Below, piece after piece: positions 1-55,549 of a stretch of DNA of 55,549 bases. The stretch lies in the IMG/VR virus record IMGVR_UViG_3300048769_000079, positions 1 to 55,549 of that record; one strand, written 5' to 3'. Source of the stretch: a virus. Within the stretch, counting starts at the first letter, position 1, and every line of letters starts with the position of its first letter. The translations under genes were made by a program, and so were the position numbers. The notes under the pieces were generated by a model that saw nothing but the letters and a program-made list of their open reading frames with translations, did not search any database and was not told the DNA's origin.

Positions 1-1
1 A

Positions 2-1072
2 GGTGGATCTCTTGGAGTCACACTTGGCTCTGCTCTTGCTAGTCCTGTTCTTTTTGTTACTAACGGGTCAGAAAGAGCGAGAATCGATCAAAACGGCTAC
101 GTCGGCATCGGGTCAATGAGTCCATCTGCCCCATTAACCGTTCAAACTCTTAGTACAGGAGAAAAAGCAATAGATATAATAGGACGACCTTCTGATAGCT
201 ATGGAATAATCAGATTTTACAATAGTAATTATACTACTTTTAATTCTTATCTCGAAGGTGGATCTCTTGGAGTCACACTTGGCTCTGCTCTTGCTAGTCC
301 TGTTCTTTTTGTTACTAACGGGTCAGAAAGAGCGAGAATCGATCAAAACGGCTACGTCGGCATCGGCACGGCAAGCCCCGACTCCCAGCTTACCGTATCG
401 GCAGGCGCGCACATCGGCGGTGGGCTGCTTGTGGGGGGCGCGACCACGATCAATAATAACGTAACGGTCAATAATAATTCGAATCCATCATATTATATGA
501 CAATGACTGGCGGAACCGGCGTTGAGTACATAACCTCGACGACCGGGCTGTCTTTACAGGGGTATAATTCATACAATTTCAATATCGGCAATAACTATGC
601 GTCAACCTATCAAATGAATGCGACCGGAATGAATTGCTATGGAGCATGTACGACAAGTGTTTTGAATACTTCTTCAATCAATTCTCCTACCGGGCTTATT
701 AGTACGGGGCTTAATACAATGCTTATGCCTCAGGGGGTAAACACCCGATCTCTACGATTAACCGGGTTGGGTTACGGTTCTGGGGTTGGCGAACAGGATA
801 CTGTTTACGGGCCGACATCTTCTGCTCCATTACAAATAGATTTGACATATGGATCATGGCCCTGCTATGTTGTTAATCCATCGGTAAATACAAAAATCAC
901 TTTTACAAATATTGGAAGCGGCGGGACGATGTGTTACCCGTTTAGAATAATTAATATTGCGAGTTCCGCGATAACAGATACGGTTTATACAAACAGTGGA
1001 CACATTCAACTTCAGGGAGGTTATTCGGCTCGGTTAGTTGCATATAACAATGGGGTATACTGGGAATATTGA
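2..1072 (+). CDS. Tail fibre protein, C-terminal part (continues from 53608)
   Basis: This open frame enters from the window start and ends at a TAA. It is the 3' end of the fibre gene that begins at 53608. The frame is continuous when the last 127 bases of the window are laid on bases 101-227, giving a protein of about 928 residues with one copy of the 85-codon repeat. It contains two NGxVGIG-type turns followed by LTV (GSMSPSAPLTV and GTASPDSQLTV), a pattern common in phage fibre shafts. A Ser/Asn/Gly/Thr-rich beta region follows. I see no clear endosialidase-type chaperone domain, so the tip type is unassigned. The first 111 bases duplicate 256-366, see the repeat entry. Role: host recognition at the tail tip (inferred). 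Confidence 0.8.
   Translation, partial: GGSLGVTLGSALASPVLFVTNGSERARIDQNGYVGIGSMSPSAPLTVQTLSTGEKAIDIIGRPSDSYGIIRFYNSNYTTFNSYLEGGSLGVTLGSALASPVLFVTNGSERARIDQNGYVGIGTASPDSQLTVSAGAHIGGGLLVGGATTINNNVTVNNNSNPSYYMTMTGGTGVEYITSTTGLSLQGYNSYNFNIGNNYASTYQMNATGMNCYGACTTSVLNTSSINSPTGLISTGLNTMLMPQGVNTRSLRLTGLGYGSGVGEQDTVYGPTSSAPLQIDLTYGSWPCYVVNPSVNTKITFTNIGSGGTMCYPFRIINIASSAITDTVYTNSGHIQLQGGYSARLVAYNNGVYWEY
101..355 (+). repeat. 255-bp in-frame fibre repeat unit (second copy split over contig ends)
   Basis: Bases 1-111 are identical to 256-366, and the last 127 bases (55423-55549) are identical to 101-227. Together these describe a 255-bp (85-codon) unit, 101-355. The pieces of a second copy flank the contig ends, with only about 28 bases of that copy unseen. 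The unit starts and ends at the short repeat GTCGGCATCGG, which encodes VGIG. Either the fibre carries a tandem in-frame duplication of variable copy number, or the assembler ran round a circular graph. The 127-base overlap is a typical assembler k-mer size. Confidence 0.75.
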
Positions 1073-1092
1073 TATACCCCATTGTTTTGTTT
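1048..1092. terminator. Intrinsic terminator between convergent genes
   Basis: A perfect 12-bp stem, CAATGGGGTATA at 1048-1059 and TATACCCCATTG at 1073-1084, encloses a 13-base loop and is followed by TTTTGTTT. It overlaps the fibre stop codon and sits just before the stop of the convergent lipoprotein gene, so it can serve both directions. The T-run is better on the plus strand. Confidence 0.85.
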
Positions 1093-2110
1093 AATACGGC
1101 AAAAATTGAAAATCTAATTCTCCATTTATCTGTTGAAGAGGAAGATCAGAATAGTTTGAAATTGACTTTGTTAAAATTGAAACGTTCACGGGTTGGTTAC
1201 AGTTACCACAAACCCAAAGGCTATCTTTTTTATTAATAGTAACAGTATCGCTTACAGGAAGTGCGATGGTGTCTAAAACGTTTCCACGGTATGCAACCCT
1301 TGCAGGGACATTGCCGATATTAATTATTAAAAGTCTGTCTACAAATCCTAATTGCCAATATTGCAATAGACTTTGGGACGAAAGGCGGGTAATTCCCGCA
1401 TGAACAATTGTATCATACCCGCCATCCTGAAAAATTATTCTATTGCTATCCGCAACACTCAGCACCTTAAAATCACTCTCGTTCGCCCAAACCTTCAAAT
1501 TAACCTTGGCCGATATGGTGTCCAAATGTCCAACAGTGTCCGACGTATCACGATAAACGCGCGTAACGCCGTATACGCTCAACTGGCTCACATTGTAGCC
1601 GGGTTTAAGCAGGCCCGCCCAGTTGGTCCCGTTAATTGCCCATCCATGATCCACGCTCACCACGACGATCGGAACGAGGCTGTTCGTAATGCTGTCCGCG
1701 CCCGACGTATCGAAATCGGATTTCAGGGCCGCGATACTCGACGGCGTGACGTTGTAATGCCCGGTCAGCGAGTCGCCGGTAGCAATGGAAATTCGGCAAC
1801 CAAGAATCGGGCTCTCCCCGGTATTTTTCAAAATAAAAAGGAAATTTTTACTCTTGTTAATCGTATCGAGGCTGATCGTGGCGACCGCTCCCGCCTCGAC
1901 CTTTGCCAAGCGCTTTTCCAGACCAACACCGGGATTATATGCCAGACCGAACGCTCCGGGGCGCAGGACATGTCGAGCGGCGACAACAGGGGCCGACTGA
2001 TCGGGGCTTTTAACGGATGCGGGATTGCTACAGCTCGAACAAACGACCGTCAGTACGACGGCGACAACACCGAACAGGCCGGTAAAACCGGCGAGAGATT
2101 TGTGAGACAT
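1091..2110 (-). CDS. Phage-encoded secreted lipoprotein, possible moron
   Basis: This 339-residue protein begins with a signal sequence: K4, a hydrophobic stretch at about residues 8-24, then CSSC. The probable lipidated cysteine follows CSS, which is an untypical lipobox because of the cysteine at -3. The mature part has Thr/Ser/Val-rich beta sequence with no enzyme motif I recognise. The ATG at 2108-2110 has a strong GGAGGT ribosome site 5 bases upstream, and a near-consensus promoter lies at 2158-2187. It is the only convincing minus-strand gene and has its own promoter and terminator, the layout of a moron. Surface display during infection, for example to block superinfection, is inference. 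A structural or adhesive role is equally possible. Confidence 0.85.
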   Translation of the reverse strand: MSHKSLAGFTGLFGVVAVVLTVVCSSCSNPASVKSPDQSAPVVAARHVLRPGAFGLAYNPGVGLEKRLAKVEAGAVATISLDTINKSKNFLFILKNTGESPILGCRISIATGDSLTGHYNVTPSSIAALKSDFDTSGADSITNSLVPIVVVSVDHGWAINGTNWAGLLKPGYNVSQLSVYGVTRVYRDTSDTVGHLDTISAKVNLKVWANESDFKVLSVADSNRIIFQDGGYDTIVHAGITRLSSQSLLQYWQLGFVDRLLIINIGNVPARVAYRGNVLDTIALPVSDTVTINKKDSLWVCGNCNQPVNVSILTKSISNYSDLPLQQINGELDFQFLPY

Positions 2111-2157
2111 ACGAGACCTCCATTGATAAGGGGAAAGAGTTTTCTTACTTTTATATA

Positions 2158-2187
2158 ATTATAATATTTAGGACAAAAAAAAGTCAA
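2158..2187 (-). promoter_or_regulatory. Sigma-70-like promoter of the minus-strand lipoprotein
   Basis: On the minus strand there is TTGACT (2187-2182), an 18-base spacer, then a perfect TATAAT (2163-2158). The expected transcript start lies about 40 bases before the ATG at 2110 and leaves room for the GGAGGT ribosome site. This is the best match to the sigma-70 consensus I found in the window. Confidence 0.8.
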
Positions 2188-2262
2188 CATATTTTTTAAA
2201 TAAATTATAAATAAATTATAAACAGATTTTTATAAACCTTAAACCGGATCGGAGCGAGTTAA

Positions 2263-2565
2263 ATGCACAGCGCAATTGTCGGAACGGTCTGCACTGGAGC
2301 GGGAATCGGAATAACCTGGGCATTAAAAGGCCTGGTGGAGGATTGGTTTCGAGGGGATGGTACTTTACATAAACGTAAACGCGAACCCGATTTACTTACC
2401 GTTACGCGTCATGAAAAAGATCATGAAAAAAATATAAAAGGCATTTCCCAGCGGCTTGATGATGGGGATAAAAAATTTTTACAACTTACCGAGTCGATTC
2501 ACAATCTTATAGAGCGCATAGACAAACTCTTTGAACTCATAGCGGAAAGAACTTTACAAAGATAA
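2263..2565 (+). CDS. Small membrane protein with coiled coil, holin candidate
   Basis: This 100-residue protein has one hydrophobic segment at about residues 4-24, a short Arg/Lys/Asp-rich linker, and then a long charged helix with heptad-like leucines and isoleucines (about 50-95). The layout of one N-terminal membrane segment plus a soluble coiled coil occurs in some phage holins and in accessory lysis proteins. It lies directly before the endolysin-like gene. No family was recognised with certainty. The ATG follows a GGAG at about 2251. Confidence 0.6.
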   Translation: MHSAIVGTVCTGAGIGITWALKGLVEDWFRGDGTLHKRKREPDLLTVTRHEKDHEKNIKGISQRLDDGDKKFLQLTESIHNLIERIDKLFELIAERTLQR

Positions 2566-2604
2566 TTAACACTATTTCACTTTTTTTTGGAGGAGGTAAC
2601 AGGT

Positions 2605-3054
2605 ATGAAAATGACCGTGCAGAGACATCGTAAAACCGAGGACGGAATAATAGGTACGTTAACAATCCCGGATTCGCTGGAAGAATTTACCGTCGAAAAC
2701 CTGGAGAAATCCATCCCAGCGGGTCTTTACAGTGTAACAATTGACCGCTCTCCGCGTTTACACATGTACACGCCGCATATTCACGTTCCGGCGCGCGATG
2801 ACGTGGCAAACCTCGGTGATGCTGGGATAAGAATTCATCCGGCAAACTGGCCGAAACAATTAGAGGGTTGTATTGCGGTCGGTTTAAAAGCGGAAGCGGA
2901 TGCGGTCGATAATAGTAAAAAAGCGTTCGAAAATTTAATAGATGTCATCACTAAAAAAGACGGTTTTGACCCGGATGGCGTTGAAAAGTTCGCGGCGGTT
3001 GAGGCGCTCCAGGTCGAAATCCTGGATATTCCGACGCAAATTCCGGCAGAATAG
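2605..3054 (+). CDS. DUF5675-like protein, candidate peptidoglycan-acting lysis enzyme
   Basis: The 149-residue protein matches the DUF5675 pattern as I know it. An N-terminal beta strand runs RHRKTEDGIIGTL. An ENLEKSIPAGLY segment takes the place of the usual LEDP...IPAGxY, and the signature IRIHPANWPKQLEGCIAVG has His and Cys in positions reminiscent of L,D-transpeptidase-like catalytic sites. Enzyme activity is inferred from this signature and from the lysis-like neighbourhood. I chose the ATG at 2605 because GGAGGAGG at 2589-2596 gives a good ribosome site. An in-frame TTG at 2587 would lie on that site itself. No signal peptide is seen, so export would need a holin. Confidence 0.7.
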   Translation: MKMTVQRHRKTEDGIIGTLTIPDSLEEFTVENLEKSIPAGLYSVTIDRSPRLHMYTPHIHVPARDDVANLGDAGIRIHPANWPKQLEGCIAVGLKAEADAVDNSKKAFENLIDVITKKDGFDPDGVEKFAAVEALQVEILDIPTQIPAE

Positions 3055-3284
3055 CGCCTTTATATTAATAGAACGCGCGCGCGAACATAGACTAATATAA
3101 TATAATTATAATAAAATTTATTTAATTATAATTATAAAAGAAAGAAGGTATTAGGCACTTTACAAAAAAGAATTGCGATTGATTTTTAGATGCAACGATG
3201 ATCAAAAATAATTACGAAAAAAGTAGTCTTTTTAAAATTTATAAATTATATTTTTATTAAATCTTAACCGGAGGAGTTTTTACC

Positions 3285-3758
3285 ATGCGTATCGTTACTT
3301 TACTTTTAGGGTTTGTTTGTTTGGCGGTTGTTTCTGTTTTTGCGGCGGACGGTTCGACGGCGAGCGTAACCTTGCCAACTTGGGCACAAGCAATACTTGC
3401 CATACTTGGTGCCGGAGCTGTCGGAGGTTCGTCAATTTTTGCGCTGGTCGCTGGCAAAATCGCCCGCATCAATAAGATTGTTCAGGATTTGAAAGATGCA
3501 ATAAACGCTATCATACTTTTACTCGGCCAGCTTAAAGCAACTGTCAAGGACGGTCCGCTTGTTCCTGATTGGAATGATTCCATCGATCATATTATTGCAC
3601 TGCTAAAAGATTTACCCTTCGGTATCGCGGCTAAGGCCGATCTTTTAGCAAAGCTAAAAATTGCTATACCCATTGCCCTTCCTTCAGCGCCTGCCGTGGT
3701 TGAAAAAGTTGTCCAGGTCATCCAGGCCGTGCCGGTAATTCCGACACCTGTAGTATGA
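3285..3758 (+). CDS. Secreted or membrane-anchored protein with signal sequence, lysis-region
   Basis: The 157-residue protein starts with a clear signal sequence (MRIVTLLLGFVCLAVVSVFA, cleavage likely after VFA). A second hydrophobic Gly/Ala-rich segment follows at about residues 34-60, and then an amphipathic helix rich in Ile and Leu. The C terminus is Pro/Val-rich. It could be a holin with signal-arrest-type topology or a pinholin-like accessory protein, but no known family is recognised. GGAGGAG precedes the ATG. The stop overlaps the start of the next gene (TATGATAG), indicating co-translation. Confidence 0.6.
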   Translation: MRIVTLLLGFVCLAVVSVFAADGSTASVTLPTWAQAILAILGAGAVGGSSIFALVAGKIARINKIVQDLKDAINAIILLLGQLKATVKDGPLVPDWNDSIDHIIALLKDLPFGIAAKADLLAKLKIAIPIALPSAPAVVEKVVQVIQAVPVIPTPVV

Positions 3759-3949
3759 TAGCGTTAATTGACAAAATCCTTGATGCTATGCTGGCTCTTA
3801 TGGGCCAGCTTGTTTATTTTGAGAATAAGGCAAATAACCCGGAGGACCTCTATGCAGTCGAAGAAACAAAAATTGACGCGGCCATTAGTAGCCACGATCT
3901 TAGTGCTAATGACGCTATTATTTCCGATCTGCTCCCGCCAGGTAATTAA
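3755..3949 (+). CDS. Small acidic helical protein overlapping a lipoprotein-like gene
   Basis: The 64-residue protein starts at an ATGA overlap with the previous stop. It has an amphipathic N-terminal helix (about residues 1-22) and an acidic second half, and no clear membrane segment. Its last third overlaps the gene at 3852 in another frame. The nested arrangement at the end of a lysis cluster recalls Rz/Rz1 spanin pairs, but the missing membrane anchor argues against a classical inner spanin. The function is unknown. Confidence 0.5.
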   Translation: MIALIDKILDAMLALMGQLVYFENKANNPEDLYAVEETKIDAAISSHDLSANDAIISDLLPPGN

Positions 3950-4076
3950 AATCGCGCCTACGGCGGTCTGTAGTCAAACGGACTCGTTGACCACGATTTC
4001 AACGGCGGTGTACCGACAACTACTCACGGCTGCCGCTTACTGGAAAGCCCAATACGATGCTTGTCAAAAAAAATAG
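3852..4076 (+). CDS. Small lipoprotein-like protein, outer-spanin candidate
   Basis: The 74-residue protein has a basic N terminus (MQSKKQKLTR), a hydrophobic core and then FPICS. This gives a signal sequence ending at a cysteine, a loose lipobox. The C-terminal half holds a Thr/Ser-rich stretch and a predicted helix. GGAGG at 3841-3845, about 6 bases before the ATG, supports this start inside the previous gene. Position and nesting suggest an o-spanin-like role, which is inference. The gene ends shortly before a strong terminator at 4106. Confidence 0.6.
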   Translation: MQSKKQKLTRPLVATILVLMTLLFPICSRQVIKIAPTAVCSQTDSLTTISTAVYRQLLTAAAYWKAQYDACQKK

Positions 4077-4105
4077 TAATGCAAATTATCTTTTGTAAAG
4101 AGAAG

Positions 4106-4131
4106 GCCCTTTAGAAATAAAGGGCTTTTTC
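4106..4131 (+). terminator. Intrinsic terminator after the lysis cluster
   Basis: GCCCTTTA (4106-4113), loop GAAA, TAAAGGGC (4118-4125), then TTTTT. The 8-bp perfect stem is extended by A:T pairs. It separates late lysis transcription from the early promoter at 4169. Confidence 0.9.
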
Positions 4132-4168
4132 TTTGCTAAAAATAATTAAAAGATTTTAAAAATAATTG

Positions 4169-4197
4169 TTGACCTTTTATTGTATTTAAGGTATATT
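4169..4197 (+). promoter_or_regulatory. Sigma-70-like promoter for the early gene run
   Basis: TTGACC (4169-4174), a 17-base spacer and TATATT (4192-4197) lie about 50 bases before the first small early gene and right after a terminator. The flanking TTGTTGA string recurs in the promoter at 19659. Confidence 0.75.
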
Positions 4198-4246
4198 ATA
4201 TATGTAAGCGAAAAGAAACCACAAACCACAAACCGAGGAGGATCAG

Positions 4247-4498
4247 ATGAAACTCAACAAAATCACAGCCCTGAAAAACGGAAACCAGTTGTTTGCATAT
4301 TGGGCCAATAATCGCGGGCGTGGATCGGACAACTGCACGCTGCTGGTTGTTCCGGCAGATGAACAGCGCCCTAATTTCTCGCGCGATGTGAAAAATGTTA
4401 TCGCTGAAACCAGAACCAGCTCATGGCGTGGTCTGGTCAATCTGTCAAAAGCCGTCTGCAACCAACTCGGAATCTCAAAACAGGAGCTGTGCGCATGA
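4247..4498 (+). CDS. Small hypothetical early protein
   Basis: The 83-residue protein begins MKLNKITALKNGNQLFAYW. The first half looks like a short beta sheet, the second is helical and basic. No family is recognised. It is the first gene after the 4169 promoter and has an excellent GAGGAGG ribosome site, so it is probably strongly expressed early. The ATGA overlap couples it to the next gene. Confidence 0.65.
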   Translation: MKLNKITALKNGNQLFAYWANNRGRGSDNCTLLVVPADEQRPNFSRDVKNVIAETRTSSWRGLVNLSKAVCNQLGISKQELCA

Positions 4499-4686
4499 AC
4501 GGACAACTCTGGCAGGAATGTTTTTGCGGTACTGAACCGGTTTGCGCTTCATGCGAGAAATGTAAAAAACATTGCACCTGCGGGAAACCGGTTCAGCCTA
4601 AAATATCAACCGAATGCGCGGAACCATATCGGCGAGGTATCGGGCAGGGTTTCGGATCAACGGAGGACGGCGAAGCGGCCTATTGA
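4495..4686 (+). CDS. Small cysteine-rich protein, likely metal-binding
   Basis: The 63-residue protein has eight cysteines in the first 45 residues, including FCGTEPVCASCEKCKKHCTC. This pattern suggests one or two zinc sites. It starts at the ATGA overlap with the preceding gene. The function is unknown; DNA or protein binding is a guess from the zinc-like pattern. Confidence 0.6.
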   Translation: MNGQLWQECFCGTEPVCASCEKCKKHCTCGKPVQPKISTECAEPYRRGIGQGFGSTEDGEAAY

Positions 4687-4748
4687 TCGTGTCAATTGCG
4701 CTTTTTTGTCTGGCAACGGTATTATTTATCATCTACCAAACGATTTAA
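4683..4748 (+). CDS. Possible micro-protein with a membrane segment
   Basis: A 21-residue frame starts from TTG at 4683, overlapping the previous stop (or GTG at 4689), and encodes an almost entirely hydrophobic peptide (SIALFCLATVLFIIYQTI) ending just before the next ribosome site. No own ribosome site is seen. It would need translational coupling. Confidence 0.3.
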   Translation: MIVSIALFCLATVLFIIYQTI

Positions 4749-4762
4749 AGGAGGAAAATTAA

Positions 4763-5029
4763 ATGAAAATCGAAATTAAATCGTGGTTATCGGACAGCGT
4801 TTTATTTTGTGGAGATTATAAAAATATTTTGGACGCGTTAAAAAATGCTATTAAATCCGGGGCCAACCTGTCCAGGGCCAACCTGTCCGGGACCAACCTT
4901 GATACAAAATATTGTTTTTTGTCAATTTCTCCTATAGGTTCAGAAAATGGATGTTTATGGGTTGAGAATACTTTTTCGCTTTACGAAGGGTATTGCGCGC
5001 TTGTTGATTATGCGGAGGCACAAAAATGA
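4763..5029 (+). CDS. Short pentapeptide-repeat-like protein
   Basis: The 88-residue protein contains about three pentapeptide-type repeats (GANLSRANLSGTNLD, residues about 33-47) after a helical N terminus. This is far shorter than typical pentapeptide-repeat proteins that mimic DNA, so a full quadrilateral helix is unlikely. AAAGGAGG precedes the ATG. Its role is unknown. The ATGA overlap at the end couples it to the next gene. Confidence 0.6.
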   Translation: MKIEIKSWLSDSVLFCGDYKNILDALKNAIKSGANLSRANLSGTNLDTKYCFLSISPIGSENGCLWVENTFSLYEGYCALVDYAEAQK

Positions 5030-5271
5030 ATAATGTTTCGCCTCACGTAATAGAGCAAAATCTTTTAGCAATCCGCGCCATTGCGGATTGTATTCGAGAA
5101 TTTGGAAAAATACCAAGCGGGCATCTTTACGCTCAGCTTATGAGTAAAATGGATTTAAATTCTTACAATCGGATTATCGGTATTCTAAAAAATGCAAAGT
5201 TAATTTCCGAAACCAATTTTGAACTAAAATGGGAAGGACCAAAAAATGAGCAATTGGACAAGCAAATATAA
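5026..5271 (+). CDS. Small hypothetical protein, winged-helix-like
   Basis: The 81-residue helical protein contains IRAIADCIREFGKIPSGHLY and later NRIIGILKNAKLI. Helices followed by a short strand near the end (NFELKW) resemble a small winged-helix fold, as in phage proteins that select between alternative states. This is a visual impression only. It overlaps its neighbours at both ends. Confidence 0.55.
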   Translation: MNNVSPHVIEQNLLAIRAIADCIREFGKIPSGHLYAQLMSKMDLNSYNRIIGILKNAKLISETNFELKWEGPKNEQLDKQI

Positions 5272-5560
5272 ATACCTAATAAAAGGGACGTTGGGACGAA
5301 TCACATGGAACGAGCGGACCGGAGTCTATACGCTCGCGGGTCACGGGCAAATAATCCCCGTACCTAAAGTAAATGGGGATAAAATTAAAGCGATGGAAAA
5401 CTCTTTTAAACCGCTTCCCGTGGGTCGCCAGGAACTATTTCCCGGCGTAAAGGTAAAGAGCCACCCGATACGTTTGCCGGAATCCGCGTGGGAAGAAATG
5501 GAAAAACCATATTCGTTAACAATCGCGGACGCACTCCGGGCTAAGGGTTATCACGTATGA
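5246..5560 (+). CDS. Hypothetical early protein
   Basis: The 104-residue, rather basic protein contains no motif I recognise. Its start overlaps the preceding gene by 26 bases, and GGAAGG lies upstream inside that gene. It ends in an ATGA overlap with the next gene, so it is part of the same translationally coupled early run. Confidence 0.55.
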   Translation: MSNWTSKYKYLIKGTLGRITWNERTGVYTLAGHGQIIPVPKVNGDKIKAMENSFKPLPVGRQELFPGVKVKSHPIRLPESAWEEMEKPYSLTIADALRAKGYHV

Positions 5561-5856
5561 GCGTAAAAAGAACCGGTGATAAAGACATAGCTTTCTGGCT
5601 TGACGAGATTTGTAAGTGTGGGTGTCGTTTACGATCAGATAGGGCAACTTCTTGGTGTTCAAGTCCGAAATGTAATTATTTTAGGAGGAATATGAAAGCA
5701 ACACGTGACTGGGGAAAGTGTACCTGCGGGTGCGGCGAAACGATAAAGCCCGGCGTGGAGATGGGAATTAATGAAGGTGCTTTGATACTAAAAGGCCATC
5801 CTTTACAAAAGAAACAAGGCCCTCTGACAAGACCCGTAAAGTTAAATAAAAAATAA
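5557..5856 (+). CDS. Cysteine-rich zinc-ribbon-like protein
   Basis: The 99-residue protein has two cysteine groups: CKCGCRLRSDRATSWCSSPKC (about residues 19-39) and CTCGCGETIKPG (about 55-66). Each looks like a zinc knuckle. The second group resembles a known phage motif in which CxCGCGxxxxPG is followed by a short hydrophobic loop. It probably binds zinc and perhaps nucleic acid. No function is known. Confidence 0.6.
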   Translation: MSVKRTGDKDIAFWLDEICKCGCRLRSDRATSWCSSPKCNYFRRNMKATRDWGKCTCGCGETIKPGVEMGINEGALILKGHPLQKKQGPLTRPVKLNKK

Positions 5857-5933
5857 ATTATTTTTTATTATACTTTTATAAAAATTTAAATTATATTAAT
5901 AAGGTCGATTAATTTTAAAAGGAGACCTTAAAA

Positions 5934-6074
5934 ATGCCAAAGAAAAACATTGAGCTTACTACGATTGCCATTACAAAAAAAAGTAAGACCGTCGTTGCCC
6001 AGCTCGCCAAAGAGCGCGGCGAGTTTGAGTATGAAGTGATTGAAGACGCGGTCAAAAAACTTTCAAGTAAATAA
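5934..6074 (+). CDS. 46-residue protein, possible ribbon-helix-helix regulator
   Basis: A short strand, TTIAITKKSKTVV, is followed by two helices (QLAKERGEFEYEVIEDAVKKL), fitting the size and pattern of a ribbon-helix-helix DNA-binding protein. AAAAGGAGACC gives a strong ribosome site. The gene stands alone between two AT-rich stretches, as a small regulator might. It is too short for usual gene calling and is included because of the clear ribosome site and codon-like composition. Confidence 0.6.
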   Translation: MPKKNIELTTIAITKKSKTVVAQLAKERGEFEYEVIEDAVKKLSSK

Positions 6075-6128
6075 ATTTTAAAATAAAATAAAATACTTTT
6101 TGTAAATTAAGTTGCACGGGAGCCATTC

Positions 6129-7487
6129 GTGGAACGTAATAACATATCCTCTAATAATTTAGTCCCGGCAGGCTATAAGAGCGCATGCGGCGATGGCTCC
6201 CCGCGTGCGCTTTCTTTACGCCCCTACCAACGCGACGGTATCGAATACCTCCGCGCGAACGGAGGATGCGGCGTTTTATTTTGGGAAATGCGCCTCGGCA
6301 AAACTCTAACAACGATTCGTTTTTTATCCCATCGTCGGGACGCGCAACGAATTTTAGTCCTCGCGCCATATAGCGCTTTAGCGGGTTGGAAAAAGGATTT
6401 AAAAGAAAACAAGAAAGACATTTATCCTATTTACGAAATAAACCCCAAAAAGCGTGTCCAACTTTTAGACCATTTCGAAAAGATGAATGGCTGGTTTCTT
6501 CTTAATAAAGAAGCCTTTTTATACCTTGATTTTTTATCTATTTCTTGGGATGCAATCATTTGCGACGAAACATGGCTTGCAAATCCGCTTTCCAAAATCA
6601 CAAAATATTTTCTTAAAAATACAAAAGCCAGGTATCGAATTCTTTTAACCGGAACGCCCGCGCCGGAAACCGAATTGCAATACTATACGCAACTCACATG
6701 GGTAAATCCTGCAATCTTGGGTTGTAAATCATATTGGGATTTTCGGGTTAGGTACTTTCGCCCCGAAGGTTTCGACTGGGTTATGTCATTGAAGGGTAAA
6801 ACGTTTTTAGCAAAAAGGCTTGCTTCATATTGTTCAGTTCTTACTCGTAAAGATGCCGGATTGGATAAAGAAAAAATCTTTCGCAATCGGGTTATACAGC
6901 TCACCCCAGCGACGAGGAAAAAATATAAACAGGTTGAATCCGCGCTTTACGATGGTAAAATATTGAAATTCGCCGGGCAACGCTGGAATGAATGCCGACG
7001 TCTTTGTTCCGGGGCGGAAAAAGAAGCCGAATTGCTTTCTCTTTTAGCAGGGGAGTTGAAAGAAAGTAAAGTAATGATATGGGCGGATTTCGTGGAAGAA
7101 GTTGAACGGATTGCGAACATATTAGATTGTTTTTATATTCACGGCGCGGTCCCGGCTAACGAACGGGAGGAAATACGAATGACGTTCCTTCACGAGAAAC
7201 GGCATTTGGTAGCACAACCACAAACTTGGAAATGGGGCACAAATCTTTCCGGTGTTGACACTGTGATTTTCTTTTCCCTTCCGCAAAGCTTAATGACTTG
7301 GCAACAGGTTTGTGAGCGAACGGTTGATTTAGAAAAAGATGATTCTTTACTTATAATAACCTTAACGGCGGAAAATACCGTCGAAGAGGATATACGGAAA
7401 AGCCTTGAAAATAAAGAAACGCGTGTAAATCAGATAGACCGACTTCGTCGATCTATAAAAGGGAGGCGAGATGAAAAAGAAATATGA
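6129..7487 (+). CDS. SNF2-like superfamily 2 DNA helicase
   Basis: The 452-residue protein contains the superfamily 2 motifs in order: RPYQRDGIEYL at 31-41 (Q-motif-like), EMRLGKT at 53-59 (motif I), DETW at 146-149 (motif II), LTGTP at 173-177 (motif III), and a C-terminal HGAVPANEREE helicase region ending with a QxxxR-like QQVCERTVD. This is the compact phage version of Swi2/Snf2 or RapA-type ATPases. The likely role is DNA remodelling, replication initiation or recombination. It starts at GTG 6129 after CGGGAG. Its end overlaps the next gene by 17 bases. It opens the replication module. Confidence 0.9.
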   Translation: MERNNISSNNLVPAGYKSACGDGSPRALSLRPYQRDGIEYLRANGGCGVLFWEMRLGKTLTTIRFLSHRRDAQRILVLAPYSALAGWKKDLKENKKDIYPIYEINPKKRVQLLDHFEKMNGWFLLNKEAFLYLDFLSISWDAIICDETWLANPLSKITKYFLKNTKARYRILLTGTPAPETELQYYTQLTWVNPAILGCKSYWDFRVRYFRPEGFDWVMSLKGKTFLAKRLASYCSVLTRKDAGLDKEKIFRNRVIQLTPATRKKYKQVESALYDGKILKFAGQRWNECRRLCSGAEKEAELLSLLAGELKESKVMIWADFVEEVERIANILDCFYIHGAVPANEREEIRMTFLHEKRHLVAQPQTWKWGTNLSGVDTVIFFSLPQSLMTWQQVCERTVDLEKDDSLLIITLTAENTVEEDIRKSLENKETRVNQIDRLRRSIKGRRDEKEI

Positions 7488-8034
7488 ACTTAAAGCTGAA
7501 GGTAGTCTTTTTAGAATTATTGCTTTAAAAAATTTTAGATTCGTAGCAAAAGGTCAACCCGGTGGTTTAATTGAGGATGAAAAGAATTTAAGCCAAGAGG
7601 ACGACGCGTGGGTATCCGGCGACGCGCAGGTATCCGGCGACGCGCAGGTATTCGGCGACGCGCAGGTATACGGCAACGCGCAGGTATCCGGCAACGCGCA
7701 GGTAACCGGCGACGCGCAGGTATACGGCAACGCGCAGGTATTCGGCGACGCGCGGGTATCCGGCGACGCGCAGGTAACCGGCGACGCGCGGGTATCCGGC
7801 GACGCGCAGGTATACGGCGACACGGATTTGCTAGTAATCGGCCCAATAGGATCGCGCAAAGCGTACACAACCTTTTTTTCCGAAAAGGGTAGAATTGCCG
7901 TTTCATGTGGATGCTATTACGGAAGTATAGATCAGTTTGAAGGAAAAGTAATTTGTGTTCACGAAGAAGGAATTTACAGAATACAGTATGATTTAGCTAT
8001 TAAAATGGCAAGAAATACTTTAAAGGTAAAATGA
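7471..8034 (+). CDS. Hexapeptide-repeat (left-handed beta-helix-like) phage protein
   Basis: The 187-residue protein has an N-terminal cap (FRIIALKNFRFVAKGQPGG), then about twelve tandem hexapeptides of type DAxVxG with aromatic or Ser/Thr at the fifth position. A C-terminal domain ends IYRIQYDLAIKMARNTLKV. Proteins with this cap-repeat-tail design are common in phages and prophages, and the repeat is expected to fold as a left-handed beta-helix. No enzyme function is known. The DNA repeat is 18 bp, so copy number may vary between isolates. It overlaps both neighbours. Confidence 0.85.
   Translation: MKKKYELKAEGSLFRIIALKNFRFVAKGQPGGLIEDEKNLSQEDDAWVSGDAQVSGDAQVFGDAQVYGNAQVSGNAQVTGDAQVYGNAQVFGDARVSGDAQVTGDARVSGDAQVYGDTDLLVIGPIGSRKAYTTFFSEKGRIAVSCGCYYGSIDQFEGKVICVHEEGIYRIQYDLAIKMARNTLKVK
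7603..7830 (+). repeat. 18-bp tandem coding repeats (DAxVxG)
   Basis: About twelve to thirteen imperfect tandem copies of an 18-base unit of type GACGCGCAGGTATCCGGC. The variable positions are the codon after GTA/GTT and the GAC/AAC codon. The repeat leaves all other frames open, producing false open frames on both strands. Confidence 0.9.
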
Positions 8035-8513
8035 AATCTAAAAATATTTTCAACGGCGCAACGCTCATTGATAAACCACCGTCCGACTTTATGGGCGGGC
8101 GCTGGGTGACCATCGATCCGGGAGATAATACGGCGATTTGTCAATGGATTGAAGGCGAGATGATAGAACTCCTTACCTTTACAAAATGCCTTCAAAATGC
8201 ACCAATACTTCATATCTTTACGGGCGCGTCGGTTATCATTGAAAACGTGGAACTTTGGGGAGGTTCGGCCGTCTCCTATACCAGCGCCGCGCGGGGTGAT
8301 CTTTTCAAATTGGCTATGGTCGTAGGAGTTTTGATTGACAACTATAAAAAGTGCGGATGCTCTGTTTATTTAGTAAGCCCCCGAAAGTGGAAAGGCCAGC
8401 TTGATCAAAAGCAATTACAACATATTTTATTAAAAAAATTTAAATTTAAAGCCCGAAACGATCACGAGGCAAGCGCCTTCGCGATTGGGCTCTGGGCTGC
8501 GGGGTGCTTTTAA
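8031..8513 (+). CDS. RuvC-like Holliday junction resolvase
   Basis: This 160-residue protein shows the RuvC/RNase H-like arrangement: VTIDPGDN with Asp29, VIIENVELW with Glu71, and a C-terminal NDHEASAFAIGLW with Asp144. SPRKWKG at 116-122 matches the SPxxWK-type segment seen in phage RuvC-like nucleases. The likely role is resolution of branched DNA during recombination or before packaging. Its ATG overlaps the previous stop (ATGA), and its stop overlaps the next start (TAATG). Confidence 0.8.
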   Translation: MKSKNIFNGATLIDKPPSDFMGGRWVTIDPGDNTAICQWIEGEMIELLTFTKCLQNAPILHIFTGASVIIENVELWGGSAVSYTSAARGDLFKLAMVVGVLIDNYKKCGCSVYLVSPRKWKGQLDQKQLQHILLKKFKFKARNDHEASAFAIGLWAAGCF

Positions 8514-9019
8514 TGGAATGCACTAAGTGTCAACTTGCAAAAACACGAATTAAACTCGTACCTGGGCGCGGTGAACTTACCGCAAAGATATTGATAATTG
8601 GGGAATCGCCGTCAAAGGGGGACGACGTTTTAGGCCTGACTTTTACCGGGGAAGTTGGTAAATTATTAGATTTACTTTTAGTAAGGGCATCGATCTCTCC
8701 AAAGGATTGCTATTTTATTACCTCGGTGCTTTGTCGCCCTTGCGATAAGCAAAATGGCGAAACGCGGGAAGTTTATACGGATGAAATTTTTTCCTGTTTT
8801 GATAATATTATAGAGCGCTTTAGCTATTTACCGAATATTCAAGGTGTAGTATTTGCCGGTTCGGTTGCTAAAAAGTGGTACGCCTCGCGGTTCAAAGGCA
8901 TGCCGCAAACTACAATAATAAGTCCGGCGCTTTTAGCGCACCAGGGCGGCGCGGCAAGTTCGCATTTTTTAGACGCATTGAATTCTTTAATTGACTTTAG
9001 GAAGGAATTGGGTTTATGA
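8513..9019 (+). CDS. Uracil-DNA glycosylase, family 4-like (Fe-S type)
   Basis: The 168-residue protein carries the family 4/5 pattern: CTKCQLAKTR near the N terminus with two cluster cysteines, GESPSKGDD as the catalytic-loop region, FTGEVGKLLD, and ITSVLCRPCDKQ with two more cysteines. SPALLAHQGG occupies the usual HPS/HPA position near the end. It would remove uracil, or act more generally on damaged bases, in phage DNA. I prefer the ATG at 8513 (TAATG overlap) over a GTG 9 bases earlier, because it puts ECTKC at the normal N-terminal position. Confidence 0.85.
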   Translation: MECTKCQLAKTRIKLVPGRGELTAKILIIGESPSKGDDVLGLTFTGEVGKLLDLLLVRASISPKDCYFITSVLCRPCDKQNGETREVYTDEIFSCFDNIIERFSYLPNIQGVVFAGSVAKKWYASRFKGMPQTTIISPALLAHQGGAASSHFLDALNSLIDFRKELGL

Positions 9020-9636
9020 AAAAAGAAACGGATTTTGGGAAAGAAATAGCCATTTACGATCCGGCAAAACCAATCGCAATTCAAAATGACGGTGATCGGG
9101 AAAGGACGTATGCTTTACTGGTAGAGGTAAAACAAAAGCGAAAAATAATCGTGGACTTTTTTAAAGATTCAAAAGAAAAAGCCCACGCGACATGGAAAGC
9201 AATTTGCGGAAATGAAAAAACCTTTACCGATAAACTTGACCTTTACGATAAGACAGCCCGCGCGGCGATTAAAGTTTTTGATGATAATAGAGAAGCGCTG
9301 CGCGTCGCCGAGGAGAATCGACTCAAGGCTATTGCGGAAAAGAACGCTGCGCGGGCTTCGGCAGCGCTCGAAAAACGCGCCGAAAAGACGCTTGACCCGG
9401 AAAAGAAAGCGGCCTTGTTAGATAGAGCGGCTAATATTGTCCCCGATTTTATTTCCCTTCCCAGCGCTGCGACCGGAGGTCGAAAGGTTTGGAAATGGCG
9501 CTTAATTAACAAAATGGAGGTGCCTTTGGAATACATGATACCTGATGTAAAGCTTTTGAATATCCTTGCCGGGCAGGGGCGCGTTGTACCGGGCATCGAG
9601 TTTTATCAAGATACTGCATTGGTGGTGCGAGCATGA
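9016..9636 (+). CDS. Coiled-coil protein of the recombination region
   Basis: The 206-residue protein has a central, very Ala/Lys/Glu-rich helix (about residues 85-140) and a C-terminal globular part (WKWRLINKMEVPLEYMIPD...). Phages often carry such a coiled-coil protein ending in a short conserved WKWEIxDxxxIPxxY-type motif next to their recombinase or SSB genes. The function is not established. It lies between the glycosylase and the Sak4-like gene with ATGA overlaps on both sides, so it is probably part of the recombination operon. Confidence 0.7.
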   Translation: MKKETDFGKEIAIYDPAKPIAIQNDGDRERTYALLVEVKQKRKIIVDFFKDSKEKAHATWKAICGNEKTFTDKLDLYDKTARAAIKVFDDNREALRVAEENRLKAIAEKNAARASAALEKRAEKTLDPEKKAALLDRAANIVPDFISLPSAATGGRKVWKWRLINKMEVPLEYMIPDVKLLNILAGQGRVVPGIEFYQDTALVVRA

Positions 9637-9857
9637 GTGAGACACGGTTTTGTGCTGATTGTAAACACGCATTCATTGAAGATGAGAAAAGATTAAAAGA
9701 AAATCAGATTGAAATTGAAGAATATCATTTCTACTGTAAGCTTTTTTATACTCTAAGTATTATTACCGGAATAGCAAAGCAGAGTAAATGTTTTGAAGAA
9801 AGATTTCAATCCGGAAGGTGCGGAGAGGAGGGGTATTTTTATGAACCTAAAACCTGA
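9633..9857 (+). CDS. Small cysteine-containing protein
   Basis: The 74-residue protein has FCADCKHA at the start and later cysteines (CKLF, SKCFEERF, GRCGEEG), consistent with a small zinc fold. Its charged middle is helical. It overlaps the preceding and following genes. The function is unknown. Confidence 0.55.
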   Translation: MSETRFCADCKHAFIEDEKRLKENQIEIEEYHFYCKLFYTLSIITGIAKQSKCFEERFQSGRCGEEGYFYEPKT

Positions 9858-11334
9858 AATCCTTTCTCATCCTAATATTCCGTTACCGCTCCACGGACTT
9901 TCTCCGCGCGCTTTAAACGGGGATAAGTGGTGGAACGAAATCCGGCAAGCTGTATACCGTGAGTACGATTATCATTGCTTGGCCTGTGGTACACCGAAGG
10001 CTTTGGCTAAAGGGCATACGTGGCTCGAAGCCCACGAGTATTATGATATTGATTACAAAAAAGGAACAATGGTATGCAAAGAAATAGTTCCGCTCTGTCA
10101 TTACTGTCATAATTTCATTCATAGCGGACGTTTACTTGCGGTAATGGGAAAAGAAAAAAGCGTTGAAGAAGTCCGGGCGATTTTAGAACATGGCTTTGCG
10201 CTCTTAATACAAAGCGACCTAAAAGCCTTCCCCGGAACCGTTGCCCTTGCAAAACAAGTAGGTGCTAATACTTTTGGTGTCACGGCTTACGTAATCAAGG
10301 AATGCGTGAGCTGGGAAAAGTGGCGATTTATGTGGAATGGAAAAGAGTATTTTTCAAAATTCAAAAATGTTGAAGAACTTAACAAATTTTATGAAAGTGA
10401 GGGCAAAATGGACCGTCCGATTCCTAAGCTGCGGGAAATAAATCTCGCACTCAAAGAAAACAAAGTATATCCGCCTCCGATTAAATTGGATAGCGGTAAA
10501 AAAATCTACACTTTACCAACGCAAGCAATTGAACCCGTAGATGACCTCGGCGCGTACTCGTTTCTTATTTACGGACAAAAGAAAATCGGAAAATCAACAC
10601 TTGCATCCCTGTTCCCGGATGCGCTTTTTTTCATGTTCGAGGCCGGGGCAAAGGCCCTGCGGATAAAGCGCGTTGATATTAACCTTTGGGAAGATGCACT
10701 TGGGTATCTTTCCGCGCTGGAAAAAGCACCCGTAAAGCCAAAAACGATTATCATTGACACGGGTTTTGAATCTAATCAAAAAGCGATGAAATTCATTTGT
10801 CAAAAGGAAGGTATTGATTACCCGCGCACAGATAATTTCGGTAAAGATTGGGACGCAATCAAGCGTGAACTTCGTGACTTTCATGACCGCATCCTGGCGC
10901 TGGGAACAGGTCTCGTGGTCCTTTGTCACGAAACGGTAAAGGAGCAGCAAACAATCGTCGGACAGAAATACGATCAAGTCGTTCCTTTACTTAATAAGGC
11001 CCTGGACGATTTTTACCGCGCCGTCATTGATAACGTATGGTGGTATCATTACCGAGGGAAACAACGTTTTCTACAAATCAAAGGCACGGACCACGCAATG
11101 GCGGGAACGGCTTTACAGGCAGATCGCTTTTTCAAAACTAAAACCGGGCAACCTATTGCGGCAATTCCTATTCCCAGTGACCCGTCAAAGGGTATGGCGG
11201 CTATTGAGGCGGCATTTCATAATAGGCAGGAAAGAGCATATATTGACGAAACGGAACTTTTTTCTGAAACCGCCGTCACACGTTCGAAGAATGATAAAAT
11301 AGCGAAGGAGGCGCGTAAAAAGAACCGAAAGTAA
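9841..11334 (+). CDS. HNH-like domain fused to Sak4-like RecA/AAA ATPase
   Basis: The 497-residue protein starts at ATG 9841, with GGAGAGGAGG upstream. The N-terminal part (about 40-96) has CLACG at 46-50, EAHEYYDID at 64-72 and CHYCHNFIH at 86-94: two CxxC pairs and histidines, as in HNH nucleases. The C-terminal part (about 238-420) is a RecA-like ATPase with Walker A GQKKIGKST at 245-253, Walker B KTIIIDT at 301-307 and VVLCHE as a sensor strand. It resembles Sak4-type phage recombinases that assist strand annealing with SSB. The next gene is an SSB-like protein, which supports the role. I have not seen this fusion described. The join is one uninterrupted frame. Confidence 0.8.
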   Translation: MNLKPEILSHPNIPLPLHGLSPRALNGDKWWNEIRQAVYREYDYHCLACGTPKALAKGHTWLEAHEYYDIDYKKGTMVCKEIVPLCHYCHNFIHSGRLLAVMGKEKSVEEVRAILEHGFALLIQSDLKAFPGTVALAKQVGANTFGVTAYVIKECVSWEKWRFMWNGKEYFSKFKNVEELNKFYESEGKMDRPIPKLREINLALKENKVYPPPIKLDSGKKIYTLPTQAIEPVDDLGAYSFLIYGQKKIGKSTLASLFPDALFFMFEAGAKALRIKRVDINLWEDALGYLSALEKAPVKPKTIIIDTGFESNQKAMKFICQKEGIDYPRTDNFGKDWDAIKRELRDFHDRILALGTGLVVLCHETVKEQQTIVGQKYDQVVPLLNKALDDFYRAVIDNVWWYHYRGKQRFLQIKGTDHAMAGTALQADRFFKTKTGQPIAAIPIPSDPSKGMAAIEAAFHNRQERAYIDETELFSETAVTRSKNDKIAKEARKKNRK

Positions 11335-11397
11335 ATGTAAAATAATAGGCTTTCTTTTATAGTTTTTAATCTACACTTTACAAAAGGAGTAACACTT

Positions 11398-12129
11398 ATG
11401 GGTATCTACGCAAATCGGTTAAAGCAAATGCAAAAGACAATGACCCAACAGATGGACGATTATACGCCGGGCGGCTTTTCGCTCTTGCCGGAGGGGGAGT
11501 ATACCTTCCGCGTTCAGGCAACGCTTGACGAAACGAAAAAAGAACCTCCACGGATTATGGTCGTTTGGAAATTTACCGTTGCCGAGGGCGATGCGGTGGG
11601 GAAAAGTGTTTTTGACCGAACAATTATTGAGGACAATAAAACTGGCGCGCAAATTTGTCGCGGGCGCTTGGAGGACCTCGGACATGAATGGCCGGAGGAA
11701 ATTGTCAAACTTGAAAGTCTTTTGGAGGCCGTAACCGCAAACCCGCCGCTCGTCGAGGGCCGCGTGACGCATGAGAGTTCCACGGGAAAAGATGGAACAA
11801 AATATACCAATGCACGGATTCGTATAACGAACGTACTTGACGGAATTCCTGGCGGTGACACGGTGACACCTTCCGAACCACAAGAAGCCGAAACGGATTC
11901 GAACCTTTCCGGCCTTCTCGCAATTTGCGGTTCTTACCAGCTTGACTACATCGACGATTCGATGGACAGCTCGGCAATCATTGCTGCGTTAAAGGAAAAC
12001 GGTGCGACTTTCAAAGCCGAAGACCTCCAGCCCGACGAACTTGCGGTCTTGGAAGCCGTTGACGCAACGCTCATCGAAAAGCCGAAGCCGGTTACTCCGA
12101 CGCGTAAAGTAGTTGGTAAAAAGAAATAA
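11398..12129 (+). CDS. DUF669-like single-stranded DNA-binding protein
   Basis: The 243-residue protein begins with a helix and then GGFSLLPEGEYTFRVQ, followed by MVVWKFTV...GKSVFDRTIIED. These are the OB-fold-type strands and the PxGxY start seen in phage DUF669 SSB-like proteins. A CGSYQLDYID region follows and the end is basic (TPTRKVVGKKK). Placed after a Sak4-like gene, it is the probable SSB partner, binding phage single strands in replication and recombination. Typical SSBs end in an acidic tail; this one ends in Lys residues, which is unusual. AAAGGAG precedes the ATG. Confidence 0.75.
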   Translation: MGIYANRLKQMQKTMTQQMDDYTPGGFSLLPEGEYTFRVQATLDETKKEPPRIMVVWKFTVAEGDAVGKSVFDRTIIEDNKTGAQICRGRLEDLGHEWPEEIVKLESLLEAVTANPPLVEGRVTHESSTGKDGTKYTNARIRITNVLDGIPGGDTVTPSEPQEAETDSNLSGLLAICGSYQLDYIDDSMDSSAIIAALKENGATFKAEDLQPDELAVLEAVDATLIEKPKPVTPTRKVVGKKK

Positions 12130-12154
12130 CTTTAACAATTTAATTTAATTTATT

Positions 12155-13930
12155 ATGAAAAACCAACCGCGCCCCTTTCTTCCCAGCGACGTAATCAACG
12201 CGGATTACGAGACTATCTCTTTATATGCACGTGAAGGCCGTATCTTCGCTGCATCCTTTACTTGGTGCAGCGACGGGTACACCGAGGTCTGGCGTGAATC
12301 GGGCGCGGTTCGTTTTTATCAAGAAGAAAAAGAGGTTGCACGTACTACGGGCAACTTTCGAAGTCGTTTGGCGGACTTTTGGGCATCCCCTTGCCCAGCG
12401 GTCGCGCATAATTTGAAATTTGAATTGCATTTTACCGTATCAGGTTTATTTGTAATAAACCCGATAAAGCCTTTACATGATACAATGATAATGTCTCAGT
12501 ATATAGATAATCTTTGCCCTAACCATGGGCTTGATTACCTCTTTAATCGTTTTCACGGAAAGATAGATTGGATAGAGGAAGCGGATAAGGCTATTTCGAA
12601 ATGTAAAAAGATTTATGGTTCTTACGATAAGCATCCCGAAGAATTGATGTTTACTTATCAGCATGGCGACGGTTTACGTGGGGCATTGTTGTATAATTTA
12701 TTTTGGCCTTTAGTAGAGCCTAAATCTGAATATGAAAATGAAATTGAACTTATTAAAACTACCGTCGCAATGGAGCGGCGCGGGTTTATGTTGGATATAT
12801 TTCAGGCAAAAAAATTAATTGACTTCATGGAAACCGAATTAAAGGGTAACGAAGTAAAGACGCGGAAAATTGTAGGTCACTACATTAATTTACTAAGTGA
12901 GAAACAGTTAAAAAATTATCTATTTTGTGAACTCGGTTTCCCGGAAATGGACTCTACGGATAAAGAAGCAATTTTAACAATAAATCACCCTGTAGTGGAT
13001 TGTATACAAAAAGCGCGCACTTACTCTAAAGGCGTTGCAATTATAAAGGGGTATATCGATGCAAAAGATAATCAGGATATTGTTCACCCGGACATCCGAA
13101 CTAATAAAGCAGGCACTGGACGTGAAACATCTGAAAATCCAAACCTCCAAAACATTTCTAAAGAGGTTAGAGCAGGGGCGGTGTATACTGTGCCCGCACG
13201 GCGATGTTTTAAAGCCCGACCAGGTTACGTTTTATTGTTGGCTGATTACTCAGGGATTGAAATGCGTTTGGCCGTCCAGGGTACAGGTATCCCGCGTCTT
13301 TTTCGGCTATGCGATGAAGGCTATGATTTTCACGCTTCCTGCGCACGGTCCTTCTATGGTGATATTTACGAAAAAGAAATTGACGCAGCGCTAAAAAGCG
13401 CGTTACGGTCCCGCGCGAAAAACGCCCGGTTCGCGATGCTTTACGGTGCCGGCCTAAAGCAAACGGCTCGGACGCTTGGTCTAACGATAGACCAAGTTAG
13501 CGCGGGATACGAACGCGATAAGCGTGACTTCCCGGAGTTTTATATACTGATGGATAAATGTACGCACGACGCAAAGCACGACGGATATGTTACAAATTTT
13601 TTCGGACGAAAACTTCGCGTGCCGCTGGACAGGCCTTACGCGGCAACGGATTATTTGATTCAGGGGAGTGCGGCAGCACTTTTTAAGCACGCTCAGGTTA
13701 AAGTTTCGCGTTTCTTTAAAACGCAAAATATCGACGCTCATATTATACTACCCGTTCACGATGAACTGGTAATGGAAGTTCGGCGCGGTTTAGCGTTACC
13801 TCCGTTGTGTAAAGAAATCTCTCGGCTCATGGTTGATTGCGAACAGATTAAAGTGAAAATGAACGTTGACTTTTCAATAGCGACGTATACTTGGGATAAG
13901 AAGAAGGAATTTAAAATAACATCATGCTAA
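12155..13930 (+). CDS. polA: Family A DNA polymerase (PolA-like) with 3'-5' exonuclease region
   Basis: The 591-residue protein has an exonuclease domain starting with ADYETISL (DxE motif) and AHNLKFELHF (second motif), then the polymerase domain. Motif A is LLADYSGIEMR, motif B is RSRAKNARFAMLYGAG and motif C is VHDELVMEV, with TNKAGTGRETSENPNLQNI before motif A. All catalytic acids are present. It is shorter than E. coli Pol I because it lacks the 5' nuclease, as in many phages. It replicates the phage genome, probably with the clamp-like protein encoded at 15912. The stop overlaps the primase start. Confidence 0.95.
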   Translation: MKNQPRPFLPSDVINADYETISLYAREGRIFAASFTWCSDGYTEVWRESGAVRFYQEEKEVARTTGNFRSRLADFWASPCPAVAHNLKFELHFTVSGLFVINPIKPLHDTMIMSQYIDNLCPNHGLDYLFNRFHGKIDWIEEADKAISKCKKIYGSYDKHPEELMFTYQHGDGLRGALLYNLFWPLVEPKSEYENEIELIKTTVAMERRGFMLDIFQAKKLIDFMETELKGNEVKTRKIVGHYINLLSEKQLKNYLFCELGFPEMDSTDKEAILTINHPVVDCIQKARTYSKGVAIIKGYIDAKDNQDIVHPDIRTNKAGTGRETSENPNLQNISKEVRAGAVYTVPARRCFKARPGYVLLLADYSGIEMRLAVQGTGIPRLFRLCDEGYDFHASCARSFYGDIYEKEIDAALKSALRSRAKNARFAMLYGAGLKQTARTLGLTIDQVSAGYERDKRDFPEFYILMDKCTHDAKHDGYVTNFFGRKLRVPLDRPYAATDYLIQGSAAALFKHAQVKVSRFFKTQNIDAHIILPVHDELVMEVRRGLALPPLCKEISRLMVDCEQIKVKMNVDFSIATYTWDKKKEFKITSC

Positions 13931-15879
13931 AACCACCAGACCCAACGCTTGTATTTAAGCAATTTGGATTTAAAGAGCAGAGCGAAGACGTAAAAAACTA
14001 TAACGGAGAATGTCCCTTTTGTCACGCGGCGGGACACTTCGGCATAGCAAAGGACGATACTAATAAAAAGTGGAATTGTTTTAAGTGCGGAAAGCAGGGC
14101 GGGTTTCAAGGATTTTTACGGGAAGTCGTTTCCTTTTCTAAAGGAAATGGCTTAAAAGAACTTAGTAAACGGCGCGGACTTTCGGTTGATCTTTTAGAGT
14201 CTTTACAAATCGGTAGTATTAATGATAGATGGGTGATTCCAATTTTTAGTCATGACGGTTCAACAATCCTAAATATAAAAATCTACGACGGTGATAGCTT
14301 TAAAAATACCGCCGGATGCTCTTCTTCAATTTACGGGCTTTGGACGTTGCCCGAAAAATACAATACCGTTTACTTCTGTGAGGGTGAATGGGATACGATG
14401 GCAATGATGGAAATGGTAACCGCAACGGATATTGCGGTACTCGGCGTCCCGGGCGCGGGCGCTACGCTTAAAAACGATATTATTGATTTATTTGTTGGAA
14501 AGTCTGTTTATCTTTTTTATGATAATGACCCTGCCGGGAGAGCGGGAACGGCAAAAACGATTTCCGCTCTTACCCCCGTGGCAGCGGAAATAAAATATCT
14601 CGCTTGGCCCGAAGACACCGCGCCGGGTTATGACGTTCGGGACATATTTACAAAAAAAGAAAACCCTTTAGAGTGGTTGGAAAAACATCTAAAGGCAACC
14701 GAAGTTCTCAACGCCGGGGAGACTGATATTACCGGAGGTTACGTACCGTATACAGACGTGTATGATGCGTTTGGAAAGTGGTTTCATCTCTCGGACAATA
14801 GAAAATATGATCAAAAGGCTACGGATATTTATGATGTTTGCTTTGGCGCAGTATTCGCAAATCGAATCCCCGGTGATCCTGTTTGGCTTTACGTCTGTGC
14901 ACCTCCGGGCGGGTTTAAAACCGTCCCGCTTTTAGCAATGACCGGAGGGAAGCATATTGAAATCCACGAGTCCGTGACCGCTCCGGCGCTTATATCCGGG
15001 CAAAATCAAGGCGCGGTTGACCCTTCTCTCATCCCTAAGCTAAATGGGAAAGTATTGATTGTAAAGGATTGGACTATTATTTTAGGATTACCGGAGCACG
15101 AGCGGAAGGAAATCGAAAGCATATTACGCGGCGCGTTTGACGGAGTTTGCGGCCGAACGTTCGGGAACGGAATTCGACGGGATATAAAATCAACGTTCGG
15201 AATTATTGCGGCCACCACTCCAGTGATTGAACAGTATTTCGAAGAGACCTCGGCCACTGGGGAAAGGTTCTTGACTTGGCGAAATTGGATTTCTAAGGAC
15301 TTTACCGTTCGGCACGAACATATTAAAAAGGCGATTGAAAATATCTCCCAGGAAATCAAAATCAATAAAGAAATTAATGGTATAGCAAAGCGCGTTCTTC
15401 TTTATAAACACGAGAACTTACCTACTTATACAAAGGAGCAGATGGAGCGCTTTATACATATCGGGCAATTTATCGCGGCGATGCGCGGCGCGGTTACTCG
15501 TGACCGCTACCGGAAAAACGTTTTATATACGCCTTTTTCCGAAGTAGCAACGCGGTTGACTAAGCAACTTGTAAAGCTGGCAATGGGAATTTCTATTTTT
15601 AAAAATCAAGAGCGCGTTGCAAATGACACGTTTCGAATATTAAAAACGGTTGCGTGGTCAAGCGTTTCGTCTCGGTACGCGGAGGCGTTAAAGGCTTTTA
15701 TGCGTAAAGATATAATGACTCCGGTTGACGTCGAGAAGCAAATAAACCTACCGGTGGAAACCGTTGCAATTGTGATGGAAAATATGTCAATGTTGGGAAT
15801 AATAGAACGAATTGAAAAATTAAAATGGCACGTAAAGCCACGGTTTAAAACGTTGGTCGAACAAGCAGATTTAATATAA
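13924..15879 (+). CDS. DNA primase-helicase (zinc ribbon, TOPRIM, C-terminal ATPase)
   Basis: The 651-residue protein has a CHC2-type zinc ribbon (C30, C33, C52, C55), a TOPRIM domain with YFCEGEWDTMAM and LFYDNDPAGRAG, and a C-terminal ATPase-like domain. In the last, VCAPPGGFKTVPLL stands in for the P-loop and VLIVKDW for Walker B. The P-loop is degenerate (GGFKT instead of GxGKT), so the helicase activity is less certain than the primase activity. ATTPVIEQYFEE may be the sensor region. It works with the polymerase just upstream and overlaps it by 7 bases. It makes primers and probably loads or moves the fork. Confidence 0.85.
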   Translation: MLKPPDPTLVFKQFGFKEQSEDVKNYNGECPFCHAAGHFGIAKDDTNKKWNCFKCGKQGGFQGFLREVVSFSKGNGLKELSKRRGLSVDLLESLQIGSINDRWVIPIFSHDGSTILNIKIYDGDSFKNTAGCSSSIYGLWTLPEKYNTVYFCEGEWDTMAMMEMVTATDIAVLGVPGAGATLKNDIIDLFVGKSVYLFYDNDPAGRAGTAKTISALTPVAAEIKYLAWPEDTAPGYDVRDIFTKKENPLEWLEKHLKATEVLNAGETDITGGYVPYTDVYDAFGKWFHLSDNRKYDQKATDIYDVCFGAVFANRIPGDPVWLYVCAPPGGFKTVPLLAMTGGKHIEIHESVTAPALISGQNQGAVDPSLIPKLNGKVLIVKDWTIILGLPEHERKEIESILRGAFDGVCGRTFGNGIRRDIKSTFGIIAATTPVIEQYFEETSATGERFLTWRNWISKDFTVRHEHIKKAIENISQEIKINKEINGIAKRVLLYKHENLPTYTKEQMERFIHIGQFIAAMRGAVTRDRYRKNVLYTPFSEVATRLTKQLVKLAMGISIFKNQERVANDTFRILKTVAWSSVSSRYAEALKAFMRKDIMTPVDVEKQINLPVETVAIVMENMSMLGIIERIEKLKWHVKPRFKTLVEQADLI

Positions 15880-15911
15880 AATATTTAACCTAAAAGAAAG
15901 AGGGCAGTACC

Positions 15912-17447
15912 ATGGCGACGAAATTTGTAAAAGGTAAAGCAGTCAAAGCCGCGCCGTTAACGCGGGCGGTTAAGAAGGCGAAGCCGGTTTTAACCGACTA
16001 CGCAGTCAAGGTTGACAAGGAAATCGTAACGGTAGATATCAATAAGGTCAAGCTCTGGAAAGACAATCCGCGCCGTAACGACGCAGCCGCGCCTAAACTT
16101 GCCGAGGTTATCAAGGAGCGCGGGCAGGTCACGCCAGTAGTCGTGTGGCGTAAAGACGGCGTGTGCTATAAAGGCAATACCACGATCAAGGCCCTGAAGC
16201 TTTTGGGTGAAAAAACAGTGGATGTTCTTTTCGCGGATTTTAAAAGCGAAGCCTCGGCGATTGCTTACGGTATCGCGGATAATAAATCATCTGAATTTTC
16301 GGAATGGGACGACACCTTGCTTTTGTCGTTTTTAAAAATGGACGACGTAAAGACGACGGGATTTACTTCTTCGGAAATCGGTTTTTTTGATACCGTCGAA
16401 ATGACCGTCGAAAAAATACCTGCAATTGAAACGGTAATCGCGGTGTTTAAACTTTTCGGAAAAACGTCTTTGGATATTTTAAACTTTGTTAAAGTTCAAA
16501 ACGGCATACTTCACGCAACGAATCTTGATTTTCATGTTACGATTCCGGTTGACGCGCCGGATGGTATTTACGATTTGCGACTGTTCGAGCACGTTCGGAA
16601 GTGGGAATTCTGCAAGCGGGATGTACCCGTATCCGACTATTATCCTAACGTACCTACCGTCGGGTTTATTAAATCTGAAATCGATCTTTCCGGCTTAGAA
16701 AAGTTTATCCCCTTTACGTCAATTGATATACGCCGGGCAATCCTACATAATGTTTGTTTTTCAGACGGTATTGTTTTTGGTACCGATGGACACGTCGGAC
16801 TTTCCGAACCACGAAAAGCGCCGTCCGATTTTTCCATCTCCAGCGAAACAGCGAAAATACTTTCTTTATTTGATTTAGGTACTGCGTATCTAAACGCCGA
16901 ATGGATTAAAGCCGACGCACCGGACGGCGTAACGGTTTATATTAAAATCTGTAAAGATCAAGCACCGGATTATAAAAAAGCGATTAACAAAATTGATGTA
17001 TTCTATCCAGTTAACCGTATTGCGCTTTTAGAACAGGTCAAGAAATTAATTCCATTTGCAAAGACACAAATCGAATTTATTTCAGACCGAATACAAAATG
17101 GCGTTGTCGCTTCGGCGTTTGAAAATCCAATCACCTTTTCAGGGGATATTGATAATTTCGTAAAAGTTCTTTCCGCTTTCCCCAGCGAAACCGTTGAAAT
17201 CGGTATTAGTTTAAGCGGTACTCAAGTCCAAATAAAGAATGAAAACTTAACCGCGATTTTCATGGTTTTACGAAAAGCCGCGGACGTTAAATTTGACGCG
17301 CCGATAGTCTTTCCAATCGGAAAGCCGGAAGAACCTGAAATAATGGAAAGTTTTTCCGCTCGCGGATTCGGGTATACGATCAATGGAAAATGTTTACGAA
17401 CGATAAAGGCCGACTTTTTAAATAAGGTAGGTTTTAAAAATGCTTAA
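15912..17447 (+). CDS. ParB-like domain fused to DNA sliding clamp (DnaN-like) domain
   Basis: The 511-residue protein has a basic N-terminal tail, then a ParB/sulfiredoxin-like domain at about 35-140 (WKDNPRRND, LAEVIKERGQVTPVVV, CYKGNTTIKALKLLG, IADNKSSEFSEWDDTLL). From about 180 it looks like a bacterial beta clamp. NFVKVQNGILHATNLDF is the first-domain strand pair, FSDGIVFGTDGH at 283-293 matches the VxATDGHR core, and APDYKKAINK at 351-360 matches the FPDY segment. The end, VQIKNENLTAIFMVLRKA, matches the MPxR C terminus. A phage clamp would tether the polymerase. ParB domains in phages are usually fused to methyltransferases, and the next gene is such an enzyme. GAGGGC precedes the ATG. 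Confidence 0.8.
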   Translation: MATKFVKGKAVKAAPLTRAVKKAKPVLTDYAVKVDKEIVTVDINKVKLWKDNPRRNDAAAPKLAEVIKERGQVTPVVVWRKDGVCYKGNTTIKALKLLGEKTVDVLFADFKSEASAIAYGIADNKSSEFSEWDDTLLLSFLKMDDVKTTGFTSSEIGFFDTVEMTVEKIPAIETVIAVFKLFGKTSLDILNFVKVQNGILHATNLDFHVTIPVDAPDGIYDLRLFEHVRKWEFCKRDVPVSDYYPNVPTVGFIKSEIDLSGLEKFIPFTSIDIRRAILHNVCFSDGIVFGTDGHVGLSEPRKAPSDFSISSETAKILSLFDLGTAYLNAEWIKADAPDGVTVYIKICKDQAPDYKKAINKIDVFYPVNRIALLEQVKKLIPFAKTQIEFISDRIQNGVVASAFENPITFSGDIDNFVKVLSAFPSETVEIGISLSGTQVQIKNENLTAIFMVLRKAADVKFDAPIVFPIGKPEEPEIMESFSARGFGYTINGKCLRTIKADFLNKVGFKNA

Positions 17448-19629
17448 AGATTATGATGCATTTCTTGAAAGCAAAATTGTTTTAAACACGGAGTGCGGTT
17501 TTGAACCGCATTCCGTTAGTAAATACCTTTTCCCTTTTCAAAAGCACATTCTTTTACGTGCTTTAAAAGTCGGAAGGTTTGCCGTTTTTGCTGATTGCGG
17601 GTTGGGTAAAACAATCATTCAACTTGAATGGGCACGTCTCGTTTCTGAAAAAGAAAAACGCCCTGTTTTAATTCTTGCACCTTTGGCGGTTGCTGGGCAA
17701 ACCATAGCTGAAGGTGAAAAGTTTAAAATACCTGTTAGTCGTTTAGACGGTTTGCAAAATATAATTATTTCAAACTATGAACAGATTGACAATATAGATA
17801 TTAAAAAATATTGTGGTATTGTTCTCGATGAATCATCGATTTTGAAAAATTATACCGGTGTGTATCGGCAAAAACTTACAGATTATTTTAAAGATACAAA
17901 ATATAAGCTTTGTTGTACGGCAACACCGTCACCAAACGATCCTGGTGAAATAGGGCAACATTCGGAATTTTTAAATATTTTAAATTCAACCGACATGCGT
18001 TCAAAATGGTTTGTACGTGATGAGGGTATGAATAACTATCGGTTAAAAGGTCATGCCGTAGAATCATTTTATCAATGGGTATCGTCATGGGCGGTTATGA
18101 TAAGTAAACCGTCCGATATTGGTTTTAAAGATGACGGTTTTATTTTACCGAAATTGTCAATTAAAGAAATTAAAGTTCCAAGTACTGGAAAAGAAGGTCT
18201 TATTTTCAACGATGCAATGATTTCAGCTACGGAATTTCAACAGGAGATTCGTAATACAATGGTCAATCGTTTGAATAAAGCCATTGAACTCGTTAACGCT
18301 TCAAAAAGTCAAGTCATTGTATGGATTAAACAAAACGTAGAAGCTGATTATTTAAAAGCACGTCTTTCCGACTTTGCTGAAGTTCGAGGCGATGAAAGCA
18401 TTGAATCGAAGGAAGAAAAATTACTCGGTTTTGCAAAGGGAAAATATAGAATTCTAATTACAAAAACTAAAATTGCGCAATTTGGTTTAAATTTTCAAAA
18501 TTGCCCACTTCAGATTTTTGCGGCATTTGATTTTTCTTTTGAATCGTTCTATCAGGCGGTTCGCCGGTCATGGCGATTTGGTCAAAAAAGTGAAGTTAAC
18601 GTAATGATGATAACGACGGATTCGATGAATAATGTTTTACAAACAGTAAAAAGAAAACAGGAGTCGTTTTTAACTATGCAAGCAAAAATGAACAAAATAA
18701 CGAATGAATTTCGGTATGGCTTGAAGAATGAGTACGTTCGTCGAGAAGTGAAGACGAACAGTTCTCTTTTAATAAATGGGGATTGTGTGAAGGAAATTAA
18801 AATTGTAGAAAATGATTCGGTTGACCTGATAATTTACTCACCTCCGTTTTCTTCGCTCTTTACATACAGTAATTACATACATGACATGGGGAATAACGAT
18901 TCTCACGAACGGTTTTTTGAGCAATACGCTTTCTTACTCAAAGAGCTGTATCGGGTATTAAAGCCAGGACGTTTAATTTGTACACATACGAAAGACCTTG
19001 CCGTATATAAAAATAGTAGCGGATACTCAGGTCTTTATAATTTCACCGGCAAGCATCACGCTGCGATGGAAAAAGCAGGTTTTAAATATCATTCAAAAAT
19101 TTGCATTTGGACTGATCCGGTTTTAGAAATGCAACGAACAAAAACACAAAGACTTCTTTACAAACAAGTAACGAGCGATTCATCGTATTCGGGTATAGGC
19201 ATGCCTGAATATGTTACTATTTTTCGTAAATGGGAAGGTAACGAGGAAGATTGGAAACCCATCGTAAATATTGATAAAAAGAAATTTTCTCTTGATACTT
19301 GGCAAAAATGGGCGTCTCCTGTTTGGATGGATATACGACGTACTGATGTTTTAAATAATTCGCGAACTGGTAGAAGTGCAAACGATGAAAAACACATTGC
19401 ACCTTTACAACTCGAAGTTATACGCCGTTTGGTACATCTATTCAGCAATACCGGTGAAACGGTATTAACGCCATTCCTTGGAATTGGTTCTGAAATTTAC
19501 ATTGCGGTAAAAGAAAAACGTAAAGGAATTGGTATTGAATTAAAGCCGGAATATTTTGACGTATCTGTAAAGAATGTAAATGTCGCAGAGCAGACGCAAA
19601 GGCAACTTAGTTTCATTGATGATTTATAA
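17440..19629 (+). CDS. Superfamily 2 helicase fused to DNA methyltransferase (N4/N6 type)
   Basis: The 729-residue protein has an N-terminal helicase with ADCGLGKT at 51-58, DESS at 130-133, CCTATPSP at 158-165 and QAVRRSWRFGQ at 372-382. The C-terminal methyltransferase has SPPF at 467-470 (motif IV) and, downstream, TPFLGIGSE at 677-685 (motif I) with GIGIELKPEYF after it. The order IV before I is the permuted beta-type. SPPF is found in N4-cytosine and some N6-adenine enzymes. Such helicase-methyltransferase fusions occur in phages and resemble the architecture of some restriction-like systems. The likely job is self-modification of phage DNA against restriction. It overlaps the ParB-clamp gene by 8 bases. 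Confidence 0.88.
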   Translation: MLKDYDAFLESKIVLNTECGFEPHSVSKYLFPFQKHILLRALKVGRFAVFADCGLGKTIIQLEWARLVSEKEKRPVLILAPLAVAGQTIAEGEKFKIPVSRLDGLQNIIISNYEQIDNIDIKKYCGIVLDESSILKNYTGVYRQKLTDYFKDTKYKLCCTATPSPNDPGEIGQHSEFLNILNSTDMRSKWFVRDEGMNNYRLKGHAVESFYQWVSSWAVMISKPSDIGFKDDGFILPKLSIKEIKVPSTGKEGLIFNDAMISATEFQQEIRNTMVNRLNKAIELVNASKSQVIVWIKQNVEADYLKARLSDFAEVRGDESIESKEEKLLGFAKGKYRILITKTKIAQFGLNFQNCPLQIFAAFDFSFESFYQAVRRSWRFGQKSEVNVMMITTDSMNNVLQTVKRKQESFLTMQAKMNKITNEFRYGLKNEYVRREVKTNSSLLINGDCVKEIKIVENDSVDLIIYSPPFSSLFTYSNYIHDMGNNDSHERFFEQYAFLLKELYRVLKPGRLICTHTKDLAVYKNSSGYSGLYNFTGKHHAAMEKAGFKYHSKICIWTDPVLEMQRTKTQRLLYKQVTSDSSYSGIGMPEYVTIFRKWEGNEEDWKPIVNIDKKKFSLDTWQKWASPVWMDIRRTDVLNNSRTGRSANDEKHIAPLQLEVIRRLVHLFSNTGETVLTPFLGIGSEIYIAVKEKRKGIGIELKPEYFDVSVKNVNVAEQTQRQLSFIDDL

Positions 19630-19658
19630 AAATATTTTTAAAATATAATAAATATTTG

Positions 19659-19687
19659 TTGATTTTATTATAATTAATTATTATATT
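19659..19687 (+). promoter_or_regulatory. Sigma-70-like promoter before the second early run
   Basis: TTGATT (19659-19664), a 17-base spacer and TATATT (19682-19687) lie in a very AT-rich gap after the replication module and about 40 bases before GTG 19730. The same TTGTTGA string and the same TATATT box occur at 4169-4197, suggesting the same class of promoter. Confidence 0.6.
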
Positions 19688-19729
19688 TAATTAGTATAAA
19701 TTATTGTAAAATTTTTATAGGAGCATATC

Positions 19730-20116
19730 GTGTCATCACAAATTAGCTCAATGACTTTTGGGCTTCGGGAATCCGATCGAAAGTACATCGACCGCGTAGG
19801 CGTAGGATCTAACCCTTCGGAAAAATTACGATCCCTTTTCGACCGCTGGGCGGAGAAAACCGACGCGATTGCAGGTGAACCTTACGCAATTTTAATCTAT
19901 GAACAAAACGCTGATGGAGAAAAAACCTGGCATGACGCTGAGACTTTCGGAAAAAACTGGCGCAAGATTCCGGAAATAGCAACACGTAAAGGGTTTACAA
20001 GTCAGATTGTTGAAGACCAGGAAACCGGGACCGTCGAAGTCTGGGTTGCACCGGTAAAGAATAAAAAAGACTGTGCGGCGTGTCGGTCAAGGGTAATGGA
20101 GGTGCTGAATGGGTAA
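19730..20116 (+). CDS. Hypothetical protein, first gene after the 19659 promoter
   Basis: The 128-residue protein has a helical N-terminal part (LRESDRKYIDRVGVGSNPSE) and a beta-rich middle, and it ends with CAACRSR, a CxxC pair. No family is recognised. GTG start with AGGAG upstream. It ends in an ATG overlap with the next small gene. Confidence 0.65.
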   Translation: MSSQISSMTFGLRESDRKYIDRVGVGSNPSEKLRSLFDRWAEKTDAIAGEPYAILIYEQNADGEKTWHDAETFGKNWRKIPEIATRKGFTSQIVEDQETGTVEVWVAPVKNKKDCAACRSRVMEVLNG

Positions 20117-20285
20117 AACCGTTTATGATAATCTTGCCGAACTTTTGGATGGTATTGACGTAGAATGCCAAGGCTGTTACGAAAACAAAGGGCACCACAG
20201 CGCCGAGGGGTTACACTGCCCAGTTGTAGATGAGGGTTTTAAATTAAATAAGACGCGGCAATTTACTGTGGAAGTATTTAAATAA
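20109..20285 (+). CDS. Small zinc-finger-like protein (58 residues)
   Basis: The frame starts at ATG 20109, inside the previous gene's last codons, and ends in TAATG at the next start. It contains CQGCYENKGHHSAEGLHC, a Cys/His group typical of a small metal site, similar in style to the tandem motif protein at 21928. The tight coupling on both sides supports that it is real. Confidence 0.6.
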   Translation: MGKTVYDNLAELLDGIDVECQGCYENKGHHSAEGLHCPVVDEGFKLNKTRQFTVEVFK

Positions 20286-20824
20286 TGGAGCTAACAATTA
20301 AAAAGGTAAAAAGCATAGGTCCGTGCGCGGATGGGTTTGCGTGGTACATGAAAAATCCAGGTAGGACAGTAGAAAAAACCATAAAAACGCTTTTAGCAAG
20401 TGATGAATGTGAGAAATATAATTGGTCAAACTGGCTTTTAACTCACTTGTTTACAAAAGAGAAAAATATAAAATATGCTATTTTTGCCGCGAAAGAGGTT
20501 TTGTATCTTTTTGAGGCAAAATATCCTGATGATTCTCGTCCGAAGAAGGCAATCGAAGCTGCTGAAAAATATTTAATTACGGAGGGTGCGGATGCGGCGT
20601 GGGCTGCGGCGTGGGCTGCGGGAGCTGCGGCGGGGGATGCGGCGTGGGCTGCGTCGGGGGATGCGGCGAGGGCTACGGGGGCTGCGGCGTCGGGGGATGC
20701 GGCGTGGGCTGCGGGGGATGCGGCGTGGGCTGCGGGGGCTGCGGCGTCGGGGGATGCGGCGTGGGCTGCGGCGTCGGCTGGACTCTCTATTAAAATTATA
20801 AAGTATGGAATAACTTTGCTATGA
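20285..20824 (+). CDS. Protein with Ala/Trp-rich GDAAWAA repeats
   Basis: The 179-residue protein has an ordinary helical N-terminal domain (to about residue 98), with CADGFAWYMKNPGRTVEKT and a KYNWSNWLLTHLF segment. A low-complexity region of AAWAA, GDAAWAA and ASGDAAWAA units (about 100-165) follows, and then a short tail. Phage and bacterial proteins with a similar head and xAAxAA repeats exist and are sometimes labelled putative immunity proteins; that label is not proof of function. The repeat should form a long Ala-rich helix with periodic Trp. It overlaps both neighbours. Confidence 0.7.
   Translation: MELTIKKVKSIGPCADGFAWYMKNPGRTVEKTIKTLLASDECEKYNWSNWLLTHLFTKEKNIKYAIFAAKEVLYLFEAKYPDDSRPKKAIEAAEKYLITEGADAAWAAAWAAGAAAGDAAWAASGDAARATGAAASGDAAWAAGDAAWAAGAAASGDAAWAAASAGLSIKIIKYGITLL
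20584..20784 (+). repeat. G/C-rich low-complexity coding repeat
   Basis: Irregular tandem units of GGGGATGCGGCGTGGGCTGCG and shorter variants encode GDAAWAA. All other frames stay open here, giving spurious frames on both strands. The sharply higher GC than the surroundings and the repeated units make slippage and copy-number change likely. Confidence 0.85.
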
Positions 20825-21537
20825 CAATATTCCATCGTTCTATCCTCGCGGGTGCAGCGCTTATTGGTAACACGGAGGACGATCCACAGATGCGTGTCGT
20901 TCTTTTAGAACCCTCCGGGGAAATCGTTGCTATAAATCGCTGGGCGGTTTATGTAGCATCCCCTCCGGCGCCGGAAATCGTCTCTAAACTACCGCTTAAA
21001 GATGATAGACTACCGTCTGCCGTTACTATCAGCAACGCTCAAATATCCGAACTCGTTAAAGCCATCCCCCCGGACCGGCAATTTAAAACGCTTTTAGAAC
21101 ATGTTACTATTACTCAAGGTAACGGCAACCTTTTAGATGCGGCGTTTAACAACGGTAAAGGCGTGCAAAGCGTTCGAATGCGTAGTACGCAGGGTAGCGC
21201 TGCATTATTAAATTGGCGTGACCGTTTAAAGGCTGTCGGGCCTTTAATCTCTTCCAGCGCTCCGAGTTTTGTTTACAACAGGCTACGGTTAAAAACCGTA
21301 AACCAAGCGCTGGAGGTAAGCTGTAAATACTCCGGGGAATTTGACGCGGTAACGCAGGCAATTTTTAAGAGCGGTTATATTTGGCGAGCGCAAAACGGGC
21401 AAACCGGGCAACGTATTGTCATTGCGTGGATAGCACAGATGGCGCAAACGCCGTTTGACTCTTGGGAAATTAACCTATTTACTAAACGGGGTGGTCCGTT
21501 GGAAAGGCCGTTATATGTCACAAAAACGAAAAACTAA
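20821..21537 (+). CDS. Hypothetical protein, weak sliding-clamp-like resemblance
   Basis: The 238-residue protein has alternating strands and helices. MRVVLLEPSGEIVAINRWAVY resembles a clamp-type strand-turn-strand, and FKTLLEHVTITQ and VYNRLRLKTVNQALEVSCKY resemble the other clamp elements, but no diagnostic motif such as ATDGHR is seen. I therefore leave it as unknown with a weak clamp hypothesis. It begins at a TATGA overlap with the repeat protein and continues the run from the 19659 promoter. Confidence 0.6.
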   Translation: MTIFHRSILAGAALIGNTEDDPQMRVVLLEPSGEIVAINRWAVYVASPPAPEIVSKLPLKDDRLPSAVTISNAQISELVKAIPPDRQFKTLLEHVTITQGNGNLLDAAFNNGKGVQSVRMRSTQGSAALLNWRDRLKAVGPLISSSAPSFVYNRLRLKTVNQALEVSCKYSGEFDAVTQAIFKSGYIWRAQNGQTGQRIVIAWIAQMAQTPFDSWEINLFTKRGGPLERPLYVTKTKN

Positions 21538-21712
21538 TCGAAAACAAAGTCAAGTTTTCTCCCATCCATATGGCGGCGCGGATAAAGTCAAAACAACACC
21601 CTTTACGTCGTGCGTAAGCGGTGGGAAGGTATTTCGGTTAAGCGAGGAGACCGGCGTTTCGTCGATACGAGGTGCGGTACGCGGTAATGGTAAGGGTTTT
21701 AACTTTTATTAA
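21515..21712 (+). CDS. Small basic hypothetical protein (65 residues)
   Basis: It begins at ATG 21515 within the end of the previous gene, with GGAAAGG at about 21501. The N terminus is strongly basic (MSQKRKTNRKQSQ) and the remainder is Gly/Ser/Val-rich. It could be a nucleic-acid-binding peptide, but no family is recognised. Confidence 0.5.
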   Translation: MSQKRKTNRKQSQVFSHPYGGADKVKTTPFTSCVSGGKVFRLSEETGVSSIRGAVRGNGKGFNFY

Positions 21713-21724
21713 AAGGAGACATCT

Positions 21725-21928
21725 ATGTCATGTTCAAAGGTTTGCAAAGGGTGTCGGGATCGTGATTGTGCGAGCGTAAAGACCATATATCTTTATCCGT
21801 TAAGTGAACTCGTAAGTTGTGTACGGGTTTCGGAAGAGGCTTCCTCGGATATTATTCGAGCAATTGATAGAAGTACAAGGCTTAAACCCGCTCGGTTTCA
21901 AATTAATGGGAAATGGGGGCGGGCATAA
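21725..21928 (+). CDS. Small cysteine-rich hypothetical protein (67 residues)
   Basis: It starts MSCSKVCKGCRDRDCAS, with four cysteines in 15 residues, which looks like a zinc knuckle, and ends in a basic tail. AAAAGGAG lies upstream. The stop overlaps the next start (TAATG). Confidence 0.6.
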   Translation: MSCSKVCKGCRDRDCASVKTIYLYPLSELVSCVRVSEEASSDIIRAIDRSTRLKPARFQINGKWGRA

Positions 21929-22407
21929 TGGAAAAGTGTCTTCATTGTGGATTGATAAAGTTGGAACATAGGGAAAGCGATGGTGCTTGTCCAGTATACG
22001 AGGCACCACAATATTCAACTGGTAATTTATTTCATACACAAAACGGTTTTCATAATGTAAATAAGTTTGTTGCTAATACTTCCCCCACCCCTATCCTTAA
22101 AATTGAAAAGTGTTTTCATTGCGGAACGGTTAAGGGGGAACATCGGGCGAGCGATAATGCTTGTCCAATAGTCGGCGACAGCGGCGTTTATAAAAAAAAT
22201 AGATTTCAGGATGTAAATAAGTTTTTTGCTATTCCCTCTTCCGTTGAAGGCTTTACTACCCCAATGCCCCGACGGACGTGGTTATGGCATCGGATAAATG
22301 AATTACTTACGGCAATAACACAATACGTTGAAACGGATAATTGTAAATCGTCAATAGATCATTGGATTGATGAGCTGAAGAAAAATATAGAAGAATGGAA
22401 TGTATAA
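21928..22407 (+). CDS. Protein with duplicated Cys/His metal-binding motif
   Basis: The 159-residue protein has two copies of a motif: KCLHCGLIKLEHRESDGACP near residue 3 and KCFHCGTVKGEHRASDNACP near residue 60. Each has CxxCG, an EHR and a terminal Cys, fitting one zinc site per copy. Each copy is followed by a similar tail (GFHNVNKF and RFQDVNKF), so a whole module has been duplicated. The C-terminal third is helical. No known family. It starts and ends in TAATG overlaps. Confidence 0.65.
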   Translation: MEKCLHCGLIKLEHRESDGACPVYEAPQYSTGNLFHTQNGFHNVNKFVANTSPTPILKIEKCFHCGTVKGEHRASDNACPIVGDSGVYKKNRFQDVNKFFAIPSSVEGFTTPMPRRTWLWHRINELLTAITQYVETDNCKSSIDHWIDELKKNIEEWNV

Positions 22408-22580
22408 TGGCGGGCACCGGCACAACCGAGAGGCATCTCACCTGTGCACGATGGCCGCAAGTACATGCTGTGGGTAATATATTGGCTTTGCAAGCCGAAA
22501 ACCAAGAAAGAAGGAAAAAATGCATCTATTATACTCTGGCGAATGTCGACAGTGTGTGTGCGGTATCAAAACGAACATGA
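22407..22580 (+). CDS. Possible small ORF at the edge of the atypical region
   Basis: A 57-residue frame starts at ATG 22407 in a TAATG overlap. The product has no recognised motif, and another frame (GTG 22444) is also open here. Base composition shifts at this point from the phage's AT-rich third positions to a more mixed style. I cannot tell which frame, if any, is used. Confidence 0.3.
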   Translation: MAGTGTTERHLTCARWPQVHAVGNILALQAENQERRKKCIYYTLANVDSVCAVSKRT

Positions 22581-22900
22581 AGGACCTGCGCGGCAAAGAA
22601 TTGTTTACTGGCGACATAGTTCTTACTTTCACTAAGGGCTATTCGGCAGACGGATTGACAGCAGTGGTTTCAGACCAGTTTACAAGCTGTTCTGACGGAA
22701 CACACGTTGAGCATGAATCGCATTCGCCGTTCGTTATGGGTATAAAAAACGTTAATCTTGATGAGGGCGAATGGATGATTATGAAAGTAAAAGATTGGTC
22801 GGATTGTATTGATGGTGAACATTGGAAAGATTTCGGATTCAAATACAAAAACGAAGACGCGCCGCAGAACACTAAGGAAGCGGTGGAGAACATCGCCTAA
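22520..22900 (+). CDS. YopX-like phage protein
   Basis: The 126-residue protein contains MKDLRGKELFTGDIVL (about residues 20-35), matching the core pattern NGKExFEGDIV of the YopX family, followed by beta-rich sequence and a GFKYKNEDAPQNTKEAVENIA tail. YopX proteins are common in phages and their role is unknown. AAGAAAGAAGG upstream supports ATG 22520, although ATG 22577 would fit the family start better. Its stop codon lies inside the first box of the attC-like site at 22895, as often seen for integron cassette genes. Confidence 0.65.
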   Translation: MHLLYSGECRQCVCGIKTNMKDLRGKELFTGDIVLTFTKGYSADGLTAVVSDQFTSCSDGTHVEHESHSPFVMGIKNVNLDEGEWMIMKVKDWSDCIDGEHWKDFGFKYKNEDAPQNTKEAVENIA

Positions 22901-22967
22901 CAAATGCATGGCGGGGAGTACCCCCAAATGCGGAGTACCGCACTTCGCCATGCATCGGACGTTGGTT
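22895..22967 (+). other. attC-like integron recombination site 1
   Basis: Outer boxes are GCCTAAC (22895-22901, fits RYYYAAC) and GTTGGTT (22961-22967, GTT plus a near-match). Inner arms ATGCATGGCG (22904-22913) and CGCCATGCAT (22946-22955) are perfectly complementary and offset from the outer boxes by unequal spacers. The centre holds two small hairpins, each with an AGTA loop. The 73-base length fits known attC sites. The preceding gene's stop codon lies in the left box. Confidence 0.65.
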
Positions 22968-23042
22968 GCAATTAATCGCGCTCTGAAAATTATAGCCGGG
23001 GCGCAAAGACAACGCGGCATCGTGCCGCGAAGAAAAGAAAAA

Positions 23043-23978
23043 ATGAAATTTATCTCACTGTTTGCCGGTATCGGGGGTTTTGATTTAGGGCTTGAACGCG
23101 CCGGAATGCAGTGTGTCGGCCAGGTCGAGATAAATCCTTTTTGCCAGCGCGTTCTTGCGCACCACTGGCCGCAAGTCAAACGAATTGGAGATATACGAAA
23201 TGTCAACGGAACAGAGTTCGGAGCAGTTGACCTTATTTGTGGAGGGGTTCCATGCCAGCCTGCCAGCAACGCCGGGAAGAGAATGGGAACACAAGATGAT
23301 CGTTGGCTCTGGCCAGAGGCTTTTCGAGTTGTACGGTCTATCAAGCCGCGTTGGTGCGTGTTTGAAAATGTGCGTGGAATTATTACTCTCGAACAAGGTT
23401 TGGTTTTCGAGTCGTTGCTTTCTGAATTGGAAGATATTGGTTACGAAGTCGAAGCGTTCGTTATTCCAGCTTGCGCCGTCGACGCGCAGCACCGAAGGGA
23501 TCGGGTCTGGATTGTGGCAAACTCCAAGCGTGGAGGATGCGGGGCGCAAGGGGAGCGCAGAAGCCTGGATGGAATATCAGAACAACCACAGAACTACGCA
23601 ATGCCGATTAAGGAATCAAATTCAAATGTTCCCGACTCCAACCGTTCAGGATTCGGAGAAGGACGGTGGCCCGAGTCAATACAAAAGGAACAGTATCCCG
23701 CTGAACGCATTAGTAAAGGATCAAGGGCAAACTGGGAGCCTGAACCCGGATTGGGTAGAGTGGCTAATGGGGTTCCCGGTCGGGTGGACAGGTTGTGGAG
23801 TCTCGGAAACGCAGTCGTCCCGCAAGTCGTTGAAGTTATAGGAAGAGCAATCCTAAGAGCGCACATCGTGTGCGCGGAATGCGCCCCGGAGAACACTTCG
23901 GAAGCGCGATTAACAGCAACTAACAGCCGCGTTACGCAAGGGGCTAAAGCCCACATTGCCGAAGCGGCAACGTCGTAA
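23043..23978 (+). CDS. DNA cytosine C5 methyltransferase (Dcm-like)
   Basis: The 311-residue enzyme has all main C5 motifs: FAGIGGFDLG at 7-16 (I), GGVPCQPAS at 67-75 with catalytic Cys71 (IV), FENV at 107-110 (VI), QHRRDRVWIVA at 149-159 (VIII) and GNAVVPQVVE at 255-264 (X). It methylates cytosine C5 in an unknown short DNA site, most likely to protect phage DNA. The ATG at 23043 gives the normal family start; an open extension upstream runs through the attC-like site and is not coding. About the last 20 residues are encoded by the next attC-like site. A second gene is written in another frame (23200-23841). The base style differs from the phage backbone, consistent with recent acquisition. 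Confidence 0.93.
   Translation: MKFISLFAGIGGFDLGLERAGMQCVGQVEINPFCQRVLAHHWPQVKRIGDIRNVNGTEFGAVDLICGGVPCQPASNAGKRMGTQDDRWLWPEAFRVVRSIKPRWCVFENVRGIITLEQGLVFESLLSELEDIGYEVEAFVIPACAVDAQHRRDRVWIVANSKRGGCGAQGERRSLDGISEQPQNYAMPIKESNSNVPDSNRSGFGEGRWPESIQKEQYPAERISKGSRANWEPEPGLGRVANGVPGRVDRLWSLGNAVVPQVVEVIGRAILRAHIVCAECAPENTSEARLTATNSRVTQGAKAHIAEAATS
23200..23841 (+). CDS. Overprinted protein inside the methyltransferase gene
   Basis: A 213-residue frame lies wholly inside the cytosine methyltransferase gene in another reading frame. It starts at ATG 23200 with GGAG 9 bases upstream. The product, MSTEQSSEQLTLFVEGFHAS onward, contains SSRCFLNWKILVTKSKR, RSLFQLAPSTRSTEGIGSGL, WQTPSVEDAG, FPTPTVQDS and LNPDWVEWLMGFPVGWTG. 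I know this series of motifs from stand-alone phage and prophage proteins of unknown function that occur next to Dcm genes. Here they coincide exactly with methyltransferase motifs VIII and X in the other frame, so either the family arises by overprinting or it is a translation artefact kept by codon constraint. The ribosome site favours a real gene. Confidence 0.6.
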   Translation: MSTEQSSEQLTLFVEGFHASLPATPGREWEHKMIVGSGQRLFELYGLSSRVGACLKMCVELLLSNKVWFSSRCFLNWKILVTKSKRSLFQLAPSTRSTEGIGSGLWQTPSVEDAGRKGSAEAWMEYQNNHRTTQCRLRNQIQMFPTPTVQDSEKDGGPSQYKRNSIPLNALVKDQGQTGSLNPDWVEWLMGFPVGWTGCGVSETQSSRKSLKL

Positions 23979-23995
23979 CACGGCGAACGTTAGTG
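23917..23995 (+). other. attC-like integron recombination site 2
   Basis: The left box is CAACTAAC (23917-23924) and the right box GTTAGTG (23989-23995). Inner arms GCCGCGTTACG (23926-23936) and CGTAACACGGC (23974-23984) pair with a single G:T position. The centre has two hairpins, GGGCTAAAGCCC and TTGCCG-AAG-CGGCAA, the same design as site 1. The left box is complementary, apart from one base, to GTTGGTTG at the start of the methyltransferase cassette (22961), as expected if this piece once circularised. Confidence 0.65.
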
Positions 23996-24032
23996 TAAAT
24001 GCCTTGCGCTTTTAAAATTGAAAGGCTGCGCG

Positions 24033-24233
24033 ATGAAAAAAGGAAAATATAGCGGGCAAGTAAACAATGGTTGTCGCATTGTAGAAATTGATTGCTGTGC
24101 TGATTGTTGCTCATGTACTGAAGTGGCTGAGCTTAACGGGGAATATTATTGTCAAAAGCTTTTAGAGTCAATACCAAAAATGTTTGTGTCCTATGACTTT
24201 CTGGATGATTGCCCGCTCCCAAACGCGCACTAA
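24033..24233 (+). CDS. Small cysteine-rich cassette protein
   Basis: The 66-residue protein has CRIVEIDCCADCCSCTE and later cysteines (YYCQKL, DDCPLP), suggesting one or more metal sites or disulfides. The ATG has only a weak ribosome site (GAAAGG); a TTG 15 bases earlier is also possible. The TAA stop lies inside CACTAAC, the left box of attC-like site 3, so gene and site look like one cassette (23990-24281). The function is unknown. Confidence 0.6.
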   Translation: MKKGKYSGQVNNGCRIVEIDCCADCCSCTEVAELNGEYYCQKLLESIPKMFVSYDFLDDCPLPNAH

Positions 24234-24287
24234 CAGCGCTATGGTGCCATGCCATTCGTGGGAGTGTGCTGGTTATAACTGTTGGAT
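24228..24287 (+). other. attC-like integron recombination site 3 (degenerate)
   Basis: The left box CACTAAC (24228-24234) is the exact complement of GTTAGTG at the start of its own cassette (23989-23995). A right box GTTGGAT (24281-24287) fits GTTRRRY. The inner arms are only partly complementary (AACAG/CTGTT, then short pieces), so this site may be decayed or the right end may lie elsewhere. Length would be 60 bases. Confidence 0.45.
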
Positions 24288-24354
24288 TATTAAAGGTCGC
24301 TATTGTAAAGATAAGCCGTGTCTCGTTATGGCACGTACACGTTGTACGCAATAA
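24241..24354 (+). CDS. Possible 37-residue Cys-rich protein
   Basis: A frame from ATG 24241 encodes a peptide with seven Cys/His residues (PCHSWECAGYNCW, GRYCKDKPC, RTRCTQ). The regular Cys spacing is not what random DNA gives, but no ribosome site is seen. The frame overlaps attC-like site 3, so the two calls compete in part. Confidence 0.35.
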   Translation: MVPCHSWECAGYNCWIIKGRYCKDKPCLVMARTRCTQ

Positions 24355-24375
24355 ATTTTTCTCTGGAGGTTATAG

Positions 24376-24459
24376 GTGGCCGCAATTAAGAGTGTTTCTA
24401 CAACAGATTCAATAGCAAACATTAAACCTTGTGTGTCCGGTTTTGTAAAACAACGATAA
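24376..24459 (+). CDS. Possible 27-residue peptide
   Basis: GTG at 24376 lies 6 bases after a strong TGGAGG site and opens a 27-codon frame (AAIKSVSTTDSIANIKPCVS...). Only the ribosome site supports it. Confidence 0.3.
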   Translation: MAAIKSVSTTDSIANIKPCVSGFVKQR

Positions 24460-24487
24460 TATTGTACTTCACCAAAGGAAGATTAAA

Positions 24488-24646
24488 ATGGTAAAAGTTT
24501 TTATAACTATTCTGATTACTATAATGGTATTGACCCTTATGGTTGGTGCCTGGCAAGTTGAACGGCGCTGGAACTATACCATATCCTATCGGCAAATGGT
24601 TGAAGAAACCGTCCGAGACATGGTGAAACAGGAGTCGTTAAAATGA
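24488..24646 (+). CDS. Small membrane protein 1 (52 residues)
   Basis: An N-terminal membrane segment (VFITILITIMVLTLMVGAW) is followed by a charged helix ending KQESLK. This single-anchor layout fits a small phage membrane protein such as a lysis regulator or an inner-membrane accessory factor. GGAAG lies upstream, and the ATGA overlap couples it to the next small gene. Confidence 0.55.
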   Translation: MVKVFITILITIMVLTLMVGAWQVERRWNYTISYRQMVEETVRDMVKQESLK

Positions 24647-24804
24647 TGAAAAATCCTTTACTTTTAGTAATATTTTTACTACTTTATGTATGCTGCTATT
24701 GGCTACTTCCGTGGTCCTTCGGAGGGTTGAGGGCAGTTTTTTGGACCCACGGCGTCATGGTTGCGGGCGTCATCGTTGCCGCTTTCTTCGTTAAAATTAC
24801 TTAA
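24643..24804 (+). CDS. Small membrane protein 2 (53 residues)
   Basis: There are two hydrophobic segments, LLLVIFLLLYVCCYWLL and VMVAGVIVAAFFV, separated by a short loop with one Arg. Two-span proteins of this size resemble small class II holins, but the position away from the lysis cluster leaves that open. It is translationally coupled to the preceding gene. Confidence 0.55.
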   Translation: MMKNPLLLVIFLLLYVCCYWLLPWSFGGLRAVFWTHGVMVAGVIVAAFFVKIT

Positions 24805-25264
24805 TTTTTATTTAATATTTTGAAAAGAACCCGAAAAACCCGATTTTTACGGTTTTCGTTAAAAATGAAAACCCTTTAAAATCAATGACTTAACCTATAC
24901 GAAAAACGATAAAAAAATTAAGTCCTTGATTTTAAATGAGTTACGGTACTATATATATACTAATTCTATATTTATAATTATATTTATTTAATTATTATTA
25001 TATGACTTTAAGTTATATAGGGGCGTAAGTCATTGATTTATAAGGACTTTTTTTAAAAGGGCCGTTTTTATAGGGGCTAACTTATTGATTTATAACAAGT
25101 TAGCTCTTTTATTTACAAATAAGAAAAATTTTAGCGTATTTTGTAAAGGATGCTTTACCTAACGGTAAAAGCGCTTTTTGTAAAGCGATTATAAAAATAT
25201 TTTTATAAAATTCTTATAAAATTTTTTTATAGTCTCTTTTTGCTTTTTATAATATATTTAAGGC
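24805..25264. other. 460-base AT-rich non-coding region with repeats and hairpins, origin candidate
   Basis: No convincing gene lies here. A 15-base motif close to TAAGTCATTGATTTA occurs four times: inverted at 24878-24891, then direct at 24919-24933, 25026-25040 and 25078-25092 (with small changes). The first two form a 19-bp near-perfect stem. The last two sit in a longer direct repeat that begins TATAGGGGC (25016 and 25069). A terminator (25076-25110) and GTAAAG/CTTTAC hairpins at about 25140-25190 follow. TATAAT at 25248-25253 may be a -10 box for the packaging genes. Iterated motifs plus AT-rich DNA suggest a replication origin or regulatory region. Confidence 0.55.
25076..25110 (+). terminator. 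Hairpin terminator in the non-coding region
   Basis: GCTAACTT (25076-25083) and AAGTTAGC (25097-25104) form a perfect 8-bp stem with a 13-base loop, followed by TCTTTT. It would stop early transcription before the packaging genes. Confidence 0.7.
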
Positions 25265-25480
25265 ATGAAACAAACGGCGAAAAAACGCGGTACCACTTTG
25301 ACAGTCAATGATTTGATAGCCGACGACACAAATGCCAACGACGGAACGCTTCGCGGTCAAGATCTCGTTTGTAAATCATTGCAGCGCTTCGGTACTGGCC
25401 GATCAATCCTCGTTGATAAAAACAATCGAATAATAGCCGGAAATAAAACCACGGTACACAAGCAGGAAAGGAGCAAATGA
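25265..25480 (+). CDS. Truncated ParB-like N-terminal domain protein
   Basis: The 71-residue protein contains NDGTLRGQDLVCKSL, then GTGRSILVDKNNRIIAGNKT, the start of a ParB/sulfiredoxin-like domain as found just before phage terminase genes. The family normally continues for at least another 40 residues. Here the frame stops soon after IAGNKT, so it is either a short form or has decayed by frameshift. The ATG follows TTTAAGGC, a weak ribosome site. Confidence 0.6.
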   Translation: MKQTAKKRGTTLTVNDLIADDTNANDGTLRGQDLVCKSLQRFGTGRSILVDKNNRIIAGNKTTVHKQERSK

Positions 25481-25481
25481 A

Positions 25482-25589
25482 ATGATTTACGAAAAAAGCG
25501 GAGGCGGAGGTGGCGGTGGAAGTTCAAAAGGTGGTAAAGGTGGAAGTTCAAAAGGTGGAAAAGGCGGCGCTCGTGGCGGACGTAGATAA
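25482..25589 (+). CDS. Small Gly/Ser/Lys-rich peptide overlapping the small terminase gene
   Basis: A 35-residue frame from ATG 25482 has AAAGGAG upstream. After MIYEKS it is almost only Gly, Ser, Lys and Arg, with two copies of SSKGGKGG. In the overlapping frame from 25510 the same DNA encodes VQKVVKVEVQKVEK. One of the two frames may be incidental, but both have acceptable ribosome sites. Confidence 0.4.
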   Translation: MIYEKSGGGGGGGSSKGGKGGSSKGGKGGARGGRR

Positions 25590-26055
25590 TAAGCCGTACA
25601 AGATAGGGAAAGGTAAACCGCCATTAGAGTATACATGGCGCAAAGGTCAACCGCATCCGCGCGGCGGACACAAAAAGGGACAAAAGAATATTGTCCAACG
25701 TGTCCGCCGTACTATTGCCAAACAGCTCGAAGAAAATGGAAATTTTGAAGCGCCGGAAGTGATTAAAAAACTAATTGGAGAGTTTTTTAAAGACGTTGAC
25801 ATAAATAAATTATCTTCCGACGATGCAACATGGATACGCGTTCGAATTGCAGCGTTAAATGGCGAACAGTGGGCGGCTTCTTTTATTGCAGACCGCTTAG
25901 AAGGTATGGCCCGACAACGAGTTGAACTTTCATTTACCGACTTAAAAGAAGCAGCAGACGAGGTTGGAAAAATAATAGTTGAATTTGTTCCGGCAAATAA
26001 AGTTGACGAATGCTTGTTAAAACTAAACGCGGTATTGGCAAAGGCAAATGGATGA
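25510..26055 (+). CDS. Terminase small subunit-like protein (DUF5681-like)
   Basis: The 181-residue protein has, after a repetitive Val/Lys-rich start, the segment KPPLEYTWRKGQPHPRGGHKKGQKN. This corresponds to the GxPPxHTRFKPGxSGNPxGRPKG motif of DUF5681 proteins that serve as, or lie next to, phage small terminases. The rest is helical (IRVRIAALNGEQWAASFIADRLEG). It directly precedes and overlaps the large terminase gene, supporting DNA recognition for packaging. The start is uncertain: GTG 25510 with GGAGG upstream is used here; the conserved part begins about residue 30. Confidence 0.75.
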   Translation: MAVEVQKVVKVEVQKVEKAALVADVDNKPYKIGKGKPPLEYTWRKGQPHPRGGHKKGQKNIVQRVRRTIAKQLEENGNFEAPEVIKKLIGEFFKDVDINKLSSDDATWIRVRIAALNGEQWAASFIADRLEGMARQRVELSFTDLKEAADEVGKIIVEFVPANKVDECLLKLNAVLAKANG

Positions 26056-27523
26056 AAAACTTACACGAGCGAACTTCGGTTCAACGTTATTTGATCTTAT
26101 TGTCAGTACGGTTAAGCCTTCCGCGTCCATATCTGAAGCATACACAAAAAAATATTATAACGACCCGCTTGCGTGGGTTTTAGATTTTGTAAACGTAGAC
26201 TTGTCATTATACCACCGAGAGGCTTTTGAGATGATCCGAGACGGTAATCACAAAATAGCAATGCACGGGCCGCATGGACTTGGAAAAACAGTCTTTGCGG
26301 CCATTGCTATTTTATGGGCGGGCGCGGTCTCGGCGGATTGCAAAATCATTACCACTGCGTCGGCCTGGCGACAATTAGAAAACTACCTTTGGCCGGAAAT
26401 CCACAAATGGTACTCCAAAGTAAACTGGACTGCCGTCGAGATGGCTGGTGGTTGTAAAGTTCCTCGTTTACTTACGCTCGAATGCAACTTCAGCGAACAG
26501 TCGAAGGCATTTGCCGTCGCGTCGGATCGACCGGAGAGTATCGAAGGCGGTCACGCGGTGCGCGTCGTTTACGTCTTCGACGAAGCGAAGGCTATACCGA
26601 ACGCAATTTGGGAAAGTGCCGAAGGGGCCTTTAGTACGCCTGGAGATCATTTACAGATCGCGCTTTCTACCCCCGGCGACACGTCGGGCGTCTTTTATAA
26701 TATTTGCGCGCACCGTAACGGTTATGAGAAGTGGAAAGTCAAACATGTTACTTTACGTGAGGCAATTCGCGCGGGTCGCGTTACCCTAACCTGGGCGCGG
26801 GAAAAGCGCGCCGCTTGGGGAAAGGATTCCGCCGCATACCAGAATCGCGTATGGGGAATTTTTGCCACGGACGCACCCGACGTAGTTATCCCCCTCGCCT
26901 GGGTAGAGCGTGCCGTATCACGGTGGTACGATTGGAAAGATAAAGGCGCAGTACTCGCCGGACCCTATGTTATCGGAGCGGATACCGCCGGACAGGGTGT
27001 TGACAAGACGGTTTTTGCCCACCGTTATGGGAATGTACTTACGCGCTTAGAGCGTTTTGGAAAATCACGGCCTATGGAACTTGCCGGAAAGCTTAAAGCG
27101 GCTCTTGGAATGGTAGGGGAAGTTAACATTGACACGTCATTCGGTGAAGGCGTAGGCACGGCAGACCGCCTTAAAGAAGACGACGCGTTAAAGGCCCGCG
27201 TCCACGAAATACAGTTCGGGACGCGAACGGACATTACCGATCGGACGGGGCAAATTGTTTTCAAAAACACCCGCGCTTTACTTATTTGGAGCATGCGCGA
27301 AATGCTTGACCCTGACAACAAAGAAGACATCGCTTTACCGGATGACGAAAACCTAATAGGTGACTTGACCGCCATTCACCGCTTACCTCTCTCCAGTGAC
27401 GGGAAGCTGGCAATCGAAAGCAAGGACGATATCAAGGCGCGTATAGGCCGTTCGCCGGACGACGGGGATGCGTGTTGTTTGGCGTTTTTTAGGGCACCCA
27501 TTCACGATTTACAGATTTTTTAA
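26048..27523 (+). CDS. terL: Terminase large subunit
   Basis: The 491-residue packaging motor has an ATPase with Walker A GPHGLGKT at 74-81, Walker B VYVFDEA at 174-180 and the coupling segment ALSTPGD. The nuclease domain has GADTAGQGVDKTV (Asp312), VNIDTSFGEG and SPDDGDACCLAFF near the end, which supply the metal-binding acids. It cuts and translocates phage DNA into the head through the portal. It overlaps the small terminase-like gene by 8 bases. The subtype (headful or cos) cannot be read from motifs alone. The circular assembly is compatible with headful packaging. Confidence 0.95.
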   Translation: MDEKLTRANFGSTLFDLIVSTVKPSASISEAYTKKYYNDPLAWVLDFVNVDLSLYHREAFEMIRDGNHKIAMHGPHGLGKTVFAAIAILWAGAVSADCKIITTASAWRQLENYLWPEIHKWYSKVNWTAVEMAGGCKVPRLLTLECNFSEQSKAFAVASDRPESIEGGHAVRVVYVFDEAKAIPNAIWESAEGAFSTPGDHLQIALSTPGDTSGVFYNICAHRNGYEKWKVKHVTLREAIRAGRVTLTWAREKRAAWGKDSAAYQNRVWGIFATDAPDVVIPLAWVERAVSRWYDWKDKGAVLAGPYVIGADTAGQGVDKTVFAHRYGNVLTRLERFGKSRPMELAGKLKAALGMVGEVNIDTSFGEGVGTADRLKEDDALKARVHEIQFGTRTDITDRTGQIVFKNTRALLIWSMREMLDPDNKEDIALPDDENLIGDLTAIHRLPLSSDGKLAIESKDDIKARIGRSPDDGDACCLAFFRAPIHDLQIF

Positions 27524-27524
27524 A

Positions 27525-27734
27525 ATGAGCGACGAAACAACTTTTCTTGAGGATATTTTAGAGGGGATTGATTTTACTTATGACGCTATACAAACGGAAC
27601 CGGCACATGTACGTGACGGAAATCTCGCCGCTCGACAACGCGCCGCCAAGCTTCGAGCTCGATATGACTCTACTGGGGTTTTTGATGGGGGTAATTTTAT
27701 CGGTTCTTCTAAAATGGTGATCAATGAACTTTAA
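27525..27734 (+). CDS. Small acidic protein between terminase and portal
   Basis: The 69-residue protein (MSDETTFLEDILEGIDF...) is helical, with a basic middle (ARQRAAKLRARYD). Small proteins at this position are common and mostly uncharacterised. The ATG at 27525 follows the terminase stop by one base; the 11-base overlap with the portal gene suggests coupling. Confidence 0.65.
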   Translation: MSDETTFLEDILEGIDFTYDAIQTEPAHVRDGNLAARQRAAKLRARYDSTGVFDGGNFIGSSKMVINEL

Positions 27735-29901
27735 TAAAGAAATTACCCTTTACGGACCGCAAGGACAGGCGCTTGACCTACAGACCAAGGCGCTTGACGT
27801 TCCTGACCTTGACCCTACGTTTTTTTATCAGTCCAATAATTACGGCAATTTATCAAGCAAAGAAATTGAAAAGAAACCGTATCAACTACATTGGGCGGTT
27901 TATGCATGCGCTAAAGCAATAGCAATAAACCTCCGACGATTACCTCATCATATTTACGGCGACGATAATAAAATTATACCGAAGTGTCCTATTTGGTCAT
28001 TACTCAAAAAGCCGAACCCTTTCATGACGTGGAATATCTTTTGGGAATCTACCATTCTTTACTCAATGCTACCGTGCCGTGAGGGCTTTGGGCGTTCGCT
28101 AAAGGGTGGGCAGGTCTTTTGGGTCATGGATTCCGGCAAGGCCGATCCGAAGGTTGACCTTGCGCGGGGTGACATTCCGGCAACGATCTACCCCTATACG
28201 GATGAATTTATCGCGCCGGAGTTTGACAAGCAGAAACACTTCCTTGGCTGGAAATTAGAAATCCCCGGACCGGAACCTTTCATCGAGCACTATAAGCCGA
28301 ATGAGATTTTGCGCATTTACAACTTCAACCCCTACGATTGGCTGTCCGGTCAATCAAACTATGCCGCCGCACAGATGGCAATCATCAACGATATTAAAGC
28401 GGATATTTGGAATAACCGGATGTTTGAAAACGACGCTATCCCCGGAGGCGTTCTCTCCAGCGATCAGGAGTTGACGAAGGACCAAGCGAACGAAATGCAA
28501 AACCGTTGGTATCAGCAATATGGCGGTGTAGGAAATACGCGCCGCGTTGTTATACTTGGTAAAGGAACGGAGTTTCAAAAGATTGCACTTGATCATAAGG
28601 ACATGGAATTTCAAGAACAAAAAGACCGCGTTGTTGAACAGCTTCTTGCGGTTTTTGGTTTAAATAAAATTGCCCTTGGTAAATACGAAGATGTCAACTA
28701 CGCAACGCTTGTTGAGGGGCATAAAATGTTATGGGAGGATACGTACCTCCCTATTGAAGAAAATTTGCTTGAACAGGTTAACAGTAATTGGATAAATAAT
28801 ATTGACGTTCGAAATGAAATTCATTTAGGCGCGGATACCTCAGGCGTGCGCATTCTTAAAAAAGATTATACCGTTGCAACCAATTCCGCTACTAAGCTTT
28901 ACGCGATGGGCGTACCGGCGGAGACCGCGCTGCGAATAACTGAAGTTCCCCTAACCGACGACGACTATAAGAACGCGCCCTGGCTGAAAGAGCGCCCGAC
29001 GCCGCTTATAGGCGGCACGCCGAACGCCAGGGGTAGTCTTACGCCCTCGGCACCCGGCCAAGAGCCTAACGAGCCTAAAGGAACCGCTAAGGCCCTTATC
29101 GTTAAGGCGGTCGGCTTCGGCCTGGACGTTCTCGATAGGATTTCCGCCGATTACGTTGAACGGGTTTTAGCACCAGGGGAAAATACCCTTTACACAAAGC
29201 TTGTTCGGCTAATGACCAACCTCCGTAACGAATCCCAAGACAAGGTTGACGAATGGCTAAAGAGAGTTACAAAATCGAAGCAGCCGCCGTCTTTGAATGG
29301 TAACGAATTTTTGTTTGACGAGGACGAGGCAAATCAAGCATTATTGAAAATTTACAAAGCACAGGTTGAAGCACAGATATACCTCGAAGCGTCAAAGCTT
29401 AAAGAAGAGTTAGGCGCGTTTGTAAATTGGGGAGTTAGCGATCCACTTATCCAAAGCTTTGTAAAGAACCGCCGCGCGGCGCTTGATTCAATCAACACCA
29501 CGACTATTGAGACCTTTAAGGATAAGATTTCCGAAGCCGTCACCGAAGGGTATAATAAGGTTTGGACTCCTCAACAATTTGCAAAGTCGATCAAGGAAGC
29601 CCTCGGCGACGCGGGCGAGATTCGTAAGAATCAAGCCAGGACAATCGCGCGAACGGAGACGGGGATAATTTCGGCGGACGCTCGGTATGATTGTTTTGTC
29701 AAGGAGGAGATTGAAGAAAATCAATGGACAACGTCAAACGATGATAAAGTACGAGACACGCACGCCGAAGAGAACGGCAACGTTGTTCCCGTAGGAGAAC
29801 CGTTTCCGGTTACGGGCCTGATTCATCCCAGCGACCCGGATGGTCCGGCGGAAGAGGTTATAAATTGCCGCTGCGTTGCGGTTGCCGTTAGACCTGATTA
29901 A
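27724..29901 (+). CDS. Portal protein fused to Mu gpF-like head morphogenesis domain
   Basis: In the 725-residue protein, about the first 420 residues form an HK97/SPP1-type portal (HWAVYACAKAIAINLRRLPHHIY, LLKKPNPFMTWNIFWE, and GLNKIALGKYEDVNYAT near 310). The last 100 or so form the MuF-like domain (NQARTIARTETGIISADARY, then NDDKVRDTHAEENG and NCRCVAVAVRP). The helical linker has a Pro/Gly-rich hinge near 430. The portal is the DNA gate at the head vertex; MuF proteins are minor head components delivered inside. Portal-MuF fusions are known but less usual than separate genes. Confidence 0.92.
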   Translation: MNFNKEITLYGPQGQALDLQTKALDVPDLDPTFFYQSNNYGNLSSKEIEKKPYQLHWAVYACAKAIAINLRRLPHHIYGDDNKIIPKCPIWSLLKKPNPFMTWNIFWESTILYSMLPCREGFGRSLKGGQVFWVMDSGKADPKVDLARGDIPATIYPYTDEFIAPEFDKQKHFLGWKLEIPGPEPFIEHYKPNEILRIYNFNPYDWLSGQSNYAAAQMAIINDIKADIWNNRMFENDAIPGGVLSSDQELTKDQANEMQNRWYQQYGGVGNTRRVVILGKGTEFQKIALDHKDMEFQEQKDRVVEQLLAVFGLNKIALGKYEDVNYATLVEGHKMLWEDTYLPIEENLLEQVNSNWINNIDVRNEIHLGADTSGVRILKKDYTVATNSATKLYAMGVPAETALRITEVPLTDDDYKNAPWLKERPTPLIGGTPNARGSLTPSAPGQEPNEPKGTAKALIVKAVGFGLDVLDRISADYVERVLAPGENTLYTKLVRLMTNLRNESQDKVDEWLKRVTKSKQPPSLNGNEFLFDEDEANQALLKIYKAQVEAQIYLEASKLKEELGAFVNWGVSDPLIQSFVKNRRAALDSINTTTIETFKDKISEAVTEGYNKVWTPQQFAKSIKEALGDAGEIRKNQARTIARTETGIISADARYDCFVKEEIEENQWTTSNDDKVRDTHAEENGNVVPVGEPFPVTGLIHPSDPDGPAEEVINCRCVAVAVRPD

Positions 29902-29914
29902 CAAAGAAGGAAGT

Positions 29915-30082
29915 ATGATTAAAATTAAAAAACCAAAAATTGAATACAAGTGCGAGAAGTGCGGCGCGATTTACGAGACCGAAACGGCGTTACAAAACCA
30001 CGTTTGCGAACCGCCGTTGCCGCCCTCGAAGCCAAAGAACCGAATGATAAGTTATTCCGTCGGTCAATACTTTCAGGGATAA
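29915..30082 (+). CDS. Small C2HC zinc-finger-like protein
   Basis: The 55-residue protein carries YKCEKCGAIYETETALQNHVC, an almost classical C2H2 finger with Cys instead of the last His, followed by a Pro/Lys-rich tail. AGAAGGAAG lies upstream of ATG 29915. DNA or protein binding is likely. A role in head assembly is only suggested by position. Confidence 0.7.
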   Translation: MIKIKKPKIEYKCEKCGAIYETETALQNHVCEPPLPPSKPKNRMISYSVGQYFQG

Positions 30083-30089
30083 GTTTACT

Positions 30090-30602
30090 ATGAATATGCA
30101 AACTAAATTAAAAGCCATTGAACCGTTGCCTATAGTAAAGGACGTTGTTCCCGCTGCGCCTAAGTTCACGCTTACGCAATTGATCCTTGAGTTGAACGGC
30201 GACTTGGCTAAAGAGTATCAAGCAACAATCCAATACATTCAGCACGCGGCTTGCCTCGTTGGTCCCGCGATGCTTAACATTGCGGAAGAGCTTCGCGCTC
30301 ACGCGGACGATGAACATCGACACGCGGTCCTTATTGCGGACCATATCAATTACCTCGGCGGAACGCCTACTGCGTCGGCGGATATTACCTTAACCGCAAT
30401 GGACTCCATGACGGCTTTACACTACGATATAACCGGAGAACAAACCGCAATAGCGCGCTATACGCTTCGCGTAGAGCAGGCAATGTCAATCGGAGAGGTA
30501 GGCACGGCGCAATTACTGAAAACGATCTTAGTTGAAGAGCAGGGGCACGAGAATGACCTGATGGTTGTCCTCGGTTTAAAACGTGGAACGAAAAAGGCTT
30601 AA
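30090..30602 (+). CDS. Ferritin-like protein (bacterioferritin/Dps-type four-helix bundle)
   Basis: The 170-residue protein has the ferritin-like iron ligands in four-helix order: Glu in AKEYQATIQYIQH, EELRAHADDEHRHA with ExxH-type ligands, then GGTPTAS, GEQTAIARYTLRVEQA, and VEEQGHENDL with the last ExxH ligand. This fits the ferritin/rubrerythrin superfamily, with an oxidation centre probably intact. Iron storage, peroxide defence or a structural use in the virion are possible. Its place between portal and protease is unusual for such an enzyme. The start is ATG 30090; a second ATG follows two codons later. Confidence 0.85.
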   Translation: MNMQTKLKAIEPLPIVKDVVPAAPKFTLTQLILELNGDLAKEYQATIQYIQHAACLVGPAMLNIAEELRAHADDEHRHAVLIADHINYLGGTPTASADITLTAMDSMTALHYDITGEQTAIARYTLRVEQAMSIGEVGTAQLLKTILVEEQGHENDLMVVLGLKRGTKKA

Positions 30603-30607
30603 GGCTT

Positions 30608-32263
30608 ATGGCAAACACTTTACTTAAAAGAGTCAATAACATACCGCCGGAGCGGTCCCAGGTCTCAGCGGACGAATGCCGGGCGCTCTGTGATCTGATC
30701 GGAAAGGAATACTTAGAAGGATATGAAAAGCGCGTTCTTCACTACCCTGCGACGGCTGACGAAACTCCCGACCGCGCTGGGGACATTGTACGAGTGGCTG
30801 GTGCTAACTTTGATAATTATTATCCGAAAAACCCGGTCGTAATGTTTGCGCATCAACATGATAATTTTCCCGTCGGCGCGGCAATACGAATCGGTGTGGA
30901 TAAAGTAAAGAAGTCTATTCCGGCCGACGCACTCTTTCTTGATAACCGCGTTGACTCCTCAGGGCGGTCCGACCTCGTATATAAGTTTGCCGCCTCGAAT
31001 TTCCTCCCAGCGTGCTCGGTCGGATTTTTACCTCACGACGGCGGAACGAATTCCCCCGTTGATAATGCGGAACGTAATCGGTTAGGCTTAGGTAAGGGCG
31101 GCGCGGAATATAAGTCGTTTGACTATTTAGAATTTTCGCCCTGTGGTATCCCCATGAATCCGAATTCGGTAAAGTCCGTAGTCACGACTTTAAAAAAGGA
31201 CGTGACTTTTGAAAAGTCCGATTTTGATTTACTTTACAAGTGTAAATGGATGGAAGTCAATCTGCTTGACCTTTTTTCCGATTTGGTTATCGGAAAAAAG
31301 ACGAAAGTTTTTGTCTTACCGAAAATCGAAATCGAAGTCAAGGGTGTTATCCCTTATGCGGAACATAGTAAAGCGCCAAAGGAAACCGCGTGGGACGGTG
31401 CGGCACAGCGGACCGCCGCTTCGGTTGCCGACTTAAAAGTAATGTGCGCGTGGTACGATGCGAGCGCCCCGGACGTTAAGGGCTCGTATAAACTACCGCA
31501 CCACGAAAAGGAAGGCTATCACACGGTGTATAACGGCGTTCGCGCCGCTATGAACGCGCTCCTCGGCGGACGAGGCGGCGTAGATATGCCTGAAGGCGAT
31601 AAGGCCGGAGCCCACTCCCATCTTGCGCGGCATTTAAAAGAGTTTGGCGAGGAAGCACCGGAAAATAAAGTATACAACGAGAAAGAATTGAAGGCGTTCT
31701 TTCCCGAATTTTATAAAAAGGAGGCCGTCGGTATGAAAACGGCAAAGACAAAATCCATAGCAGACCGCACGGCTAAAGAGTTGGCCTATACGGGTATTGA
31801 AACCTTACACCAAGGGATGCTCAGTGAAATACACGAAAAGGCTTTTGACGCGGAAAAAATGGACGACGATGAGGAGTCTATCCACAAGTGCGCAAAGTCC
31901 ATTCTCGATGATCACCATAATTGCGTTCTTCCCCATGTAAAGAGTCTTATTAAAAGTCTACGTGGAAAAAGCGTTGAATCGTCACCCGATAATGACTGTC
32001 CGGTCCCGATGACCAAGGAAGAGGCAAAGGCCTGGCTTGACTCTAAAGTAAAGCAAACCGTTAACGTCGAGGTTGATATGACGGGTTTTAATAGTTATGT
32101 TGAAGACGTAACTAAATTAACAACGGAACTCAAAGCGGTAAAGTCCGAACTCGAAATTTTAAAGAGCGCTTCCCCCAGCGGCGACCGTGCTCCAAAAAGT
32201 AAAGGCAAGGATTTATACGCGGAGATACTTGAGGGCGTGAAATTTAACATAGGAAACAAATAA
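30608..32263 (+). CDS. HK97-type prohead protease with extra C-terminal domains
   Basis: The 551-residue protein has the protease in its N-terminal third. VMFAHQHDNFPVGAA holds the catalytic His, and SNFLPACSVGFLPHDG then FDYLEFSPCGIPMNPNS holds the catalytic Ser and the terminal strand. A middle domain has IPYAEHSKAPKETAWDG, PDVKGSYKLPHH and NALLGGRGGVDMPEGDK, known from other phage proteases of this type. The C-terminal 180 residues are helical and charged and may act as the capsid scaffold. The usual HK97 protease is about 200 residues, so this is a maturation protease, an accessory domain and a probable scaffold in one chain. It lies directly before the capsid gene. Confidence 0.85.
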   Translation: MANTLLKRVNNIPPERSQVSADECRALCDLIGKEYLEGYEKRVLHYPATADETPDRAGDIVRVAGANFDNYYPKNPVVMFAHQHDNFPVGAAIRIGVDKVKKSIPADALFLDNRVDSSGRSDLVYKFAASNFLPACSVGFLPHDGGTNSPVDNAERNRLGLGKGGAEYKSFDYLEFSPCGIPMNPNSVKSVVTTLKKDVTFEKSDFDLLYKCKWMEVNLLDLFSDLVIGKKTKVFVLPKIEIEVKGVIPYAEHSKAPKETAWDGAAQRTAASVADLKVMCAWYDASAPDVKGSYKLPHHEKEGYHTVYNGVRAAMNALLGGRGGVDMPEGDKAGAHSHLARHLKEFGEEAPENKVYNEKELKAFFPEFYKKEAVGMKTAKTKSIADRTAKELAYTGIETLHQGMLSEIHEKAFDAEKMDDDEESIHKCAKSILDDHHNCVLPHVKSLIKSLRGKSVESSPDNDCPVPMTKEEAKAWLDSKVKQTVNVEVDMTGFNSYVEDVTKLTTELKAVKSELEILKSASPSGDRAPKSKGKDLYAEILEGVKFNIGNK

Positions 32264-32265
32264 TC

Positions 32266-33672
32266 ATGGCAGTTCTTGAATTAGAAACCTTTCAAACCAC
32301 GTTGAAAACGTGGCAGGGCAATATCGAAGCGTCAATCAACACGTTGATTACCGCTTCGGGCGATAAAGCAGAGTCAGCCCGTAAAGCGCTGGAGACGGAG
32401 CTTGATGGGGTAAAGAAAAATATCAATAGTATTTCCGAACAGTTGAAAACTATTGACGCTCGGCACATTCCCGGACTGAAGGAAGAGCTGGCAAAGAAAA
32501 GCTTTGACTTCGGGATGTTTTCCGGCGCGTTGGTCAAGGAGCACCTCGCCCGTAAAGGAGACCTCGGTGGCGCAATCGGTGATCCGTGGCGCGATGCGGG
32601 TTACGAAAAGGAAATGATCAGTAAGCACATGGAGATGCGTTTGAAAGACGCGACGACCGGTGCAAACAACGCGATTACCGGCGCGGGCGGTGGATACCTT
32701 ATCCCCGACGAAGTCACCAACGAGTTCATTGACATGGTGCTTCAGAAAATGCCCATGGTCGACCTCGGTATTAACGTTATCAAAGGGCTTACGGGCGACC
32801 TACCCGTACCAATCAAAACCTCCCGCTCCACGGCGTATATGGTTGGCGAAAATAGCAAACCGTCTGTATCTGCCGTTGGATACGGAGAGATTACCCTTAG
32901 GCCTAAAAAGGTTGCGGCCTTTACCAAGCAGTCAAACCGTTTGATTTATCAGTCACGCGGCGTATCGGACAAAATCATTCGGGACGACTTGACGTATACG
33001 ATGAAGAAAAAAATTGAACAAATGCTCATTGCCGGTACCGGTTCGGGTTTTCAACCGAAGGGGATTTATCAATTCATCGGTGCGGGTTCAACCCCCTCCA
33101 GTGTTGGTGTTAACGGAGTAAAGGCGCAAGCCGATTCCCGTTTCCGTATTGACGATGCGTCAAAGATGATTACCGACCTCGAATGTGCGGACGAACTTTC
33201 CACGCCGGGCGGCAAGTGGGGCTTCCTGATGCACCCACGTGTAAAAATGGGGATGAAACGCGAACGCATCACGCAGTGGAACGGACAGTCGTCAAACAAC
33301 GGTCAACCGATTCTACCGATGAACCTGCTCATGACCGATAAGATCATGGAAGATCAAATCGGTTTTAAAATCGGAAACACCACTCTCGTCCCCTCCAACC
33401 AGACCGGACCCACGGGTGCAAATGCTGCGAGTACGTCCTGCTCGACGGTTATCTTTGCAAACTGGGACTTGTTTTGGATGGGCTTGTGGCGTGACTTCGT
33501 GATGAAAGTTTCGGACGTAGCGTCCGACGGTGCGACGGGTTCGGCACTGCTCGATGATCAGATTTACATCGTGGCGTTTCACGAGTTTGACACGCAGTTG
33601 ATGCGTCAAACGGCAGTCACGGCGGCAACGGGTTGCGAGACTACCGAATCGCTTTGGCCCACGGGTCTGTAA
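32266..33672 (+). CDS. Major capsid protein, HK97 fold
   Basis: The 468-residue protein has an N-terminal helical delta-like region (about 1-90, coiled coil KALETELDGVKKNINSISEQL), likely removed by the protease. The HK97-fold core follows: VTNEFIDMVLQKMPMVDLG, PVPIKTSRSTAYMVGENSKP, TLRPKKVAAFTKQSNRLIYQ, EQMLIAGTGSGFQPKGIYQ and the late MRQTAVTAATG. This is the head shell subunit. It lies after the protease with the normal spacing. No cross-linking Lys/Asn pair can be judged from sequence alone. Confidence 0.93.
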   Translation: MAVLELETFQTTLKTWQGNIEASINTLITASGDKAESARKALETELDGVKKNINSISEQLKTIDARHIPGLKEELAKKSFDFGMFSGALVKEHLARKGDLGGAIGDPWRDAGYEKEMISKHMEMRLKDATTGANNAITGAGGGYLIPDEVTNEFIDMVLQKMPMVDLGINVIKGLTGDLPVPIKTSRSTAYMVGENSKPSVSAVGYGEITLRPKKVAAFTKQSNRLIYQSRGVSDKIIRDDLTYTMKKKIEQMLIAGTGSGFQPKGIYQFIGAGSTPSSVGVNGVKAQADSRFRIDDASKMITDLECADELSTPGGKWGFLMHPRVKMGMKRERITQWNGQSSNNGQPILPMNLLMTDKIMEDQIGFKIGNTTLVPSNQTGPTGANAASTSCSTVIFANWDLFWMGLWRDFVMKVSDVASDGATGSALLDDQIYIVAFHEFDTQLMRQTAVTAATGCETTESLWPTGL

Positions 33673-33724
33673 TAGCGTAACGGTGTTTTAAAGAGGGCTT
33701 TACTTTTACTAAAAGGAATTTACA

Positions 33725-34174
33725 ATGTCAGGTCAAATTTTTACCGCAATCGAAGCGGTAGCACCTATAAAACTCATAGCGCCGACCGTGTTGACTTCGT
33801 CCAATACGGTGACGTTCGGAGCGCATGCAAACTGCGGTCCCTACGATTCGGCGATTGTTCGGTTGCAGGTTGCGGCCTTTTCCGCGCCCGCAACGCTTTC
33901 GGCAATTCTTTACGAATCGGATAAAGCGGACGACGCTTCCCTGATTCCCGTGACCGGCGCGAATTTTGGAGTTATCTCCGGTTCGGCACAGGAGCAGGTT
34001 TTCACGGCGGGCGTGGAGTGCAAGAACTATAAGCAGTATCTTTCGCTCCGGTTGCAACCTTCGGCGAGTAATACAGCAAACCCGACTATCGGTGTATGCG
34101 CGGATATGATCTTCGCAAAGCCCGATAACGCGCCGGTTGTCAATAACCCGTCGTTTTGGGTAACGGGTCAATAA
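33725..34174 (+). CDS. Head decoration or structural protein candidate
   Basis: The 149-residue, beta-rich, Ala/Ser/Thr-rich protein shows alternating strands (SNTVTFGAHANCG, IVRLQVAAF, QYLSLRLQPSA). It immediately follows the capsid gene and has a strong AAAAGGA ribosome site and a terminator behind it, as expected for an abundant virion protein. This position is typical for capsid decoration proteins. No specific family was recognised. Confidence 0.6.
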   Translation: MSGQIFTAIEAVAPIKLIAPTVLTSSNTVTFGAHANCGPYDSAIVRLQVAAFSAPATLSAILYESDKADDASLIPVTGANFGVISGSAQEQVFTAGVECKNYKQYLSLRLQPSASNTANPTIGVCADMIFAKPDNAPVVNNPSFWVTGQ

Positions 34175-34192
34175 CCTTAACCTTAACAAAAG

Positions 34193-34228
34193 GAAGCCGG
34201 ACGCCTAACCGCGTTCGGCTTCTTATAA
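34193..34228 (+). terminator. Intrinsic terminator after the capsid genes
   Basis: GAAGCCGGACGC (34193-34204), a 6-base loop and GCGTTCGGCTTC (34211-34222) form a 12-bp stem with one G:T pair, followed by TTATAAAA. The T-run is short, so it may be partial, letting some transcription into the tail genes. Confidence 0.75.
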
Positions 34229-34233
34229 AAAAA

Positions 34234-34419
34234 ATGACACAAATTAATATTGTCAAGGAAATCGAGAAACAGATTGCAATCAATAATGCGCGAATTCTTT
34301 CCACACGAATACAGATGGCTTTGGTTCAACAAAGTTTAAATATCATTGAAGGATACTACGATCAACAATTCGCGGGGGTAATACGTGAGTACCATAACCA
34401 TGAAAACGAAAATTATTGA
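34234..34419 (+). CDS. Small helical protein (61 residues)
   Basis: Almost entirely helical, MTQINIVKEIEKQIAINNAR onward, ending in an acidic/His tail. No clear ribosome site is seen; the ATG follows an A-rich run after the terminator. It overlaps the next small frame. The function is unknown. Confidence 0.5.
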   Translation: MTQINIVKEIEKQIAINNARILSTRIQMALVQQSLNIIEGYYDQQFAGVIREYHNHENENY

Positions 34420-34585
34420 ACAGGCAAATCTAATTACTTTACAAAGTAATCAGATTAATTCCCTGCTCGTTGAGTTATATAGGGCAAAGCCTAAGCATAA
34501 GATTTTTATTGATAGTCCGAACCTGGCTTTGAATGTTAAAAAGTTATCCGACAAATGGAAAGCAAATGGACCTAACAACCTATAA
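34385..34585 (+). CDS. Small helical protein (66 residues)
   Basis: GTG 34385 with GCGGGGG upstream, or ATG 34400. It is helical with Asn/Gln-rich and Lys-rich parts. It overlaps the connector gene that follows by 20 bases. Possibly a small head-tail joining factor from position; no motif was recognised. Confidence 0.45.
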   Translation: MSTITMKTKIIEQANLITLQSNQINSLLVELYRAKPKHKIFIDSPNLALNVKKLSDKWKANGPNNL

Positions 34586-35408
34586 CCGTTGTCTACGGTA
34601 TTGCGGCGGGGACTCCCCCCTGATAAACAACGCAACGAATAGACGCGCAATCACGTCGTGGATTCCCTCGATTTCGGGTAAGATTGAAAAGTATCTTAAT
34701 AGGGGAATTCAAAACCAAATTGCTTACGTTGAATACTTTGACGTCCGATACCATACGTTTGAATTTTACCCGCGTTATTATCCGGTTGTAAATATAGAGA
34801 GTGCCTGGACAGACTCGACGGGAATGTGGATAGGCGGACAATCACAGCTTTCCCAAATTTCCTATCACCCCAGCGTTGACGGTGCGGCAATTACAATTAA
34901 CTTTGCGCGACCGTTCGAGTCTAAGAATGGATTCATGGCGACGTATGATGGCGGGCTTGCAAACAGCGCCGCGCTTTCGGTTTATAACGCAACGTTTACC
35001 GGGTCTTGGGTTCTTAATAAATTTGTTTACGGGGTAAATTCAAACGCCGTCGGAATTGTAAACGCTTTTGACTCCTCAACCCTAACTATTGAAGTACTTT
35101 ACGGACGCTTCCAAGTTGGGGAAACCGTCCAGCAATGGGATACGGAAGACGGTGCCGGAACGAGTACGCAAACCGCTGTATTAACAACGGCGCAGAGCCT
35201 TTCCCTTGCCGAAGCGTACCCGGAAATAGTTCGGGCAACGGAAATGCAGCTCCGGTTTATGTGGAAAAATAAAGATCGTTTTGAGCAAGAGCGGATTGAC
35301 AAAGACGGCACGTCGCTTCGCCGAAGGACGAAGGGTTCTCTCCCGGCGAACGAATTGGAAGCTGAAGTCACGATGATTATGGCGCACTATAGGAGAATGG
35401 TTTTTTAA
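34566..35408 (+). CDS. Head-tail connector protein (gp6-like)
   Basis: The 280-residue protein starts MDLTTYNRCLRYCGGDSPL, with ATNRRAITSWIPSISGKIEKYLNRG, the helical start of gp6/gp15-type adaptor proteins. Beta-rich middle sequence (YYPVVNIESAWTDSTGMWI, VYGVNSNAVGIVNAFDSSTL) and a helical end (AEVTMIMAHYRRMVF) follow. Longer than usual (about 100-120 residues), it has an inserted beta domain. ATG 34566 is preferred because GGAAAG lies just upstream. The ATG overlap couples it to the next gene. Confidence 0.7.
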   Translation: MDLTTYNRCLRYCGGDSPLINNATNRRAITSWIPSISGKIEKYLNRGIQNQIAYVEYFDVRYHTFEFYPRYYPVVNIESAWTDSTGMWIGGQSQLSQISYHPSVDGAAITINFARPFESKNGFMATYDGGLANSAALSVYNATFTGSWVLNKFVYGVNSNAVGIVNAFDSSTLTIEVLYGRFQVGETVQQWDTEDGAGTSTQTAVLTTAQSLSLAEAYPEIVRATEMQLRFMWKNKDRFEQERIDKDGTSLRRRTKGSLPANELEAEVTMIMAHYRRMVF

Positions 35409-35899
35409 TGAGCATCACGATTGACATTACAAAAGTATTTGATGAATCTTTTTTAGCGACTAAAAAAGATCAAATTCTTGACGCTTGCGCTAAAGGCATG
35501 ACCAAAGGAATGCAATACTTTTCTGCTAAAATGGTAATTGAACAGATGTCCGGACGTAGCAACGTTTCACTGGGAAGGGTATCGAAGCATCTTGCGGAAA
35601 ACTGGCTGGTTAAAACAGACGAAGCGGGTTTTGGGGGTCGAGATGTTATTACGACTTTACAAAATAGACTTGCACCGTACGCAATTATTCATCAATTAGG
35701 CTCTGCGGACTGGGACGGGACGTATCCCGGGAACGTGACAAATAAATCAGCGTGGCGGGCGATGCAACCGAAACGGGAAAAGGGCGCACCGCGTCGGCAT
35801 AATATTCCGAAGCGTTTACACATAATAGAGGACTTTATACAATCAGCGCCCGCAATTTTAGCGGACGCCATAGTTACCGAAGCGGTAAAGGTAAAATAA
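35408..35899 (+). CDS. HK97 gp10-like head-tail joining protein
   Basis: The 163-residue protein begins with a helix (FLATKKDQILDACAKGMTKGM), then LAPYAIIHQLGSADWDGTYP and KSAWRAMQPKREKGAPRR, and ends with a helix (PAILADAIVTEAVKVK). The conserved xxYAxxxExG/HQLGS-type loop in the middle is typical of gp10-like and Mu-type virion morphogenesis proteins that form the tail completion or stopper ring. Placed after the connector. Confidence 0.7.
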   Translation: MSITIDITKVFDESFLATKKDQILDACAKGMTKGMQYFSAKMVIEQMSGRSNVSLGRVSKHLAENWLVKTDEAGFGGRDVITTLQNRLAPYAIIHQLGSADWDGTYPGNVTNKSAWRAMQPKREKGAPRRHNIPKRLHIIEDFIQSAPAILADAIVTEAVKVK

Positions 35900-35923
35900 A
35901 ATAATTTTTCAGGAGGGCAAAAC

Positions 35924-36613
35924 ATGAGAACAAAGAAAATTATCTCGTTTTCCGTTTGGGGAAACAACGAAGGCTACGCGAACGGCGCGGTGGAAAACGC
36001 TCGGCTTATTCCAAAAATATATCCTGGATGGAAAGGTCGGTTCTACGTTGACCCGCTCGTACCACGGTTGGTTCTTGCGGAACTTTACGACCTTGGTTGC
36101 GAGATCGTCCATAAGCCGGAAAGTATTGATAACCTCGGTCTTTACTGGCGCTTTGAACCTATGTATGATGATCCTTCGATAGAACGCTTTATCGTTCGCG
36201 ATACGGATTCCCGGATTAACGTTCGGGAGGCGCAAGCCGTAAAGGAGTGGGAAGAGTCAAAACTGCCTTTTCACATCATTCGCGATAACAACGAGCACAA
36301 CATACGGATATGCGGCGGTATGTGGGGCGCAAAAGCCGGAATAATCCCTCATTGGAAAATGCTTGTTGAATCATGGATAGAACAGATCAAACCGGATAAT
36401 AAAAACCCACGCGGCATTTACCACGGAACCGATCAAGAATTTTTAGGCCGGGTAATTTGGCCCTTTATCGAAAAAAGCCATATTGCGCATGATAATTATT
36501 TTAACTTTACCGGGCGCGAACGTCCGCTAACGGTAAAGCTAAAACGCGACGGCTACGTTGGAATGGTCTATACGACGAAGGACCACGACAGAACGGAGGC
36601 CGAAGGTGTATAA
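35924..36613 (+). CDS. Glycosyltransferase-like protein 1 (DxD, GT-A type)
   Basis: The 229-residue protein has a Rossmann-like start (KKIISFSVWGNNEGYANGAV), KPESIDNLGLYWRFEPMYDD, and FIVRDTDSRIN with the DxD metal-binding motif. This pattern (RDxDSR) is found in a group of small sugar transferases seen in large phages and bacteria. It would move a sugar from a nucleotide donor to an unknown acceptor. AGGAGGGC precedes the ATG. It opens a block of eight sugar or methyl transferases inside the structural genes. Confidence 0.75.
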   Translation: MRTKKIISFSVWGNNEGYANGAVENARLIPKIYPGWKGRFYVDPLVPRLVLAELYDLGCEIVHKPESIDNLGLYWRFEPMYDDPSIERFIVRDTDSRINVREAQAVKEWEESKLPFHIIRDNNEHNIRICGGMWGAKAGIIPHWKMLVESWIEQIKPDNKNPRGIYHGTDQEFLGRVIWPFIEKSHIAHDNYFNFTGRERPLTVKLKRDGYVGMVYTTKDHDRTEAEGV

Positions 36614-37346
36614 TAAACTTTGGATTATGGTCCCGACTTATAAACGCCTCGAATGGCTAAAACGGTTTTTAGATTCCTCGATTGATAAAGCGGATAGTAT
36701 TAACCAAATCGCTTTCTGCGTTTGTATAAATAAAAAGGACGCGGCTTCACGGGATTTTCTTATTAATTACTTTACCGATAAGAAAATGAATTTTATGCTT
36801 ACTACCGAAGAAACCCGACAACCGAACCTTTCGCTTTACTTTAACCTTATGTATAACGCCGTCGATCAGCACGAAGCGGGTCACGATTTTGTTGCTACAA
36901 TGTTTGGCGACGATATGACCTTCGAAACTAAGGGTTATGATACACGTTTGCTTTCCGAAATAAATGTAAATAACGGTGTAGGTGTTTTCTGGTGCGACGA
37001 TGGGTATATTGCGCATGATAAGCTTTGTGTAAACGTTGCGGTGACTAAGAAATTTATTGAAGCAACCGAACGCCCATTCATGTGTCCAATTTTTAAAGCT
37101 GATATGATCGACGTGGTTTGGTATTACGTCGGGCAATTAACCCAAACCTTACATTACTTGCCGGACGTTTTAATACAGCATCGGCATAGTACGGGCCTTG
37201 CCGAAGTTGATCAAACCTTCGAACGGCTAATCCCTCTCCAGCGCCAGGCGAATAGCGGAACAATGCACCAGTACGCACAGGTCTACGCGGCAATGTGCGC
37301 CGGGAATGTTATTACGCGCGGCATGGGAAGTTGGAAACCGCTATGA
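36606..37346 (+). CDS. Glycosyltransferase-like protein 2 (GT-A)
   Basis: The 246-residue protein starts at GTG 36606 (GGAGGCCGAAG upstream) with KLWIMVPTYKRLEWLKRFLDSS, the typical family 2 start. QPNLSLYFNLMYNAV and FVATMFGDDMTFETKGYD follow, in which GDDM holds the metal-binding acids, and RHSTGLAEVDQTF lies near the end. It overlaps both neighbours. Donor and acceptor sugars are not predictable. Confidence 0.8.
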   Translation: MYNKLWIMVPTYKRLEWLKRFLDSSIDKADSINQIAFCVCINKKDAASRDFLINYFTDKKMNFMLTTEETRQPNLSLYFNLMYNAVDQHEAGHDFVATMFGDDMTFETKGYDTRLLSEINVNNGVGVFWCDDGYIAHDKLCVNVAVTKKFIEATERPFMCPIFKADMIDVVWYYVGQLTQTLHYLPDVLIQHRHSTGLAEVDQTFERLIPLQRQANSGTMHQYAQVYAAMCAGNVITRGMGSWKPL

Positions 37347-37903
37347 AGTTATCCGTTTTAATATGTACGTTACCGGAGCGTCAAGCAAAGTTTGAACGCC
37401 TATGGAATCAATTGATTAATCAATACAGGAGTGGAGTACATTTTTTGGTGGATAATCATGATCAGATTACCATAGGGGAGAAAAGGAATCGTTTACTTGC
37501 GCGCGCTAATAGCGAGTATGTCTGCTTTATTGATGACGATGATATTATTAGCGCCAAGTATATTACGAACATACTTAACGCTCTACAATCGAAACCGGAT
37601 TGCGTCGGTATAGAGGGTATAATGCTTTGTAACGGGAATTGTCCGCGTAAGTTCTACCATACGGTAGAGGCCGAAGGGTGGTACACTTCGGGCGCGACAT
37701 ACTGGCGGACACCTAACCATCTTAACCCGATACGTACCGATATTGTAAAGCAGATCGGATTTAACGCCTCAAAGAGCTTTGGAGAAGACTTGGAATTTTC
37801 TAAGCGCGTTAGGCCTTTGCTGAAATCCGAGGTCATGATTGAAGAACCTATTTATTATTATCTTTACAATTTAAAACAACACGAATCATTGTTTTGTTTT
37901 TAA
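37343..37903 (+). CDS. Glycosyltransferase family 2-like protein 3
   Basis: The 186-residue protein begins KLSVLICTLPERQAKFERLW, then EKRNRLLARANSEYVCFIDDDDIISAKYI with the DxD motif, and FGEDLEFSKRVRPLL, the ED acceptor-side motif of family 2 enzymes. It is short for the family (usually 230-300) but motif-complete. ATG 37343 overlaps the previous stop. Confidence 0.85.
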   Translation: MKLSVLICTLPERQAKFERLWNQLINQYRSGVHFLVDNHDQITIGEKRNRLLARANSEYVCFIDDDDIISAKYITNILNALQSKPDCVGIEGIMLCNGNCPRKFYHTVEAEGWYTSGATYWRTPNHLNPIRTDIVKQIGFNASKSFGEDLEFSKRVRPLLKSEVMIEEPIYYYLYNLKQHESLFCF

Positions 37904-37936
37904 TTAAATAAATATTTTAATTAAGGAGCAGAGGGC

Positions 37937-39013
37937 ATGAAAATCTTTAACATCGATCAGCACATCTCCGTAGTGGCTGACCTGAAGAAAATCTACGGAG
38001 ATTTAGGACATACAATTGACGACGTATGCCTAAGCGGGCACGCCCCGATAATGGGGCGCAAGGTTGATAGCGTTCCAATGCTTGACGGAAATAAGTGGTG
38101 CGGGTTCGTACAGCGGAAAGCCTGGGATGAATTTTCTAAAACCTATCCTTTACTTGAGGACTATGATGCGTATCTTTGTTGTTATCCGCCAATCTTTTCA
38201 TATCTATACAAAAACTTTTCAAAACCAATCATTATTGATATTCCGATCCGTTATGAATACCCGTGTCAAAGTTCGCCGGAAGATTGGGAAGACTTTAATC
38301 GATATTTACAGGAAGGCGTTGACTCCGGTAGAATATTTTTAGTTGCTAATAATTATTATGATAAACTTTATACGGAGCACTTCCTCCAGCGCTCTGTCGA
38401 GTGGATTCCTTCACTCTGCGAGTATACCGGGATGCACTACGCGCCAAAGCGTAACGAATTCTTAGTTCGTTCGGCCTGTCCGTATCGGGAATTCGACGGA
38501 ACGTTTTTTAAAACCAAGAATCAGGTTTTACCTTTTGGGCACCCGTGGCAAGCGGTTGCGGAGTATAGCGCCGTGGTTCACTTTCCGTATAACGCTTCTA
38601 CCATGTCAACGTTTGAGGAATACTCGGCGAACGTTCCTATTTTTTGCCCTTCGCTTGATTTTCTAATTGAACTGTTCCAATATAACGATAATAAAACATA
38701 TCGGGTAATGGAGCAAACCTCGTGGAATTCAACATTCGGACGTCCAGCGGGTTCGGTTATTCCAACAAGCCCGAAGCAGGACCCGAACAATTTTAAAGAT
38801 ATTGAATCCGTAAAGCATTGGATGCAATTTGCGGATTACTATTATACGAACGCAATGCCGCATATTATTTATTTCAATTCCTTTGATGAATTGTTTTATA
38901 AAGCGCTTCATACTGATTTACAAGCAGTAAGTAATAAAATGAAACAATTTAATATTGAACGCCATGCAAATGTTTACTCGGCTTGGGATAAGCTTTTAAG
39001 GAGGGTGAAATGA
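37937..39013 (+). CDS. Glycosyltransferase-like protein 4 (GT-B-like, tentative)
   Basis: The 358-residue protein shows KIFNIDQHISVVADLKKIY, YDAYLCCYPPIFSYLY, KPIIIDIPIRYEY and EEYSANVPIFCPSLDFLIEL. The last segment resembles the nucleotide-sugar-binding region of GT-B enzymes, where a Glu and a loop bind the donor. I do not see a diagnostic motif, so the call rests on the overall alternation of strands and helices and on neighbours. GGAGCAGAGGGC precedes the ATG. Confidence 0.55.
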   Translation: MKIFNIDQHISVVADLKKIYGDLGHTIDDVCLSGHAPIMGRKVDSVPMLDGNKWCGFVQRKAWDEFSKTYPLLEDYDAYLCCYPPIFSYLYKNFSKPIIIDIPIRYEYPCQSSPEDWEDFNRYLQEGVDSGRIFLVANNYYDKLYTEHFLQRSVEWIPSLCEYTGMHYAPKRNEFLVRSACPYREFDGTFFKTKNQVLPFGHPWQAVAEYSAVVHFPYNASTMSTFEEYSANVPIFCPSLDFLIELFQYNDNKTYRVMEQTSWNSTFGRPAGSVIPTSPKQDPNNFKDIESVKHWMQFADYYYTNAMPHIIYFNSFDELFYKALHTDLQAVSNKMKQFNIERHANVYSAWDKLLRRVK

Positions 39014-40455
39014 TACACGATTGCGTCTTTGAAAGTAAATCAGAACTCTATACCGATGGTTATAAGGCTTACGACTTTTGTAAAGCTATTCCCGAAACGG
39101 CATATCCGAAGAAAACCTTACTTCATTTTTATTGGAGGGTGCCACGGGAGTTTGACCGTAAACCACTACTTGCATTAAAAGCGGCAATTATATCACAAAA
39201 CCTTCAAAACGTCCAGATCGTACTTTGGTCAAATGTTGACTTAACGCAAAACGAACTTATTGCGCCGCTTTTACGGCATATTAAGTTTTGTATTTATGAT
39301 CCAATAAAAGAAGCCGTCGGCACGCCGCTGGAAGGAAGTCGCCTCGTGACCCGCGATGATGATAATAACTGGCTTGGCGGTGACTTATTTCGTTTGTTAA
39401 TCCTTTACAAATACGGCGGAGTTTATGTAGACTGCGATATGGTTCTTTTGCGCGACCTCGCACCGTTGCTTGAACAGGAGTTCATGTATCAGTGGGGGAC
39501 GGAAACCGATAAAATTAACGGTGCAATAATGCGCATGTTTGCCGGTTCGCAACTCGCGGCGGATTGCTTGACGATGCTCCCTAAGATGCCCGCAGGTTTT
39601 AACTCTACTGATTGGGGATCAACATTATATGGAGAAGTTAGAAAATTCAATAAAAATTGGACCGTCTTCCCCTGCGCATTTTTTAACACTGAATGGCAGC
39701 TCTTTATTAATATGGGGGAATCCGCCCATCCGTTCAAAAACGGTTCGGACTCTAATAAAATGTTTCCTGGCGCTTTCGCCTGGCATTGGCATAATAAGTG
39801 GGACTCCGAAATTGAAGAAGGTTCAAAGTTCACGCGCCTCGAAAAGATTGTAAATGATAAATACTCAAGTTGCTTTAATTACGTCGTAGATCATTCCGCG
39901 CCGCACCTCGGCGGGAACTACGGCGGCGGTGATCCGGGGACTTTCTTTCCAGCGCTTTGGCACTGGCTCGTTGAAACGTTAAGTATAAAAACCGTGCTTG
40001 ATGTTGGCTGCGGGGAGGGCTTCGCAGTACAATGGTTTTTAGAGCATGGCGTAAGAGCGATGGGGATTGATGGTTTACCTAATAATATCGAATCCGCACA
40101 ATCGCGCGGCCTAAAAACTTGCTTTGTCTGTGACTTGACTAAATCAGATTTTTTAGTAAAGCCTATTGCGGATTTAATTTGGTGTTGTGAAGTTGTTGAA
40201 CATATCGAAGAGAAATTTTTACCTAATTTAATCAAAACCTTTCAGGGTGGAAAATACGTCGCAATGACCCACGCGCTGCCGGGGCAGGAAGGTTGGCACC
40301 ATGTAAACTGCCAAGGCACGCTCTATTGGATGGAAAAAATGGAAAAGGCGGGCTTTAAACTTATGCCCGAACATACGCTTGCGGCACGAAAAACGACCGG
40401 AAATAACAGCTGGTTTGATAAAACAGGAATGGTGTTTAAAAATACGGCTATATAA
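39010..40455 (+). CDS. Bifunctional glycosyltransferase (GT32-like) + SAM methyltransferase
   Basis: The 481-residue protein has an N-terminal half with KTLLHFYWRVPREF, GGDLFRLLILYKYGGVYVDC and DMVLLRDLAP. The R..LYKYGGVYxDxD signature is that of GT32/mannosyltransferase OCH1-like enzymes. The C-terminal half is a class I methyltransferase: TVLDVGCGEGFAVQWFLEHG, MGIDGLPNN and CCEVVEHIEEKFLPNL. Fusion implies that the transferred sugar, or its acceptor, is also methylated. It overlaps the previous gene by 4 bases. Confidence 0.88.
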   Translation: MIHDCVFESKSELYTDGYKAYDFCKAIPETAYPKKTLLHFYWRVPREFDRKPLLALKAAIISQNLQNVQIVLWSNVDLTQNELIAPLLRHIKFCIYDPIKEAVGTPLEGSRLVTRDDDNNWLGGDLFRLLILYKYGGVYVDCDMVLLRDLAPLLEQEFMYQWGTETDKINGAIMRMFAGSQLAADCLTMLPKMPAGFNSTDWGSTLYGEVRKFNKNWTVFPCAFFNTEWQLFINMGESAHPFKNGSDSNKMFPGAFAWHWHNKWDSEIEEGSKFTRLEKIVNDKYSSCFNYVVDHSAPHLGGNYGGGDPGTFFPALWHWLVETLSIKTVLDVGCGEGFAVQWFLEHGVRAMGIDGLPNNIESAQSRGLKTCFVCDLTKSDFLVKPIADLIWCCEVVEHIEEKFLPNLIKTFQGGKYVAMTHALPGQEGWHHVNCQGTLYWMEKMEKAGFKLMPEHTLAARKTTGNNSWFDKTGMVFKNTAI

Positions 40456-40544
40456 TACGATTTAAACCGCTTAAATAGACAGTATTTAACGGTCACGGCC
40501 TAAGGGTCGTAGAAACCTATTAAAACGAGGGACAGGTCTTTAAA

Positions 40545-41378
40545 ATGTACGCTTTTAACTTTTTACGCGAAGTCATTCACGGCGATAAATTCCGCGCCGC
40601 TGCGGATATAATCATTGACGGAGAACCGACTTTTGAACAGGCGAAATTTTTAATGGAAAATAACGCCGTTGTGTTTTGCAAAACGGATTATCTTTTCATG
40701 CTTTTTGAAATTCTTTTACATAGTACAAAAAAATATATCTTAATTACACATAATTCAGATTTTACAATAGGCAAAGGTAATTTCGATATACGACCTTCCT
40801 GCGTCATCAAATGGTATGGGCTCAATGTTGGCATGAAGAATAATAATTTGATCCCTATTCCCAGCGGAATGGAACGCCCGCTGGGTGGCGGGTATTCTTC
40901 GGACGCGACCATTTTGAATGATCAGTGGAAACGACCGCGTGAAAATCAAAACCTCGTTTACATGAACCATAACGCAAATAATAACCACGGTGCGCGCGAT
41001 TTCGTTACGGCGCATCTAAAAGATCAGCCGTGGGTAACCTGGAGGCCGCATGGACAATCGTTTGAAAGTTTTATTATTAACTGTTATAGTCATAAGTTTG
41101 TCGTGTCTCCTCCCGGCAATGGAATTGATTGTCATCGGACATGGGAAGCCCTTTACATGGGTGCTATTCCTATCGTCAAGCGTAGCGTGCTTATTGAGTC
41201 TTTTTCTGATTTGCCGATGCTCGTTGTAGAGGACTGGTCCGTACTAACCGAAGAACTTTTAAATATCGTTTGGGACGAATTTCAAGCACGGGAATTTAAC
41301 TATGAAAAGCTGACTTTATCTTATTGGTTAAACCGTATTATTAAGGATAAACTTGAACTTTTGGAGGGCGAAGAATGA
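40545..41378 (+). CDS. Exostosin-like glycosyltransferase (GT47-like)
   Basis: The 277-residue protein contains YMNHNANNNHGARDFVTAHL, YSHKFVVSPPGNGIDCHRTW and EALYMGAIPIVKRS. The FxxSPxGxGxDxxRxWEALxxGxIPIV signature is that of the exostosin/GT47 donor-binding region. A preceding 89-base gap holds no clear promoter. It ends in an ATGA overlap with a methyltransferase gene. Confidence 0.8.
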   Translation: MYAFNFLREVIHGDKFRAAADIIIDGEPTFEQAKFLMENNAVVFCKTDYLFMLFEILLHSTKKYILITHNSDFTIGKGNFDIRPSCVIKWYGLNVGMKNNNLIPIPSGMERPLGGGYSSDATILNDQWKRPRENQNLVYMNHNANNNHGARDFVTAHLKDQPWVTWRPHGQSFESFIINCYSHKFVVSPPGNGIDCHRTWEALYMGAIPIVKRSVLIESFSDLPMLVVEDWSVLTEELLNIVWDEFQAREFNYEKLTLSYWLNRIIKDKLELLEGEE

Positions 41379-41950
41379 AACCTAATTTTGACCGTGACCG
41401 ATTCGAGGGTCAGATGAATCCGGCAGAGCGTCAGGCGCTTTATGATTTAGTCATTCAAATAAAGCCGGAAATCGTTTGTGAAGTTGGAACGTGTCGTGGA
41501 GGCGGATCGACGTATTTCATTTCCAGCGCTTTGGAGGAGAATAAAAAGGGTTTACTTTATACTTGTGAAAACAATGACGAATTTTATGAATATGCTGTAA
41601 ACCTCTACGAGACAAATGATGAATTTATACCATTAAAAAAATATGTAATTCTTTGTAAAGGCTCAAGCTTCGAAGTTTACGATTTGGTTTTTAAAGTATT
41701 GGAAGAAAAGAAAATTGACATCGTTTTTCTTGACGGCGGAGCGTGTGGGATAACAATGCTTTATGATTTCTGTATGTTTCGCCCGCGTATACCCGTCGGC
41801 GGATTTTTAGCGGCGCACGACTGGGACAACGGGAAAAGCGACTATTTAAAACCCGTAATCAATAATGATGTTGATTTTAAATTTCAAGCGCAAATACTTG
41901 GCTTTGCTATTTATCAACGTATACAAGACGTACATAACCAGAACACTTAA
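41375..41950 (+). CDS. Class I methyltransferase-like protein
   Basis: The 191-residue protein has PEIVCEVGTCRGGGSTYFIS (SAM-binding glycine loop) and DIVFLDGGACGITMLYDF, with an acid after the fourth strand, and GGFLAAHDWDNGKS. The layout resembles small O-methyltransferases of the cephalosporin hydroxylase/macrocin O-methyltransferase group that work on sugars. It is tightly coupled to the GT47-like gene, so a methylated sugar product is the simplest reading. Confidence 0.75.
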   Translation: MKPNFDRDRFEGQMNPAERQALYDLVIQIKPEIVCEVGTCRGGGSTYFISSALEENKKGLLYTCENNDEFYEYAVNLYETNDEFIPLKKYVILCKGSSFEVYDLVFKVLEEKKIDIVFLDGGACGITMLYDFCMFRPRIPVGGFLAAHDWDNGKSDYLKPVINNDVDFKFQAQILGFAIYQRIQDVHNQNT

Positions 41951-41971
41951 TTTTTTTTTACGGAGGGCAGT

Positions 41972-43111
41972 ATGATTTCTTTAGCTTTGAATATGATCTT
42001 AGGTCCAGGGGACGGGAAGGTTGCCCGACGCTTCTTTTCGTCTTACGATATGCGAACGCTTTTTGACGAAATCGTAATCATCAATACCTGCGAAAAAGAT
42101 GACGAGGAGGTTCGTAACGTTATTTCGCAGTACGCAGACCGAACGGGAAACTATAAATGGGGAACAGGGGACTTTGCCGGGGCGCGAAATATGGCGCTCG
42201 CAATGACGCTTTCCCAGTATGCAATGTGGATAGATTCGGACGACTTGATTGAACTGAATGGTATTGATATTGTCTTTAGAAAAATCCACGAAGTTATTAC
42301 CGTTAATCCAAATATAGATTTTTTTGTTGCACCGTATATCCTTAAAGTAAATCCAGACGGAACGCCGGGAAGTGTTTTTGCCCGCGAACGAATTATTAAA
42401 AAGGCTTCGGGTATCAAATGGACGAACAAAATACATGAGCAATTGACTATAGTTACTGATATGCATAAGCGGGCTGATCTTGAGGGTTTACATATAATAC
42501 ATTGCCCGGTGAAAACCTCATTGGATGGGTTGGCAAGAAATTTAAAAATCCTTGAACATGAATACTTGAGCGACCCGACGAACAGACATTACGCCTTTTA
42601 CTTTGCACGAGACTTAGCACAGGATAACCAATGGCCGCAAGCGGCGGTAATCCTTACGGATTTTATAAACGAAACCAGTGACGATCTTTCCAACGTTTAT
42701 GAGGCGTGTTTGATACTTGCAAAATTCTATCTTTACAAACAAACACCGAATGCCGATTCGCTTTGCAAAACCACCGTACCGCTTACGGAACGGTATTTAA
42801 GAATTAGTTTTGCCTTAACACAGGACAACGCCGAACCTCTTGTAATACTGGGGGATAACCGCGTTGCGCAAAAGCTGGAAAAGGAAGCAATTCGGCTTTA
42901 TGAATCCGCGATAAGTAAAAAGTTTGGAACCGGCGCTTTACAAGATAAGGCATACTATGAAGACCTTCCTTCCCAGCGCCTGGCGTCGCTTTATTTAAAG
43001 GCAAAAGAGTTGGAAAAATCTCTTTGGTATAATAAGGTCGCTTTAAAGCATCACCCGGAAGATACCTTTTTACTAAGTCAAAGAAAGCAAATTATAAATG
43101 ATCTCCGTTAA
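41972..43111 (+). CDS. Family 2 glycosyltransferase with helical repeat tail
   Basis: The 379-residue protein starts ISLALNMILGPGDGKVARRF, followed by DFAGARNMALAMTLSQYAMW and IDSDDLIE, with DxDD for metal and nucleotide binding. The second half is helical with TPR-like pairs (YEACLILAKFYLYKQ, YLKAKELEKSLWYNKVAL). This layout of GT2 plus TPR occurs in bacterial protein or surface glycosyltransferases. CGGAGGGC precedes the ATG. It ends the sugar block and overlaps the tail terminator-like gene. Confidence 0.8.
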   Translation: MISLALNMILGPGDGKVARRFFSSYDMRTLFDEIVIINTCEKDDEEVRNVISQYADRTGNYKWGTGDFAGARNMALAMTLSQYAMWIDSDDLIELNGIDIVFRKIHEVITVNPNIDFFVAPYILKVNPDGTPGSVFARERIIKKASGIKWTNKIHEQLTIVTDMHKRADLEGLHIIHCPVKTSLDGLARNLKILEHEYLSDPTNRHYAFYFARDLAQDNQWPQAAVILTDFINETSDDLSNVYEACLILAKFYLYKQTPNADSLCKTTVPLTERYLRISFALTQDNAEPLVILGDNRVAQKLEKEAIRLYESAISKKFGTGALQDKAYYEDLPSQRLASLYLKAKELEKSLWYNKVALKHHPEDTFLLSQRKQIINDLR

Positions 43112-43592
43112 AGACAATATTATCGACGCAGTGCAATACGGTTTATCAACCATTGCCATAGCGTCCGGGTATAATAACACAGTTGTAAATGCTTATAGTC
43201 CTCCGGTTGAACTTTCGGCGGTTCAAGGCACGCCAAGTATTAATATCTATGAAGGAACGGATAGTTGTTCAAATACAATCAGGCCGGGTGCACATACACA
43301 AACCGGCGGAAATCAAGCAAAGCTTTTTAATGGTTTTATACTTGATTTACAATGTATAATGAACGTAGTAGATAGTCCGCGTAAGGCGCGTAATAGTTTT
43401 ATAGCGGATGTGCAAAAGTATTTTGGTTTACATTGGAATGTACCGGATTTAAACGGAGTTCCAACGGCGTTTAATTGTATGTATCATTCAAGCACGCCGT
43501 GGGGACAATTAGCAAATTCACCGCAATTTGGGTTTGATATTTGGTTTCAGGTTTGGTATACGCAGTATTTAACTGATCCGACTAAACAATAG
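43098..43592 (+). CDS. Tail terminator/completion protein candidate
   Basis: The 164-residue protein has DNIIDAVQYGLSTIAI, ASGYNNTVVNAYSPPV and FLDLQC-like strands, and ends with FDIWFQVWYTQYLTDPTKQ. Size and position, just before the tail tube gene, match tail terminator proteins that cap the tube. No exact family was recognised. It overlaps the last glycosyltransferase gene by 14 bases. Confidence 0.65.
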   Translation: MISVKDNIIDAVQYGLSTIAIASGYNNTVVNAYSPPVELSAVQGTPSINIYEGTDSCSNTIRPGAHTQTGGNQAKLFNGFILDLQCIMNVVDSPRKARNSFIADVQKYFGLHWNVPDLNGVPTAFNCMYHSSTPWGQLANSPQFGFDIWFQVWYTQYLTDPTKQ

Positions 43593-43633
43593 TTATCAAA
43601 GAGGGTTTGATTTACATATAAGGAGTGTTTACA

Positions 43634-44632
43634 ATGAGCAATAGCATGTTAGAAATCAAGCGTACGATGGGGTGCCGAATTGAGAGCACTCCTTATACGC
43701 AAGAAAGCCCTCTCAACGGAGGAGATTACAACGTTGCGGTGTATGGTATTAATTATGACCCGGATATTGCAATGTACGCCCGGAAACTTGCGCGCGGCGA
43801 CGCGTCAAAGGATTTACAAATTCCAGGTACACGGAAAATAAAGATTACGTTTTCTGTTGATATGTGCGTCGGCATCAACGCATACACGCCTCCAAACTAT
43901 TGGAAGCTTTTACGCGCTTGCGGATTGAAGCAGGTCATTTATAATACGACCGGATGCGCGCTTATCCCCGATTCACGATATTTTAACGTTCCCGTGACGA
44001 TTGAGGTCGTAGAAATGGCCGAAGGTATTTCTCCTTTACAAATTGTCATTGCGGCACGCGGCTGCATGGGAACGGTAAAAAAGACAAGCAGCGGTGTTGG
44101 ACTTCCTGCAAAACTTGAATTCGACTTTACCGGTGTACTCGTTGGGATTTCCGAACGGACTTTTGCAAACCAAATCATGCCCACGGGTTGGGATGCGGCG
44201 CTCCCCCAGGCCGTGCTTGCATGTACGACGTCTCTCTACGGCGTATCTCAGATGTTTGATAAAATAACGCTTGACGTGGGGAATAACCTCGAAGTTTTTA
44301 AAGATCCAACACGCGCCGAAGGTTTTGAAGGTACGCGTATCGTGGATCGAACTCCGATGCTCGAAATTGACCCCGCTCTACAGCCCGTAAGCGTTCAAGA
44401 TATGTATAATAACCTTTTAGCCAACGGGCAATCTCCCGGCGCGTATTCGGAAACTATTGGTAGCGGCGGATCGTCGGGAATTTCCTTAACGATTACCGCG
44501 CCAAAAGCCCAGGTCATTGCATCGAATAAACCGGGAAATCGTGAGGGTCGCGTCACGAACAACGTGAAATGTTTACTTACGCGTAACTTAGGAAACGACG
44601 AATTTATGATTTTACAGGGCACAATAAGCTAA
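43634..44632 (+). CDS. Major tail (tube) protein
   Basis: The 332-residue, beta-rich protein shows KITFSVDMCVGINAYTPPNY, AKLEFDFTGVLVGISER and ISLTITAPKAQ. Its C-terminal strands end NDEFMILQGTIS. Repeated strand pairs and a place between the tail terminator and chaperone genes indicate the tail tube subunit, expected to be very abundant. ATAAGGAG lies upstream of ATG 43634; an in-frame GTG three codons earlier is less likely. A hairpin follows the gene. Confidence 0.75.
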   Translation: MSNSMLEIKRTMGCRIESTPYTQESPLNGGDYNVAVYGINYDPDIAMYARKLARGDASKDLQIPGTRKIKITFSVDMCVGINAYTPPNYWKLLRACGLKQVIYNTTGCALIPDSRYFNVPVTIEVVEMAEGISPLQIVIAARGCMGTVKKTSSGVGLPAKLEFDFTGVLVGISERTFANQIMPTGWDAALPQAVLACTTSLYGVSQMFDKITLDVGNNLEVFKDPTRAEGFEGTRIVDRTPMLEIDPALQPVSVQDMYNNLLANGQSPGAYSETIGSGGSSGISLTITAPKAQVIASNKPGNREGRVTNNVKCLLTRNLGNDEFMILQGTIS

Positions 44633-44653
44633 AACCAAACGATGTGAATACGT

Positions 44654-44715
44654 TGGGGACGGGGTTTTCCTTAGGGGACGCTGCCCTCGCCTCCCCTACC
44701 CCAGCGTACCACATT
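44654..44715 (+). terminator. G/C-rich hairpin after the tail tube gene
   Basis: TGGGGACGGGG (44654-44664) pairs with CCCCTACCCCA (44693-44703) apart from two central mismatches, and a T-rich stretch follows. The loop is long (about 28 bases) and contains smaller stems. It may be an attenuator that lowers transcription after an abundant protein gene. Confidence 0.45.
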
Positions 44716-44734
44716 TATTTTTAAGGAGGGTATA

Positions 44735-45199
44735 GTGGAAGAAAAAATTATCATGCTTACAGACGAGATAAAAGCAAAACTTAAAGCGGGCGGAATGCTC
44801 GGCTTTGATGTTGAGACACCTTTTAAATGGGTGCCTAAGTTTTACCGTGATGCAAAGAACAACATCCCAAAAAGCTACTGGCCCATCTTTACGCTTCGGA
44901 GTCGCAACGGTATTGAACTTGCCGAAGCCGAAGACGGTATGGGATATATAAATCTTGACGCGTCCGAGGGGCGAAAATATGTAATAGATTCCGGCAAAGA
45001 TCGACTTAATGCTTTACGAACCGGACTTGTTTCTTTTAAAAATTATCGACTTGCAAATGATAAAGTAATTGAAATGAAAGCCGGAGAAGACTCGGACCAG
45101 TTCATAAAACTTTTTACCCCAACTTTACAAACCGAAATGAAGCGCGCAATAGATCAACGTTCAGAACTGACCGCCGAGGAATTGTTAGGTTTAGAATAG
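44735..45199 (+). CDS. Tail assembly chaperone-like protein (G-like)
   Basis: The 154-residue protein starts at GTG 44735 with AAGGAGGG upstream. It has FTLRSRNGIELAEAEDGMG and ends acidic and helical (AIDQRSELTAEELLGLE). It lies between the tail tube and tape measure genes, where phages encode the G and GT chaperones. The lack of a clear slippery site before its stop leaves open whether it is extended by frameshift into the next frame. Confidence 0.65.
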   Translation: MEEKIIMLTDEIKAKLKAGGMLGFDVETPFKWVPKFYRDAKNNIPKSYWPIFTLRSRNGIELAEAEDGMGYINLDASEGRKYVIDSGKDRLNALRTGLVSFKNYRLANDKVIEMKAGEDSDQFIKLFTPTLQTEMKRAIDQRSELTAEELLGLE

Positions 45200-45207
45200 C
45201 AGCGGGG

Positions 45208-45549
45208 ATGCTTTCGGGATTTTTTAAAGGAAAGTATGATTGTACAAAATGCAAAATCAACAAAAACTTCCCGGAAGTCTGGGGCTGCAACGGCACGGCT
45301 CGAATGGCAATTCCCACATTCGAGTGGGTTGAAAACAACATACATTATAAATTGCGGAGTTGTCCGCGAAGGTTTATTCCGGCAAGCGTGGAAAAGTTTT
45401 ATATGATTTACAAATATTACTTCAAAGATTTTCCCACGGCACCGATGCCGGGTATTCATGACGTTTCGCTCCGGTTCTTGACAGCTTATAGGGCGTTCAA
45501 TAACTTTAAGCACGAGTACGAAGAGGTTGTCAATGAGCGACACAATTGA
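45208..45549 (+). CDS. Small protein, tail chaperone (T-like) candidate
   Basis: The 113-residue protein lies in the -1 frame relative to the preceding gene, and this frame is open upstream into its end. It has CTKCKINKNFPEVWGCNGTAR and then a helical C-terminal part (FLTAYRAFNNFKHEYEEVV). The Cys pairs suggest a zinc site. Placement before the tape measure supports a T-like role, made either from its own ATG (weak ribosome site) or by frameshift. Confidence 0.55.
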   Translation: MLSGFFKGKYDCTKCKINKNFPEVWGCNGTARMAIPTFEWVENNIHYKLRSCPRRFIPASVEKFYMIYKYYFKDFPTAPMPGIHDVSLRFLTAYRAFNNFKHEYEEVVNERHN

Positions 45550-47377
45550 CCTTCCAGCGCTGGAGATGGAGGCGCGGTTAAAAGATTTTATCAGTCAAAA
45601 CATCGATACGATAAATAAGAATATAACCGAGTTTCAAGAAAAATCCACGGAAAGCTTTGGGAAGGTTTCTGCCGCCAGTACAGAAACGGAATCATCTTTT
45701 GATAAACTCAGCGGAGCCGTCAAAGGTCTCGTTGCCGGTTATATTGGATTTGAAGGCGCTAAAAAGGCCCTTGACTTTTTAAACGAGTCCGCCGATAAGG
45801 CACAGGAGAATGTACTTGCACAAACCAAATTAAAAACGGCATTAGGCGGGGACACCACGGCGTTATTAGAGCAGGCCGAAGCTTTGGAAAAAGTAAATCT
45901 GATCGGGCATGTTGAAACCGAACAAGCCGACGCGCGTCTTGCAAACTATGTTAAGGACGAGAGTGCAATCAAAAAACTCATGCCCGTTATCCAGGACTTA
46001 GCTAAAGCAAAAGGCATGGACTTGGCTTCGGCTTCGGACCTTGTGGGCCGTACGATTGATAGTGAGACCGGGACAATGGGCCGTTTACAAATAAAAATTG
46101 ATGGGCTTCCTGGTTCGATGGACCGCGTGAATTCTGCCGTAACGGAATTAAATAAAAAATTCGGCGGACAAGCCGAAGCGCTTGCAAAGGTGGATGACGG
46201 AACACAGCATTTAAAAATTGCTTGGGATAATTTCATGGAATCCGTAGGGGAGAAAATGCTCCCCTTTACAACTAAGCTAAAAAACTTTACCGCTGAGGTT
46301 TTAGGAGCAATGTCGGCTAAACCGGCAACATCCGAACAATTAAACGAAGCCCTAAAGAAAGATGAAGTTGAATTGACGCAAATGACAAAAGGCACTGTTG
46401 AATACGCAAGTAAACTTGAAATAATAGAGAACCTTCGGCGTCGAATTTCAGAAATACCCATGAGTAAAGAACATGGTCAAATGGGACCGCCAAAACCTGA
46501 ACCTAAAATATCCGAACACGGTACGTCGACACCCGCAGAACCCGTAAAAGATTATGATGCTACCGGGGACTATGCCGCGTGGGAAGAACGTGAACGGTCT
46601 CTACACGAAAAGCTCGCGCAGGACGAGGAGAATATTGATCTTAAATCCGCAAAAGATAAACAAAATATGTTAAAAGAGAACGCACTTTATCTTGCGGAAG
46701 CTTTGAAAAAAGAAACACTTTTATATGAAAAGGCAAGTCTTGAATTACAAAAAGATGGACTTGACAAAAACCAACTTGAACTATTAGCAATAAAAGAAAA
46801 ATATGACAAAATGGAAGAAGCCGGTGTAAGTTATACCGAAGCGGAAAAAGCGCGCGCGATGGCAGTCACTAAGGCCTGGCAAACCCACGCTGAAGCCGGA
46901 CTGCATAGTACGGTTACGTCGCTTGACGCGATGTCTAAAAAATGGCATGAGTTTGGCACCGCATATAAAGTAATGTCCGAAGCGGAAAACGTAATTAATA
47001 CCTATAAAGCAGCAACGGCTTCTTATTCCGCGATGGCCGGTATTCCTTACGTGGGCCCGGCGCTCGGTATTGCGGCAGCGGCGGTAGCCGTAGGTGCAGG
47101 TGTTGCTAACGGAGCGGAAATAGCATCTCAGTCCTTTTCCAGCGGTACGGATAACGCGCCGGGCGGCGTGGCAAAGGTTCATAAGGACGAAACGATTTTT
47201 TTACCGGAACATTCGATTGTTAAAACGGCTACAGAGTCTAAAAATAGCGGTGGTGATGTAAATCATTTTCATTTTTATGGCAACGCTGATTCTGCAACTG
47301 TTGACAATATACAATCACTATTGGTTGAAGCAAATCGAACGGGAAAACTTGAACGTTTTAAGGCGGCGATAAAGTGA
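45533..47377 (+). CDS. Tail tape measure protein
   Basis: The 614-residue protein is long and helical, with coiled-coil character at about 20-60 and 260-330. A hydrophobic Ala/Gly-rich segment (YVGPALGIAAAAVAVGAGVA) lies near 515, and a His/Phe-rich end carries NHFHFYGNADS. This layout is typical of tape measure proteins, which set tail length and enter the host membrane. At this length the tail would be short for a siphovirus (roughly 90 nm by the usual ratio, which is inference). ATG 45533 follows GAAGAGG and overlaps the preceding gene. Confidence 0.85.
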   Translation: MSDTIDLPALEMEARLKDFISQNIDTINKNITEFQEKSTESFGKVSAASTETESSFDKLSGAVKGLVAGYIGFEGAKKALDFLNESADKAQENVLAQTKLKTALGGDTTALLEQAEALEKVNLIGHVETEQADARLANYVKDESAIKKLMPVIQDLAKAKGMDLASASDLVGRTIDSETGTMGRLQIKIDGLPGSMDRVNSAVTELNKKFGGQAEALAKVDDGTQHLKIAWDNFMESVGEKMLPFTTKLKNFTAEVLGAMSAKPATSEQLNEALKKDEVELTQMTKGTVEYASKLEIIENLRRRISEIPMSKEHGQMGPPKPEPKISEHGTSTPAEPVKDYDATGDYAAWEERERSLHEKLAQDEENIDLKSAKDKQNMLKENALYLAEALKKETLLYEKASLELQKDGLDKNQLELLAIKEKYDKMEEAGVSYTEAEKARAMAVTKAWQTHAEAGLHSTVTSLDAMSKKWHEFGTAYKVMSEAENVINTYKAATASYSAMAGIPYVGPALGIAAAAVAVGAGVANGAEIASQSFSSGTDNAPGGVAKVHKDETIFLPEHSIVKTATESKNSGGDVNHFHFYGNADSATVDNIQSLLVEANRTGKLERFKAAIK

Positions 47378-48219
47378 CGATACCCGATGGCATGTTTGGC
47401 CTAACCGATACGCTTAACAATACGTATTATTTTCCCGTACCCGAATATGGGTATAAATCCGTTATTGAACTGCCGTGGGATATTGACGTTTTAGACACCG
47501 GGTCACATGTTGTTTTTGATCATGGGATTACTTATGATAAATATCGTTGTGATTTTGATTTACTTTTAACACCCGCTCAACAAACAAACCTTAATACTTT
47601 AGTAAAGCATTCGGGGCGTGCAGTAAATACATTAGTTTTCACGATGAACGCGGCTTGTGGGTTTTTTCCCTTTACGCCATTACGCGGGGACGGCGGACCC
47701 TTTACCGTTGCGCTTATGATAACCAAGTCCGAGATTTTTCAAGAAGAGCCGTTCCTTTATTTTAGAGTATCATGCTCAATGCGGAGTATGGGCGCGTGGC
47801 CCGCGTATTCCCTTCCAGCGCAAATTATTGAAGGAAATATGTATATTTGCGGAACCTTTCAAGTTCGATTTCCTCAGGATTGGTTTGACCCTGAAGAGGA
47901 CAATGGAATCTCAAATGACGTCACGGAAAATGGAAATTTAAATTTTATTGACCGTGGACTTTCCGCCGCGTCGTGGCGTACAAAAATGAAATTTAAATGG
48001 GGGACCGGAACGACAGCGGCACTTTTAAATAATTTACTTCCGAGCACACGGGCAACGTGGTTTAATTTAGGGACAACGGCGAATTATTATGCTTTTGGCA
48101 ATGACCGGGGTTCGTCCGGTTCGTACGCAGTAACTCTTATTCAGGATTCTTTAGAATTTGTTCACGATGGTTTTAATCAATTTTCTTTTGATCTTTACGT
48201 TGAATACATTAGCGGATAA
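47374..48219 (+). CDS. Distal tail protein-like
   Basis: The 281-residue, beta-rich protein contains DTLNNTYYFPVPEYGYKS, DVLDTGSHVVFDHGITYD and GTFQVRFPQDWFDPEEDNG. Size and position directly after the tape measure fit a distal tail (Dit-like) hub. It starts at GTG within an overlap (AGTGA) with the tape measure stop. No precise family was recognised. Confidence 0.6.
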   Translation: MTIPDGMFGLTDTLNNTYYFPVPEYGYKSVIELPWDIDVLDTGSHVVFDHGITYDKYRCDFDLLLTPAQQTNLNTLVKHSGRAVNTLVFTMNAACGFFPFTPLRGDGGPFTVALMITKSEIFQEEPFLYFRVSCSMRSMGAWPAYSLPAQIIEGNMYICGTFQVRFPQDWFDPEEDNGISNDVTENGNLNFIDRGLSAASWRTKMKFKWGTGTTAALLNNLLPSTRATWFNLGTTANYYAFGNDRGSSGSYAVTLIQDSLEFVHDGFNQFSFDLYVEYISG

Positions 48220-48225
48220 AATACT

Positions 48226-51200
48226 ATGAGCGGAACGCCGACACTTACTTCAATTTACGGATTAAAAATCTATTTAAAAGATTTTGTTTCTCCGGTGGCA
48301 CAAAACACGTCAATTGGTTTGTACAATCGTATTGCTACGCTCTCACAAGCGTTGACAGGTAATACTTATAAACTCAACACCTTAAATGTATCGGCTTTCG
48401 AGTTGAATGAATCCGTATTTATTACCGGCGGCGGAAAGTCGGAAATAAATTGGATTTCTTCAATAAGTCCGACACAGGGTGCGCTTTACTTAGCAAATAC
48501 CTCAATGAATACATATCCGGTAAATACGTCACAGGTACAGGCAAATTCACAATTTCGATGGACGCAAAACGATGTACTCGCTCCAGCCGAATCTTGGAAA
48601 AGCGGCGTATTAATGCAAAACGGAATAGGTACGTTCTCTCGTAAAATCGATTTACGCCGGATGGGTAATACCGCAACGCCGGGAGATTGTACCGCTCAGG
48701 TAAATAATACAAATCTATTTTTTAAAACGGTTCGTGACTCCGGTATTTATTTTAACGGGCTTGTTGCAAAAGTAATTAAATTTACAAATAATATTGAGTC
48801 CTCCAGGTGGATGGGGGAATGCCAAAAGCCATCTTGGACTTCAAAACGATATATAATTCCTATAAAGGGAATTTACAATAAGCGCATATCGAGTTGTACC
48901 ACCGTTATTAATAATGACCCTATTTCTGGAAACTTTCCGAACGCCTCGGACGATAAAAACGGTACGGTTATCCCTATTACAATAGGTAATTTCAAAATTA
49001 ATTCAGATGGAAATCCTTCGTGCGCTAAGTTTTTAAGAATTTCGGACGCAGAATTAACGATTGTAAATTCCGGCGACGTTACGCAATACCCCGCTAATCA
49101 AGTCTTTGCTTGTCAATCGATAACGCCAACGGATCAAAGTGTTTTTCCGATAGTTAATCAAGTTGGTACGCCACCGGGAATAGTAACATATCAGGTACAA
49201 ATGGGTATTTCCGTCGGCGCTTCGGGCGGATTAAACCTTACGGGAACTTGGATGAAGGTGGTCTTGGGTGGCGCTGCTGACGGTACAAGTCTTGTTGGAA
49301 AGTATCGAAAAGTACTTTCCTGTGCTTGGAACTATGGAACGTGTGTCGTACAGGTAACGCTTGACTCTTGTTACGAGCAGGACTTAACGGGTGACCCTAC
49401 AGTGGCGCTCAATACCAATAACGCATGGGTTTCTTTTGTATCCGTAAACTATCAATTTTACGGGGATATGTGGCCTTTATATGGGTTTTACGATAGTTTG
49501 GGAAGTTTACGGAAATCGGGCCTAAGCCTCTATGCCTATAACAGTACGCTTGATACAAGAAATTTTCTTCGCGTTCAACTTTACAATGCGCAAGGAACTG
49601 CAATACCAAATGGAATAAATAAAGAAAAACAAGTCGGGTTTCAATTAGTTTCGCAATTTGGGTATTCAATTCTTAATATTACAAATAATAATATTATCAT
49701 TATTAACCCATTCATGATGGACGGCGGACCGAATACGCTGATAAGTTTTGATATTTTTCCATTAAAACGCGGTTCTTTTTCTCGTCTACAGGTTGGAAAT
49801 CTTGATGCCTATGGGATGTTAGGCTATACTAATTTATCATTTGGCGGGTTTTTATCAAACGTTTATTGCTTAGCAACCGCATCGGCTAATTTAACCAGCT
49901 ATGTTATTTCATCAAATCCAGTTAATACTTCTGATACCATGTTTGATCAAGATGACTCGTCATATGAACAACATCATAGACTTATTACAAATAATTCCGG
50001 TGGAGTAAATACGGTATTTACCGTTTTTGAAACTCAAATTGATTTCTCTCTTATTAAAAAAGAATATGATTCTTATTTTTTAGGAATAAATATTGCTTCA
50101 GGTAATTTATCAGGGGCCACACAATCTCCTATTTTAATTTCATTTAGAAGGTTCATGGGTTTACAAACAAAAATAGTTGATAATTTAGGAATAGGAGTAA
50201 AATTTGATGACCATGGTGTTGGAACGGTAAATAGCTTTATAAACGATTTACCGGATTTTTATTATACAAATCGAACAACTCCAGACAATAATCTTGCATT
50301 TATGCAAGTACCTTTGAGTACCTTGACAAATATTGTAAATTTTACCGGCTATAAAACATTTCCTCTGAACGGTATTAACTCTCTCATTCTTTTAAATTCA
50401 ATTTATAGAATAGGAATTTTTCTCGGATCGAGTATGGCCGGTGGTTTTGTTAATTTCAATGCTACCGCTCAAGTCAAAGAACTTGCTATTATTTGTCAAT
50501 CTTCTGATAATATTTCAGATGAAATTTATACGCTTTGCGGCGGAAGAGTTTGGGCGTTGAACAGCGTAGGCGCACAATGGAACGGCCAAACAACTAATAT
50601 CATAAGTAGGTCTCAGACACCTCCAACGGTCCCAAAAACCTGGCCTTACATATACTGGGTATTGCCCGGAGCCACCGGGGCGTGGGCGGGCCACGATAAC
50701 CAGGGCGCGTATTTCTGGAGTGGTGTATGGTCTTTTATTACTCCGGTGACTAATACGGGTGTTTTTATAATTTCGGAAAACGCAAGCTTTATTTGGGACG
50801 GGTCAACACTCGTACCTAATCAATATTATCAAATAATACAAGACCCGGTTTCCGCTTTAGAACATTTCTGCCGTTTACAGAACGGAAGCGAGAACTCGCC
50901 CGCGCCTTACGCCGGATGGGGGAAGGCATACTGGAATAACGCCCTTATCAATATGAATAGTTTTTATGATTCAGGGATGGCCGCGCTGCGTAACTACCAA
51001 TGCGCCGGGCAAATTCACGATGAAAAAGACGGCTTTACGAGTACAATAAAAAAGAAACTTTGTTATCAATTTGGAATGGCTTCATATACCGACGGCGATG
51101 GATATGAGTGTGTAAAACCGCTTTTAAAAGCGCTTACTTCTCCCAGCGATACCATCACGCTTTCACAAATTATTGACCGCAACTCGATTAAAGTTTACGA

Positions 51201-51807
51201 ACCTGATCCGGCTGATATTTACCCGGAGCCGTTTGTACAGTATAATAAAAACTACGGTTCGGGTGCTTTTGATGGATTAATAAAGATTATGAATACCGAT
51301 TTTGAAAACCCTTCACAAACTCAAAAAGGACTTTTTGTCCAAGGTTGTCAAAATGGTGATGTTGCCGCGACGCTTTGGGGACTGTGTTATAATTTGATGC
51401 AACGTACGCACAACATGGAACCGCCTCCCAGTGACATGACGGACCTTGACTTTATACGAGATTATTCAACGGCTCTTGCGCACTTGACGGATTGGATTAA
51501 TTGGATGTATAACCCTGAAATTGAATTTAACGTGTCAAGCGTTGCAACCGGCGCGGACGCTTGGCAGGAGTGCCATCGATTTAATTTAATACTTCCACAC
51601 CAAACCGCGAATGTAAATATAGAATGTATATTAGAGGAAATAACGGTCAATCCAAACGCAGAACACGAGGTGAAAATAAAAGCAATAATGCTTTCCGATA
51701 CGATTCCGCAAGGTTTTAACTTTACGGATAGTATTCAAGCAGGTGCAACGGGTTGGCAGGATTCAATTCAATCGGGGGCGCAAGGAGAACAGGCAATAAT
51801 ATCATGA
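48226..51807 (+). CDS. Large tail tip/central tail protein
   Basis: The 1193-residue protein is beta-rich (many Asn/Ser/Thr/Ile strands) and the largest in the genome. The N-terminal region may be the hub domain. The C-terminal part, PHQTANVNIECILEEITVNP followed by a MLSD, resembles the end of tail-associated proteins. A run of alternating strands (about 400-700) suggests a host-binding or sugar-binding region. Which part contacts the host cannot be told. The stop overlaps the next start (ATGA). Confidence 0.65.
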   Translation: MSGTPTLTSIYGLKIYLKDFVSPVAQNTSIGLYNRIATLSQALTGNTYKLNTLNVSAFELNESVFITGGGKSEINWISSISPTQGALYLANTSMNTYPVNTSQVQANSQFRWTQNDVLAPAESWKSGVLMQNGIGTFSRKIDLRRMGNTATPGDCTAQVNNTNLFFKTVRDSGIYFNGLVAKVIKFTNNIESSRWMGECQKPSWTSKRYIIPIKGIYNKRISSCTTVINNDPISGNFPNASDDKNGTVIPITIGNFKINSDGNPSCAKFLRISDAELTIVNSGDVTQYPANQVFACQSITPTDQSVFPIVNQVGTPPGIVTYQVQMGISVGASGGLNLTGTWMKVVLGGAADGTSLVGKYRKVLSCAWNYGTCVVQVTLDSCYEQDLTGDPTVALNTNNAWVSFVSVNYQFYGDMWPLYGFYDSLGSLRKSGLSLYAYNSTLDTRNFLRVQLYNAQGTAIPNGINKEKQVGFQLVSQFGYSILNITNNNIIIINPFMMDGGPNTLISFDIFPLKRGSFSRLQVGNLDAYGMLGYTNLSFGGFLSNVYCLATASANLTSYVISSNPVNTSDTMFDQDDSSYEQHHRLITNNSGGVNTVFTVFETQIDFSLIKKEYDSYFLGINIASGNLSGATQSPILISFRRFMGLQTKIVDNLGIGVKFDDHGVGTVNSFINDLPDFYYTNRTTPDNNLAFMQVPLSTLTNIVNFTGYKTFPLNGINSLILLNSIYRIGIFLGSSMAGGFVNFNATAQVKELAIICQSSDNISDEIYTLCGGRVWALNSVGAQWNGQTTNIISRSQTPPTVPKTWPYIYWVLPGATGAWAGHDNQGAYFWSGVWSFITPVTNTGVFIISENASFIWDGSTLVPNQYYQIIQDPVSALEHFCRLQNGSENSPAPYAGWGKAYWNNALINMNSFYDSGMAALRNYQCAGQIHDEKDGFTSTIKKKLCYQFGMASYTDGDGYECVKPLLKALTSPSDTITLSQIIDRNSIKVYEPDPADIYPEPFVQYNKNYGSGAFDGLIKIMNTDFENPSQTQKGLFVQGCQNGDVAATLWGLCYNLMQRTHNMEPPPSDMTDLDFIRDYSTALAHLTDWINWMYNPEIEFNVSSVATGADAWQECHRFNLILPHQTANVNIECILEEITVNPNAEHEVKIKAIMLSDTIPQGFNFTDSIQAGATGWQDSIQSGAQGEQAIIS

Positions 51808-53351
51808 GCATTTCAAATGTTTATAATCAAGCCGGATCAAGTTCAGAGTACTTTACACTTGCAAATCAAACGCATGCGGTACTTTCCGTAAATTTAGGGC
51901 CTTGCAAAATAGGCGTTGAAACCGATACCGGAGCCCTTGCCTATACGGATAATACAGGAATGTATCGAACTCTCGTCCCAACGATAAGTGGTCCGGCGGC
52001 TACACTTCCCCCTAATCTTTCCGGTTATTTAAACAACGATGGGTCGGGGAATTTATCTTGGAAAAATCCTTCCGCTGGAAGCGGTGCTACTCTACCGACG
52101 GCAAAAGCCGGATTCCTCTGGGACGACGGCGCTGGGAATAACGATTGGCGCTTGCCTACGCCCTCACAAATAGGCGCGGCACCTCTCAATAATCCTTCGT
52201 TTACAGGTGCGCCGACGCTCGGTAACGCTTCCGCAAGTACAATAAATATTTCCGGTGTTTCAACTTTTAATAGCGTTTCCGCGGTATCGTTAAATGTTTC
52301 CGGTACGGCTACGTTAAGTAGCATAGTCACCAATGCGTTTGCCGTAGGTCAACAATCTATCGCAACGGCGGGAAGCACCACGACGTTGACGGTAAACAGT
52401 CCTCAATATACGATATTCACGGGTTCACTTGCACAAAATGTCGTTCTGCCGGATGCAAGAACTTTACAAACCGGATGGACATATGAAATTGACAATGCGT
52501 CAACGCAAGCGGTTACCCTTAAAGACGGTACTTCGGCAACGCTCTGGACTCTTGCGGCCGGAACGGATACCCGGTTGATTCTTACCGCAAACGGAACACA
52601 GGCGGGAACCTGGAATATTGATTATTACGGAGATAATGTTGCCACGGGTAAAGTCGTTACTTTTAATAACAGTGCGAGTATTTCCGTAAACCCGGACGCT
52701 GCGAACGTCATTTTATCAACGCCAAATGGTTACGGTGCAATGGCTTTTGTAAATAGTCCTACGCTTATAAATCCAAATTTAGGAGCAGCGCAAGGTTTGA
52801 GTTTAAATGTTACCGCAAACGCAACCCTTGGGAGTTTATCAGTTACGGGCGTGTCTCATGTTGGAAGTATGACTGTTGATTCAGCAACATTGACGAACCT
52901 TAACGTCGCGGGAAACGCGCTGAACACCTCACTTTCCGTCACAAATAACGCAACACTGGGAACGGTATCGGGTGGGTTGATTCGTTCGACGGGGCCTATT
53001 CTTTCCAGCGGCGGGGCGGTTGGGTATACCGGAGGGGTTGGTGGAACGATTTCCCAAGCGGCTAATAAAGGTTCGGTGGTAACGCTTGCAAAGCTCTGCG
53101 GACAGATTACAATGCAAAACACCGCGCTGACGAACGCGACGACGGTTTCATTTATTATGAATAACGCTTTACTTTTACAAAACGATATGATTTTAATAAA
53201 TCATCAAAGCGTTGGAACGCTCGGAGCGTATAATTTTTCGGTTGCGCCGGGGAACGGTATAGCAACGATTTCAGTAAGAAACCTACATACCGCATCGCTT
53301 TCCGAAGCGATAGTCTTACAATTTCTTGTTATTAGGGCGGCGGTAGTCTAA
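51804..53351 (+). CDS. Tail fibre/baseplate-like protein with N-terminal adaptor domain
   Basis: The 515-residue protein starts MSISNVYNQAGSSSEYFTLA, then LGPCKIGVETDTGALAYTD. About 60 residues of this N-terminal domain recur in the next gene (53351). The middle has GAPTLGNASASTINISGVST-type repeats, PDARTLQTGWTYEIDNAST (a strand pattern of fibre shafts) and NATLGTVSGG repeats. It is Ala/Ser/Thr-rich. ATG 51804 overlaps the previous stop. It likely attaches to the tail tip and carries the receptor-binding shaft (inference). Confidence 0.75.
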   Translation: MSISNVYNQAGSSSEYFTLANQTHAVLSVNLGPCKIGVETDTGALAYTDNTGMYRTLVPTISGPAATLPPNLSGYLNNDGSGNLSWKNPSAGSGATLPTAKAGFLWDDGAGNNDWRLPTPSQIGAAPLNNPSFTGAPTLGNASASTINISGVSTFNSVSAVSLNVSGTATLSSIVTNAFAVGQQSIATAGSTTTLTVNSPQYTIFTGSLAQNVVLPDARTLQTGWTYEIDNASTQAVTLKDGTSATLWTLAAGTDTRLILTANGTQAGTWNIDYYGDNVATGKVVTFNNSASISVNPDAANVILSTPNGYGAMAFVNSPTLINPNLGAAQGLSLNVTANATLGSLSVTGVSHVGSMTVDSATLTNLNVAGNALNTSLSVTNNATLGTVSGGLIRSTGPILSSGGAVGYTGGVGGTISQAANKGSVVTLAKLCGQITMQNTALTNATTVSFIMNNALLLQNDMILINHQSVGTLGAYNFSVAPGNGIATISVRNLHTASLSEAIVLQFLVIRAAVV

Positions 53352-53668
53352 TGAGTGTTTCAAATATTTATAATCAACCTGGGTCGCAATCAATTTACTT
53401 TACGCTTGCGAATAATACCGCCGTTACGATGCAGGATGATTTAGGTAAGTGTAAAATAGGCGTAGAAAGCGATACGGGTAATCTTTGTTATACTGACGCA
53501 TTGGGTGTGTATCACTCCATTCCAGCGGCGGCGATTGCAATACTTTTAAGCGGTGCTTTACCGATAGGGATTAATTTCCAACTTCAACAAATCGGAGGTA
53601 ATCAATTATGGGCATGTTATTCCGCTACGGGAAGTGCTCCGTGGACGCCCGTTTCGCAAGTTGCATAG
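53351..53668 (+). CDS. Short fibre adaptor protein, paralogue of the previous N terminus
   Basis: The 105-residue protein, MSVSNIYNQPGSQSIYFTLA then LGKCKIGVESDTGNLCYTD, matches the start of the protein at 51804 closely and then continues only a short way (AIAILLSGALPIGINFQL). It looks like a stand-alone copy of the adaptor domain, placed so that the long fibre gene begins within its last 61 bases in another frame. A duplication of the adaptor, or a domain split from the fibre, would explain this. ATG 53351 overlaps the previous stop. Confidence 0.7.
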   Translation: MSVSNIYNQPGSQSIYFTLANNTAVTMQDDLGKCKIGVESDTGNLCYTDALGVYHSIPAAAIAILLSGALPIGINFQLQQIGGNQLWACYSATGSAPWTPVSQVA

Positions 53669-55549
53669 TCCTGCTTTTAGTAGGACTATCTTTTAGTTTT
53701 CAAATTGGAAGTGATACTGTGTATTTTAATTCAAAATTAAAATATACAAATCCTTTAACGCATGGAACCGTAAATGATACCATAATTGTTGGTTATCGTA
53801 ATGGGTTTTACTATAGGACAATCGGGGAAATTCTCTCCAGCGTTTCCGGTGGCGGAGTAAATAGTGTAAACGGAGGAACGGCGGCGGCGCATACGATTGT
53901 CGGAGAGCAGGGTTTGCAGGTTTTGGACAGCGGTACAAATCTTTACAAACATGTAATAGTTCCGGCGACAGGTTTTATAATTCCAACCGGATCGTCTTTG
54001 CGCGTGGATAGCGCTACGCTTGCCGATAGCGCTAAAAAATCTTATCCTACCAGCGCGGCAAGCGGAGACCTTTCCGGCAGTTATCCGGGACCTACGGTAG
54101 CAAAACTTAACGGTACGGCTCTTGCGTCAGCGTGGTCGGTGGTCGGGGCCGATCAGTCCGGCGCTGCGGCGGCTCGGCAAGCGGCGTATGCAAATCTTAC
54201 TTCTATCGGTGCGCTTTCAAACGCCAATGGATGGCTCAATAATAACGGCAGCGGAACATTTGTATACTCCGTACCTCCCGGAACATGGGCTTCTAATTTC
54301 GGCACAACGGGTGGGACAATTGCGCAGGGAAACGATTCGCGTCTATCCGATTCCCGCGCCCCGAATGGATCGGCCAGCGGCGACCTTTCCGGCAGTTATC
54401 CGGGGCCTACGGTAGCAAAAATAAACGGCACATCGATGGCCGGGCTTGGAACGGGCATACTGAAAAACACGAACGGAACGGGTGTACCAAGCATTGCGGT
54501 TGCCGGGGATTTCCCCACACTCAACCAATCCACGTCCGGTACGGCAGCAAACGCGACGCTTTGGGGTGGCAACTCTTACGGCGGACCCTATGTGACCAAT
54601 TCCAACATGAGCGGGACATCTTACACGCTCGGAATGTTCACGGGCACGAATTCGATGGGAAATTCTTTGCTTGCCCAAAACGGTTCACAAACGCAAACCG
54701 CCGGCTCTTTTCAGATTGGAACGGTGGGCTACACTGCCACACCGGCGCAATTAAGTTTGGGAGACATTTCCAATACTGGAAATTCCAGGCCCGTAATTAT
54801 CGGATCATGGGGCGCGGAAGGAAGCTGGGGAATCGGACCTAAATCGTACAGCGGAAATTACGATGTACAAATAGGAAATGTAACGGCTTCGGCTACCGAT
54901 TGGGCCGCGTCGCAGGTGACTAAACTATGGTGTACCTTTTTTGGAGGAACGGCGGATAGCGCAGTTGCAGCGGATCGCGCGCGCAAACTTTCTACGGCGC
55001 GGATAATCGGCAAAAGCACGACCTTCGATGGCACGGCAAACATTGTGCCTGATAGTTCCCTCGATGCTCCTATGTGGGCTGGGCGGACGTGGGGAACAAG
55101 CGTAGCGCTTGCCGATAGCGCTAAAAAATCTTATCCTACCAGCGCGGCAAGCGGAGACCTTTCCGGCAGTTATCCGGGGCCGACGGTTGCAAAAATAAAA
55201 AATAATACAGTCCCCGTCAACGCTAATGGCTCTCTAATAAATAATGGCAGTGGAAACTTATCTTGGGCATGGCCTACATATACCAATGTCGGCGCGGATC
55301 AATCCGGTGCGGGCACGGCGGCGGCGAACGCGGCGGTATCTGGCACGAGTGGAGACTTTGCAAAATTTACGGGAACACATACAATCGGGAATAGTTCTTT
55401 TATGTCTGAAAACGGTACGGGGGTCGGCATCGGGTCAATGAGTCCATCTGCCCCATTAACCGTTCAAACTCTTAGTACAGGAGAAAAAGCAATAGATATA
55501 ATAGGACGACCTTCTGATAGCTATGGAATAATCAGATTTTACAATAGTA
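53608..55549 (+). CDS. Tail fibre protein, N-terminal part (continues at 228-1072)
   Basis: A long frame starts at ATG 53608 with GGAGGT 8 bases upstream and runs to the window end with no stop. It joins the frame that ends at 1072. Total length is about 928 residues with one repeat unit. Its N terminus has a hydrophobic, signal-like stretch (CIVLLLVGLSFSF), odd for a tail fibre. The body has three shaft repeats of type SGDLSGSYPGPTVAKxxx (about residues 150-170, 255-275, 515-535) and Gly/Asn/Ser-rich strands. SGDLSGxYPxPTVAK repeats are a hallmark of phage fibre shafts. Role: host recognition. Confidence 0.85.
   Translation, partial: MGMLFRYGKCSVDARFASCIVLLLVGLSFSFQIGSDTVYFNSKLKYTNPLTHGTVNDTIIVGYRNGFYYRTIGEILSSVSGGGVNSVNGGTAAAHTIVGEQGLQVLDSGTNLYKHVIVPATGFIIPTGSSLRVDSATLADSAKKSYPTSAASGDLSGSYPGPTVAKLNGTALASAWSVVGADQSGAAAARQAAYANLTSIGALSNANGWLNNNGSGTFVYSVPPGTWASNFGTTGGTIAQGNDSRLSDSRAPNGSASGDLSGSYPGPTVAKINGTSMAGLGTGILKNTNGTGVPSIAVAGDFPTLNQSTSGTAANATLWGGNSYGGPYVTNSNMSGTSYTLGMFTGTNSMGNSLLAQNGSQTQTAGSFQIGTVGYTATPAQLSLGDISNTGNSRPVIIGSWGAEGSWGIGPKSYSGNYDVQIGNVTASATDWAASQVTKLWCTFFGGTADSAVAADRARKLSTARIIGKSTTFDGTANIVPDSSLDAPMWAGRTWGTSVALADSAKKSYPTSAASGDLSGSYPGPTVAKIKNNTVPVNANGSLINNGSGNLSWAWPTYTNVGADQSGAGTAAANAAVSGTSGDFAKFTGTHTIGNSSFMSENGTGVGIGSMSPSAPLTVQTLSTGEKAIDIIGRPSDSYGIIRFYNS
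54017..55178 (+). repeat. 73-bp perfect direct repeat in the fibre shaft
   Basis: Bases 54017-54089 are identical to 55106-55178 and encode the junction before and through SGDLSGSYPG. A shorter, diverged third copy lies at about 54374-54420. The identity at DNA level, not only protein level, points to recent recombination or gene conversion within the fibre. Confidence 0.85.

Follow-up and report, generated by a model that had tools for sequence, protein, structure and literature searches.

Can gene cassettes of the integron type reside in a phage that encodes no integrase to move them and, if so, by which route are they exchanged? The question is raised by a 55,549-base IMG/VR virus record (the window hereafter, meaning the whole stretch of DNA that was analysed), which carries tailed-phage terminase, portal, primase and helicase genes. 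In this record a sequence-only reading had placed three attC-type sites around a cytosine methyltransferase gene and a small Cys-rich gene, in a region (22893-24349) located between the replication genes and the terminase. Judged by its sequence, this region consists of gene cassettes of the integron type, and the phage has no integrase. It very probably represents a short, partly decayed, integrase-free cassette array (a phage CALIN), belonging to a family of cassettes in circulation among phages that are otherwise unrelated and most likely moved by a trans-acting integron integrase. The features of the region are collected in Table 1.

Table 1. Features of the putative cassette region, in window coordinates.
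Feature	Position	Strand	Remarks
Captured foreign cassette 3' end	22848..22900	+	Fused to 3' end of upstream phage ORF (22520-22900); encodes last residues of the ORF
attC-like site 1	22893..22971	+	R'' 22895-22901 GCCTAAC; R' 22961-22967 GTTGGTT; R2 18.4 bits, E 0.023
Cassette 1 (C5-methyltransferase), G^TT to G^TT	22961..23988	+	Homology with L225 begins at 22961 (L225 1775) and reaches R'' box
Cassette 1 start arm, GTTGGTTGC AA TTAATCGCGCT	22961..22982	+	Complementary to 23903-23924
C5 cytosine DNA methyltransferase CDS	23043..23978	+	PF00145, E 3.8e-50; phrog_363, E 1.7e-78; stop inside site 2
Cassette 1 end arm, AGCGCGATTAA CA GCAACTAAC	23903..23924	+	Pairs with 22961-22982
attC-like site 2	23916..23998	+	R'' 23918-23924 AACTAAC; R' 23989-23995 GTTAGTG; second R2 match in 22800-24400, 12.1 bits
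Cassette 2 (probable)	23989..24340	+	GTTAGTG to G^TT at 24341; R boxes 7/7 complementary; without second arm
Small Cys-rich ORF, 66 aa	24033..24233	+	Stop inside R'' box
Degenerate attC-like site 3, long loop	24225..24349	+	R'' 24228-24234; R' from 24341; third R2 match in 22800-24400
Third, truncated cassette start (probable), GTTGTACGCAATAAATTTTTCTCTGGAGGTTATAGG	24341..24380	+	Family leader; compare G011 33211 GTTGGTGTAAATAAATTTTTCGCTGGAGATTATATG

Sites and cassettes in the window

Sites 1 and 2 are bounded by R''/R' boxes (AAC...GTT, with C preceding GTT), as are the other sites of the family, and fold on the bottom strand into a hairpin in which R'' pairs with R' and L'' with L', as had been expected from the sequence. 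The bottom strand is favoured over the top strand both in site 1 (-20.8 versus -18.8 kcal/mol, z -3.9) and in site 2 (-24.9 versus -18.2 kcal/mol, z -5.4), and in neither site does any shuffle equal it. By definition, attC sites carry extrahelical bases on the R''-L'' arm and an unequal unpaired central spacer (PMC2727003). The central spacer is unequal here, 3 bases being left unpaired on one side; in sites 1 and 2, no extrahelical bases are evident at their canonical place on the L'' arm, which counts against the cassette reading. The third site had been described as decayed and is indeed degenerate, but its limits had been misplaced: with a right box at 24279 it has no fold (z about 0), and a model of the cassette family (R2, below) sets this box at 24341 (GTTGTACGC), with 7.7 bits and an E value of 0.29 for 1.6 kb, which is weak when taken alone. 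As claimed, two stop codons (22898-22900 and 24231-24233) fall within left boxes.

Whether an attC covariance model recognises these sites depends on the model. The first one (R1), built from 27 bacterial integron sites, detects class 1 and betaproteobacterial sites with E values down to 1e-14 and picks out no site in the window, where sites 1 and 2 score just 1.1-1.4 bits. This result, too, counts against the cassette reading. However, R1 is too narrow to decide, because it likewise draws a blank on TJE1 and P12002L, two phage records with known CALINs. The second one (R2), derived from ten sites that belong to other phages, with the window left out of training, ranks site 1 top in the whole window. 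With filters off, the three sites are the top three matches in 22800-24400, the third of which ends at 24349. At E<=1, R2 has no match in 1.87 Mb of further loci, made up of 1.10 Mb of viral loci with an integrase and 0.77 Mb of others. An Rfam search and a plasmid comparison gave no match. A simple scanner for AAC/GTT boxes plus a stem was discarded as unspecific, site 2 being tied as the best place in the window with unrelated ones.

The C5-methyltransferase cassette is well supported. Its ends are complementary as the sequence-only reading had stated, GTTGGTTGC and GCAACTAAC matching at 8 of 9 positions, and after a 2-nt mismatch the match continues over a further 11 of 11 (TTAATCGCGCT and AGCGCGATTAA). 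These ends are the top start/end pair of the window, with a score of 16.7 versus maxima of 12.4-15.0 in eight shuffles; the score used replaced an earlier free-wobble version that inflated the shuffle maxima. In circle form, the cassette folds at -40.3 kcal/mol on the bottom strand and at -34.1 kcal/mol on the top strand. Another frame of the methyltransferase gene (23155-23841) is also C5-methyltransferase-like (LNPDWVEWLMGFPVGWT) and has 50% identity with L224, which may reflect an overlap or an old frameshift. Elsewhere in the window, 20285-20824 encodes a repetitive Ala/Trp/Gly/Asp-rich C-terminus, and both strands have long open frames there, a case of simple-repeat coding.

The small Cys-rich cassette that starts at 23989 is probable. 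The reported match between GTTAGTG and CACTAAC holds at all seven positions, but the evidence is weaker than for cassette 1 because this match is not followed by a second arm. The leader of this cassette (24007-24038) is 87.5% identical to a stretch preceding an ATG in L319, a related contig of 57.9 kb, and its Cys-rich ORF has no match in Pfam, PHROG or phages. A truncated third cassette probably begins at 24341, because GTTGTACGCAATAAATTTTTCTCTGGAGGTTATAGG carries the family leader; downstream of this position no matching end was found.

Cassettes shared between phages

The boundaries drawn from the window recur in other phages. The same methyltransferase cassette is present in a 17.8 kb contig (L225), where homology with the window opens at the G of GTT in both sequences (22961 and 1775, respectively) and continues into the end site's left box. 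The R boxes themselves differ between the two, yet in step, both ends having changed together (GTTGTATGC...GCATACAAC in L225, GTTGGTTGC...GCAACTAAC in the window). Outside the cassette the two sequences are different, bar a two-gene operon with 88.6% identical DNA (window 4159-4676, L225 2781-3297), which is inside a cassette in L225 and outside any recognisable one in the window. In L319 it is the attC of site 1 that recurs, with an intact cassette before it and, from GTTG onward, a different cassette after it. A whole cassette is shared by the phages G008 and G016 (97.3% identity over 449 bp), with breakpoints at most 7 nt from GTT on both sides; these two share some DNA outside their arrays as well. 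The core genes are mostly unrelated among these phages, although about 40% identity links some of those in G001 and G008. A pentapeptide-repeat-like gene (window 4748-4962, G008 26814-27087), which adjoins the G008 array downstream, has about 90% DNA identity between these otherwise mostly unrelated phages. No near relative spanning 22.9-24.4 kb with and without the cassette was found, L002 and L003 starting only from about 26.0-26.2 kb, which counts against the cassette reading. Nevertheless, cassettes and attC sites appear to be shared as units with G^TT breakpoints in all three comparisons (L225, L319 and G008/G016), as expected of cassettes, and the interpretation of the region as such draws independent support from the L225 junction, the site-1 attC of L319 and the ranking by R2.

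The comparison with L319 also accounts for the cassette start that had been missed upstream of site 1. Window positions 22848-22973 are 94.4% identical, over 126 bp including flanks, to the reverse complement of L319 (5250-5375), where the counterpart is the end of an intact cassette starting with GTTAGGCGAAATTCTCCACCGC; the upstream ORF of the window is absent from this match. Because the L319 cassette shares just its last ~50 nt with the window, this ORF (22520-22900) has gained a cassette tail, so that only these ~50 nt and the attC are cassette-derived. The name given to it before, YopX-like, is unsupported, the ORF having no Pfam or PHROG match. The loss of the 5' end from the cassette of site 1 and the degeneration of site 3 show that ordinary phage mosaicism, too, has shaped the region, and site 1 is evidence of general recombination.

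Such mosaicism lends some weight to the strongest alternative, in which general or illegitimate recombination brought in the cassettes, either from another phage or from a bacterial integron, with no integrase acting on the phage genome. A foreign cassette tail joined to an unrelated phage ORF at site 1, and the genes of one L225 cassette sitting at window 4159-4676 outside any cassette, are what this explanation would produce, and PMC9892861 raises it for phage CALINs too. However, the independent junctions all fall at G^TT, and ordered arrays of 6-10 cassettes begin at a short conserved site in several phages. This alternative is therefore considered unlikely, even if it keeps more of its force than the others.

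Pairing of cassette ends

In this family, pairing of the two cassette ends covers about 21 nt: the R box (9 nt), then a small mismatch, then a second arm of 10-11 nt. A second arm scoring at least 8 is present in 37 of 38 non-redundant cassettes from nine contigs versus 1.5% of cross pairs, and none of 2000 permutations attains the observed sum of second-arm scores, although most cassettes were found via the same pairing, a selection that pushes this rate up and also inflates the permutation and cross-pair values. The second arm is also present in cassettes that were delimited otherwise, namely the shared ones of the window and L225, whose 5' GTT boundary is defined by homology, and the one common to G008 and G016, which is defined by its breakpoints. 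Among 36 classical cassettes (32 mainly betaproteobacterial and class 1, three of Vibrio and one of Shewanella) none has it. Extended pairs in three class 1 loci (L065, L068 and L073; score 23) were set aside, as they read as perfect nested inverted repeats with spacing that shifts in step, like insertion-sequence ends.

The pairing is biased toward one strand. G.T wobbles number 39 on the bottom strand versus 5 on the top strand (p 1.4e-7, an optimistic value because the cassettes are related), and when the sites are folded as excised circles, 25 of the 27 have their more stable form on the bottom strand (p 9e-6). These numbers bear on a second alternative, that the complementarity of the ends has nothing to do with recombination and works in the mRNA, where it would affect stability, translation or termination. 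The arms do lie in the 5' leader and at the 3' end of each transcript, and hairpins ahead of start codons are common here. However, a role in single-stranded DNA is favoured over one in mRNA because both the wobbles and the circle folds favour the bottom strand, which is the non-coding one, and exchange of the cassettes at G^TT speaks against the mRNA explanation as well, which makes it very unlikely.

Arrays, movement and known systems

Longer arrays of the same family are found in other phages, with about ten cassettes in G018 (46 kb, with a 123-base terminal repeat), nine in G016, seven in G010 (with a 43-base terminal repeat) and six in G008. A short conserved sequence ending in TAG^TTG precedes the first cassette; it is near-identical in G001, G002 and G008 and looser elsewhere, and it may be an attI or a promoter. 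No such sequence or attI is present in the window, where site 1 is an attC. DNA methyltransferases are encoded by 9 of 39 cassettes, two of them by clear homology to that of the window. Other cargo of these 39 cassettes includes a Tad1/Acb2-type protein (PF24729, 27.9 bits, cutoff 27), an RNA ligase and a Y1 transposase, one each, as well as a Lar-like protein in one cassette, a weak match below the cutoff. The methyltransferase cassette probably protects the DNA of the phage from restriction.

The transposase suggests a further explanation, in which REP-like hairpins are moved by a Y1 transposase of the IS200/RAYT type. Y1 enzymes act on single-stranded hairpins, and the G016 array does encode a Y1_Tnp protein (PF01797, E 4.5e-35). 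However, this protein is a passenger, carried by one cassette of one array, and GTT junctions, a single site downstream of each gene and the uniform orientation of all cassettes speak against this explanation, which we consider even less likely than a function in mRNA. Least credible of all is the proposal of chance hairpins plus ordinary phage mosaicism with no cassette system, which could appeal to the failure of the bacterial model R1 and to the absence of a fold in site 3 as first described, but is already contradicted by the pair score above shuffles, the R2 ranking and the shared junctions.

The preferred reading is that of an integrase-free array served in trans. No integron integrase, as had been noted before, and no other Y-recombinase is present in the window (TIGR02249, PF00589), and CALINs are recognised by at least two attC sites and no intI, which here are sites 1 and 2 and the absence of an integrase. 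Related arrays likewise have no integrase in G001, G002, G008, G010, G011 and G016-G018 (TIGR02249 and PF00589; G008 and G009 TIGR02249 only). The enzyme would most likely come from an integron of the host or from a different element in the same cell and would cut the bottom strand at R'; cassettes would then be excised as circles and inserted at an attC or attI-like site. Each cassette starts at G^TT and finishes with an end site whose bottom-strand hairpin comprises an R box, an asymmetric spacer, an L stem and a variable tip. Because the cassette ends pair over about 21 nt, the bottom-strand hairpin of the excised circle could be longer than that of the arrayed site. What the sequence itself establishes is where cassettes begin and end, that they recur beside different neighbours, that their ends pair and that the bottom strand is favoured; the enzyme, the circles, the insertion route and the gain for the phage are inferred. 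A host search, with R2 in 398 genomes of one phylum and an exact pattern in 400 of another, plus five single genomes, found nothing; with this coverage it carries little weight, but that neither an integrase nor a host turned up counts against the preferred reading.

That few or no integron cassettes had been described in phages, as the sequence-only reading stated, is outdated. PMC9892861 (Qi et al., 2023) reports 17 CALINs in virulent and temperate phages (TJE1, P12002L, PH101, MW202573), with methyltransferase cassettes and five phage attC sites that are active with IntI1. The arrays described here resemble those in being integrase-free attC arrays in phages with G^TT boundaries and DNA methyltransferase cargo, and differ in their short spacers (0-2 / 4-5 nt), in the second arm, in the conserved sequence before the first cassette of several related phages, in the presence of the same cassettes in different phages, and in being known from sequence alone. 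With sedentary chromosomal and class 1 integrons they share the R''/R' complementarity of the ends, the bottom-strand hairpin, one-gene cassettes and stops near R''; unlike these integrons, the contig has no integrase, its sites escape R1 and the second arm is the rule rather than absent (37/38 versus 0/36). The complete integrons of temperate phages (Vibrio p16, Shewanella M16-3 and, possibly, Rctr41k) are alike in placing cassettes in a phage genome, but only they have an intI, and R2 finds no family sites in them (L057, L056 and L055, respectively). Three stretches of Rctr41k (KX853513.1), 4680-5678, 6792-7991 and 8807-9311, stand out for an integron-integrase relative (TIGR02249, E 1.4e-116) that has a C5 methyltransferase and a potential pair of cassettes in its neighbourhood. 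This phage may carry a complete integron and does not appear in the available tables of PMC9892861. In IMG/VR, at least 270 stretches encode integron-integrase relatives (L140-L219), far above the few phage integrons in the literature, although some may be bacterial contamination.

No description of the second arm, of cassette sharing between unrelated phages or of a common sequence before the first cassette was found in PMC9892861 or in the open-licence literature searched. A bolder interpretation, which is plausible and held tentatively, is that of a distinct, phage-adapted integron lineage with an attI-like docking site, counter-defence arrays, a trans-acting integrase and a ~21-nt end pairing that gives an extended bottom-strand hairpin in the circle only. 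The extended end pairing would add a circle-specific structural element to the known anatomy of attC, and R1, the bacterial attC model, misses such phage sites. In all, the data suggest that anti-defence genes are traded among phages with a borrowed recombination enzyme whose gene lies elsewhere. If phages keep integrase-free arrays of methyltransferases and a Tad1/Acb2-type protein, counter-defence genes could pass between unrelated phages one unit at a time, each with precise boundaries, which, if true, would offer a concrete route, open to testing, by which anti-defence genes are exchanged rapidly.
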